48,076 nt of DNA from Candidatus Heimdallarchaeota archaeon (GTDB lineage Archaea > Asgardarchaeota > Heimdallarchaeia > Heimdallarchaeales > JAJRWK01): NCBI GenBank assembly GCA_027001645.1, contig JALTMP010000232.1:1-48076 (forward strand), read 5' to 3'. The position numbers and the translations under genes were made by a program. This document shows positions 1 to 48,076 of this stretch, in pieces; position 1 is the stretch's first letter, and every line of letters starts with the position of its first letter. A model generated the notes under the pieces. The model was not told the DNA's origin and searched no databases. It worked only from the letters and a program-made list of their open reading frames with translations.

Positions 1-1759
1 CAGGCTCATCAAATAATGCGGTACTAACAGCGAGGAGAGTATAAAACCATCCTCTTGTCTGGTCAATCGCTTCTGTGATGAAGTCATATGGAAATGTCCC
101 CTTGAACATTTCATTGTTTTCGAAGGGGTAGTGGTATTGGGCAAATGAGGCAGATCCACTATCATACCAGCAATCAATTACGAATTCTTCCCTTTTCATA
201 GTTCCATCGCATTGAGGGCAACCATAGGTGATTTGGTCGACCCATGGCCTATGAAGCTCAAAGTCCTTGGGCAATGAACCAGCCTTTTCTTCAAGTTCCT
301 TCTTACTACCAAGAGCCTCTTGGTGACCACATGAGTCACAAGTCCACACAGGTAACGGTGTTCCCCAAAAACGAGTTCGGGAAAGATTCCAGTCTGCAAC
401 ATTTTCAAGCCACTTGCCGAACCGTCCGTGTTTCAAGTGGTCAGGAACCCATTGAATTAGTTCATTATTCTTAAGCAAATTGTCTCGCAGTTTGCTCATG
501 CCGATGAACCATGAATCGATGCCATAGTAGAGGAGAGGGGATTTGCAACGCCAGCAATGAGGATAAGAGTGCTCATATGTTTCTTTCTTCAAGAGTTTTC
601 TTTCTTTTTCGAGTTTCTTGATTATGAATGGATCAGCGTCCTTTACAAACTTCCCTGCAAAGTCGGTTATTCGTTCGTCAAATGTCCCATCTTCCTTGAC
701 AGGTCGGAGTACTGTAACTCCATATCTTCGGCCTGTTTCGGCATCCTCTGCACCAAATGCAGGAGCACTGTGAACGATTCCAGTTCCTTCATCTAGAGTG
801 ACGTAAGTATCAAGAGAAACGAAATAGCCTTTATCCACTTCTTTTTCCAGATATGGGAATAAAGGTTCATATCGCTTTCCTTCTAATTCAGCCCCCTTGA
901 AAACTTTGAGAGGCTTGATTTTCTTGCCAAAAACCACTTCGATCCTTTCCTTGGCAAGGATATACTTTTCTCCATCATGTTTGACAAGAGCGTAATCATA
1001 ATCAGGATGAACTGTTAGCATTACGTTTGAGATTAGGGTCCAAGGGGTGGTAGTCCATGCCAAGAAATAAACTGGATCATCATCAGGAAAGTCAAGAGCT
1101 TTGAATTTAACAGTGATTGCGGGATCTTTGACTTCCTTGTAACCTAAAGCAAGTTCATGGGTGGACAAGGTCGTTCCACACCTAGGACAATAAGGAGCTA
1201 CTTTTACTCCTTTGTACAACAGCCCCTTTTCCCACAATTGTTTCAATGACCACCAAACACTCTCAATATAGTCATCACTCATGGTTAGGTAGGGATTATC
1301 CATATCCAACCAAAATCCAATTCTCTCGGTCAGCGTTCTCCATTCTTTTTCATACCGTAGCACAGATTCCCTACATTTGCGATTGAATTTGTCTATGCCA
1401 TAATCCAGAATTTGTTGTTTTTTGGTAAATCCTAGCTCCTTTTCAACTTCGATCTCAACGGGCAACCCATGACAATCCCATCCAGCTTTTCTGGGTAATA
1501 CTTGTTTACCATTCATGGTCTGAAAGCGAAGCATCGCGTCCTTATAGACCCGCGTTAGAGCATGGCCCATGTGTGGTAAGCCATTTGCGGTGGGCGGACC
1601 CTCAAGCCAAGCAAAAACAGGCGAACCGTTCCGGTTTTTTTGGGATTTTTCAAAAATATGTTCTTGCTTCCAGAATTCCAAGATCTTGGTTTCGACTTCT
1701 GGGAGTTTTGAGATGGAAGGAACTGCGTCAAATTTAGTCTGTTCTGATTGTTCGGTCAA
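1..1759 (-). CDS. ileS: Isoleucyl-tRNA synthetase, N-terminal part (gene continues past window start)
   Basis: Reverse-strand translation from TTG at 1759: (M)TEQSEQTKFDAVPSISKLPEVETKILEFWKQ...GPPTANGLPHMGHALTRVYKDAM (HIGH motif), ...NWNLSRTRFWGTPLPVW...; SD GGAGGTG 7 nt before TTG. Not in ORF track because it runs off the edge. Confidence 0.96.
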   Translation of the reverse strand, partial: MTEQSEQTKFDAVPSISKLPEVETKILEFWKQEHIFEKSQKNRNGSPVFAWLEGPPTANGLPHMGHALTRVYKDAMLRFQTMNGKQVLPRKAGWDCHGLPVEIEVEKELGFTKKQQILDYGIDKFNRKCRESVLRYEKEWRTLTERIGFWLDMDNPYLTMSDDYIESVWWSLKQLWEKGLLYKGVKVAPYCPRCGTTLSTHELALGYKEVKDPAITVKFKALDFPDDDPVYFLAWTTTPWTLISNVMLTVHPDYDYALVKHDGEKYILAKERIEVVFGKKIKPLKVFKGAELEGKRYEPLFPYLEKEVDKGYFVSLDTYVTLDEGTGIVHSAPAFGAEDAETGRRYGVTVLRPVKEDGTFDERITDFAGKFVKDADPFIIKKLEKERKLLKKETYEHSYPHCWRCKSPLLYYGIDSWFIGMSKLRDNLLKNNELIQWVPDHLKHGRFGKWLENVADWNLSRTRFWGTPLPVWTCDSCGHQEALGSKKELEEKAGSLPKDFELHRPWVDQITYGCPQCDGTMKREEFVIDCWYDSGSASFAQYHYPFENNEMFKGTFPYDFITEAIDQTRGWFYTLLAVSTALFDEP

Positions 1760-1787
1760 GTTTGTACACCTCCAAAATCATCGAGTC

Positions 1788-1863
1788 CTAGGATGGATTC
1801 TCCTTTAAAGTGAAGAAAAAATAAATGATTATTACTGGAGACGAATTTGGCGATCCATCCTAG
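1788..1863 (-). repeat. 11-bp perfect inverted repeat (CTAGGATGGAT / ATCCATCCTAG, 54-nt loop) in the ileS leader
   Basis: Arms at 1788-1798 and 1853-1863 read directly. Confidence 0.6.
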
Positions 1864-2021
1864 AATTTCACCAAGAGTTAATTTGTTATGACATTTTAAA
1901 GGCTTTCCAATTTAGTTAGGACTTTGTAAATGGTACAGAGAAGGCAGACATTTGCAACACAGCGATGCATAAAGGATAGGTGTCAAAATCAATAATAGTT
2001 CTGAACCCAAGACTTCAATGA

Positions 2022-2657
2022 ATGAGAGGAATTGAAATTTTACTTAATTGTGCAACGTCCGCAGACGGATTTCTTGGGAAAAAGGGTGAGGAAACAAAAC
2101 TTAGCAATGAAGAAGATTGGCGGCAAGTCCATCTTCTAAGAGAAGCGTTTGATGTGATTTTAGTTGGGGCAGGCACAATCAGAACCGATAATCCATCCCT
2201 TTGTGTCAAAAAAAAGTGGATCGGACGAACTCCAAATAGGCATCCACATAGGTGTGTTCTTACAATATCTGGAAATATTCCTGCAAATGCCAAAGTTTTT
2301 GATACGCGTGCCCCTACAACAGTATTTTCTTCATCCGAGGGAAAAAAGATATTGCGTAAAAAAGGGATTGACGAACGAGCCGAGATAATCGAAATCAGTC
2401 CGGAAAACACTGTTGAGGCAATTGTGAAATGGATGAAATCAAAAAACTATAAGAGCCTCTTTGTTGAAGGAGGAAGCAGAATATTCACCTTATTCTTGCA
2501 ATCAAACCTTAGGCTGAGATTTAGGGTTTTTAGATCACCGCTGTTCCTCGGAGGAGCTAACAATGTTCCTTTAGTCTCGGATTTATTTGCAGATCTTAGG
2601 AGAGTTAGGACGTACTTGTTGGGAAACGGAACAGTGGATCTTTATGAAAAAACCTAG
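2022..2657 (+). CDS. RibD C-terminal-type reductase (2,5-diamino-6-(ribosylamino)pyrimidinone 5'-phosphate reductase, archaeal type)
   Basis: CATSADGFLGKKG, VGAGTIRTDNPSL, LFVEGGSRIF motifs of the RibD_C family. Confidence 0.88.
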   Translation: MRGIEILLNCATSADGFLGKKGEETKLSNEEDWRQVHLLREAFDVILVGAGTIRTDNPSLCVKKKWIGRTPNRHPHRCVLTISGNIPANAKVFDTRAPTTVFSSSEGKKILRKKGIDERAEIIEISPENTVEAIVKWMKSKNYKSLFVEGGSRIFTLFLQSNLRLRFRVFRSPLFLGGANNVPLVSDLFADLRRVRTYLLGNGTVDLYEKT

Positions 2658-2668
2658 ACGAAGAGCCT

Positions 2669-3109
2669 TCAAAATTGTGAAAAGTTCAGACTAGAAAATA
2701 GTTCTAACCCAATTGTTCTAACGTTAGGGAATATGTTCAATGATTTTGATAGCTTGTCGGCGTCAAAAATAGATACCGTTTCGCTTATTTTGGGAGATTC
2801 GCTGGTTTTGGCTACATAGATAAAATCTAGGTGATAATGATCTTGCTCAATTTGCTCTTCGAGAATGCGATATGGTTCAGGAAGAGACTTCGCTCTTGAA
2901 TCATAATAAACCGCTGGTTTTGTTAGGAGAAATGTTACGTTTTGGATTCCGGTTTCCTCATTAATCTCGCGAACTGCTGCTTCGTGAGGGGCTTCATTAG
3001 GTTCCACATGTCCTCCGGGAGGTAGCCAAGAATTCAGTTTGTCATGCCAGACAAGCACTAGCTTGTCTTTGTAAAAGAGATAAGTCGTCGAGGTAAAATG
3101 GCGGATCAT
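2669..3109 (-). CDS. NUDIX hydrolase
   Basis: Nudix box GGHVEPNEAPHEAAVREINEETGI. Confidence 0.92.
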   Translation of the reverse strand: MIRHFTSTTYLFYKDKLVLVWHDKLNSWLPPGGHVEPNEAPHEAAVREINEETGIQNVTFLLTKPAVYYDSRAKSLPEPYRILEEQIEQDHYHLDFIYVAKTSESPKISETVSIFDADKLSKSLNIFPNVRTIGLELFSSLNFSQF

Positions 3110-3212
3110 CTCTTGATGCCTATTAATGGACGTATTTTAGAATTTGGAACATGGGCTTATGTGAACCCGATTCTTGCTGAAAGGGAAAATAGGGAATACA
3201 TGAACGTTTTTT

Positions 3213-4625
3213 ATGATAAAAGTAGATTCAGTGCCCATGTCAGAAGCAAATGATGCAAAGCACTTTGATTTGATTTCGATAGGAAGTGGCTCCGCGGGTA
3301 GGAAAGTAGCAGTAGTTCTCAAAAGAGCAGGCTGGAACACGGCGCTGGTAGAAGGAAGGGTTGATGATCACTTTGGTGGGACATGCATCAACACGGGGTG
3401 CATACCAACAAAAGCTCTTGTTGAAGCTGCACATAATGGCTATTCCTTCACACAGGCAAAAGAACATGAAAGAAAAATTGTTGAAAGAATACGAAAAGGA
3501 ACCCTACGTCATGTGGAAGAAAGAGTGGGTGTTCCGGTTATCCGGGGATATGCTTCATTCGTGGATGATCACACCATCGAGGTGAATGGCGAAAAATACT
3601 CTGCAGACTACTTCGTTGTCGCAACAGGAAGTGAACCAGCCATTCCTCCAATCAAAGGAATTGACAAAGTAAACTATAGTACCAATGAGGATATCTTGAA
3701 ATTGGAAAAACCTCCAAAGCATTTGCTAATAATTGGAGGAGGCAGGATCGGTCTTGAATTTGGACAAATGCTTCATAAATTCGGTTCAGATGTAACGATC
3801 TTTGAGGGAATGCCGCAAATACTACCTGGCGAGGACAGAGAGATGGCTGATGCTCTAAAAGAGCATCTTACATCATTGGGAATTAAGATTTTTACAGGGC
3901 GATTTGTTGATGAAGTAAAGGAGGTCGTCAAAGATGATGGTTCTAGGGAGTTTGAAGTCCATCTTTACGAAGGAGAAAATGCGGGAGTCTATAAGGGAGA
4001 CATGCTTTTAGTTTCAACCGGCAGAAAGCCGAGAATTGGTCCATTGAAGTTAGAAAACGCAGGAGTTGAAGTTGAAAAGGGCGCCATTAAGGTCAATGAA
4101 TTTCTTCAGACTAATAAGCCACACATATTTGCAATAGGTGATGTGGTTGGCAATCCCATGTTTACAAACTGGGCAGCATTTCAAGCTGGTGTCCTAATCA
4201 AGAATTTGAAGAAGTCGAAAACAAGATCCGATGACTGGAAACCACTTGTCGCACCTAGCATTCCTCGAATAACCTTTACGGTTCCAGAACTGGCTTCCGT
4301 AGGACTCACTGAAGAAGAGGCAAGAGAAAGATATGGAGAGAAAGTCGTTGTATACAAATTCTATAACAAGTGGCTTGGCAAATCAATGATTGTCAATGAT
4401 TGGGTTGGATTCCTTAAAGGAATCGGGATCAAGGGTTCAAATGAAATCATCGGTGCTCATCTATGGGGAGTCCGAACAGCGAGTCTAGTTCAAATGTTAG
4501 TCCTCGCTAGAGACAACGGGTTAGGATGGAAAGAACTTGGAGAAATGATTTATGGCCATCCAGTTTTGGCAGAAGGCATTGAGGCACTAGGCAACAACAT
4601 GACTAGACTCACACAAGCAGAATAA
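3213..4625 (+). CDS. Pyridine nucleotide-disulfide oxidoreductase (dihydrolipoamide dehydrogenase / mercuric reductase-like)
   Basis: Redox motif GGTCINTGCIPTK, NAD-binding GGGRIGLEFGQ, FAIGDVVG, C-terminal GHPVLAEG. Start may be the Met at 3237. Confidence 0.9.
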   Translation: MIKVDSVPMSEANDAKHFDLISIGSGSAGRKVAVVLKRAGWNTALVEGRVDDHFGGTCINTGCIPTKALVEAAHNGYSFTQAKEHERKIVERIRKGTLRHVEERVGVPVIRGYASFVDDHTIEVNGEKYSADYFVVATGSEPAIPPIKGIDKVNYSTNEDILKLEKPPKHLLIIGGGRIGLEFGQMLHKFGSDVTIFEGMPQILPGEDREMADALKEHLTSLGIKIFTGRFVDEVKEVVKDDGSREFEVHLYEGENAGVYKGDMLLVSTGRKPRIGPLKLENAGVEVEKGAIKVNEFLQTNKPHIFAIGDVVGNPMFTNWAAFQAGVLIKNLKKSKTRSDDWKPLVAPSIPRITFTVPELASVGLTEEEARERYGEKVVVYKFYNKWLGKSMIVNDWVGFLKGIGIKGSNEIIGAHLWGVRTASLVQMLVLARDNGLGWKELGEMIYGHPVLAEGIEALGNNMTRLTQAE

Positions 4626-4802
4626 TAGTGAAGCCTAGGCAACACCATGATTGAAAATCTTCTTCCAGACCTCTCTGCTTTTTGTGATCTTATTTTTCTT
4701 GGGACACCCCGTAATGGAAAGAAGTCAATATTGCTTCAGTGACGATTTAGGCAGACACGGATGGCAAGGGATAAAAGAGCCATGGGAAAATGTAGCATGT
4801 CA

Positions 4803-5141
4803 TCTGCGCTCGGGGTTACTACGCACGCCGGGGGGTTCGGCCTCCCCTGGAAGCTGGAAATGGTCGATATGCCAGGGCGTGAGCGGGGTTCAAGGTCCTC
4901 CTAACCCGTTGAAGAGCGCGGGAAGAACAATGAAGCCTGGCACTAGCAAACGGGCCGCGCCGCGAGGCTTTCTCGGAGGAGAAAGTTAGAAGCGGCTTAG
5001 GCCAAACCGGGTCAGGGCCGGAAGGCAGCAGCCCTAAGGCCGGCGGTTCGTGCTGCTAGAGCGCTGGGCAGAGGGAACCCGTGCACACCCAACGGGGGTT
5101 GGAGGATCGAGGCTCCGCCGCGTAGCCTAGACGAGCGCAGA
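4803..5141 (+). ncRNA. Archaeal signal recognition particle (7S) RNA
   Basis: S-domain motif GGGTCAGGGCCGGAAGGCAGCAGCCCTAA; Alu-domain GCCGGGGGGTTCGGCCTCCCCTG; 5' TCTGCGCTCG pairs with 3' CGAGCGCAGA and CTACGC with GCGTAG closing the molecule. Confidence 0.93.
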
Positions 5142-5169
5142 ATGATTACTATTTGAAGGACTGGAAAAA

Positions 5170-5445
5170 ATGACTGGAGAGAGCATCGCTCAATGGAAAG
5201 CAAGCGCAGAAGACGCGTTTCGAATGCTCATTTATTTCTCAGTAATATATTTGATCGGATATTATGTGATCATATATCCCTTGAGCTTTCTGCTTGCAAA
5301 TTCCCCCATATTTCAAGGTTTGGTTCCCATTTTATATGCAGTAATTATCGTATACGGTGTATTCTTAGCCATTGCAAAAATGCTACATGACGTGCTCGGA
5401 AACCCAGAAAATCGTGGGTTAGAACCTCTGAAGATCAAACCCTAA
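5170..5445 (+). CDS. Small two-TM membrane protein, function unknown
   Basis: 91-aa ORF directly after SRP RNA with two hydrophobic segments; next ORF begins 2 nt after its stop. Confidence 0.7.
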   Translation: MTGESIAQWKASAEDAFRMLIYFSVIYLIGYYVIIYPLSFLLANSPIFQGLVPILYAVIIVYGVFLAIAKMLHDVLGNPENRGLEPLKIKP

Positions 5446-5446
5446 C

Positions 5447-6286
5447 ATGGAAAGGGTGATGGAAATTACGGCTATCTCCCATGCCGAATCATGGTTCCAA
5501 ATTCTGCGTATTGATAAATGGGTTTATGCGCTCAGAGAACGGTTGGATTGGATAGACCCTAGATTTCTCACAATGTTTGCAAATAATTATCTCATCATCG
5601 GCGAGAAAAAGGCAGCCCTTATTGATACAGGAATTGGGATTCACAGCATCAAAAAGGCAGTTAAACCCCTTATAAAGGATAAGGAAATATTCGTTTTCAA
5701 TACACATCATCACTTTGATCATGTTGGAAATAACCACGAATGGCCGAGAATTTATGTCCACAAATTTGACCTTCATAGAGTAGCGCTTCCCGAGGAACTT
5801 ATTTTTCTTAGAACTTCAGACGGAGTCTTTTCTGATGAATTTCTCAAGAAGGGAGGGGTTACAAAACCAGCAGATGAACATTATCCCCTAATAGGGGGGG
5901 AAGTTTTTGAATTAGGTGGCATTGATCTAAGAGTTATTCACTCGCCAGGACACACACCGGGATCAATCAGCATATCTACATCAAGGAAACACTTAATCGC
6001 TGGTGATACCATTCACAATGGATCAATATACCTCCCTCCAAAAGAAACCCTGAATAGCTATTCTCATTCATTAAATTCCTTAATTGAAGAAGTGATTCGA
6101 GAACAGAAGTGCACTGTTCTTGGGGGACACGAAGAACCGATAGTTGCTCAAGAAAACATTGAGTTGCTAGGCCAGATTGTCCAGAATTGGCAAAAAATAA
6201 GTAATGAAAAAAGGCAAAAATATAATGATTTTCTCAAGGCACACATTCTAAGTTACCCTCCATTTAAATTCGTTATCCCAGATTGA
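5447..6286 (+). CDS. Metallo-beta-lactamase fold hydrolase
   Basis: THHHFDHVGN, SPGHTPGS, AGDTIHNG, GGHEEP motifs. Confidence 0.92.
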   Translation: MERVMEITAISHAESWFQILRIDKWVYALRERLDWIDPRFLTMFANNYLIIGEKKAALIDTGIGIHSIKKAVKPLIKDKEIFVFNTHHHFDHVGNNHEWPRIYVHKFDLHRVALPEELIFLRTSDGVFSDEFLKKGGVTKPADEHYPLIGGEVFELGGIDLRVIHSPGHTPGSISISTSRKHLIAGDTIHNGSIYLPPKETLNSYSHSLNSLIEEVIREQKCTVLGGHEEPIVAQENIELLGQIVQNWQKISNEKRQKYNDFLKAHILSYPPFKFVIPD

Positions 6287-6389
6287 TCAAGACTACATAT
6301 ATTTACTCACGCACAAAAAAATTGTCTACACCATTACTGCGCCGGTGGCCAATAGAAAAACTTCAAACAATAATTGACCCATTTTACAA

Positions 6390-7490
6390 TTGGGACGGTC
6401 AATGAAAGAAACACTTACGGTTGAATTTCTTGTTGATATGAAGGGAAAAATCCATGAACAATTTGAAGTTGAAAAACCCCGATTTCTCCGGAAAACAGAT
6501 ATTGCTAGTCTTGATGACCAGAGATTAGTAGCAATCCCAGCTCTTGTAAATGGCCATGTTCACTCTGCCGACTTTAAGTTGATCAGCAAGGGGTATGGAA
6601 AAAACACAAGCGCACTAGTGGGAAAAAATGGGTTGAAAAAGGAACTACTAGCGAAACTAACAGTCGAGGAACAAAGGGATACAATTCGACAATTTGTAAG
6701 AAAAAGCAAGACAGAAGGTAGTTTTGTTGTCTTTGATTTTCGCGAGGGAGGGGTTGAAGGATCCCGCATAGCCAGAGAAGCATCAAGAGAAGAAGAAATC
6801 CAGTACTTCATATTAGGAAGAACCTCTGAAACGGAAGAAATAGAACAACTAAGCAAATGGGCCGATGGTATAGGCATTCCCGATGCAACTCGTTGGGATC
6901 GACAAAAAATAGAGGAGATGATTGAACAAGCAAAAAGCATGGGTCTATTCACCGCAATCCACGTTTCTGAGACAAAAAAAGCAAGAAACAGATTCTTGGA
7001 ACGAGAAGGGGAATCAGATATTGAGTTTGCTCTAGACCTTGGCATCGACATGTTGGTGCATCTCACTCACGCAACACAACGAGACTTAGAGTTGCTCATC
7101 AGATCAGAAGCAATACCAGTTTTTTGTCCTCGGTCGAATGCATACTTGTCAAATGGTGCGCCCCCCATTTCTAGATTTCTTGAGAAGAACACACCATTCC
7201 TGTTAGGCACGGATAATGTCTTCATATCTTCGCCCAATTTGTTTCGAGAAGCGGATTTCTTAGCACGAATAAATGAGGAAAAAAAGAACAAAGATATCCA
7301 ACTAATTTTCCAAGCCATCACAGGAACACACCCAAAACTAACTGGCCGGCTCGGAAAGAAACTTCCAGCGTTCAAACACGAGAAATATTTGATTCTAACC
7401 TATCCATATGGTCTCGATAAAGAGGATCTTTTAGCATGGATTGTTCTTCATTCTCATCCGGGGAACGTTATAGGATATTTTGCGAGATGA
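6390..7490 (+). CDS. Amidohydrolase superfamily protein
   Basis: ALVNGHVHSAD, FTAIHVSETK, HLTHATQRDLELL, LLGTDNVFISSP metal-site motifs. Confidence 0.82.
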   Translation: MGRSMKETLTVEFLVDMKGKIHEQFEVEKPRFLRKTDIASLDDQRLVAIPALVNGHVHSADFKLISKGYGKNTSALVGKNGLKKELLAKLTVEEQRDTIRQFVRKSKTEGSFVVFDFREGGVEGSRIAREASREEEIQYFILGRTSETEEIEQLSKWADGIGIPDATRWDRQKIEEMIEQAKSMGLFTAIHVSETKKARNRFLEREGESDIEFALDLGIDMLVHLTHATQRDLELLIRSEAIPVFCPRSNAYLSNGAPPISRFLEKNTPFLLGTDNVFISSPNLFREADFLARINEEKKNKDIQLIFQAITGTHPKLTGRLGKKLPAFKHEKYLILTYPYGLDKEDLLAWIVLHSHPGNVIGYFAR

Positions 7491-7649
7491 GAGTCGAGTT
7501 GTTGGTTTTTTAAAGGAAGATTGCTTGAATGGGAACAAAACATTCCGATAGACAAGAAAAAGCATCCTTCAAGAAAAAATCAACTTTCAAGTGAAGGAAA
7601 GGATTTTCGCATTGATTTTTGAGAAAATTCCAGCCATTTCATAATTATT

Positions 7650-7666
7650 ATATCATATAAAAAAAG
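7650..7666 (+). promoter_or_regulatory. Putative TATA box of the uppS-like gene
   Basis: AT-rich element tatcatataaaaaaag about 40 nt upstream of ATG 7704. Confidence 0.4.
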
Positions 7667-7703
7667 AGGGCTTTTAGAGAAGATCATTTGTTGGGTGAAA
7701 TGA

Positions 7704-8471
7704 ATGCAGTCAGTCCTAGCCCCTGCTTACGTTGTCTACACTAGAAAATTGCTTAGCCAAATCTCTCAAGGACCGATTCCGAGGCATATTGGTATCATCT
7801 TGGACGGAAACCGCCGATATGCAGCGTTCAAAGGGATTGATTATGCAACGGCATATGAACAAGGAGCAAAAAAGCTCGAAGAAGTCCTAGAATGGTGCTG
7901 GGACTTAGACATCAAAGTAGTTTCTGTTTGGGTGTTTTCCACGGAGAATTTTAATCGTTCAAAGGAACAAGTAGAGCTCATCATGAAAATGGCAAAGGAG
8001 AAAATGAGAAAGCTCAGAGAAGATAAGAAAACACACGAAAGAAAAGTCAAGGTGATCGTTTCGGGTGCTCGAGATCTTTTGCCTCCCGAATTGATCGAAG
8101 AAATAGAGCTTACTGAAAGAGCCACGGCAAACTACGACCAGCGTATCTTAAACATATTATTAGCCTATGGTGGTAGAAGAGAAATTACAGATGCTGTTAA
8201 GAACATTGCACGGCATGTGAAAAGAGGCGATCTAAACCCCGAGGAAATCTCAGAGGAGATAATTGCCAAGAACCTCTATACCGCAGGCCTTCCTGACCCC
8301 GATCTTATAATTAGAACAAGCGGTCAGGAACGACTGAGTGGTTTTCTTATGTGGCAAAGTGCATATTCTGAGTTCTATTTTGCAGAAGTCTTCTGGCCAC
8401 TGTTCCGAAAGATTGACCTATTGAGGGCAATTCGAACATATCAACAACGGACAAGGAATTTTGGAGCTTAA
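7704..8471 (+). CDS. uppS: cis-prenyltransferase (UPP synthase family)
   Basis: HIGIILDGNRRYA, VSVWVFSTENFNR, LIIRTSGQERLSGFLMWQSAYSEFYF. Confidence 0.95.
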   Translation: MQSVLAPAYVVYTRKLLSQISQGPIPRHIGIILDGNRRYAAFKGIDYATAYEQGAKKLEEVLEWCWDLDIKVVSVWVFSTENFNRSKEQVELIMKMAKEKMRKLREDKKTHERKVKVIVSGARDLLPPELIEEIELTERATANYDQRILNILLAYGGRREITDAVKNIARHVKRGDLNPEEISEEIIAKNLYTAGLPDPDLIIRTSGQERLSGFLMWQSAYSEFYFAEVFWPLFRKIDLLRAIRTYQQRTRNFGA

Positions 8472-8473
8472 AA

Positions 8474-9400
8474 TCAGAGTAGCCCAGCTTTGGTCAGAAG
8501 AATGAATTCATCAACAGTTAAACCTCTACCGGATTTAAAGTTCTCAAAGGCAATAGTAAGCTCTCTGGAAACTTCTTCTTCCATTTTTTTTCTTTCCTCA
8601 GAATTTAGATTCCTCGGCAGGCGATCGATTTTCTTTTTGAAACGTTCATACAAGGCAAACAAACTCATATATTCATTATGGGCAAGTTCCGATTGCATCT
8701 TATATTCTCGTTCAGAGCGACTCAGACCTACAATTTTGGCCTTAATATTATTAAGCTCGTCCATTAGGTCAGAAAGCTTTTCAGCAAGAAGAATGGCTTC
8801 TTCAACCCTATCATGGATAGACTGATCTAAACGTTCTAGCTCCTCGGTTGCATGTAATAAAGAATCGACAATAATTGTTTCAGATCGTAACACATCGAGT
8901 TTTTCTTGGAGCTCATTTAATCGTGAAATCAATTCCTTTTCTTCATTAAAGCTTAGTTGTCGAGTTTCATATTCCCATTCTAGCTTCTTGATTTGAGCTT
9001 GTAAGTGTAGCATCCTTCTCTTTTTCAAAATCGAACCTCTTATTTTTTCATAGTCTTTGATAGGATCAATCTGGCTTTTCTTTTTTAGCTCTTCTTGCCT
9101 CAGTTGCATTTGGGTGAGTTCTTCGTTTAGTTGAACAACTTGTTCCTGATAGGACTTGAGAACCGCCATTTTTTCCTGCAATAGTTTCTGCCACTTATCG
9201 ATTTCCTCCCGGACACTCTTGCTCTTAGTAAAGAAAGCATCTCTGATTTCTCTCAAATGCTGCAGCTTCAGCCGAACTGTGTCCAGATCTAATAAATCGT
9301 CTTGGCGTTTCACATGATCACCCGAATACTTCGTGGTCATCACCCCACATTCTTTGCAACATTCCAAAGGCAATTTCCATGTTTTCGTTGGTTTCTGCAC
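8474..9400 (-). CDS. Coiled-coil protein (COG1340-like)
   Basis: Long heptad-rich KLE-type sequence; start may be the Met at 9340 (overlaps the upstream GPN gene). Confidence 0.75.
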   Translation of the reverse strand: MQKPTKTWKLPLECCKECGVMTTKYSGDHVKRQDDLLDLDTVRLKLQHLREIRDAFFTKSKSVREEIDKWQKLLQEKMAVLKSYQEQVVQLNEELTQMQLRQEELKKKSQIDPIKDYEKIRGSILKKRRMLHLQAQIKKLEWEYETRQLSFNEEKELISRLNELQEKLDVLRSETIIVDSLLHATEELERLDQSIHDRVEEAILLAEKLSDLMDELNNIKAKIVGLSRSEREYKMQSELAHNEYMSLFALYERFKKKIDRLPRNLNSEERKKMEEEVSRELTIAFENFKSGRGLTVDEFILLTKAGLL

Positions 9401-10088
9401 TCACAGCAGGAAATTCAGACACGTAGCTATGGTTTTTCAGAACTTCAGTTATGTCTCTTGATAAGTCGGCTTCGAGTTGTGTTCCTTCTTGTAATAAATC
9501 TGTGATAAGAAGTTCAGGGTCTTCTCCCCATTTTAACAAACGATCCTTGGTTTCTGGACGAAGTAGGTCACTTTTGGTAATCAGAAGAGTCTGGGGAAGT
9601 TGTAAACGGTAAGAGACACTTAAGGAGAGCAATAATATGCTTACAAAGCTACTCGCTGTGGAAGCCAGAGTTGGATCAACAAGGAATAGCCCTGCTCCAA
9701 TATTATCGGTTCCTAAGAGAAGCTTCTGAATGATAGGACCGCTTTGGCGATAAGCAAAGATTTCCATTTGGCCAGGAGTATCCACTAGAACGTATTCAGG
9801 CCCAACGGTTTCAATATCTGTGATTAGTTTATCAATCACAGTCAACACATGATCCATGGCGGCCATCAGTGCCCCGTTAGGGCCCAACATGTAATTCTCT
9901 GTAATCTTATCAATATCTATGTACTCTCGAACATCAATATGGGGAGAATAAGGCAGCACTTTTACTCCCGGATCTAAATTCAGAATGGCAACATCTAATT
10001 CTACGAGCTCCATCCAGTGATGCAGCGCATATGTCATCAAACTTTTCCCACTTCCAGCTGGACCAAGGATGAAGCCAAACTTACTCAC
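9318..10088 (-). CDS. GPN-loop GTPase
   Basis: P-loop GPAGSGKS, GPNGALMAAMDHVL (GPN loop), LVDTPGQMEIF, ITKSDLL. Confidence 0.94.
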   Translation of the reverse strand: MSKFGFILGPAGSGKSLMTYALHHWMELVELDVAILNLDPGVKVLPYSPHIDVREYIDIDKITENYMLGPNGALMAAMDHVLTVIDKLITDIETVGPEYVLVDTPGQMEIFAYRQSGPIIQKLLLGTDNIGAGLFLVDPTLASTASSFVSILLLSLSVSYRLQLPQTLLITKSDLLRPETKDRLLKWGEDPELLITDLLQEGTQLEADLSRDITEVLKNHSYVSEFPAVSAETNENMEIAFGMLQRMWGDDHEVFG

Positions 10089-10172
10089 ATGGAAACCTAA
10101 ACCTTAGCGATATATCCTTTTTCCGATAGAATCCTTCCCTCATTTAAGGATTCACAAAGAGTTTGGGATTTC

Positions 10173-11018
10173 TCAAGTTTCTTCTCTTTCGGGATTTTCT
10201 TCGTGAACAGCACGGATTTCTCCAAATTTTGCTGCAGGAAACGCCTTTTTGAGAAATAGTTTTATTTCCTTTGTAATTTGGGCCACTTGAGTAGGATCCG
10301 TTGTAAACCCATAGATGTTGAAATCTAGGAGCGGATTGCCTTCTGATCCCTTAGGATGAGTTTTGAAATTTACTTGGGGGTATTCTTTTACAAGCTTGGT
10401 TAGAACAGCACTAATCTCTGATTCTGGGACCCCCTCGATGTAAAAACCGAAAACCGAAAAACTAAGACCCCTCGCCTTCATTTCTTCTTGAATCCTCGGA
10501 AGAACTTCTTCTTTCATTATTGCTTTCATCTCGGCAGGGACCCCTGGTAGGCAGATTATAGACGTTTCATTAAGATCAAGCCAACAAGCTGGTGCTGCGC
10601 CAACGGAGTTGAACAAAGGATTGCTACCCTTGGGCAATAGAGCCATTTTTTCCCGAGCTGGATTTAGCTCGTATCCTCTTTCCTTGTAAAAAATGGTTAT
10701 CCAATTTAGAGCGATTTGATTCAATTCAAGAGGAAGGTTTGCGGCGTCAGCAACACATTCCAACTGAATGTCATCAAATGTGGGACCCAACCCTCCAGTA
10801 ATGAAAACAAAGCGAGGTTTACGATTGATGCTTTCCCTAATGATTTCTACAGCTTCTCTCTTGACATCGCGAAACATGATTCCTCGAATGGGGGTGACAC
10901 CTAGTCTGACTAATTCTCTACAAATCCATGTTGCGTTCGTATTTATTGTTCTCCCGATTAATAATTCATTACCCATTGATAGTATTTCAGCTGTAATTTC
11001 ACTGGAAAGCATTGACAC
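10173..11018 (-). CDS. CinA N-terminal / molybdopterin-binding domain protein
   Basis: ILSMGNELLIGRTINTNA, ITGGLGPTFDD, CLPGVPAEMKAIM. Confidence 0.92.
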   Translation of the reverse strand: MSMLSSEITAEILSMGNELLIGRTINTNATWICRELVRLGVTPIRGIMFRDVKREAVEIIRESINRKPRFVFITGGLGPTFDDIQLECVADAANLPLELNQIALNWITIFYKERGYELNPAREKMALLPKGSNPLFNSVGAAPACWLDLNETSIICLPGVPAEMKAIMKEEVLPRIQEEMKARGLSFSVFGFYIEGVPESEISAVLTKLVKEYPQVNFKTHPKGSEGNPLLDFNIYGFTTDPTQVAQITKEIKLFLKKAFPAAKFGEIRAVHEENPEREET

Positions 11019-11169
11019 CCAATTGCTCTAATGCTAATGGTCTAAATATGTCTTGATATGGAGTGCAAGAAAATGTGCTAAGACGCATCATGGACAAGAC
11101 ACGGTTCCCCATATGAATTCAATATATCCATGATGATACCGAAAAGTGAGAGAACCTATAAACAAACCT

Positions 11170-12195
11170 CTATTTTTCTGAATTCCTATGTTTTGCTTGT
11201 TCTATCAATCGAGTGGTAGATCTGCCCTCGATTCTTGCAGACAATCGTTCTACTCTAATATGCGGATAACCCTTTTCTTCAAGAAATGAGAGAATGCCTT
11301 CAATTTCCATTCTTTGATCATGACCCATTACAATCAGATCGGGGCGAAATTGAAGAGCTGTTTGCAAATAGTTTTGTCTTTGCCCAAGGAGTGCCAAGTC
11401 AACAGGACGTAGTTGTTCGAGAATCTTACGTCTTTCTTCTTCTGGTTTAATGGGTTTTCGCTGTTTGAACTTCATGACAGTCTCGTCCCTAGCAACAATC
11501 ACCAAGAGATAGTCCCCAAGGCTCTTTGCTTCTTGAAGGGTTGCAAGATGTCCAGCGTGCAACAAGTCGTAGACACCTCCAGTGAATACAACTCGAAGCA
11601 AAGAACGACCAGAATAGGTCAATTCATATCCTTCTCCAGCAGGTACTAACGCTCCAGCCCCTATAAGTTCCTGAGTGAGTTGCTGCGCACGTTGATCAGT
11701 CATGCAAGAAATGCTCTTTGGAATAAACGGCTTAGAGAAATAGAATGCCGATAAAGCTTTTTTTAAAATACAAAGATTATCAGACTTTCTTAATTGTATT
11801 CGTCTTCCTGGAAATTCAAGGCGGATACGATCTCCATCTTCGAGTCCAAGAGAATCTCGAAGCTTGGACTCCGCAATGATTTCAACAGTTGTCTCAGTGT
11901 GACTAGTTTTGTGCGGTGCAACAATTGCGGCGGGCGTGCCATTGATGTCAACATGGGCAAGCTGAATAGCACCAAATTGTTTGCCTTCCCATCGAAAAGA
12001 CCGGACATATTCTCCTTTTTGCTCTACGTATTGCCAAACAAGGTGACTTTCCTTTTTTCTAAGTTCGAGGTTTAGGGTTCCGGGGAATACCTCTAGGCCC
12101 ATTAGATCACGAAAAGCATTGCGATAGGGAGGTAATGAGCAGAAACGGCGACCCCTACCCAGACCAGAAACCACGATTCCCGTAACCGTTTTCAT
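11170..12195 (-). CDS. Fused CTP-dependent riboflavin kinase (RibK) + wHTH-like linker + archaeal FAD synthetase (RibL-type cytidylyltransferase)
   Basis: N-term VSGLGRGRRFCSLPPYRNAFRDLMGLEVFPGTLNLEL (RibK); middle LTQELIGAGALVPAGEGYELTYSGRSLL (wHTH-like); C-term VVFTGGVYDLLHAGHLATLQEAKSLGDYLLVIVARDETV...VMGHDQ (RibL). Confidence 0.9.
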   Translation of the reverse strand: MKTVTGIVVSGLGRGRRFCSLPPYRNAFRDLMGLEVFPGTLNLELRKKESHLVWQYVEQKGEYVRSFRWEGKQFGAIQLAHVDINGTPAAIVAPHKTSHTETTVEIIAESKLRDSLGLEDGDRIRLEFPGRRIQLRKSDNLCILKKALSAFYFSKPFIPKSISCMTDQRAQQLTQELIGAGALVPAGEGYELTYSGRSLLRVVFTGGVYDLLHAGHLATLQEAKSLGDYLLVIVARDETVMKFKQRKPIKPEEERRKILEQLRPVDLALLGQRQNYLQTALQFRPDLIVMGHDQRMEIEGILSFLEEKGYPHIRVERLSARIEGRSTTRLIEQAKHRNSEK

Positions 12196-12198
12196 TGT

Positions 12199-12825
12199 TT
12201 ATTCCCCAGAATATCGATCCAATTTGGATTCTAGTTTGAGAGTTAACACGGCGCGAGTGTAATCGCTCTCGCTTTGTTCAAGAATATATCGAATGCGGTC
12301 GATTTTTTTCCTGAGATTCGAAATGAGCCCTTTTGAAAATTCCATTTGCATCATCGATGAGTAAATCTCGCTGATGAGCTCAACAAGGCGCTTAGGTCTT
12401 TCAGTTTCTCCTCGCGAAAGATCCCGAAGTAGAATCCTCCGCAATTCTCCAGGAACATCTCCTATTCCAAGGAGAAATAATTCTTCGGGAACACCTAATT
12501 CCTTTGGGGTGGGAAGAGGGGTATTATTTATGATAGCATAGAGGATTTCGGCCTCACAGTACTCTTCAATTCCAGAATGAACACCTCCCCAGCCTAAAAA
12601 CCAAGGATGTTTCTCAAGGAGAGTCATGACATTGACTAACATTGCTTTTGCTTCAGAAAGCCATCTTTGAACAGAGTCCATGTCTTCACGCTGAATGGCT
12701 TGAATGACTTTTCCGCTAGCGAGCGTTAGTTGTCTATTGAATTGCAACAATTGCTCCCTGACTTTATCTTTAATTTCGAATGTTTGGTATAGAGAGGAAA
12801 TCAAGTCAGATATTTCGGAATTCAC
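12199..12825 (-). CDS. Translin family protein
   Basis: REQLLQFNRQLTLASGKVIQAI, EYCEAEILYAI, LGIGDVPGELRR. Confidence 0.88.
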   Translation of the reverse strand: MNSEISDLISSLYQTFEIKDKVREQLLQFNRQLTLASGKVIQAIQREDMDSVQRWLSEAKAMLVNVMTLLEKHPWFLGWGGVHSGIEEYCEAEILYAIINNTPLPTPKELGVPEELFLLGIGDVPGELRRILLRDLSRGETERPKRLVELISEIYSSMMQMEFSKGLISNLRKKIDRIRYILEQSESDYTRAVLTLKLESKLDRYSGE

Positions 12826-12904
12826 TATGGTGAATAAAAACCGAGAACTATAAAGTTCTATCTAAGGGAGAAAGTAGCCGAAAAATGAAAATAACGCTAG
12901 AAAC

Positions 12905-13291
12905 TTAAGATAGAAGCTGGGCGATCTTTTGGGCCGCTTGTTGCATGTCCAGAAAAATTAGGCCGAGTTTGGCGTCTTTTCTAGCGGAGACAGCAAGTAC
13001 TGCGTTGGGGCCAGCCGCTGTCGAGATCACATATCCATTGGAGCCTTCGACAAAAATCTTCTCAAGATTACCCCGTTTCAACTCTTGAGAGACTCGCTCT
13101 CCTAGGCTTAGCATTGATGCAGTCATCGCAGCTAGCATGGTTTCTTCAATGTCGTCTGGCAATGATGCTGCAATGGGAAGCCCTTCAATGCTGACAACAG
13201 CTGCTGCTTCGATTTCTCTAATGTTCATTTCTAGTTCTTTTAATATACTTCGCAATTCAGTTTGTTTTGATTCGAATCCAATGTCAAACAA
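12905..13291 (-). CDS. Roadblock/LC7 domain protein
   Basis: AAAVVSIEGLPIAASLPDDIEETMLAAMTASMLSLGERVSQEL...GYVISTAAGPNAVLAVSA. Confidence 0.9.
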   Translation of the reverse strand: MFDIGFESKQTELRSILKELEMNIREIEAAAVVSIEGLPIAASLPDDIEETMLAAMTASMLSLGERVSQELKRGNLEKIFVEGSNGYVISTAAGPNAVLAVSARKDAKLGLIFLDMQQAAQKIAQLLS

Positions 13292-13454
13292 TGTGATCGG
13301 CCCTCGCCTTTGTGTTTATGACACTAGTACTTACTTCGTCTTTGATTTTAATGCTTTCTGTGTAGTGTATTCATCCTATTGATTTTTTGATGGCGAAAGA
13401 AGGGCAAAAGTGTATGACTTCAGCGCTAACTTATCCGTTGAGGCAGAAATTAGA

Positions 13455-14051
13455 CTATTCAGTAGTGGTTGGCTTTGTTTCAGCGCTGGGAGCATAAAGC
13501 TTTCTCAGGATGATTTCGCGGGACAGACTTTGAAAGGCTCGTTTAACGCCCACTCCTTTAGTTGCGATTGTTTCAAATACAGGGGTTCCGGGTGGAAATG
13601 ATAGATCCTTGATCATGTCGTCTCGAGCCATCGCGTTGGGAAGATCTCTTTTGTTTAGAACAATTACCAAGGGAATTTCACTGCCAAGCTTTTCCCCGAA
13701 GAATAGGCGAAGCTCATCTGCAGATTCAATGTTATCATTTCTTAGTTCAGGATTGGAATCTGCAACGAAAAGTAATCCATCAACTCCTTTGAGAATTAAC
13801 TTTCGTTGATCACGATGCCTTCTTTGCCCCGCAACAGTGTAGACATCTAACAATACCTTGCCAGTTGCGCTAAACGGGACAAAATCAAAATAAATCGTTC
13901 TCCCACTGGGATCTTCTACAGAGGTCAGACTCCCCTTCAATAGGCCCTGTACTTGATCATGCAAGTATCGGAGGAGCGTGGTTTTGCCGGATAATGATGG
14001 GCCGACAAAAACAACTTTGAAATGAATTCTTCCCTTGGTATCCTTTCGCAT
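13455..14051 (-). CDS. Small Ras/MglA-like GTPase
   Basis: G1 GPSLSGKTT, G3 DVYTVAGQRRHRDQRKLILKGVDGLLFVADS, G4 NKRD. Confidence 0.92.
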   Translation of the reverse strand: MRKDTKGRIHFKVVFVGPSLSGKTTLLRYLHDQVQGLLKGSLTSVEDPSGRTIYFDFVPFSATGKVLLDVYTVAGQRRHRDQRKLILKGVDGLLFVADSNPELRNDNIESADELRLFFGEKLGSEIPLVIVLNKRDLPNAMARDDMIKDLSFPPGTPVFETIATKGVGVKRAFQSLSREIILRKLYAPSAETKPTTTE

Positions 14052-14108
14052 GCTTCTTTTCTCCTTCCTTTGTTCAGCAGTTTACAATAGAGATTTGGGT
14101 CTTGTCCA

Positions 14109-14444
14109 TTAAGACATTAAACTTCGAGATGTTTTATCTGGCCTCTCCCTTATGGCAATGACAATGTAGTCTTGTTCAAGAGCTACCAGGATCTCGCCAG
14201 TGGTTAGATCTAATGTGAAGAAATTAAGTTCTCCCCTATTGATCTGTTTTGTTGCTAAGTTTGCTTTGCCCACTAGGGAAGCAAATACTGCAGCAGCGAC
14301 TTCGGCATCATCTGAGGTGAAGGAAGGGTCCTTCGATTGATATGCAAGAGGAAATCCCTCCTCATTTGCAATGACTACGGATTTGACACCGTTATATTTG
14401 AGTAGGTTTTCTAATATGGGTTGGAATTTGCGCTGTGATAACAA
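14109..14444 (-). CDS. Roadblock/LC7 domain protein
   Basis: NGVKSVVIANEEGFPLAYQSKDPSFTSDDAEVAAAVFASLVGKA; typical 110-aa Roadblock length. Confidence 0.85.
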   Translation of the reverse strand: MLSQRKFQPILENLLKYNGVKSVVIANEEGFPLAYQSKDPSFTSDDAEVAAAVFASLVGKANLATKQINRGELNFFTLDLTTGEILVALEQDYIVIAIRERPDKTSRSLMS

Positions 14445-14617
14445 GCATCACTCGCCTCAGAAATCTCTAAGTTGTTTATTCTTTTAAGGAGTTTTATACA
14501 TTTGCCCTAGGTGATCTGCTAGAAAACAAATTCGCATTGTGTTTCAATTAAGCAAAAATACATCAGCAACTTTATGTAAGTGCTCCTATCGAAGATTCGA
14601 AAGAGAGGAGATCAGGC

Positions 14618-15775
14618 GTGTCGACGATCAAATCGATATGGACCAAATTCGGAAGTGAAAAAATCCGTAATAGTCAAGTGCTGAGAACTTTAATCAATGC
14701 GCTATTGGAACTTGGTGAGCAAGCCCATACACAAGGGGAAGGAAATACGGAAGTGTATAAATTAGGCATTGCGAGGATCTTTCGAGAATATTTCCAACCG
14801 GATATCGCGTATAATATTAACGAGCAGATCCAAATGTTTCTCCTCACATTGGGATGGAAGAATAGCGAAATCAGAGTGATTTCCGCCACAGAAGCGAGGG
14901 CCGTTTTAGGAAATAATCGGTTTATCCCAGAAACAGGCATCTCTCATGAAGCTATAAAAATCTTTATTGAGGGGATCTTCACAGGAATTGGATACTATGT
15001 ATTCTCAAAAGAAGTCAAAGTAGAAGCAACTTTTGATGAATTGGCGGGAGCGGTCTGGAATGTTGTTTTATCGCCTAGCAGTAGCATGCAAATCGAAGCC
15101 AGGTCTCAAGCCATAGACTATGCCAGCTCTCCCTCCCCTCAATTTGGCAGCAAGAAGGAAGCAGTAATCAACCAAGCAACGTCTCCAATCTCTAGTAGCT
15201 TGGAAGAGGAAATCCAAGATTACATAGCAAACATTGACCCAGAACAAATCCTTACACCGATTTTCAATAAATCTCTAGGAATAGAGACACTATATCGCAT
15301 ATTGATTGAAATCATGTCTGACTTCATCCGAACAAAATATCAAACTAACCCACTTGAACACGCAGGAAATGTAGATCATAAAGTGGCGGTTTTAATCTTG
15401 GTGAAATTCCTTGTTGAAAAATCGTTAGCTGAAGGAATCCCGACGGGTACAACAGGATACGATGTTGGGAAATTTTTTGGAAAGGGAGTCATAGGCATTG
15501 CTGGAAACGATCCGAATGTAATTCTCATTCAAGAGATTACAGAATCCCAGAGTACTACGATTATAAGAGACATAAAAGCAAGATGCTTCTGTTTCCTCAA
15601 ACCCGGCGAACGTTGCCAACCCAGTAACGTTCAGTTATGTGATTTCGTTATGGGCATATGGGAGGGGGCGCTTACGGAGATTTTGGGTAAAGAATTCAAA
15701 TTTACTAATAGGTACCCTGCAACCAAACGGAAAGACAAGTATTGCTTAATGGAACTCTCAATTAAGACAACTTAA
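14618..15775 (+). CDS. Tandem V4R (4-vinyl reductase)-like protein
   Basis: C-terminal RCFCFLKPGERCQPSNVQLCDFVMGIWEGALTEILGKEFKFTNRYPATKRKDKYCLMEL resembles V4R; N-terminal half (IKIFIEGIFTGIGYYVFSKEVKVEATF) looks like a degenerate copy without the Cys. Confidence 0.6.
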   Translation: MSTIKSIWTKFGSEKIRNSQVLRTLINALLELGEQAHTQGEGNTEVYKLGIARIFREYFQPDIAYNINEQIQMFLLTLGWKNSEIRVISATEARAVLGNNRFIPETGISHEAIKIFIEGIFTGIGYYVFSKEVKVEATFDELAGAVWNVVLSPSSSMQIEARSQAIDYASSPSPQFGSKKEAVINQATSPISSSLEEEIQDYIANIDPEQILTPIFNKSLGIETLYRILIEIMSDFIRTKYQTNPLEHAGNVDHKVAVLILVKFLVEKSLAEGIPTGTTGYDVGKFFGKGVIGIAGNDPNVILIQEITESQSTTIIRDIKARCFCFLKPGERCQPSNVQLCDFVMGIWEGALTEILGKEFKFTNRYPATKRKDKYCLMELSIKTT

Positions 15776-15808
15776 GAGATAAAAATCAAAGGGCGATAGG
15801 AGCTGGAG

Positions 15809-16642
15809 CTAGTCTTGCCGCTTGGCTTCGATGGCTTGGATTACGGTTTCAAGCATTGGGGCGACTTGCTGATACGAGTTCCCCATGACCCTTAAGGCGT
15901 CTTCAAGAATTTGTTGGTGAGAATACGTTGCAACAATTTGCCTCAGTTCAGAGGTATCTTTCTCAATAAATTTCTCCGCAATTTTTGTCATCAAAGGAAT
16001 GGAGCGAATCAGATTATCCACAATTGTGAATGAGCCGGCGAGTGCTGTCCGAGACAATGGATTAAGGTCAATTGACACAACAAATTTGTTAGAAGCTCTC
16101 AATGCAATCGTGCGGTCACCGTCTTCCAACATTACAAGTACGATATCCGCCCTAGCAATGCCACGGTCATCAACATATCGTCTTTGATGAGAGATCCCCG
16201 ATAATGAGGTTCTATGAGAAAGATCAACACCAAGAACTTGCTTAGCACCAGCACCAAGAAGCGCTTTTTCGATAGCAATTTCACGTTCTCGGGATCGATA
16301 AAAGAGGTTTACTTCAAGGGGAGCAGAAATCGCCTCGGAAAGCTCGACTATTTCCTCAGGGACCAAAGCAGCAACGTTACCATTTACGCTAATGACGGGA
16401 TGTTTGCATAGAAGTATCTGGGCTATTGAAGCTTCCATGGCTTTTTTTGCACTTTCAATAGTTTTTTCTCCAAGAAGATAATCGAATGCCTCTCCTCTAC
16501 CGTGAGCGATTAGACCGGCCTTCGCAACTAACCCGTTTTCAAACCCTTCAACCAGTTTATGTCTAATACGGAGAGATTCTGATCGAGGATGATCATCAGG
16601 GATGAAATCCTCGTTTGTATCTGTCTTCGTCAATGCATTCAC
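15809..16642 (-). CDS. 4-phosphopantoate--beta-alanine ligase (archaeal phosphopantothenate synthetase)
   Basis: IPDDHPRSESLRIRHKLVEGFENGLVAKAGLIAHGRGEAFDYLLGE; ISVNGNVAALVPEE; VSIDLNPLSRTA. Confidence 0.94.
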   Translation of the reverse strand: MNALTKTDTNEDFIPDDHPRSESLRIRHKLVEGFENGLVAKAGLIAHGRGEAFDYLLGEKTIESAKKAMEASIAQILLCKHPVISVNGNVAALVPEEIVELSEAISAPLEVNLFYRSREREIAIEKALLGAGAKQVLGVDLSHRTSLSGISHQRRYVDDRGIARADIVLVMLEDGDRTIALRASNKFVVSIDLNPLSRTALAGSFTIVDNLIRSIPLMTKIAEKFIEKDTSELRQIVATYSHQQILEDALRVMGNSYQQVAPMLETVIQAIEAKRQD

Positions 16643-16700
16643 CTAGCTTGTCTCTTTTGGGATTAGGAAGTATTGTCACATCAGATGATCTCTTCATATT

Positions 16701-17588
16701 TCAATTACCTTCCCGTAATGGCAATTCTCTTAGCTTTGTTCTAATTATCGTTGGTGCTGAAACAAATGAAGAGATTTCATCAAGAACATCATTGTTCGCG
16801 AGCACGTAAATGGTGCTACCTAACATAGCCATGCCTGCACCCAGAATATCAAATGATTCTATTTGAAAGAGAACATCTTTCAATGAGTTTGGGAGTAAGC
16901 CACTCTGAGAAAGAAATTTTTTAGCAAGAAAGAGTGCTTTTTCAAATTTAGGCTCTTGAGCAAGTTTTTCTGTGAATACAAGACCGATTTTTCGGATTCG
17001 AGTGAGCTGTGATTGGTTTTGAAGAATTTCTGATGTTGATAATCCTCCCCAGGATAGAATTAGAACAGATCGATCCCAAGAGTCTGGTAGATCAATTCGG
17101 ATAAGAGATCCAACCCCCGGAGCCCCCGGAGAGCTTCTAAGAAGGAAACCACCATGAAACTGGGTAAACACAGAGCCTAGACCTGTTAAGCACTTCACTT
17201 CAGCAAGATGAGCTATTTGTCCAAGAATAGTAGGATCAAGATTCAGAGAAAAGTGCTGATTTAAAGCAATCCCTGTTGCAAGCGCTCCCGCGCCGCTGGA
17301 AGAAAGTCCAGCTGATATTGGCAAAACTCCTTGCTGTTCAATCATGATAGGGGGAATAAAATTGCTTGTCAAGGATCGTAAGGAAGAAATGACTTCTAAG
17401 GAGGGCCCTGAGGAGAGTCTTTGTCCATTATAAAGAACGATGTCTTCAGTCACTTGAGTTGAGGAGATCTTTGCAGAGATCCCCTCTTCAATGGTGAATG
17501 ATGCGCCATAAGAGCCGGAGAAGAAATGATTTGTGGTCTTAAAAGGAGAGAAGAACGTGGTTATTTGGCCCGGTGCCCATGCCCTCAC
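16701..17588 (-). CDS. Pantoate kinase (GHMP family)
   Basis: WAPGQITTFF, GHMP motif PISAGLSSSGAGALATG; adjacent to phosphopantothenate synthetase. Confidence 0.92.
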   Translation of the reverse strand: MRAWAPGQITTFFSPFKTTNHFFSGSYGASFTIEEGISAKISSTQVTEDIVLYNGQRLSSGPSLEVISSLRSLTSNFIPPIMIEQQGVLPISAGLSSSGAGALATGIALNQHFSLNLDPTILGQIAHLAEVKCLTGLGSVFTQFHGGFLLRSSPGAPGVGSLIRIDLPDSWDRSVLILSWGGLSTSEILQNQSQLTRIRKIGLVFTEKLAQEPKFEKALFLAKKFLSQSGLLPNSLKDVLFQIESFDILGAGMAMLGSTIYVLANNDVLDEISSFVSAPTIIRTKLRELPLREGN

Positions 17589-17675
17589 AGACGTTCAAAG
17601 AGAACCAGAGTTCATTTTAGTTACGGTTGTTCCGGCAAAAGATCAGTAGGTTATTCCGAGGGGGAAGGAGACATG

Positions 17676-18443
17676 TTATGCTTCTGGTTGCGGTTTGGTT
17701 TTGTGTTGTTTGATCTTGTTCTCGATTATCATTCTAGTGATCTGCTCAATTGGTTGAGCGACCCTTCTCACACTTTCTGGACGTGCATCTCGTTTCAGCC
17801 GTCCTTTTCCGTCGATGAGCTCTCTCCAATCGGGACGACGAGGAAGTGCAAGTAAGTCATTCCTAGCGTCAAGACAGCTGATTTCAAGAGTTTTCATGTA
17901 TGCTTCTCCAACATTTGTAGCAAGGCCCATTTCAACCAAAAGTTGCATAAATTCCTCTGTTGGTGTTCTCTCTTCTTTTGGCAGGTCTATTTTGTTAACA
18001 ATCACGAGGAACGGGATCTTGGTACCGAGCTCATCACCCATTAGTGTTTTTAGCTCAGCCAGGCTTTTCTTATTTGCTTCCCATTGTTCTTTGCTTGGAT
18101 CGAACATGATTATGATACCATCTGCACCACGTATAACAATGCGTCGTGTGTCTCTATGCCGTTCTTGCCCAGCCACGGTCCAGACTTGGTATCTTAGTAA
18201 CGGGAGACTGGTCCCCTGACCCTTTGGTAACTCAAAAATGCTTTGATCATAATAGATTGTCCTCCCCGAAGGGTCATCAATTCGTTTCAATTCAGAATAA
18301 ACCAAATCGGGATCTTCGATTCGTTTCAAAATGTTGAATACCGTTAGCATACTGGTTTTTCCGGCTAGAGAGGGTCCCCAAATAACAATTTTGATATGCG
18401 GGACTCCTTCTGCGTCTCTTTTAAACAGGTGACTACTTTGCAT
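17676..18443 (-). CDS. Small Ras/Arf/MglA-like GTPase
   Basis: G1 GPSLAGKTS, G3 QVWTVAGQERHRDTRRIVIRGADGIIIMFD, G4 NKID. Confidence 0.92.
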   Translation of the reverse strand: MQSSHLFKRDAEGVPHIKIVIWGPSLAGKTSMLTVFNILKRIEDPDLVYSELKRIDDPSGRTIYYDQSIFELPKGQGTSLPLLRYQVWTVAGQERHRDTRRIVIRGADGIIIMFDPSKEQWEANKKSLAELKTLMGDELGTKIPFLVIVNKIDLPKEERTPTEEFMQLLVEMGLATNVGEAYMKTLEISCLDARNDLLALPRRPDWRELIDGKGRLKRDARPESVRRVAQPIEQITRMIIENKIKQHKTKPQPEA

Positions 18444-18481
18444 AGCGAATGACCCACTCTAGGTTGATTCCCTGACATTGA

Positions 18482-18501
18482 AAGTTGACGACTGTCAACT
18501 T
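18482..18501 (-). promoter_or_regulatory. 8-bp perfect hairpin/palindrome upstream of the small GTPase gene
   Basis: AAGTTGAC-GACT-GTCAACTT, about 40 nt before the ATG at 18443. Confidence 0.45.
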
Positions 18502-18825
18502 CGCAATAATTCCTATTGAAAGAAATGATTTTTCTGTTATAAGGCTTTCTCCTATTGGTTTTTCTAGGTCTTAGCATTTTGAAGCCCCAGAAAGCATCAC
18601 TCATGATTCAGCTCGGCCCTTTTGCCTTTATTTTTGGCTGATACGTCGATGTAATGGGCAAAAATGAGGTCACACATAAGCGAAGAAAAAAAACCAAAGA
18701 CAGAGGAAAAAACAGTCGTTTTGAAAAAAGATTGCGACATCTGTCAAAAAGCTTCAATGATTAGACCAAAGCGATGAAATGAAGAAATGAGAGTATCCTA
18801 AAATCGAGAACAAAAGGATAAAGAA

Positions 18826-18854
18826 AAAAAAACTGGAGTCGGTATCAGCGACTC
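18826..18854 (-). terminator. Intrinsic-like terminator after the TBP gene
   Basis: Minus strand: GAGTCG-CTGATAC-CGACTC-CAG followed by T9, just after the TBP stop (18873). Confidence 0.65.
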
Positions 18855-18872
18855 ATTTAATTTGGTGTTAGT

Positions 18873-19499
18873 TTAGTTATCGAAGGCCTCGATTCCATCG
18901 AGTGAATCATAGGTACGTCTGACTGCTAAATGCACTTGCTGTTCAGTTTTGGCACCTGTACAAACAAAGTTGCCACTTTGGAATAAGAGTAAGACCGTCT
19001 TTGGATCTGATAGCCGGTAGATCAGACCAGGAAACTGTTCTGGTTCATACATTGAATTATCAAGCCACATTGCCGCTAATTCAAGATTGATGGTTCGATT
19101 GTTGAAATTGCCACTTGCAACGATGTTCTGAATCGTAACTTCTGCTTCTTCGTCAATAGTTGTTCCAGTGGATCGGAGGATTTTAATGATTTCCTCAAGA
19201 GCCTCATGAACCATTTTTGTACTCTTAGCTCCAGTGATAACTAGTTTTCCACTTGAAAAGACCAGTGTTGAGATTCTTCGCTGAGTGAGTTTCATAATGA
19301 GGCCGGGGAATTTTTCCGGATCATAGGATACCTCCAAATCATCCTCGTCAATGAGATGCTGGAAAACATCTGTTAGGTTGATGGTTGTAAAGAGATTAAC
19401 GCTTGCAACTACATTTTGAATGACGATTTGAAAGTCCAACCCGTCTTGTAGGTTCTTTTGTTCTGGGGTTAATTCTTCATTGGAGTTTTGATCTGACAC
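18873..19499 (-). CDS. tbp: TATA-box binding protein (TBP), GTG start
   Basis: Two imperfect repeats: IQNVVASVNLFTTINL...FPGLIMKL...GKLVITGAKS and IQNIVASGNFNNRTINL...FPGLIYRL...GNFVCTGAKT. Confidence 0.96.
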   Translation of the reverse strand: MSDQNSNEELTPEQKNLQDGLDFQIVIQNVVASVNLFTTINLTDVFQHLIDEDDLEVSYDPEKFPGLIMKLTQRRISTLVFSSGKLVITGAKSTKMVHEALEEIIKILRSTGTTIDEEAEVTIQNIVASGNFNNRTINLELAAMWLDNSMYEPEQFPGLIYRLSDPKTVLLLFQSGNFVCTGAKTEQQVHLAVRRTYDSLDGIEAFDN

Positions 19500-19520
19500 A
19501 AGCTAGCAAAGAACTATGTG

Positions 19521-19566
19521 TATTTAAATATCATTCAAAAGATGCAGAAAAATCATTTATATATGC
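19521..19566 (-). promoter_or_regulatory. Putative TBP promoter (two TATA-like elements)
   Basis: TATTTAAATA at 19521-19530 (about 26 nt before the GTG, leaderless spacing) and TATATAAAT at about 19556-19565. Confidence 0.5.
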
Positions 19567-19634
19567 ACTTTATTTGAACTAAATCAGTACAAAATTGTTA
19601 TTTTTTGCAGACACAATGATAGTATACAAAAAAA

Positions 19635-19716
19635 TGAAAGCGCCAAAAAAAAGACAGGGGAAGAGAGAGAAAGGGAGAAGCGAGGGGGATAGGCAAAAAG
19701 GAGGTCTTTTGCCTAT
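19635..19716 (-). terminator. Terminator region of the nuo operon: hairpin plus pyrimidine-rich tract
   Basis: Perfect 10-bp stem ATAGGCAAAA/TTTTGCCTAT (19689-19698/19707-19716) adjacent to the nuoN stop, followed on the minus strand by a CT-rich tract ending in T runs. Confidence 0.65.
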
Positions 19717-21192
19717 TTACGCAATGAATTCTTTAGCCACTTGAGTGGCAAAGTCAACTATGCGTTCTGTGTAGAAAATCGCACCAAGAGAGAGTGCGAG
19801 GTTCGCTATAAGCAAAGCAACGAGCAGAACCAAAAATCGTGGTTGTTGTTGATATGAGCTATCTCCCTTTGGTTCGTAGAAGTACATGACATGGATTATT
19901 CGAGCATAGTAGAATAGCGAAGTGGCACTCATGACAATGCCAATAATGGCCAGATACATGTTTCCTGAATCAACGGCGGCATAGAATAGGAAGAATTTTC
20001 CAAAGAAACCAGCAAATGGCGGTACTCCTGCAAGTGAAAGAAGAGCGATGCTCATGAAGAATGCAACAAGCGGATCTCTTTTGCCCAATCCTTTGAAGTC
20101 ATCGAGCGTGTCGCCGCCCCTTGTGAGAACCACTATCAAGACTACAATAAATGCCGTTCCTTTCATGAAAACGTTGGCTAGGATATGGTAGAGAGCACCA
20201 ACGATCGCAAGCTCGGTTGAGCCATCAGCAAATGCTACCAGAGCGATGAGGATGTAACCAACATGGCCGATGCTTGAGTATGCCAAAATCCTAGTTACGC
20301 TTGTTTGTGGGAGAGCAGCTAGATTCCCGATGACCATTGTTAGCAGAGCTAGACCCGCCCAAATTGGAGCCCAGCCTGTCTTAATAGCGAGGAGAGCGAC
20401 GAGAAATAGCTTGAAGAGAAAGGCGAAGCCTCCCGCTTTGCTCCCAATAGCAAGAAAGTTCGTAACACTTAGTGGCGCACCTCTATAAACATCCGGCACC
20501 CACACATGGAATGGTACAGCAGCAATCTTGAAACTCACCCCTGCAACAAGCACGACCATTGTGAACAGACCAAAAGCATTAGGTGACGATCCCGTAGACA
20601 CGAGAGCGGCCGCAGCAGATGCATTCATCTGTAGTGTGTGGGTAGCACCATAATATAGACTCATTCCAAAGAGAATAATTCCAGATGAGAGTGCCCCTAG
20701 CAAGAAGTATTTTATTGCTGCTTCTGCAGCAGATCTTGATTTCTTTCTAAAACCGATCATTGCATAGGTTGAGATGCTAAGCACTTCGAACCCAATGTAA
20801 AGAGGGATCAAGTTGTTTGATGCTCCGATGACGAAGATGCCAATGTTTGCAAGCAGTAGCAAAGCATAGAATACTCCTAAGCTTAATTCAAGCTCCATGT
20901 CTTTCCAAGCAGCAAGTACGACAATTATGCTTGCGGCAATGCTGGTCAAAGCGAAGAACACGTAGTAGTTCCCAAAGTAAAACATTGAAGGATTACCGGG
21001 AAAGAGGCTAGGATCAGGATGATTCCACACAGAGAATGCGGCAAGTAACAGTGCGAGTAAGGTTACGCTGGGCAATGAGTGCTTTTTCTTTTTTTCGCTA
21101 AGCAACCAATCCATCAGTAATGATAGGATGCTACCTCCTATGAGGATGTAGATCGGCATGAATGACTTAATGACAATTTCATATTCTGACAT
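19717..21192 (-). CDS. nuoN: NADH-quinone oxidoreductase subunit N
   Basis: YIGFEVLSISTYAMIGF, VAAVPFHVWVPDVYRGAPLSVTNFLA, AYSSIGHVGYILIAL. Confidence 0.95.
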   Translation of the reverse strand: MSEYEIVIKSFMPIYILIGGSILSLLMDWLLSEKKKKHSLPSVTLLALLLAAFSVWNHPDPSLFPGNPSMFYFGNYYVFFALTSIAASIIVVLAAWKDMELELSLGVFYALLLLANIGIFVIGASNNLIPLYIGFEVLSISTYAMIGFRKKSRSAAEAAIKYFLLGALSSGIILFGMSLYYGATHTLQMNASAAAALVSTGSSPNAFGLFTMVVLVAGVSFKIAAVPFHVWVPDVYRGAPLSVTNFLAIGSKAGGFAFLFKLFLVALLAIKTGWAPIWAGLALLTMVIGNLAALPQTSVTRILAYSSIGHVGYILIALVAFADGSTELAIVGALYHILANVFMKGTAFIVVLIVVLTRGGDTLDDFKGLGKRDPLVAFFMSIALLSLAGVPPFAGFFGKFFLFYAAVDSGNMYLAIIGIVMSATSLFYYARIIHVMYFYEPKGDSSYQQQPRFLVLLVALLIANLALSLGAIFYTERIVDFATQVAKEFIA

Positions 21193-21335
21193 GAGTTTTA
21201 GACCTCCTTTTTGCGTTTTCCCTGTTCTTTTTGGTATTTACAGGAGAGGGATCGGCGTTGACCATGGCTAGAGTAAAGGCATGCATCACAAGATTATTTG
21301 TTGTAGTTGCCATGGCAATGCCTCTTTAACCGCCC

Positions 21336-22868
21336 CTAAATGGGAATAAGGGCCCTTGCAAATTCATCAGTTACTTTCAACACGATGAATGGGAACCAGC
21401 CAAGGGCTAGGATGAAGAACGCAAGGAACCACAATGGCATTAGCTCATACCAGTGACCATCATGTTCAACATCCAGATTTTCCGGCTGGCCAAAGACTAC
21501 TCTCTGAAGCATCCATAGATAATAGCCAGCAACTACGATAATGGAAAGCAAAGCTACTACTGTTATCCAGAAGTAGGTGTCTCCGTAGCCAAACATGTCG
21601 CTCTTGAAGAGTCCGGCAAACATAAGGAACTCAGCGACAAATCCGGCTAAACCGGGAAGACCAGCGCTTGCAAAGCCACTAAAGACCATCAACGTACTTG
21701 TGATCGGCATCTTGTTACCAAGACCCTTCAAGATCGTCATGTCTCTTGTGCCTGCGTTGTGCTGAATAACTCCGCTGATCAAGAAGAGAGCAGGACTAAT
21801 GACACCATGAGCAATCATCATGAAAATTGCAGCATTGATTCCTTCTGATGTATAGGATGCAACCCCGAGTGAGACAACACCCATATGTCCAATTGAAGAA
21901 TACGCGATTAGACGCTTCATGTCTTTCTGACTCAATGCTACAAAAGCGGTGTATGCCATTGAGATCATGCCGAGAAGGGCAAGGACTAACCGGACATGGC
22001 TTGAAGGATCAGTAAATACACTTGAGGGCAAAAGCCACACACCCAAGCGGATTAGACCGTATCCACCCATTTTAAGCAACAAGCCGGCCAAAACACTTGA
22101 GCCGGGACTTGGTGCTTCAACATGGGCATCGGGTAGCCATGTGTGGACGGGTACTTGTGGGAACTTAGTAATGAAGCCTATCGCCAGCAAGTAAAAAGCG
22201 AAGATTAGTCGGCCCACATCAGCATAGGTAGAAAGTTCGGTCTTCAATTGTGGCATGTAGAATGTTGCTCCTCCTTCGTTGTAGATGATAAAGATACCAA
22301 TAAGCATGAAGAGCGATGCCAAGTGCGTGTAAATGAAGAACTTGAATGCAGAATATTTACGTCTAGGTCCACCCCAGTAGGCAATAATAAAGAACATGGG
22401 TACCAATACCACTTCCCATGCAATGTAAAATAGGAAGAGATCAAGAGCAATGAATGTGCCCATGACTCCTGCCTCAAGGAGGAGCATGAGAGAGTAATAT
22501 AGTGGTTCCCTTTCCTTGATGTAGAACGAGCTGATCATGCTTGCAAAGAACACGACCGTTGTTAGTGCGATCAAAGGAAGAGATAGGCCATCAACGCCAA
22601 GCGCATAATAGATCTTAATTTTCCCGACCACGATCCAGTCCGTCTTTTCTAGAAAAACGAACCCATCGCCTGTGACGTACTTGTCTCCAAATCGATCTTT
22701 GGAAGTGTAGAGCAACCACAACACGAATGAATAGATCATTTCAACAAATGTGATGAATGTGGCGCTCCATTTCGCCCAGCCTACCTTGTTCTTGCTGAGC
22801 ATGTATGTTAAGGGACTCGCTATAAGCGGGAGCCATAAGAGTATTGAAAGATACCAATAGAATACCAT
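21336..22868 (-). CDS. nuoM: NADH-quinone oxidoreductase subunit M
   Basis: YALGVDGLSLPLIALTT, YIAWEVVLVPMFFIIAYWGG, PVHTWLPDAHVEAPSPGSSVLAGLLLKMGGYGLIR. Confidence 0.96.
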   Translation of the reverse strand: MVFYWYLSILLWLPLIASPLTYMLSKNKVGWAKWSATFITFVEMIYSFVLWLLYTSKDRFGDKYVTGDGFVFLEKTDWIVVGKIKIYYALGVDGLSLPLIALTTVVFFASMISSFYIKEREPLYYSLMLLLEAGVMGTFIALDLFLFYIAWEVVLVPMFFIIAYWGGPRRKYSAFKFFIYTHLASLFMLIGIFIIYNEGGATFYMPQLKTELSTYADVGRLIFAFYLLAIGFITKFPQVPVHTWLPDAHVEAPSPGSSVLAGLLLKMGGYGLIRLGVWLLPSSVFTDPSSHVRLVLALLGMISMAYTAFVALSQKDMKRLIAYSSIGHMGVVSLGVASYTSEGINAAIFMMIAHGVISPALFLISGVIQHNAGTRDMTILKGLGNKMPITSTLMVFSGFASAGLPGLAGFVAEFLMFAGLFKSDMFGYGDTYFWITVVALLSIIVVAGYYLWMLQRVVFGQPENLDVEHDGHWYELMPLWFLAFFILALGWFPFIVLKVTDEFARALIPI

Positions 22869-22889
22869 TCTCGCTTCACCTTTCTCCTA

Positions 22890-25001
22890 TTATTTGAATA
22901 AAACTAAGAAATTGACATATGTCAGGAACAAGACTAGTGTTGCAGCAAAGATTGTAGCATAGTTACTGACAAGCCCCGTTTGGAGCTTTCGGAATTGACG
23001 CCCAAAGTATAGGAATATTTGCCAAACGCCATTAACGATTCCGTCGATGAATCCTTGGTCAAAGACGTCAGAGATTTTGGCCAATTGTAGAGAACCTTTG
23101 ACAATCCACGTGTCGATGATTGTTCGGTCAATGATTTTGAGATCAATGTTTTGCAAAATGTTAGCTATCCACATGACAGGAACATTCGCAATCCAGTAAA
23201 GTACGTGATCGATGCGGTATCGTTTGGCGACGAATTCATTGGCAAACCAATTTATGGCGGCTACGTTGTAGAGCGAAACTCGGAGTTCGGGTTTCCAGTG
23301 ATAAAGTACTAGTCCTACAAAAATGCCCAAGAGCACGATGATTGCACTTGATCCGGCAACCGCATAATTGATGGCCTCGGGCTTGATTTCGGGTTCTAGG
23401 ATTTCATTGAGCCAATGTTCGAAATTGAACACTGGGATGAACAGAATGCTTTCGATAACAACAAGCACTCCCAAGATGATGGAGGGCGTAGTGAGGAAGA
23501 ATCCTCCGTCATGAGCTTTCTCTACGTGTTCCTTATGTTCTGGATCTGGAGTTCTGAAGAATACTACGTAAATGAAACGGGTTGAATAGAGTGCAGTGAT
23601 GAATGCTGTTAATGCACCCATGTAATAAACGATCAAATGGCCAGGAACCTCGCTTTCATATGCTGCGAGGAGTACCGCGTCTTTCGACCAGAAACCACTG
23701 AAGCCAGGGAAGCCAGCAAGAGCTGTAGCCCCTATAAGCATGGGCCAAAACGTTTTTGGAATCTTCTTGCGAAGGCCACCCATTTCCCAGATGTTATTTG
23801 TGTGAACTGCATGAATAACAGCTCCAGCTGTTAAGAAGAGCAGAGCTTTGAACGTTGCATGGCTTAATAAGTGGTACATGGCTGCGGTTTTGCCACCAGT
23901 TCCAAGTGCAATAGCCATATACCCAATCTGGGATACTGTGGAGTATGCTAATATCCTCTTAATTTCATTCTCAACAAGAGCTTGCAACCCTGCAAGAAGG
24001 GCCGTTATTGCTCCAATCCACGCAAATACGATTAGTGCCCATTCTGCTCCCGCAAATATATTATGACCATCTTTAGCTTCGTAATAGATAAAGAACACTC
24101 GGGCGACCATGTAAATTCCAGCTTTGACCATGGTTGAGGAGTGAAGAATCGCAGAAACGGGGGTTGGGCCTTCCATGGCATCGGCAAGCCATGTGTACAG
24201 TGGAAACTGAGCCGATTTGCCAATGACTCCTCCAAAAATAAGAACCGCAACAATTGCGATTTGCTGATCAGAGAGTGCTTCCAGCTTAGCAGGGAGTTCT
24301 ACAAAGTCAAGAGTTCGTGTGTACTTGTAGAGCATTAAGAAACCAGCTAAGAGAGTAATGTCTCCTATTTTATTATAGAGGAATGCTTTCTTCGCTGCAT
24401 GAGCTGCTGCTGGCTTGTAAAACCAAAAACCAATGAGCAGGTATGAACTCAGTCCAACTAATTCCCAAAAGATAAAGAGTTCAAGAAAACTAGTGCTGAA
24501 GACAAGAGTCAGCATTACTCCCGTGAAGAAATTGAAAGTGGCAAAGAATCGAGCATATCCTGCATCACCATGCATATACTCCCTTGCATAAATGTGAATA
24601 AGCAATGCAAGAGTTGTTACAATAAGACCCATGTAAACGCTGAGGGGATCTATGAGTAACCCAAAGGGAATATCAGGAGTACCCCCCTCCTTAAAACCAA
24701 AGAATCCAAATTGTGATTGAAGTGGTTCGTGTTCTTCTCCAGGCAGATAATTAATAGCCACCAAGACCATGGAGACCCAGCTAACAAAGATAGAGAGGAT
24801 GCCAAGAGTGGAAATTACATTTTCAAACTTGGTGTAGTGAACGCCCCCATGCTCCTCGTGTTGCTCGTGTTTTTCTGAGCCGTGAGCCTCATGCTTATTT
24901 CCTCGAGTGTAATGAAGAAATGCTAGAAGCGAAATGATGATTGCTCCAATAAAGGGGGAAATGAGTACTGCTTTTCCGAATAATAATACTTCGCTGCTCA
25001 T
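22890..25001 (-). CDS. nuoL: NADH-quinone oxidoreductase subunit L
   Basis: FWELVGLSSYLLIGFWF, AQFPLYTWLADAMEGPTPVSAILHSSTMVKAGIYM, LAYSTVSQIGYM. Confidence 0.97.
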   Translation of the reverse strand: MSSEVLLFGKAVLISPFIGAIIISLLAFLHYTRGNKHEAHGSEKHEQHEEHGGVHYTKFENVISTLGILSIFVSWVSMVLVAINYLPGEEHEPLQSQFGFFGFKEGGTPDIPFGLLIDPLSVYMGLIVTTLALLIHIYAREYMHGDAGYARFFATFNFFTGVMLTLVFSTSFLELFIFWELVGLSSYLLIGFWFYKPAAAHAAKKAFLYNKIGDITLLAGFLMLYKYTRTLDFVELPAKLEALSDQQIAIVAVLIFGGVIGKSAQFPLYTWLADAMEGPTPVSAILHSSTMVKAGIYMVARVFFIYYEAKDGHNIFAGAEWALIVFAWIGAITALLAGLQALVENEIKRILAYSTVSQIGYMAIALGTGGKTAAMYHLLSHATFKALLFLTAGAVIHAVHTNNIWEMGGLRKKIPKTFWPMLIGATALAGFPGFSGFWSKDAVLLAAYESEVPGHLIVYYMGALTAFITALYSTRFIYVVFFRTPDPEHKEHVEKAHDGGFFLTTPSIILGVLVVIESILFIPVFNFEHWLNEILEPEIKPEAINYAVAGSSAIIVLLGIFVGLVLYHWKPELRVSLYNVAAINWFANEFVAKRYRIDHVLYWIANVPVMWIANILQNIDLKIIDRTIIDTWIVKGSLQLAKISDVFDQGFIDGIVNGVWQIFLYFGRQFRKLQTGLVSNYATIFAATLVLFLTYVNFLVLFK

Positions 25002-25004
25002 TTT

Positions 25005-25319
25005 TTACACCTCACGAAGGGTGAATAGATGTCCGACATCTATTTCTCCATAGTTACGGAACACGTTGATGAAGATTGCAAGTCCAATCGCTGCTTCCCC
25101 AGCTGCTACTGCAATTATGAATAAGGCGAAGATCCAGCCAGAAATATCTCCAGCAGGGTTATAGCTCGCGAAGGCTACAAAATTGATGTTTGCCGCATTA
25201 ATGATTAGCTCTACGGCGATCAAAATTCGAACCGCATTTCTCTGAGTGATCACACCGAAGACGCCAATACTGAATAGTGCAGAACTAAGAATTAAGAAAT
25301 ACTCAATTGGTAAAGCCAT
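25005..25319 (-). CDS. nuoK: NADH-quinone oxidoreductase subunit K
   Basis: MALPIEYFLILSSALFSIGVFGVITQRNAVRILIAVELIINAANINFVAF...AAGEAAIGLAIF; start placed at the internal Met just after the nuoJ stop. Confidence 0.95.
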   Translation of the reverse strand: MALPIEYFLILSSALFSIGVFGVITQRNAVRILIAVELIINAANINFVAFASYNPAGDISGWIFALFIIAVAAGEAAIGLAIFINVFRNYGEIDVGHLFTLREV

Positions 25320-25320
25320 T

Positions 25321-25845
25321 TTACAATTCCTCCTCTCTAATGGCAATCTTGATTGACCCTAGCATTGCGGAGAGCAACAAAATGCCAAGTATTGGTAACA
25401 CATAGTTATAATTTGTGAATAACGAAGTAGCAAGCGTCTGAGTTAAGTCTTGTGTTTCATTTAGTACAACCAATTCATTGCCTGTTAATTCATATCCTCC
25501 AAATACGTCTAACATCAACACGGTTAATGTGAAGAACAAGAGTAATGCAATGAGGATTTGCACCAGATTATTCCAAATGAATTCTTTATCCATTTGGAAC
25601 TCTTCGTGTCCGGTTAACAGCACGGAGAATAGGAATAACACAACAATGCCTCCACCATATACAATGAGCTGAATGGCAAAAACGTATTCAGATCCTAGGA
25701 AGAGATAGGCAAAAGCAACCCCCCATAAAGTTAGCAAGAGATAAGCAGCAGCCTTCATAACTTTATCAGTGCGAAGAGCGCCAAATGCCATGAACAAAGT
25801 AAAAATGATAATCACGATCATATTAAGTTCCAAAAACCAACCCAT
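25321..25845 (-). CDS. nuoJ: NADH-quinone oxidoreductase subunit J
   Basis: LLLTLWGVAFAYLFLGSEYVFAIQLIVYGGGIVVLFLFSVLLTG. Confidence 0.94.
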   Translation of the reverse strand: MGWFLELNMIVIIIFTLFMAFGALRTDKVMKAAAYLLLTLWGVAFAYLFLGSEYVFAIQLIVYGGGIVVLFLFSVLLTGHEEFQMDKEFIWNNLVQILIALLLFFTLTVLMLDVFGGYELTGNELVVLNETQDLTQTLATSLFTNYNYVLPILGILLLSAMLGSIKIAIREEEL

Positions 25846-25858
25846 TTTTCATCAACCC

Positions 25859-26992
25859 CTAAGCAACATACAATCCGGCGTAAGCGCCAACGATAGCGAG
25901 GGAGAGTAATGATAGTGGCAACAAAGTTTTCCATCCCCATTCAATGAATTGGTCGATTCTAAAACGGGGGAACGTCGTACGAACCCAAGTGACAAAGAAC
26001 ACGCCAATGTAAATCTTGATGTTGATAGCGATGAATTGTGCCAAGCGATCATCTCGAAGATCTGCCAGCCAGCCAGGCATCCCTTTGAATGGGAAGATAA
26101 CATCCCAGCCGCCTAAGAATAATACAACGACCAGAATGATGTTCACGAACATGTGGCTATATTCAACAAGCAGAATAATCCCATACCTCCAGCCACTGAA
26201 CTCTGTTCTCGGCCCCATGACAAGCTCAGCTTCCGCTTCAGGAATGTCAAAAGGAATACGTTCGGTTTCAGCCAAGCTTGCAAAGAGAAAGATTACAAAA
26301 GCCATGAGGAGACCGGGAAAAGCCCGATAAACATACCAGCCATTCTGATATTGGTCCTCAACGATCGCTTGCAAATTGAATGACTGAGCATAAATGATAA
26401 CCCCAAGAACGCTAATCATCATGGGAATTTCATAAGCCACAAGTTGAGCAGCCGCTCGGAAGCCTCCGATCAGTGAATACTTGCTATTGCTTGCCCAGCC
26501 ACCAAGTAGCATTGCTGGTGGAAATACGGAGAATACAGCAAAAATATACAGCAGACCAATGCTCATGTTAGTGCCTGCAAGATCTCGTGCCCATGGCAAG
26601 GGACCGAACGACATAATGGTAGAGGCACCCATAAGATAAATTGAAAGGTTGAATCCGAAGCGATCTGCAGTCATGGGCATTGTATCTTCCTTAAACAACA
26701 ATTTCACAATATCAGCAATCAGTTGTAATAACCCAAATTTCCCAACATAAACAGGGCCTCTACGACCCATCATTCGTGCCATGACTTTTCTCTCGATCCA
26801 CGGAGCAAGAAGTAGATTAAGGAGTACATATGTTCCCAATGCCGCTGAGAGCAAGGAAACAACAATTGCTCTTTCAGCGTTTTCCCCTTGCAATTCAACA
26901 TAAGGTAAACGGTTTAGCAAGGTCAATAGCCACTGCGGGATGTCTCTGATGCCTTCCACTATTTTATCGATCAAAGAAAGGAGGCTGCTCAT
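25859..26992 (-). CDS. nuoH: NADH-quinone oxidoreductase subunit H
   Basis: ERKVMARMMGRRGPVYVGKFGLLQLIADIVKLLFKED, RIPFDIPEAEAELVMGPRTEFSGWRYG. Confidence 0.96.
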   Translation of the reverse strand: MSSLLSLIDKIVEGIRDIPQWLLTLLNRLPYVELQGENAERAIVVSLLSAALGTYVLLNLLLAPWIERKVMARMMGRRGPVYVGKFGLLQLIADIVKLLFKEDTMPMTADRFGFNLSIYLMGASTIMSFGPLPWARDLAGTNMSIGLLYIFAVFSVFPPAMLLGGWASNSKYSLIGGFRAAAQLVAYEIPMMISVLGVIIYAQSFNLQAIVEDQYQNGWYVYRAFPGLLMAFVIFLFASLAETERIPFDIPEAEAELVMGPRTEFSGWRYGIILLVEYSHMFVNIILVVVLFLGGWDVIFPFKGMPGWLADLRDDRLAQFIAINIKIYIGVFFVTWVRTTFPRFRIDQFIEWGWKTLLPLSLLSLAIVGAYAGLYVA

Positions 26993-27225
26993 CTTCTCAC
27001 CTTCGAAGAGCGATAAAAAGGGATTTTTTTTAAGACTATCCGTCAGTCATTAGCTAGCCGATGTATAATTTCATCTTTGAAGGATATGTTTTCGATTTGA
27101 GAACGAGAACAAGAGGACTCATTCTTTTGAAGTTAGAAATGCTTTACTTCGGCCTTTGATGGACCTATTATGAAATATGTTCAATAATTAAAAAACAGTG
27201 AATGCAAAAATATTTCCGAAGGACC

Positions 27226-28230
27226 TTATTGAGAAACAATTTGGTTTGAAAGTGTGTCCAGTTCTATAACATCAAGGAGTTGATATAGGTGTGCTTTGGG
27301 TAATGAGTCAGGGTAGAGATCTAAGATATTTCGAGCTTTTTGAAGGTAGTCGGCTGCAAGATCGATTACTGCTTGAACACCTCCAGAAGAAATGAGAATG
27401 TCCCGTATTAGGTCCACATCGTAATCAGCGTTTTTGAGATAGTATTGCTTTAGGATCTCTTTTTCGGAAGAAGAGGATCTCTCAAGAGCTTCAAGGAAAA
27501 TAATGGTCTGTAGACGATTCAGAATGTCCGATTCTCCGCCTTTGCCAATCTTTTCAACATCGTTCAATATTGCTAAGGCATCATCTCTTAACTGATAGGC
27601 AATTCCATATGCCTCGCCGAACCTTCGCATGTTTTCCACATGTTCCTCTGGAACGTTGGCTAGTAAGGCAGCGCTCTTTGTCGCGGCTCGGAAGAGTGAT
27701 GCAGTTTTTAAGTAAAGGATTTCCATGCTTTGTTTCTTGCCTATGACGTAATTGGATCTTAGGTTACGAGATAGATAAACCGAATAGGATAGCTCTCCAC
27801 CCATCTTCGATATCTCCTGAATCACGGCAATGTTCCCAGTTCGTGAGGAAAGTTCAAGAACAAAGGCAGAAAGTGCATATGAAACAGACAGGGCTGCAAA
27901 AGTTCCGTGTTTGACGTAAAAGGCAGCATCTCCACGTCTTCTGATGTCCCTGTCAAAGACATCATCAATAATCAGACTCGCGTTATGCGTGATTTCAATT
28001 GCAGCCGCAAGAGGGTACACGAGATCCAGCTTTGTTTCGTCCGCAAACAAGAGGTAAGTATTTGCACATAAGAGAGGGCGAAGCTTCTTACCCTTGTTTT
28101 CAAAATAGGGTCTAATTAAACGGCGGAAAGGAGTGTCAGCGCCATATTTTTCGTCTAGAATTAAGTTGATTTTTTCGACTATTTTTTGTCGCATCGACTG
28201 TAAAGATGCCATCACCGCGGTCACGCTCAA
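27226..28230 (-). CDS. Polyprenyl (geranylgeranyl-type) diphosphate synthase
   Basis: GKKLRPLLC, ITHNASLIIDDVFDRDIRRRG, YQLRDDALAI. Confidence 0.92.
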   Translation of the reverse strand: MSVTAVMASLQSMRQKIVEKINLILDEKYGADTPFRRLIRPYFENKGKKLRPLLCANTYLLFADETKLDLVYPLAAAIEITHNASLIIDDVFDRDIRRRGDAAFYVKHGTFAALSVSYALSAFVLELSSRTGNIAVIQEISKMGGELSYSVYLSRNLRSNYVIGKKQSMEILYLKTASLFRAATKSAALLANVPEEHVENMRRFGEAYGIAYQLRDDALAILNDVEKIGKGGESDILNRLQTIIFLEALERSSSSEKEILKQYYLKNADYDVDLIRDILISSGGVQAVIDLAADYLQKARNILDLYPDSLPKAHLYQLLDVIELDTLSNQIVSQ

Positions 28231-28363
28231 TCAATCCTCATATTACATGCTGATATAAATCTGCAGAGTTTATATTGTTGTTCTAGCGACCTAATTAAAA
28301 TCTTATAGTGTAGACACCGCGAAAATGTATAACAACTCTCCAAGATTCGTCTGATTGAACAGA

Positions 28364-29539
28364 TCACACCTGAGGAGTCTCTAAAGATAGGACAATTTCT
28401 TTCGCTTGTTCTCGCAAGTTTTCTTTCTTTTCAAGATGGTCGCGCCGATAATCCTCGATTCTAACGATTAATTGCTTCTTACATGGCCCACAGAGCAATT
28501 CTCCAGATCTGCACTGTTGTTCGCGTTCCACTAGTGAATTATCATCCTCTTCGAACATGAACTTGAAAAGATCAAAGACTCTACAAATCTCGGGACGGCC
28601 ACCAAGTCGTCTTTGCTCTTCAGCAGTATCTCGTCCCCCAGTAAACGCATTGCGTATCTTATAGGAGATCTCTTTCATCTCTTCATGCAAATAGAAAGAG
28701 GAAAGTGGGTTGCGCTTTGACATCTTGTCGCTACCATCTATGCCACCAATCAAGCGGTGGTAAGTAAAGCTAGGTAAGGTAAACCGTTTTTTGAAAAATC
28801 CCCGTCTAACAATATCACGGGATAGACGAGCGTGAGGGGCTTGATCAGCACCCACGGGAGTAATTGTTGGCATTGGGCCTTCCATAATTTGTGGAAGTAA
28901 GATATCGGCGACTTGAATAAGAGCAGCATTATAATACCCCAGCCGAGGTTTTTCGCCATAAACACCTCTCAACTCGTTCATGGTGACATGTGCGGAAAAG
29001 ATAAGACCATAGTGCTTAACCAGATCTTCGGAAGACTGCTTGTAAATATAGGCATTTTTCAAATCTAGGCCCAGTGCTAGGAGGTCAGCAACATTATCAA
29101 TTGCAGTATCTACAGCATCGTTAAGTGAGAGGTTATTGACAACGTAACTTTCATAGTCTGCAATGCAAAAATAGACCTTTCCGCCGAGACGTTGAAAATG
29201 GACGACTTCCATCGCCGTCATTAGACTGCCAACATGGTAGGGGTTTGAGGGCTTAATGCCTGTCATTACCGCAAATTTATCAGCGTTAATAATTGCTTCA
29301 ATTACCGGTTCCATACCGGTATGACCAAAGATTATTCCTCGGGTCATGAGAAAATGTCGTTTCTCCGGTGGGAGTTTATGAATTAGAGGAGAAAAATCTT
29401 GGATTCCAAATTCTCTCATTAGTTTTTGATAACTCTCTACGATGCCGGTGCCGAGAGCGTCTACTACAGGAGATGCGCGTTGTTCTGTCTCATTTTCATC
29501 CTTCGGCATTTGTTCTGAGTCTTGGTTCTCTTTCACCAC
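28364..29539 (-). CDS. trpS: Tryptophanyl-tRNA synthetase
   Basis: MTGIKPSNPYHVGSL, VGADQAPHARLSRDI, DKMSKR, AFTGGRDTAEEQRRLGG, CRSGELLCGPCK. Confidence 0.92.
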   Translation of the reverse strand: MVKENQDSEQMPKDENETEQRASPVVDALGTGIVESYQKLMREFGIQDFSPLIHKLPPEKRHFLMTRGIIFGHTGMEPVIEAIINADKFAVMTGIKPSNPYHVGSLMTAMEVVHFQRLGGKVYFCIADYESYVVNNLSLNDAVDTAIDNVADLLALGLDLKNAYIYKQSSEDLVKHYGLIFSAHVTMNELRGVYGEKPRLGYYNAALIQVADILLPQIMEGPMPTITPVGADQAPHARLSRDIVRRGFFKKRFTLPSFTYHRLIGGIDGSDKMSKRNPLSSFYLHEEMKEISYKIRNAFTGGRDTAEEQRRLGGRPEICRVFDLFKFMFEEDDNSLVEREQQCRSGELLCGPCKKQLIVRIEDYRRDHLEKKENLREQAKEIVLSLETPQV

Positions 29540-29689
29540 GATTATTCACCTGGTCCTACTAGCTAGTTTTAAGATCCTTGTCAATGGAATCTACTCAACA
29601 ATTAATAAGTCATAAGAATGAAAACCAATCTTTGGGTTCAAAGAACTCAAACGTGGAAAGATTATAATTCGAGAGTACAAAACATGACA

Positions 29690-29762
29690 TGGCTGGGATG
29701 ATGATAAGAGAGTCACCGAGAGCTTTTTGCAATGATCCTCGACGGGCGAACTGATCCAGCCA
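29690..29762 (+). ncRNA. Candidate archaeal box C/D sRNA (2'-O-methylation guide)
   Basis: Terminal stem TGGCTGG(G)/(T)CCAGCCA; C box ATGATGA (29698-29704); D' CCGA (29716-29719); C' ATGATCC (29732-29738); 12-nt guide TCGACGGGCGAA; D box CTGA (29751-29754); TATA-like ATTATAATTC at 29661-29670. Confidence 0.75.
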
Positions 29763-29769
29763 CCAATTA

Positions 29770-30492
29770 CTAGCTCAATGCATCTAGCAGATCACTTAAC
29801 GATGCTTCAAAATCGGGTCTTAATTCCGAATGATCTTTATTTTCAACATGTGTAGGGACAAGAACAGTCGCAATCCCTAGTTGTGAGGCGGGAATATCTG
29901 TTTCTAGATCATTCCCGATCATGATCGCTTGGTGAGGAGAACAATTGAACTTGTCTAGGAGTTGTTGAAAATACTCTCGCTGAGGTTTCACGTACTTAGA
30001 ATTCTCTGCATGAGTAATATGGTCAAAGTGCTCCGGAGAGAGACCACCCCATGTGATTCTTTTTTCAACAGCGATCAGTGGAAATACGGGATTAGTAGCA
30101 AGAACCACGTAGATCCCTTTACTTTTTGCCAATTCCAACAACTCTTTCGCAACAGGATATGGCCGAATCATTGTTTCTAACTCATCATAAGAAGAGGAGT
30201 AAAAAGCTCGAAAACGAAGATTGACTTCTTCTCGCGAGATTGGGACATATGGTGTAAACTTGTCAAGAAAGACATCAAGAAAGAACTTTGATCCATCCAT
30301 GGTACTCATAGAGTCAAACGTTGCTTTCAGTAGTAGCTTTTGAAAGTCTTCAAAATTCATCAGATCCTGAAAATGTCGATGAGCTAAGCGAATATAGTCC
30401 GTATAGAAAACCTTAGGACTGAAGTCAATGAGTGTTCCATCAAGATCAAAGAGCAATAATTTCGCATTACCAAACCTTTTTTTTAGCTCCAT
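29770..30492 (-). CDS. HAD-superfamily hydrolase
   Basis: LLFDLDGTLIDFSP, VLATNPVFP, AIMIGNDLETDIPAS. Confidence 0.92.
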   Translation of the reverse strand: MELKKRFGNAKLLLFDLDGTLIDFSPKVFYTDYIRLAHRHFQDLMNFEDFQKLLLKATFDSMSTMDGSKFFLDVFLDKFTPYVPISREEVNLRFRAFYSSSYDELETMIRPYPVAKELLELAKSKGIYVVLATNPVFPLIAVEKRITWGGLSPEHFDHITHAENSKYVKPQREYFQQLLDKFNCSPHQAIMIGNDLETDIPASQLGIATVLVPTHVENKDHSELRPDFEASLSDLLDALS

Positions 30493-30590
30493 AAGAAGTT
30501 CCCCGCAAGCGTCCTAGGAGTTCTACCCAATGGGTAGTTAAAAGGATTAACTGTTATCCAAAAACTACTAGGAAAAATCGAGAGGAGATC

Positions 30591-31466
30591 TCAAATTGAA
30601 ATTATGGTTTCTTCTTTGACGATGACAAGCGCAAGAACTCCGCCCATAGAGAAGAGGAACACAGAAACGAGGAGTGAACTAAAGAACATATAATAGACTG
30701 TAGAAAAGTAGCCAAGAGCTAAGTAAGCCACTCCAATTAAGATAGAATGAGTGAGACCAAGGAAAAATGAGGACTTGGGAATGTTCACTAGATACACGTG
30801 AGAAGTGCTGGAGAGGAGGAGGAAAATGCCCAAGAGAATCCCAAACAAGAATAAGAGATGGACGGAAAGAGCTAGACCAACCGACTCGTAGTAAGTTCCA
30901 GAAATCACAAACATGAGATATTGTTGATTTATCGGAATAGGATGAGAGAACAAGACCCATCCAAGAACTGCAGAGATAAGTACAAGCAACAGTGCTACTT
31001 TATTCGTGGAATATTGATTGACAAACCCCTTTGGTTGAAGAGAGATTCTTTCTTGAAATCTTGAAGAACCCAATAGCACAACTAATGCAATTGCCAACAC
31101 CAAAGCTGAAGTTGCAAATACAACATAATATGCATTTTTTATTAGCCTTGTCTGGAGCGTAGAATCTGATGAGAAAGAACCAACAAGAAGAAATGCAATG
31201 ACTAACGATATACTAGTGGCGAGGGCATAGCGAATGAAAGTAACAATAGATGAGGGAACCTTCAACTGAAGATTGCTGTCGGTGCTGAATGAAGCCGCAA
31301 TCATTCCTAGGAGAATGGGAATAACTAACATGCTCAAGATGATCGCAACATTACTTGTGGCTTGGAATCCAAGAAAGGAATAAGCGGTTGAAACAGCATC
31401 ATCAAAACCAGCCATGATGATGAGAAGCAATAATGTTGAAAATAGATAATTGTAAACCCATTTCAC
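30591..31466 (-). CDS. Multi-pass membrane protein, function unknown
   Basis: 291-aa ORF with about eight hydrophobic segments; no family recognised. Confidence 0.65.
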   Translation of the reverse strand: MKWVYNYLFSTLLLLIIMAGFDDAVSTAYSFLGFQATSNVAIILSMLVIPILLGMIAASFSTDSNLQLKVPSSIVTFIRYALATSISLVIAFLLVGSFSSDSTLQTRLIKNAYYVVFATSALVLAIALVVLLGSSRFQERISLQPKGFVNQYSTNKVALLLVLISAVLGWVLFSHPIPINQQYLMFVISGTYYESVGLALSVHLLFLFGILLGIFLLLSSTSHVYLVNIPKSSFFLGLTHSILIGVAYLALGYFSTVYYMFFSSLLVSVFLFSMGGVLALVIVKEETIISI

Positions 31467-31601
31467 ATTTACAGTGAAATAGACTCAGATTAAATCAATT
31501 GGGATATGGGAAGAGAAGAAGAAGGAGTTAGATTGATTTTTGTATGGTAGGAATATTCATTTCTCTTGAGTGAGTTACTAGTTAATGACTTGTGAGAAGA
31601 C

Positions 31602-32285
31602 ATGCAAAGGGATCCATATTATAAAATAAAGAGAAGAATCTTAGAAGATTTGAGATTACGAGGATTTGTTTTTTCACCACAAGTAGAGCAGGCTTTCTTG
31701 GAAGTGGATCGTTCATTATTTGTTCCAGAGAATCAGCGTAAAGCAGCGTATCAAGATAGACCATTGCCTATAGGGCATGGGCAGACAATCAGCGCAATTC
31801 ATATGGTCTTGATGATGATTGCTGTAGAAGCTGGCAATCCACAACCAGGAGATCAAGTACTTGAAATAGGTACGGGGAGTGGATATAACGCAGCAATCTT
31901 GTCAAGAGCTGTGGATCCAGATCATAGGGGTGAGGGATTCGTAGTTTCGATTGAGCGAATAGCAGCACTGGCCTTCAGAGCCAGAAAAGCTTTGAAAAAT
32001 CACTCGATTAGTGAGAATGTAGAAGTCATAATCGCAGACGGAAGTAAAGGAATTGCAAAAAGAGAATTATTTGACCTCATTATTGTGACAGCGGCAGCAC
32101 CATCCATTCCTCCCCCCTTAATTGAGAATTTAAGACCGGGAGGGCGATTGATTATTCCAGTTGGGTCGAAATATATTCAGCGGCTAGTAATTGCCACAAA
32201 AGACGAAGGGGGAAAAGTCCATCAACAGCCGGATTACTCAGTCATGTTTGTTCCCTTGATTGGAGAGTTTGGTTTTGAAAAGTAG
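31602..32285 (+). CDS. pcm: Protein-L-isoaspartate O-methyltransferase
   Basis: YQDRPLPIGHGQTISAIHMVLMM, VLEIGTGSGYNAAILS. Confidence 0.96.
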   Translation: MQRDPYYKIKRRILEDLRLRGFVFSPQVEQAFLEVDRSLFVPENQRKAAYQDRPLPIGHGQTISAIHMVLMMIAVEAGNPQPGDQVLEIGTGSGYNAAILSRAVDPDHRGEGFVVSIERIAALAFRARKALKNHSISENVEVIIADGSKGIAKRELFDLIIVTAAAPSIPPPLIENLRPGGRLIIPVGSKYIQRLVIATKDEGGKVHQQPDYSVMFVPLIGEFGFEK

Positions 32286-32295
32286 AAGTGCGAGT

Positions 32296-32655
32296 TCAGT
32301 CATTCTTACGGTGATCATACTTCAAGAGTGCTCGATTCGATACTATGTGTTGAAAGAGCCGAAGCATAGATTCTTTTTTGGAAGGAAAGTGAAGATCATA
32401 ATACTTGCCGATTGTTCTCAGAATTACTTCATGGTCTTTTGTGGTAGAAAGAATCTTCTCAATTTGTTTTAGAAATTCCATCTCGTCAAGTTCCTTCAAC
32501 TTAGAAATTTCGAACAAGAATGTGTTTTTACTTGCGTTTGAGTGTTCTGCATCTATCGAGGGTAATCGGCAATATGCTCCCAAAGGAATATCTAGAGTCT
32601 TATTTTTCGCATCTGGCGGGCTGGATTCGTTCTTATCTGACATGGAGATCTCCAA
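32296..32655 (-). CDS. Hypothetical protein
   Basis: 119-aa ORF with plausible amphipathic composition. Confidence 0.5.
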   Translation of the reverse strand: MEISMSDKNESSPPDAKNKTLDIPLGAYCRLPSIDAEHSNASKNTFLFEISKLKELDEMEFLKQIEKILSTTKDHEVILRTIGKYYDLHFPSKKESMLRLFQHIVSNRALLKYDHRKND

Positions 32656-32722
32656 GTGCTACTATTTGTCAGAGGCTAAGAGCACATGCAATAAAGGCAT
32701 TCTCATTAGGTTAAGAAGTGTA

Positions 32723-33757
32723 CTAGAAGAAATCATCTAAGCTGGCTTGCTTATGAAGCTCCTCCCATCCTTTCAAGGCGCGGTCTAAGGCAGCTTGGAC
32801 TCGCGGAATAGCAAATTCGTGCTGTTCACATAAGAATTCTATCACTTTTTCGGCGTTTGGTGGTTTAAATTCCAAAGAGACGTCCATGTCAACTTTAGGG
32901 TTCAAAAAAAGCTCTCTAATGTTCTCCCATCGATCAGGAATTTCAACGATCTCTTTTTCGACTAGTACTTCCAGCGACCCGTGCTCCTTAATCAGTCTTA
33001 GAGATTTCTTAGGACCAATCCCCTTTACACCCCCTGGATTATAGTCCGTTCCGATAAGAATGGCCATGTCAATCAATTGCTCTCGAGTGACTCCCAGTTC
33101 CTCTAAAACATTTTCTAGTTCAATCAGTTCTGGTTGAACAAGAACATACTTGTTTCGTCTCGGGAGCTTGCGTCTACCACTAATGGTAATGTTTCGAACA
33201 AGATAAGGTGCTCCAAATAAGAGTGAATCATAGTCTTGTGATCCGCAATAGTCAACTATATGTTGCTTAGCCATCCATGCTGCTTGGGCTTCTCCTTCGC
33301 TTGGAGCTTGAACGACAGGAATCCCCAATAGCTCTAGCAGAATCTTTGATTCTTCAACGAGTTCATGCGTTAGCCTACTCGTTCGCTGTGCGAAACTGTA
33401 CGCCCGTTCCCAGTCCCCTTCCTTCAAGGCTTCTTCATAGCTGACTTGGGCTTGCTCTCGAACCTTGATTCTTTCAGCTATTGTGTCGGACTTAAGTTCT
33501 GGGGGAGTGCCGTCAAATACAAAGGCAACTTGAATCTGTTGTTCTAACAGGCGAGTTACACGATAAATTATGCCAGAGAGATGTGAAGTCAGACGGCCCG
33601 TGGAATCCTGTAAAGGAGTGCCATCAGGTTGCCTAATGATTGACAAAAACTGATAAATTGTGTTAAATGCATCAAGTGCAATTTTTCTTCGCCTCAAGTC
33701 TTCAAACGAAAGTTCTCGTCGGCGAGTGATCAGATCTCCTAAACCGGTAACTCCCAC
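32723..33757 (-). CDS. fen: Flap endonuclease 1
   Basis: LDAFNTIYQFL, VFDGTPPELK, APSEGEAQAAWMAKQ, GSQDYDSLLFG, GTDYNPGGVKGIGPKKSLRLI; C-terminal PIP box QASLDDFF. GTG at 33757 gives the canonical MGV start; the ORF-track ATG is at 33781. Confidence 0.96.
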   Translation of the reverse strand: MGVTGLGDLITRRRELSFEDLRRRKIALDAFNTIYQFLSIIRQPDGTPLQDSTGRLTSHLSGIIYRVTRLLEQQIQVAFVFDGTPPELKSDTIAERIKVREQAQVSYEEALKEGDWERAYSFAQRTSRLTHELVEESKILLELLGIPVVQAPSEGEAQAAWMAKQHIVDYCGSQDYDSLLFGAPYLVRNITISGRRKLPRRNKYVLVQPELIELENVLEELGVTREQLIDMAILIGTDYNPGGVKGIGPKKSLRLIKEHGSLEVLVEKEIVEIPDRWENIRELFLNPKVDMDVSLEFKPPNAEKVIEFLCEQHEFAIPRVQAALDRALKGWEELHKQASLDDFF

Positions 33758-33813
33758 AACTAATGGTTTCCCTTGACACAAAAAAACCCGTCGCTCAATG
33801 ATCTAAATGTTGT

Positions 33814-34638
33814 TTATATGTCCTTGGGGAACCAGTAAGTAATTCCTCTTTTGCGTTTGTCTTCGTCAATGTCATGCAAGATTCTCACAGCCTCATTTGC
33901 AGCAAGAATTGCTTTTTCTTCACCCTTAACTCCGAATTCATTTGTAGCTCGGTTAGCGTATACTGCACTTATCGCTGTTGCTCTCATCCCTAACAAGTGT
34001 GCTAATACAAAAATTAAGGACGCCTCCATTTCAAAGTTTAATACACCACTTTGCTTCATTTCCAAGTAAAGTTTCTCTGACCAATGACTAAGGTATCCTG
34101 TTGGAAGTGGTCTTCCTTGTCCTCCATAGAAGGAAGAAGAACTTGCAGTTATTCCTACATGGTATGAAAGATTGTTTTCTTCACACGCCCTTATTAGGGC
34201 AAGAGTTAACTCATAGTTTGCCATTGCAGGAAAAGTGCTACGGACGTAATGAGAACTTGAATCTTCAAGTCTGACAGCTCCGGTCGTAATTATCAAGTCT
34301 CCAATTGCAATATCCTCTTGAAGAGCACCACATGAGCCCACTCGAATGACATCTCGTACGTTCACAGCGTGGAGTTCAGGTAACACGATTTCACAAGCTG
34401 CCGGTCCGATTCCTGTGGAAGTTACCGAGATGGGGACTCCCTTATAGGTTCCCGTGTATGAGACAAATTGTCGGTAGTCAGCCTTAAGAGTTGCTTCATC
34501 CCAGCTCTTTGCAATGCGATGAGCCCGTTTTGGGTCTCCAGGGAGAAGAACGGGTCCTATTAAGTCCCCAGGTTTTACCCTTAAATGGTACTGCATACCT
34601 TCATCGGTTTCTGGTCTATCTGCACTCTTGAAACTCAT
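33814..34638 (-). CDS. udp: Uridine phosphorylase-like nucleoside phosphorylase
   Basis: GPVLLPGDPKRAHRIAKSWDEA, TSTGIGPAACEIVLPEL, RVGSCGALQEDI, NFEMEASLIFVLA. Confidence 0.9.
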   Translation of the reverse strand: MSFKSADRPETDEGMQYHLRVKPGDLIGPVLLPGDPKRAHRIAKSWDEATLKADYRQFVSYTGTYKGVPISVTSTGIGPAACEIVLPELHAVNVRDVIRVGSCGALQEDIAIGDLIITTGAVRLEDSSSHYVRSTFPAMANYELTLALIRACEENNLSYHVGITASSSSFYGGQGRPLPTGYLSHWSEKLYLEMKQSGVLNFEMEASLIFVLAHLLGMRATAISAVYANRATNEFGVKGEEKAILAANEAVRILHDIDEDKRKRGITYWFPKDI

Positions 34639-34712
34639 CTTGTGTAAAAAGGTGGGACGAATTAAAGAATGTATTGAGCGAGGGGAGGGAAAAAAGTGTT
34701 GGAGGCTTAAGC

Positions 34713-35978
34713 TTATTCTTTTGTCAGTTCGCGAAGGATCTCTTCTGCACGATCGGTTCTTATCACTCCTTCTTCGATCATCTTTCGAGCAACTTTGTCG
34801 ATGAGATCACCTTTAGCACCAACGCTTGCTGCAATATTTCTTGCGTGAAGCTTCATGTGGCCTCGTTGGATTCCTTCTGTTGCCAGAGCCCGTAAAGCAG
34901 CAAGGTTTTGGGCTAGACCAAGAGAGGCAGCTACTTGGGCAAGTTCAACAGCACTTGTTACACCTAGTATTTTGAGTGAGATTTGTGCGGTTGGATGGGC
35001 TCTAGTTGCCCCGCCAACGGTTCCAAGTGCCATAGGTAGTTCAATAGTCCCAACAAGATCACCATCTTCGTTCTTTTCATAGGTGGTCAATGAGCCATAA
35101 TACCCGTTTCTAGCAGCATATGCGTGCGCTCCAGCTTCAATTGCTCGGGTGTCGTTTCCTGTTGCAAGGACCAAAGAAGTAATACCATTCATAATTCCTT
35201 TATTGTGAGTTGCGGCCCTATAGGGATCAGCATCTGCGAAAGCATAAGCTTCTAGGATCCCATCCACGACATCTTCCCCACCAAGCTCATCTTTGTCAAA
35301 TATTGCCCTAGCCCGAACTAACCGGTGATCAGCCAAGTTTGAAATGATACGAAGAAGCACTCGCCCTCCAGTAATCTCCTCGATCTTGGGGGCAATTCCT
35401 TCTACCATTGTATTTACTGCATTTGCACCCATGGCATCTCGGCAGTCAACTAATAGGTGGACTACTACAAGATCCCCTACAAGGCTTGGTACAACTCTGA
35501 CCTCAATATCCTTTGCTCCGCCACCAAATTTCACTAATACGGGATCAAGAGAATTAGCTTTCTCCAACAATTCTTGCTTGTGCTCAATTATCTTTTGAGC
35601 AGCAAAAAACGGAGCATCAATATCTAAGACTTGAATTTGACCAATCATTACAGGGTCAGTTGATGTAGCGAAAAAGCCACCTTTTTTGCGTGCGATTTTT
35701 GCAGCATGACTTGCAGCAGCAACGACAGATGCCTCTTCAACAACCATTGGGATCAAATAATCCTTTCCGTTAATTTTGAAATTCGTGGCAATTCCATAGG
35801 GAGAAGGAAAATAGCCGATAACATTCTCAATCATTCTGCCCAAAACGTCTCTGGGAACAGTATCTAAGTTTAGCAGAGAAATCTGCTCAGACGTTAATTC
35901 AACCATTTCAGCAATTTTCGCTCTCTTTTCTTCAATACTTAGATCTTTGAAACCGGAAATGCGGGAATTTATTGTCAT
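34713..35978 (-). CDS. HMG-CoA reductase, class II-like
   Basis: SRISGFKDLSIEEK, MIENVIGYFPSPYGIATNFKING, VVEEASVVAAASHAAK, DCRDAMGANAVNTM, THNKGIMNGITSLVLATGNDTRAIEAGAHAYA, RGHMKLHARNIA. Confidence 0.95.
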   Translation of the reverse strand: MTINSRISGFKDLSIEEKRAKIAEMVELTSEQISLLNLDTVPRDVLGRMIENVIGYFPSPYGIATNFKINGKDYLIPMVVEEASVVAAASHAAKIARKKGGFFATSTDPVMIGQIQVLDIDAPFFAAQKIIEHKQELLEKANSLDPVLVKFGGGAKDIEVRVVPSLVGDLVVVHLLVDCRDAMGANAVNTMVEGIAPKIEEITGGRVLLRIISNLADHRLVRARAIFDKDELGGEDVVDGILEAYAFADADPYRAATHNKGIMNGITSLVLATGNDTRAIEAGAHAYAARNGYYGSLTTYEKNEDGDLVGTIELPMALGTVGGATRAHPTAQISLKILGVTSAVELAQVAASLGLAQNLAALRALATEGIQRGHMKLHARNIAASVGAKGDLIDKVARKMIEEGVIRTDRAEEILRELTKE

Positions 35979-36082
35979 CGATTCTTACCTAAACTTAGAT
36001 GATTTAACATTTGCTAGAAAGAAAATTATGATCATGCCCATTTAGGTTGAGGATACTAAAGGAGCGTTTTTGTTTTATTACT

Positions 36083-37162
36083 TTAGAAAAGAAACTGAGT
36101 AATTTTTGACTGGTGGGGATCAATTGTCTCGAGATTGGAAAATCGTATACCAACAAGCCGTATATCAATAGGACAAGGACATAATGAAAAAAAGAGCTCG
36201 TCGGCTATTTTTTCAAGAACATCATAGTCCTGTGAAGGATGCTTGAGCGAAAGGGCTTTGCTTTTTGTCTTATAGCTTCCATCCCTAATGATAACAGTAA
36301 TTGTTCGTGTTTCAAGGTTTTCCTTTTTTAGCCTCTGAGTCGCAAGTGAAACAAGGCGATGGAGTTCAGCTCTTGCCCTATCCATCTCTTCCTTTTTGGC
36401 TCTTATAGTCCGGTTTCGTCCAATAGATTTGCGCCTCCTAGAGTTACCAAACCACGGAGGCGTCCGCTGATAAATTACTCGTTGAATGAAATCCACTAGC
36501 TTATTTGAGGGAGGATAGTCACTTAGCGCATGCTGAATAGTGTAAATCCCTTGCTCTTTTAGAGAAGCAAATGCTTTCCTACCGATTCCGGGAATGATTT
36601 GGGTGGGATAGGATTTGAATGCTTTAATTATGTTTGAAGGCGCAATTACACCAACCCCTTTTGGTTTTGAAATTGTGGAAGCCATCTTGGCCAGCATTCG
36701 AGTAGAACAGATCCCAATAGTTATGGGAAGTTGCAATTCAGACGATATCCTATTTTGAAAATCTAGACCAAAAGCCGTGAGTTCTTCTATTTCATCCCAA
36801 GAAAAAGCACTAGTTAGTCGTAAATAGCCTTCATCTATACTTGCTTGCTTCCATTCATAGCCCAACAAACGTATTTCTTCAAAGACATCCTTCGAAACTT
36901 GTGAATAATATCCATGTCTTGGAGGAATTATTTCCAATTCAGGACATTTTTCCTTTGCCTGATGAACGGGCATACCACTTCTAACACCAAGTTTTCTTGC
37001 CTCATATGAGGCGCTTAACACAACCCCGCGTGTAAGATTTTCGTTAGAATAGGCAACCGCAACAGGATGGCCTCTAAGATTAGGATTTTCTCTTGTTTCA
37101 ACACTGACAAAGAAGGAATCTAAATCAAAATGCGCAATTATTTCTGTTGCTTCGCCGACCAC
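36083..37162 (-). CDS. dinB: Y-family DNA polymerase IV (Dpo4/DinB)
   Basis: IAHFDLDSFFVSVE, GVVLSASYEARKLGVRSGMPVHQAKEKCP, SIDEGYLRLT, PIPGIGRK-like HhH; C-terminal QSKITQFLF PIP box. Confidence 0.95.
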   Translation of the reverse strand: MVGEATEIIAHFDLDSFFVSVETRENPNLRGHPVAVAYSNENLTRGVVLSASYEARKLGVRSGMPVHQAKEKCPELEIIPPRHGYYSQVSKDVFEEIRLLGYEWKQASIDEGYLRLTSAFSWDEIEELTAFGLDFQNRISSELQLPITIGICSTRMLAKMASTISKPKGVGVIAPSNIIKAFKSYPTQIIPGIGRKAFASLKEQGIYTIQHALSDYPPSNKLVDFIQRVIYQRTPPWFGNSRRRKSIGRNRTIRAKKEEMDRARAELHRLVSLATQRLKKENLETRTITVIIRDGSYKTKSKALSLKHPSQDYDVLEKIADELFFSLCPCPIDIRLVGIRFSNLETIDPHQSKITQFLF

Positions 37163-37385
37163 ACCTAATAATAGATCAGAGTCTTGTTTTAAGCACTGGG
37201 GGAGACCAGTAAAAGTGAAAGTTATGCACTGACAAGTGAAATGTACGATTCTGTTTCACACTCAGAAACGAAGGGGAAGGGGTGAAAAAAGATCTTAGCC
37301 ACCAAGAACACTTTGCCGGAAAGGAGTAAGACGCAAGCAATATCCTAACTTAAAATAGTTTGAATTCAGTATCAATTCGAGGCCA

Positions 37386-37934
37386 ATGGAAAGATCCGCA
37401 ACACAACTAAAAACCCTAGTAACGATTTTGTCATATTTTCCAGAGATTCCTGGAAACAAGGCACTTCAAAAACTCGTTTATTTGGGACAGATGATTACAG
37501 GAAGGACTGTATGGGAATACAAATGGTTTCATTTCGGCCCATACTCACCCCAGTTGCAAGCCACGATCACGCAAGCACAAGAGATGGGATTAATTCAAAT
37601 TGAAAATGGACAAGGGAGTTATGTGATAAAGCTAAACAATGAAAGAGCAAAGCAATTAGAGATAATGGAATTACCCAAGGATGCTTTGGATTTGATGGAA
37701 GGAATTGAAACATTAATGAAGAAGGCAAAGGATAGCCTTAATGACCCAAAGGAATTAGAACTGGTAGCCTCACTGGCATATCTTTTTAATGAGTCTAACG
37801 ATATAGAACTGGCCTCTAAAGAGCTTGCTCAGCGAAAGAACAGATACAAGTACGAGGAAATAAAGAGAGTTCAACCACTCCTCGTTGAACTTTCAACTAG
37901 TTTCAAACATCTAGATTCACCAAATTGGGAATAA
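37386..37934 (+). CDS. YwgA / SocA(Panacea)-like protein
   Basis: GNKALQKLVYLGQMITG...YKWFHFGPYSPQLQATITQAQEMGLI resembles YwgA/DUF4065-type domains. Confidence 0.6.
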   Translation: MERSATQLKTLVTILSYFPEIPGNKALQKLVYLGQMITGRTVWEYKWFHFGPYSPQLQATITQAQEMGLIQIENGQGSYVIKLNNERAKQLEIMELPKDALDLMEGIETLMKKAKDSLNDPKELELVASLAYLFNESNDIELASKELAQRKNRYKYEEIKRVQPLLVELSTSFKHLDSPNWE

Positions 37935-37936
37935 TG

Positions 37937-39439
37937 CTATGTGAATGGATCAAGAGTGGTTTGGCTCTTCTTTGCACGTCGTATTAATTCTTCGATAAAA
38001 TCTGCATACTTGCGGTCAGCAAAAACACGATAGAATGTCTGGCTCATATCTGCGATCAGTGGGATGATTATTCCAGGTGATTCGTCTCTGGTTAGCAGTC
38101 GGAGATTACCTTTTCTGTCAATAATTGCGATCTGCTCTTTGATATAGAACTCTTGGTCATATGCCCATTGAAAGAAACGCGTGGGCTCCTCTGGAGGATT
38201 TTCGCGCGGAGGCGGAGTAACTGCCCTTAGAGATTCATTTTCTGGACGTGGCATAATTACAGCCCAAGGAGGAATATTGCCTTCTTCAATTTCCTTCTGA
38301 ACCTTCCCACTTATTAATTGCCAAATCACCAGTGGGGTTAAGCTATCTCGTTGCTTTCTTCCCTTTAACTCGCTTTGATCCCAAACCAGTTTGTAGGTGC
38401 GTCTTTCCGTCAGAAGGGTGGCATAATGAATAGCTTCCTTCCTCTTCTCACCGAGGTCTTTGTCAATTCTTTTTCGATAAATGGAATGAACAATGTGGAA
38501 GAGAGTATTATCATCAAAAGTCACAAGATCATCCGGGTTTTCCCAGTAATGCCATGGAGGGGGAAGGATTCCCACCTCTTCATTAGTGATTATTTCATAT
38601 AGTCTCGATATTACCTCTTCAAAGAAAACAGTGGACTTATGCATGTACACTTGTTGATACATGTTGTATCTTCCCAGTAAATATTGCTCGATAGCGGGTA
38701 TCCCTTTTTGATGAAACACGATAAATTCCTTGAACTCTCCAGTAGGATCTTTTATTGGAATGAGGATTCGTTTTATTCTACTAAGATCGTAGTTTCCATA
38801 ACTTACTCCTGCAAAATAGCTATCGCGTAATAGATAATCAAGTCGATCTGCATCAAGATTACTACTAATCATCTGGCCACGGGCAAGAGTCTCAACATTA
38901 TCTGAGGTAATGAGGTTTACAACCTCCTTAGGATCAATGTCGTTCTTTTCGAGAATATCTCCAAGAACAGTCTCTAAGATGATTTTCTTGCCAAGAGTTT
39001 CATGCCTGCCATTCCACGATCGTCTATTTTTTTGGCAGATTTCTATTACAGTATTCTCCAGAACATGAGATAAGGGGAAATGTCCAACATCATGCAATAG
39101 GGCGGCGATACGGATTAGTTGCTCTGTTTGATCCTTGAGGATATCGAATTCTTCATAATTGGCTTGAGCAAGATCTCTGTATTTGATAGCGTTAATTCTT
39201 AAACCGTCTATGAGTTCACTTGCGACGTAAGCAACTCCGATCGAGTGGGAAAACCGACTATGAGAAGTGCCATGGTAGACCATATCTGATAGACCCAGCT
39301 GACGGACATATCTTAGTCTTTGAAAAAGAGGTGTGCTAATGATGCTATTTTCAACAGGAGTAATATCAACAGCACCATGAATAGGATCAGCAAGAACTTT
39401 TACAAATCTTAGGGCCATCTTCCAAGTCCTTTTTGGCAA
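37937..39439 (-). CDS. HD-domain phosphohydrolase (COG1078, dNTPase-like)
   Basis: DPIHGAVDITPVENSIISTPLFQRLRYVRQLGLSDMVYHGTSHSRFSHSIGVAYVA, AALLHDVGHFPLSHVLE. Confidence 0.93.
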   Translation of the reverse strand: MPKRTWKMALRFVKVLADPIHGAVDITPVENSIISTPLFQRLRYVRQLGLSDMVYHGTSHSRFSHSIGVAYVASELIDGLRINAIKYRDLAQANYEEFDILKDQTEQLIRIAALLHDVGHFPLSHVLENTVIEICQKNRRSWNGRHETLGKKIILETVLGDILEKNDIDPKEVVNLITSDNVETLARGQMISSNLDADRLDYLLRDSYFAGVSYGNYDLSRIKRILIPIKDPTGEFKEFIVFHQKGIPAIEQYLLGRYNMYQQVYMHKSTVFFEEVISRLYEIITNEEVGILPPPWHYWENPDDLVTFDDNTLFHIVHSIYRKRIDKDLGEKRKEAIHYATLLTERRTYKLVWDQSELKGRKQRDSLTPLVIWQLISGKVQKEIEEGNIPPWAVIMPRPENESLRAVTPPPRENPPEEPTRFFQWAYDQEFYIKEQIAIIDRKGNLRLLTRDESPGIIIPLIADMSQTFYRVFADRKYADFIEELIRRAKKSQTTLDPFT

Positions 39440-39530
39440 TCTACTCTAAGAATTTTCGCAAAGTAAAAGATTAGTTCGATGTGGTGCTAAAAAAGGAAAT
39501 AGAGCATTGAATCTGAATACAGACTGCAAA

Positions 39531-40382
39531 TTACAAATCTTGATTCTTGAACATTTTAGACGAGGTAACTATTAACCCCACTCCAATGATGACGAGCGAC
39601 AAGATAGAAAGCCAAGGAAACGAACCAGAAAAATATTGTGGGGATTCTGGATCTCCAAGGATAAAGTCAATGAAGAGCCCCGCGTGGAATGAAATGGAAA
39701 TAACAGGATTACTTGAGAAGTTGAAGAAATCTTCAATGATAGACCATGCTACGGGAATTAGACCATCGATAAAAAAGGTGTATAGCGTTAGCAGAACAAG
39801 GGGAAAAACAGGTCTCTTGGATAGAACACCAATTATGCAAGAGATTCCAATAAAGAGAATGTTTACGAAGAAGACGTAGATTGCTGTTGCTAAGATAAGC
39901 AAGAGCAGTTGGCTAAAGTCAGAGAGATCGAAGAGACCAAATTTGAGGCTCCCTGTAATGAACAAGGTAATCCCAGTACCAAAAATTCCAATTAAGACCC
40001 AAAATTCCGAGATGATGAGGGCGGCAATTACTCTTCCCAAAAAATGTTCTTCTCGCGAGAGAGGATAGGTGGTCTCAAAGAGAAAGGAGTGGTCCTCGTA
40101 TCCTTCTGCAGAAACGTACGATCCAATAATAATGGCAGATAAGGCCCCAAACTGCCCAACATATAGAGCAATTGTAAAAAGCACGACAATGTTTCGGAAC
40201 CAATCCTTCCAAGTACCCAACGGAATATTGATTGTTGATGCTTCTGCGATGGAGAAGGAGATACTTAGCATTACAGAGATTCCGAGAAGAACAAGAAGGA
40301 ATATTTTCCCTTTTAGTGACAGCGCATGTTTCTTCCAATAATAGAGAACAGTAGCCCGAACAACAACAAGACTAGTGGACAT
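39531..40382 (-). CDS. ABC transporter permease (ABC-2-like)
   Basis: Six-TM-like hydrophobic protein directly downstream of an ABC ATPase gene. Confidence 0.75.
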   Translation of the reverse strand: MSTSLVVVRATVLYYWKKHALSLKGKIFLLVLLGISVMLSISFSIAEASTINIPLGTWKDWFRNIVVLFTIALYVGQFGALSAIIIGSYVSAEGYEDHSFLFETTYPLSREEHFLGRVIAALIISEFWVLIGIFGTGITLFITGSLKFGLFDLSDFSQLLLLILATAIYVFFVNILFIGISCIIGVLSKRPVFPLVLLTLYTFFIDGLIPVAWSIIEDFFNFSSNPVISISFHAGLFIDFILGDPESPQYFSGSFPWLSILSLVIIGVGLIVTSSKMFKNQDL

Positions 40383-40403
40383 TTTTCATCCTCCTTTTTT
40401 AGG

Positions 40404-41336
40404 TCATACAAGTTTTCTAGAAAGAATAAGCTCCTCAAGACTAATTGTTGAGGGAGTCATTGAGTATATTGTAATATCATGTTGACATATGATTTTCATT
40501 AGTTTCTTGGCGTCTTCTTTCAAATTGAAGTAAGGAATTCTGAAGAGCGACTCTGTTCTGGCAAATTCGATGTTGCTGGAGACGAGGATCTCTTCAAATC
40601 TGGTGGAGTCACTAACAGTCATTTCAATAACTCGAGATTTGTATTTCTCCAGAAGTTCTTTGAGATTGGCTTCTTCAACAAGTGTTCCCTGATGCAAAAT
40701 GCCTATTCTTTGTGCAAGTCTTTCCACTTCTATCAGAGAATGTGAACTGAATAGAATAGTTCCCCCGTTACTGACAAACTCTTTCATCCGGTCATAAATG
40801 ATTTCTCTGCTGAAGGGATCAAGGTGGGACACTGGCTCATCAAGAATAAGTAACGCAGGATCGCCCAAAAATGCTAGCGCAAACGCTATCTTTTGGCGTT
40901 CGCCAGTAGAAAGCGCTCCTATCGTTTTGTCCAATAATGATACCCCATCTAAATCCTTCAAGAACTCGGTAGCAAATCGTAGGCTTTCTGATTTGGATAG
41001 TCCAATCAACTGACCTTTGAATCCAAGTAAATCAGATCCCATAATAGCTCTAGGATAATAGGACGGCTCAGCTGGGACAAACCCCATTTTGGCTCGATGT
41101 TCTGAAGTAAGTTGAGAGCTTGGCACGCCGTCTATTAATATTTCGCCACTAGTGGGAAGAATACCGCCTACGATCATATGCAGAGTTGTTGTTTTGCCAG
41201 CACCGTTAGGGCCAACTAAGGCGAAGAATACACCACGCTTAATTGAAAAAGTCAGATCTTTCACGGCGTAAGGTAAGTCTTTTCGATATTTCTTGTGAAC
41301 ATTTCTTAACTCCAAGATGGGAACCGATACGCTCAC
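40404..41336 (-). CDS. ABC transporter ATP-binding protein
   Basis: Walker A GPNGAGKTT, signature LSTGERQKIAFALA, Walker B LLILDEPVSHLDP. Confidence 0.95.
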   Translation of the reverse strand: MSVSVPILELRNVHKKYRKDLPYAVKDLTFSIKRGVFFALVGPNGAGKTTTLHMIVGGILPTSGEILIDGVPSSQLTSEHRAKMGFVPAEPSYYPRAIMGSDLLGFKGQLIGLSKSESLRFATEFLKDLDGVSLLDKTIGALSTGERQKIAFALAFLGDPALLILDEPVSHLDPFSREIIYDRMKEFVSNGGTILFSSHSLIEVERLAQRIGILHQGTLVEEANLKELLEKYKSRVIEMTVSDSTRFEEILVSSNIEFARTESLFRIPYFNLKEDAKKLMKIICQHDITIYSMTPSTISLEELILSRKLV

Positions 41337-41454
41337 GAAAGAATTGTAGGGAACAAGTATTTGAAATTGATTTTTTCAAGACAGAAAAGTGAACAGACAG
41401 ATCGAAGGATACGAGGTTGAATCTTTTTATGGTTAGAGAGAGCTTTTTGAATTA

Positions 41455-42462
41455 ATGAACGAACTTGGCATGGTTCTCAGTGCGGATTATTTGTCAGTTG
41501 ATCAAATCATTTCTCTTTCTCCTCTCATTGATCAAATGGGCTATACTCAAGTTTCGGTACCAGAAATTTGGGGACACGATGCGATTTCCCTTCTATCGGC
41601 CTTAGCCCTTAAAACCAAAAATGTGAAATTGGCTACAGGCATAATTAACCTTTTCAGTCGTTCTGCAGCTCTGATTGCGATGACTGCTGCTTCGCTTGAC
41701 GAGCTGTCCCGAGGAAGATTGATTCTGGGTCTGGGCCTAAGTGGACCTCGAGTCATTGAGCGATGGCATGGAATACCTTTTTCTCACCCTCTTACAAGGA
41801 CAAGAGAATATATTCAGATAATCAGAAAAATTCTTGCAAGAAAAAGACTAGATGATGAAACAAAAACAATCGGAAATCTGAAGGGATTCTCTCTTTCATT
41901 CAAACCGATACGAGAACATATCCCCATCCATCTCGCTTCACTTGGTCCAAAAAACGTTCAGCTCACTGCTGAAATCGCGGATGGGTGGATACCTGTTCTC
42001 ATGCCATTAAACGGGTTCGCAGAACAAGTTGAACGGATGAAGAAGTATTTAGAAGAGAATGGAAGAAGAATAGATTCTTTCGCTATTACCCCATTTGTTT
42101 TAACGGCAGTGGGAACGGATCCAAAAATTGAATTTCTCCTAAGAGGGCATGCTGCATATTACTTTGGAGGCATGGGTGATTTTTACAACAACATGCTTCA
42201 ACGCATGGGTTTTGAAGAGGAGGCGAAAACGATCAAAAGGCTCTGGCTTGAAGGAAAAAGAAACGAAGCAGCTCAAGCCATTCCACAAGAGTTGCTTGAT
42301 GAAACTACTGTAAGAGGAACAAGAGAAGAATGTCTTGAGAAGCTTGCCAAAATAGAAAAGGCAGGAGCAACATGCCCACTCATAACATTACCATTCGGTT
42401 CAGACGCCGATCTTGCAAAAACAACAATCGAAGCCTTAGCTCCGGTTCATGAAAGCTTGTGA
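41455..42462 (+). CDS. LLM-class F420-dependent oxidoreductase (Mer-like)
   Basis: Bacterial-luciferase-like TIM barrel: YTQVSVPEIWGHDAISLLSALALKTKNVKLATGIINLFSRSAALIAMTAASLDELSRGRLILGLG. Confidence 0.88.
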   Translation: MNELGMVLSADYLSVDQIISLSPLIDQMGYTQVSVPEIWGHDAISLLSALALKTKNVKLATGIINLFSRSAALIAMTAASLDELSRGRLILGLGLSGPRVIERWHGIPFSHPLTRTREYIQIIRKILARKRLDDETKTIGNLKGFSLSFKPIREHIPIHLASLGPKNVQLTAEIADGWIPVLMPLNGFAEQVERMKKYLEENGRRIDSFAITPFVLTAVGTDPKIEFLLRGHAAYYFGGMGDFYNNMLQRMGFEEEAKTIKRLWLEGKRNEAAQAIPQELLDETTVRGTREECLEKLAKIEKAGATCPLITLPFGSDADLAKTTIEALAPVHESL

Positions 42463-42506
42463 TACAAAACAAATGACTCAAAAAGGCGAGGAAGGGAGAT
42501 GGAAGA

Positions 42507-44495
42507 CTAGACCTTTATTCCTAAGGAGCGGAGAAACGCCTTATTGTCTGGTTTTCTCCCTAGAAAGCTAATAACTAATTGTTCTTCGTCTTCACTACCG
42601 CCCTTTGCAAGAATTTTTTGGCGATACTCAAGACCAATTTTTTCGTCGAGAGGTGAGCTTTTTTCGAATCGTGTAAACATGTCTTGAGCATAAACCTTAG
42701 ACCAGAGATAGCCATAATATCCAGCAGCATAGCCACCCATGATATGTCCGAATCCTGATGCTGGGTGAGTATTTCGCAACGGTTTGAAGGTTAAGATTTC
42801 CTCAAAAAGATCATGCCATACTTTATTGGGATCTTCAATGTTCTCCTCTAAATGATATTTCATATCGATCATTGCGAAAAAGATTTGTCTAAGGTTTTGA
42901 ATTCCTGCGTTTAGGAGCTTCGCTTCGATCATACGCTCAATAATGTCTTCAGGAAGTTTCTTGCTTGAATCCGTATAGTGACCGGACAGCATAGATAAAA
43001 CTTGCTTGTCCCACACCCAGTTCTCAAGCATCTGAGACGGTGCTTCAACAAAATCCCACGCCGTATTGGCACCGCTAAATCGAGCGTATTTTGCCTCAGT
43101 AACGATTTGATGCATTATATGTCCAAATTCATGAAACAGTACAACTACTTCTCGGTGTTGCAATAAGGAGGGCTCTGTTTCAGTAGGTTTGGTAAAATTA
43201 GCAACCATGGCGGCCATTGGACGCTGATATTTGCCGCCTTCCAATAGAGTCCCCTGAACAATGTCAAATGCTGCTGCATGCTTGAACTTGCCTTCTCGGG
43301 GAAATAAATCGAGGAAAAATGAGCCCATGTATTTGTTGGTCTCCTTATCGTAGACCAAGAATTGTTTTACATCAGGGTGCCATGTGTTGGGATTTTCAAT
43401 TTCTTCAAATTTTAAGCCCAGAACAGTTTGATAGACGTTGAACATGTTTTCCAAAACAGTCTCTAGAGGAAAATACTCACGTACGGTATTATGATCGATC
43501 GCGTAGTCTTCCTTTAGGATCAAGTTATGATAATACGATACGTCCCAATATTCAAGACGAGCGTCTTCCAAGGAAATTCCTAGATCCCTAGCCTTTAATT
43601 TTCTCATCTTTTCTTTTTCAAGCTTGGCCTTATCTTGCAAGTAACCTTTCAATTCTGTTAGGAAAGAGATAACCCTTTCTGGCGTTTTTGCCATTTTTTC
43701 TTCAATAATGTACTCAGCGTAATTCTTGTAACCAAGCAAAGTTGCAATTTGTTTCCTTATGGAAAGTGCTTCCTTTAGGAGATCAGTATTTTCGATTCCA
43801 CCCCTATTTTGGAATGCTTCATACATCTTTTTTCGCAAAGATTCTAGTTTTGCATTCTCCATGACAGGAAAATATACGGGATAGTCGAGGGGGAGAAGAT
43901 ATTGATTTCCTTCTTTTTGTAGTGTCTTAATAACGGATTCTGGAACGCCATCTAGCTCTTCTTTTGTGGCTCTCACGAAATATTTATACTCATTGAGATT
44001 CTTTTGGAAAGTGATTTGAAGCTGATCATGCTTATTGAAGAGATCGGTCAATGTTTTTCTTGATTTTTCATCAAGTTCGACTCCTTTTCTCTTAAAAGCT
44101 TTAAGGATTTTATCAAGAAGGCGGTAATCCTCTCCCTCGAGGCGGTCCAATTCACCGCCGAGCCTTTTGACTACGTTGTACAAATCAACACGAGACCATA
44201 AATAATTCTGGAACTCAGATTCTAATTTTTCTACTTCGCCACCTGCAGATCTTTGTTCAGGATTAGTAGAAACATATTTCATAAAACCCAAGGGTAAAAG
44301 GGTTCTTTCTGCAGTTGTGATGACTCTTTCCAATTTTACAACGACGTTCTCAAAGGTTTCGCGTCCCTCAGGGGTTTTCGCTATTTCATCAATTGCAGTC
44401 TTTGCTTCTTCGATTACGGTCTTTGCTGTTTTAATCATATCCTCTGGTTTGATAGCCCAGTTGATATGCGGAGGTTCCTCTTCGACAGCTATCAT
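42507..44495 (-). CDS. M3 family oligopeptidase (thimet oligopeptidase-like)
   Basis: Zinc motif VVLFHEFGHIMHQ, ANTAWDFVEAPSQMLENWVWD. ORF track starts at 44555; Met at 44495 preferred (TATA-like TTTAAATAT about 27 nt upstream). Confidence 0.9.
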   Translation of the reverse strand: MIAVEEEPPHINWAIKPEDMIKTAKTVIEEAKTAIDEIAKTPEGRETFENVVVKLERVITTAERTLLPLGFMKYVSTNPEQRSAGGEVEKLESEFQNYLWSRVDLYNVVKRLGGELDRLEGEDYRLLDKILKAFKRKGVELDEKSRKTLTDLFNKHDQLQITFQKNLNEYKYFVRATKEELDGVPESVIKTLQKEGNQYLLPLDYPVYFPVMENAKLESLRKKMYEAFQNRGGIENTDLLKEALSIRKQIATLLGYKNYAEYIIEEKMAKTPERVISFLTELKGYLQDKAKLEKEKMRKLKARDLGISLEDARLEYWDVSYYHNLILKEDYAIDHNTVREYFPLETVLENMFNVYQTVLGLKFEEIENPNTWHPDVKQFLVYDKETNKYMGSFFLDLFPREGKFKHAAAFDIVQGTLLEGGKYQRPMAAMVANFTKPTETEPSLLQHREVVVLFHEFGHIMHQIVTEAKYARFSGANTAWDFVEAPSQMLENWVWDKQVLSMLSGHYTDSSKKLPEDIIERMIEAKLLNAGIQNLRQIFFAMIDMKYHLEENIEDPNKVWHDLFEEILTFKPLRNTHPASGFGHIMGGYAAGYYGYLWSKVYAQDMFTRFEKSSPLDEKIGLEYRQKILAKGGSEDEEQLVISFLGRKPDNKAFLRSLGIKV

Positions 44496-44656
44496 AAGCC
44501 AAGTCAATTCTTGACCATATTTAAATAAAGTCATTTGCAAATAGCAAGGTTGCAAAGAGGTACTTTTTGAGAGAGAAAGGAAAATGACACGCTAAACTAT
44601 TCTGGCGTTATTTCATCCATTATTATGTGTCTAGGCTAAGATGAGTCAAAAAAAGA

Positions 44657-44670
44657 GAATATAAAAGAAT
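44657..44670 (+). promoter_or_regulatory. Putative TATA box of the HesB/IscA-like gene
   Basis: GAGAATATAAAAGA upstream of the ATG at 44750, flanked by GAGAAT...ATTCTC. Confidence 0.4.
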
Positions 44671-44749
44671 CCGATTCTCCCGAATGCGAAACAAAATATA
44701 CGTGGTTACTAGGTGCATACTTGTAGCAATCACGCTGTAGGGAATAACT

Positions 44750-45124
44750 ATGATCGCAGATTCTGACACGATAGTTGAGATTGATGATATTGCTCTCTCA
44801 AAGATCCTTGAAATAATGAAGCAATATGAAGAAGAAACACTTGTTCTCCGACTCTATGTCCAAGGAGGCGGGTGTTCAGGATATCAGATGGGAATGGCTT
44901 TGGACAAGAATGTTGATGACAAAGATCATGTCTTCGAAATACAGAACATAAGAGTTGCAATTGATGAACTTTCCTTCCCCCTTGTCAAGGGAGCTAAAAT
45001 AAGCTATGAGGGAGGAGATGACGAAGGATTCATAATTCAGAACCCAACATTGGAAGAGCTGAACTCATCATCATCTTGTTCAACAGGCGGATGCAGTAGT
45101 TGCGGTCCAGGAAGTTGTTGCTAA
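44750..45124 (+). CDS. HesB/IscA-like Fe-S biogenesis protein with Cys-rich C-terminal tail
   Basis: VQGGGCSGYQMGMALD, GAKISYEGGDDEGFIIQNP; tail SSSSCSTGGCSSCGPGSCC. Confidence 0.9.
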   Translation: MIADSDTIVEIDDIALSKILEIMKQYEEETLVLRLYVQGGGCSGYQMGMALDKNVDDKDHVFEIQNIRVAIDELSFPLVKGAKISYEGGDDEGFIIQNPTLEELNSSSSCSTGGCSSCGPGSCC

Positions 45125-45187
45125 GTTCCAAAAGTTAAAACACCACTAGACATTTAAGCCGTTCTTCCAAACAATGCGTGATTCCTA

Positions 45188-45781
45188 ATGGGCTTTTTCC
45201 GAAAGAGGAGCTTGGAAGAACAAATTGCATCAAAATCTAATCCGCGAGCAAGGGCTTATCTTATTAGCGGGTTAAAACATATAAGACACCCTGCAGTAAC
45301 ACAAAAACTCATTGCTTGTGCTAGGAATGACCCGGATCCATTTGTCAGAATGCAAGCAATTAGTGTTCTCGCCCCAAGAAGAGACCCCAAGGTTCTTCGT
45401 AGCTTACTCTCAGTAATTAAGAATGATAACCACCCGCATGTTCGAAAGTTCGCCGTAAAGGCGATTCAAGACGCGTATCAGAAAGAAGCCTTAGACATCC
45501 TATTGAGCTCACTCCGCCAAACCAAAAATAGAGTATTCAGGAAAAGGTTGGTTGAGGCACTTGGTGGGTTAACATTGAGAGAAGCAGGACTAGCTCTCAT
45601 GAACTTATTCTACGAAATAGATGAACAAGAAATTCAGCTTGAGATATTAAGAGCTACCGGAAACTTTGAATTGGAAGATATCATACATTTTCTTGAAGCG
45701 GTAAACGCTGAATATTCAGATCCCATTGCGGGAATGGCGACAAAAATGCTGAGAAGAGTAAAAAGGGCACATCAAATCTAG
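45188..45781 (+). CDS. HEAT-repeat protein
   Basis: Repeated HEAT/PBS-lyase units: DPDPFVRMQAISVLAPRRDPKVLRSLLSVIKNDNHPHVRKFAVKAIQD. Confidence 0.85.
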   Translation: MGFFRKRSLEEQIASKSNPRARAYLISGLKHIRHPAVTQKLIACARNDPDPFVRMQAISVLAPRRDPKVLRSLLSVIKNDNHPHVRKFAVKAIQDAYQKEALDILLSSLRQTKNRVFRKRLVEALGGLTLREAGLALMNLFYEIDEQEIQLEILRATGNFELEDIIHFLEAVNAEYSDPIAGMATKMLRRVKRAHQI

Positions 45782-45981
45782 TTATTGCAACGTGAGAATT
45801 TTCTTTTTAGTACCACTCTCATTAAGTGGATTAATTCGGGGTTACGTCCGGATTCATATTTTAATGACAACGTGGAGTTAAGATCTGAAGAGAACGCAGA
45901 ATCGATCAGTTTATGAAGTGCTCTAGCTTCTTGTTTAGCTAATTCTGCATAACGATAAAGAGTGAGCAGATGAAGAGTCAA
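45778..45981 (-). CDS. Hypothetical small protein
   Basis: 67-aa ORF filling the gap between convergent genes; no family recognised. Confidence 0.3.
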   Translation of the reverse strand: MTLHLLTLYRYAELAKQEARALHKLIDSAFSSDLNSTLSLKYESGRNPELIHLMRVVLKRKFSRCNN

Positions 45982-46031
45982 TTTGATCTAAACGGAGAAT
46001 CGAATAACTCAAGAAAAAGGTTGTGATTGCT

Positions 46032-46739
46032 TTAGAATTCAAACTCGTAATTAATTATGTTTTGCCATGAGATAGGGTGAAGCTGGTCGTCAGCTTGTAT
46101 GTTAGAAACAAAGGGCTTGATAAAACGCACGGGGACAACAGCAGTGCCTTTGTGGTAGATTACTTGTTCACCTTTTGCAGAAATCACGATGGGATAGATC
46201 CTCGCGGTGGGCCAGTGGGTTATGGGCAGAAAATAGGTTAGATCCGACAGGACATCAGCTAGTTCCAACGTCCTCTCGTACTGTGTCTCGCTTGCATGAA
46301 CCAACCCACTGGTTGATGGATTCTGTTGAAGCCAATTCTTGCAGTCAATTGAGAGAATCACTGGCCTTCGAAACGCTAGAATATCTATTTCTCGTCGATT
46401 TCCGAGAAGGGTTTTGAAGCGGAGATTGACTTTTGTTTTGAAATCGAGGAAGCCCAGAATAAGAGATACCAGCTTTTCAAACCCACCCCATCCAATGATT
46501 GAGAAAACCTTTTGCGCGTCTTCTCCTTTGGAAATCAAGTATGCGGCAAAAGAGTAGATGGGATGCTCCGAAGGATCAAGACCAGGTAAGTCGGCGATTG
46601 CATTTCTTATAATTTGCCACTCATCAGCTGTCAAAGAGTCTGAGACTGCTTTTTGCAATAAACGTAACGAAGATGAGAGATTCGAGCCCGGTAACGGAAC
46701 ATCAAGCGACCATGGAGGTTTTTCCTCGTCCAAATCCAA
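46032..46739 (-). CDS. Predicted PD-(D/E)XK (Mrr-like) nuclease
   Basis: GWGGFEKLVSLIL...GNRREIDILAFRRPVILSIDCKNW: E, ID and (D)CK pattern of restriction endonuclease-like cores. Confidence 0.6.
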   Translation of the reverse strand: MDLDEEKPPWSLDVPLPGSNLSSSLRLLQKAVSDSLTADEWQIIRNAIADLPGLDPSEHPIYSFAAYLISKGEDAQKVFSIIGWGGFEKLVSLILGFLDFKTKVNLRFKTLLGNRREIDILAFRRPVILSIDCKNWLQQNPSTSGLVHASETQYERTLELADVLSDLTYFLPITHWPTARIYPIVISAKGEQVIYHKGTAVVPVRFIKPFVSNIQADDQLHPISWQNIINYEFEF

Positions 46740-46803
46740 TCGCCTTCTACTTCATATAACCATGGGGAAGGGTATAAGTGTTCCTAAGAGCACATTTGGA
46801 AGC

Positions 46804-46895
46804 TGGCGGGCGCGAGGGGATTTGAACCCCCGACCAGGCGGTTTCTCTGAAAAATCTTAAGAGCCGCCCGCTCTGCCTTGCTGAGCTACGCGCCC
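46804..46895 (-). tRNA. tRNA-Lys(CTT) with 15-nt intron at 37/38 (intron 46843-46857), encoded CCA
   Basis: Minus strand gggcgcg-ta-gctc..gagc-g-ggcgg-ctCTTa[agatttttcagagaa]a-ccgcc-tggtc-ggggg-ttcaaat-cccct-cgcgccc-g-cca. Confidence 0.93.
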
Positions 46896-47038
46896 AAAAT
46901 ATTGCAACGCTGAATTTTCATTCTATACACCTTGAGAGTTGTTTTAAGCATTTCGTTAGAGTAGGCAACATCTAGAATGATTGCTTCAATATTCTTAGGC
47001 GTTTATTGAAACGTGTGTGAGATAGGCGCGAAAGAAAT

Positions 47039-47593
47039 GTGCTTAAACCATACGACATACGGTTGTTTGTGGAACTTTACATAATGTGGGTTGATCCTTC
47101 AAGTGAAAAATTAGCACATCAAGATGAGTTGACTCTTTCTCGTAATTCCTTCGTGAGTAAAGTATCGGATTCGAAGGATGTTAAATTAGTTCTTAGCTCA
47201 GAAGAGCACAATTGCCTAAAAGTGGCGAGGGCACTCCTTGTGGGAAAAGGGTATCGATTGGTTTCATTGAAATCAGCAAAAGAAGTTCGCGGAATCGAGG
47301 GAATAACAGATAAAGAAAGGCTTAATTCCTATCTTCAAGGGGGATTTTTCCCAAGTGTCGAAGGCTTAGAGAGTGTTCTGCAAAGAACCCGAGAGGTTTA
47401 CAGACTAGTACGCAAAGCAACACAAATCGAGGGGGCAGTTGCTCTTGTTCTCCCGAGAGGATTTGCAAGCTTTTTCCTGTGGAGAGAAATTCCCCTATTT
47501 TTACATCCCGAGGACTTGCTTTTCAGACAAGAAGTACTTGGAGGCGTATTCTGTCCCCAGTTTCCCATGCCTTACGAAGCCAAAGAATTGTGA
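47039..47593 (+). CDS. Hypothetical protein
   Basis: 184-aa ORF, no family recognised; start may be the internal Met of MWVDPSSEK (47084). Confidence 0.55.
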   Translation: MLKPYDIRLFVELYIMWVDPSSEKLAHQDELTLSRNSFVSKVSDSKDVKLVLSSEEHNCLKVARALLVGKGYRLVSLKSAKEVRGIEGITDKERLNSYLQGGFFPSVEGLESVLQRTREVYRLVRKATQIEGAVALVLPRGFASFFLWREIPLFLHPEDLLFRQEVLGGVFCPQFPMPYEAKEL

Positions 47594-47635
47594 TCAAAAA
47601 GTGGTTAGAAAAAGAAAGGGAAGGGGAAAAAGAGA

Positions 47636-48076
47636 TCAGTTGTAAGTTTTCTTATTGACAAAGTCTTCGAACCATGTTTTAGCTTGCATTCGGCTCACAA
47701 TAACAGGCGCTGCTTTGAAACAATAGGCACTAATCGCTGTAATTGGGCCAGAAATCACATGATTCCTTGCAATCTGGATTGCTCGAATGGCGTCGACTAG
47801 AGTAGCAGCACCATTAGGTGAATCATAGGATTCCATTCTGAGATCGATTCGCAAGGGTGCGTTCATGAAGTATCGAGCCTCAATCCAGAAATGTCCAATT
47901 CGTCTATCTCCAAGGAATTCCAAGTGATCTGTTGTTCCGCTTGCAACATTTAAGGGATACGGCATTGCTCGTCGGATGGTGTCTTCCTTCACGCCACGCT
48001 TATATGCTCTTCTTTCGACATCCAGAGTGTTGAGTCCTTCTAGTCCACCAGAGACGTCTAATTGGTAGGTATTAAT
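47636..48076 (-). CDS. myo-Inositol-1-phosphate synthase, C-terminal part (continues past window end)
   Basis: Frame stays open to the edge: INTYQLDVSGGLEGLNTLDVERRAYKRGVKEDTIRRAMPYPL...FMNAPLRIDLRMESYDSPNGAATLVDAIRAIQIARN...GPITAISAYCFKAAPV. Confidence 0.9.
   Translation of the reverse strand: MNTYQLDVSGGLEGLNTLDVERRAYKRGVKEDTIRRAMPYPLNVASGTTDHLEFLGDRRIGHFWIEARYFMNAPLRIDLRMESYDSPNGAATLVDAIRAIQIARNHVISGPITAISAYCFKAAPVIVSRMQAKTWFEDFVNKKTYN

Follow-up and report, generated by a model that had tools for sequence, protein, structure and literature searches.

A conserved Asgard box C/D sRNA gene with a guide predicted to target 16S rRNA C1402

Introduction

The 16S rRNA residue C1402 lies next to the start codon in the P site and carries a 2'-O-methyl group in bacteria, eukaryotes and Pyrococcus. 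Asgard archaea are the group closest to eukaryotes, and a locus of this group raises the question of how the same residue might be reached there. The locus is part of a 48,076-nucleotide stretch of DNA from Candidatus Heimdallarchaeota archaeon (the whole stretch is called the window), where a 230-nt gap separates the genes of TrpS (28364-29539, minus strand) and a HAD hydrolase (29770-30492, minus strand). An initial annotation read positions 29690-29762 of the plus strand as a box C/D sRNA gene directed at C1402. Here we ask whether the gap holds such a gene and which residue its guide would address.

Anatomy of the element

All parts named in the initial annotation were found where it had placed them. 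The features of the locus, including one revision, are as follows.

29662..29669, plus strand: TATA-like TTATAATT, candidate promoter, about 24 nt 5' of the stem
29690..29697, plus strand: terminal stem, 5' arm TGGCTGGG; sequence, shuffles, compensatory change in homologues
29698..29704, plus strand: C box ATGATGA; without change among the eight closest homologues
29705..29717, plus strand: D' antisense region TAAGAGAGTCACC, running up to GAGA; identical in three congeners
29716..29719, plus strand: D' box CCGA as initially placed; present in the sequence
29718..29721, plus strand: probable D' box GAGA; sheared GA/AG pairs with C' and a neighbouring variable stem (inference)
29722..29730, plus strand: short stem-loop linking D' and C', GC...GC; variable stem, pairing across homologues
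29732..29738, plus strand: C' box ATGATCC, degenerate; ATGA core retained in homologues
29739..29750, plus strand: D guide TCGACGGGCGAA, 12 nt; bases 29740-29748 pair with 16S C1400-G1408, G29746 opposite C1402
29751..29754, plus strand: D box CTGA; present in the sequence and in homologues, invariant in the eight closest
29755..29762, plus strand: terminal stem, 3' arm TCCAGCCA; sequence, shuffles, compensatory change

The element has a C box of the form RUGAUGA, a D box CUGA and a terminal stem that joins the two, and judged by these sequence features it is a box C/D sRNA gene. The stem has the 8 bp ascribed to it, one of the pairs being G-U, and the gene does run antisense to both flanking coding sequences. 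There are four pairs of C and D boxes at the right spacing in the window, and this is the sole one with a stem of at least 5 bp; in 100 first-order Markov shuffles of the window, stems of at least 7 and at least 8 bp occurred 0.01 and 0.00 times per shuffled window, respectively.

One has to consider that box-like motifs are arranged here by chance, with no RNA gene behind them. The folding of the element could be read in this way, as its minimum free energy is ordinary (z -0.92), but C/D sRNAs have little stable helix and such folding is therefore uninformative for the class. An Rfam scan of the window assigned the element to no family at threshold, and no snoRNA family reached its gathering score; with the threshold relaxed, the seven matches in the element's stretch were without exception C/D RNAs on the same strand. 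Elsewhere in the window we observed an archaeal SRP RNA (RF01857, 4816-5128, plus strand, 116 bits) and an 89-nt tRNA (46807-46895, minus strand) that was detected by Rfam and missed by ARAGORN, and that may contain an intron.

The D' box deserves a comment. The letters of CCGA, the initial proposal, are present, but GAGA is the better placement and probably the D' box, because it would give a k-turn with C' plus the short variable stem: GAGA can form sheared GA/AG pairs with the UGAUC of C', together with A-U and G-C pairing. Both CCGA and GAGA are degenerate partners of ATGATCC; the adjacent short stem covaries, and other internal pairings are possible.

Conservation in Asgard genomes

Homologues are found in the same genus, in another family of the same order (f3) and in distant Asgard families. 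A DNA search located the element in both congeners, G001 and G002, and a box and guide pattern run over 228 Asgard genomes added five further elements, all in f3. The pattern occurs in 10 of the 228 genomes, as opposed to 1 of 228 for a reversed control pattern. A covariance model gave matches in 30 of the 228 genomes (E <= 0.01), about 26 of which are left after discarding four. Among the matches dropped, L103-L105 are located within long ORFs, and L102 is without a guide. The loci L004 and L040 were likewise put down to chance and rejected.

The terminal stems of the homologues are divergent yet paired, i.e. TGGCTGGG/TCCAGCCA, ATGGCTTTAGG/CCTAAGCCAT (with one bulged T), TGCACAA/TTGTGCA and AGAGA/TCTCT, and nine out of ten modelled pairs are altered on both sides among homologues. 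The covariation score of eight sequences is 0.696, as compared to 0.279 when shuffled and at most 0.257 when slid, and that of 24 homologues, in an alignment that had been fitted to the model, is 0.672 as compared to 0.202 when shuffled. Compensatory change is strong both in the terminal stem and in the stem between D' and C', which reads GCG...CGC in G001, and TAC...GTA and GTGT...ACAC in f3. Thus the boxes and the stem, whose loss in relatives the initial annotation had named as speaking against the gene, are kept with compensatory change. Compensatory change over such deep divergence, together with the outcome of the control pattern, argues against a chance arrangement; as far as sequence conservation can tell, that reading is already refuted, and we give it practically no weight.

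Between families the guide core and its distance to the D box are retained, whereas the D' antisense region and the stems vary. G001 has exactly the same D' antisense TAAGAGAGTCACC, although the HAD protein encoded next to the element both there and in the window is only 45% identical. A GUCA that forms part of the antisense is still present in f3 and might pair with another part of the RNA. We found no convincing match of at least nine pairs on the correct strand between the D' antisense and 16S or 23S rRNA, and its matches with one mismatch are weak, including those to 30 tRNAs of G002.

The gene neighbourhood is conserved on a shorter scale. The trpS/HAD context that had been expected in relatives holds for the two closest genomes but not beyond, and a HAD protein query against the genome contigs returned no match. 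In f3 the element adjoins mutually similar genes which, from reading their sequence, we take to be Trm5-type tRNA methyltransferases; what we presume from its sequence to be a DUF371-like gene is found near the element in f3 (g3) and in G001. In families f9, f10, f11 and f25 it adjoins a similar-looking short gene that is roadblock-like by eye. Inside each group, such shared neighbours speak for common descent; from group to group, the link is the RNA sequence alone.

The predicted target in 16S rRNA

The contigs of the window genome contain no 16S rRNA gene. Both congeners carry CACCGCCCGUCGCUC in their 16S rRNA, hence the guide makes nine Watson-Crick pairs: guide bases 3-11 pair with C1400-G1408, and the fifth base from the D box, G29746, faces C1402, as the initial annotation had derived from the N+5 rule. 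This is one pair above the initial count, owing to the G at position 1408. As cautioned at the outset, the two bases that adjoin the D box are indeed unpaired in the window element. In other Asgard families they are GT or GA, which adds 16S pairs; the GT of f4, f5, f9 and f19 pairs with A1398 and C1399.

There are two sites in 23S rRNA that compete with C1402, and either of them could in principle be the main target of the C/D sRNA. The first, CGCCCGUCGGG, sits a short distance upstream of the G2058-equivalent and makes ten Watson-Crick pairs and one G-U pair with the guide in all three congeners. The initial annotation, whose account of the 16S complementarity holds, had overlooked this 11-bp match. 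It is confined to the window's genus: CGCCCGUCGGG is missing from the 23S rRNA of G005, G010, G095, G039, G173 and G174, which belong to other families and have kept the guide, and the site was rejected as a target. The second is the A-loop, UUCGCCC, which shares the core CGCCC with the 16S site. The A-loop of the window's genus reads UUCACCC, which leaves guide positions 4 and 8 mismatched, and in the five Asgard families that are cleanly comparable (f1, f4, f25, f9 and f19) the A-loop fits the guide more poorly than the C1402 site does, so it was likewise rejected as the Asgard target. The comparison is closer in f3, where the 23S rRNA of G005 has a G at a position that is A in most others (E. 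coli 2561, by our own count). The guide of G005 is shifted by one base and in this register fits its own A-loop well; the N+5 residue on 16S rRNA would there be G1401. Taken together, we consider a main target in 23S rRNA unlikely.

Another point that needs to be discussed is the mismatched guides. C1402 faces a G in the window element and in most Asgard homologues, but guides of f9, f5 and the Lokiarchaeota g31 have one A opposite C1404, C1403 or C1402, with 16S rRNA unchanged where it could be read. Guides of the form GACGGACGG(T/A), with the A opposite C1402, are found in g31 (L089, L090, L092 and L095) as well as in Micrarchaeota and their kin (L130, L150, L157, L159, L178 and L182), 16S being unchanged where readable, so this mismatch is common to two distant groups. 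Compensating 16S changes for guides with a mismatched core were looked for and none was found: G095, G093, G039 and three genomes of the Micrarchaeota type have an unaltered 16S sequence. Guides that are otherwise near-perfect and mismatched at just this position might suggest that the sRNP acts on the helix 44 strand of 16S rRNA mainly as a folding chaperone, methylation being secondary or absent, and a chaperone role has been proposed for C/D sRNAs (PMC4644070). The G that faces C1402 in the window element and in the majority of Asgard homologues speaks against this, as does the Cm at the equivalent residue of P. abyssi (PMC7005279), and we regard a main role as chaperone as very unlikely. 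The sRNA very probably acts with fibrillarin to methylate the 2'-OH of 16S C1402 through its D guide, a reading that draws on the conserved anatomy, on complementarity at a fixed spacing and on the presence of fibrillarin and Nop5 genes. The initial target assignment is thereby supported, and among the contrary observations it had listed, none of those looked for was made.

Some observations on the rRNA genes are added here. Position 1408 is G (CGCCCGUCG) in L005, L009 and other Asgard loci, and A in the Methanothermococcus and Micrarchaeota 16S sequences that were compared; eukaryotes have G at the equivalent position. The 16S gene of G001 (L014) is 1792 nt long as compared to 1485 nt in the congener G002, i.e. 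about 300 nt are inserted (an intron or an insertion). The 23S gene of G000 (L027, about 650-1450; also L025 and L026) has an insert of about 800 nt before GTAGCCAAATGCCTTGCC with a coding-like end, resembling an rRNA intron with an ORF.

Machinery and proposed mechanism

Nop5 and fibrillarin are encoded by adjacent genes in the window genome (L044; Fibrillarin E 1.3e-85, Nop E 4.1e-68). A TATA-like sequence had been noted upstream of the element, and TTATAATT is present there but matches TTTAWATA in just 5 out of 8 positions. Matches of at least 7 out of 8, 15-42 nt upstream, occur in 42% of Asgard loci as opposed to 5% of control stretches, and the TATA-like octamers of Asgard loci are mostly 20-24 nt from the stem. 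Since its own octamer scores lower, the promoter of the window locus is tentative.

By analogy with known C/D sRNPs, we propose that the gene is transcribed and the RNA folds so that C/D, and probably also C'/D', form kink-turns, on which L7Ae, Nop5 and fibrillarin would assemble. The sequence upstream of the D box would then pair with 16S CGCCCGUCG (1400-1408) at the base of helix 44, and fibrillarin would methylate C1402, which faces the fifth base counted from the D box, at its 2'-OH. An effect on initiation may follow.

Relatives beyond Asgard

Beyond the Asgard genomes we scanned for the exact pattern of C, C', guide core and D, for which about two chance matches are expected in the collection (an estimate from base counts). 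At least 113 stretches carry the pattern. Among the matches listed, 79 out of 80 come from archaeal records, which range from Thermoplasmata to Micrarchaeota, and a terminal stem of at least 4 bp is present in 65 out of 80, as compared to about 22% of controls with mismatched partners. When the 80 listed guides are compared with the consensus targets, the A-loop is better for 40, the 16S site for 21, and 19 are ties. The former number speaks for 23S as the main target of such non-Asgard guides; as many of those listed favour the A-loop, we make no claim that all guide C1402. A contig of a Chloroflexota-labelled MAG also contains an archaeal-type C/D sRNA (L129, 3198-3252, minus strand); it resembles those of Diapherotrites and is probably a binning contaminant.

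The kind of RNA described here is not new, as the C/D guide class and archaeal Cm at the C1402 site are already known. What is new is the Asgard sRNA family and its wide archaeal relatives, and their moderate interest lies in the place of the Asgard archaea in the tree and in the breadth over which similar guides are retained. One may speculate that a single lineage of Cm1402 C/D sRNAs is retained in Asgard archaea, DPANN, Thermoproteota and Euryarchaeota, mesophiles among them, that its Asgard version is ancestral to eukaryotic U43/snR70, and that in some lineages a guide altered opposite the methylated residue lives on as a chaperone of helix 44. This scenario is doubtful as a whole, and we would give it a small chance.

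Comparison with known systems

It is instructive to compare the element with known guides. Rfam sR2 (RF01139) shares the C/D architecture and resembles the element in its D guide. The Methanothermococcus element L194, in which the guide AGATGGGCGAG precedes CTGA, is identified by Rfam as sR2, with a full-length match of 55.2 bits. The window element differs in that it scores 12.0 bits, below the gathering score of 42; its D'-C' region is longer, its D' box is non-canonical, and it has GACGGGCGAA where L194 has GATGGGCGAG.

Among eukaryotic systems, U43/snR70 are likewise C/D RNAs for the equivalent residue (18S Cm1703 in human, Cm1639 in yeast and Cm1645 in plants), snR70 being, as we presume, the yeast guide for Cm1639. 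The window element would guide the equivalent residue by complementarity only: it has no demonstrated sequence homology to U43/snR70, and no snoRNA model matched at threshold in the window. The archaeal list that contains Cm1369 appears to derive from the Pyrococcus sRNA survey of Gaspin in 2000. Cm at the C1402 site of P. abyssi is tabulated under that number, and plant AtU43 guides the equivalent Cm1645 (PMC11542601). The site equivalence between E. coli C1402 and the eukaryotic residues is taken from Table 4 of PMC7005279. In P. abyssi, the nucleotide that is the predicted target of the window element was found methylated by cryo-EM and LC-HRMS (Cm1376, E. coli 1402), a modification counted as part of the eukaryotic pattern; the pair m6A1469-Cm1376 helps to hold the start codon phosphate in the P site (PMC7005279). 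H. volcanii is listed without this Cm (PMC2584109). Of the sites predicted in a survey covering seven archaea, only about 17% are common between species; the survey calls helix 44 predictions sparse, and its text places them only at positions 1408 and 1494 (PMC4644070). The present family, on the other hand, exemplifies a C/D guide with wide conservation.

The initial statement that C1402 is a known modified site agrees with the plant and P. abyssi data and with bacteria, where RsmI methylates the ribose of the same C1402 (PMC5053481); the archaeal Cm at this site had not been mentioned there. RsmI is a stand-alone protein enzyme that works without a guide RNA. The same site would thus be reached by a protein enzyme in bacteria, by a guide RNA in eukaryotes and by a predicted guide RNA in Asgard archaea, which makes it testable whether the snoRNA-guided site of eukaryotes was inherited along with its guide.
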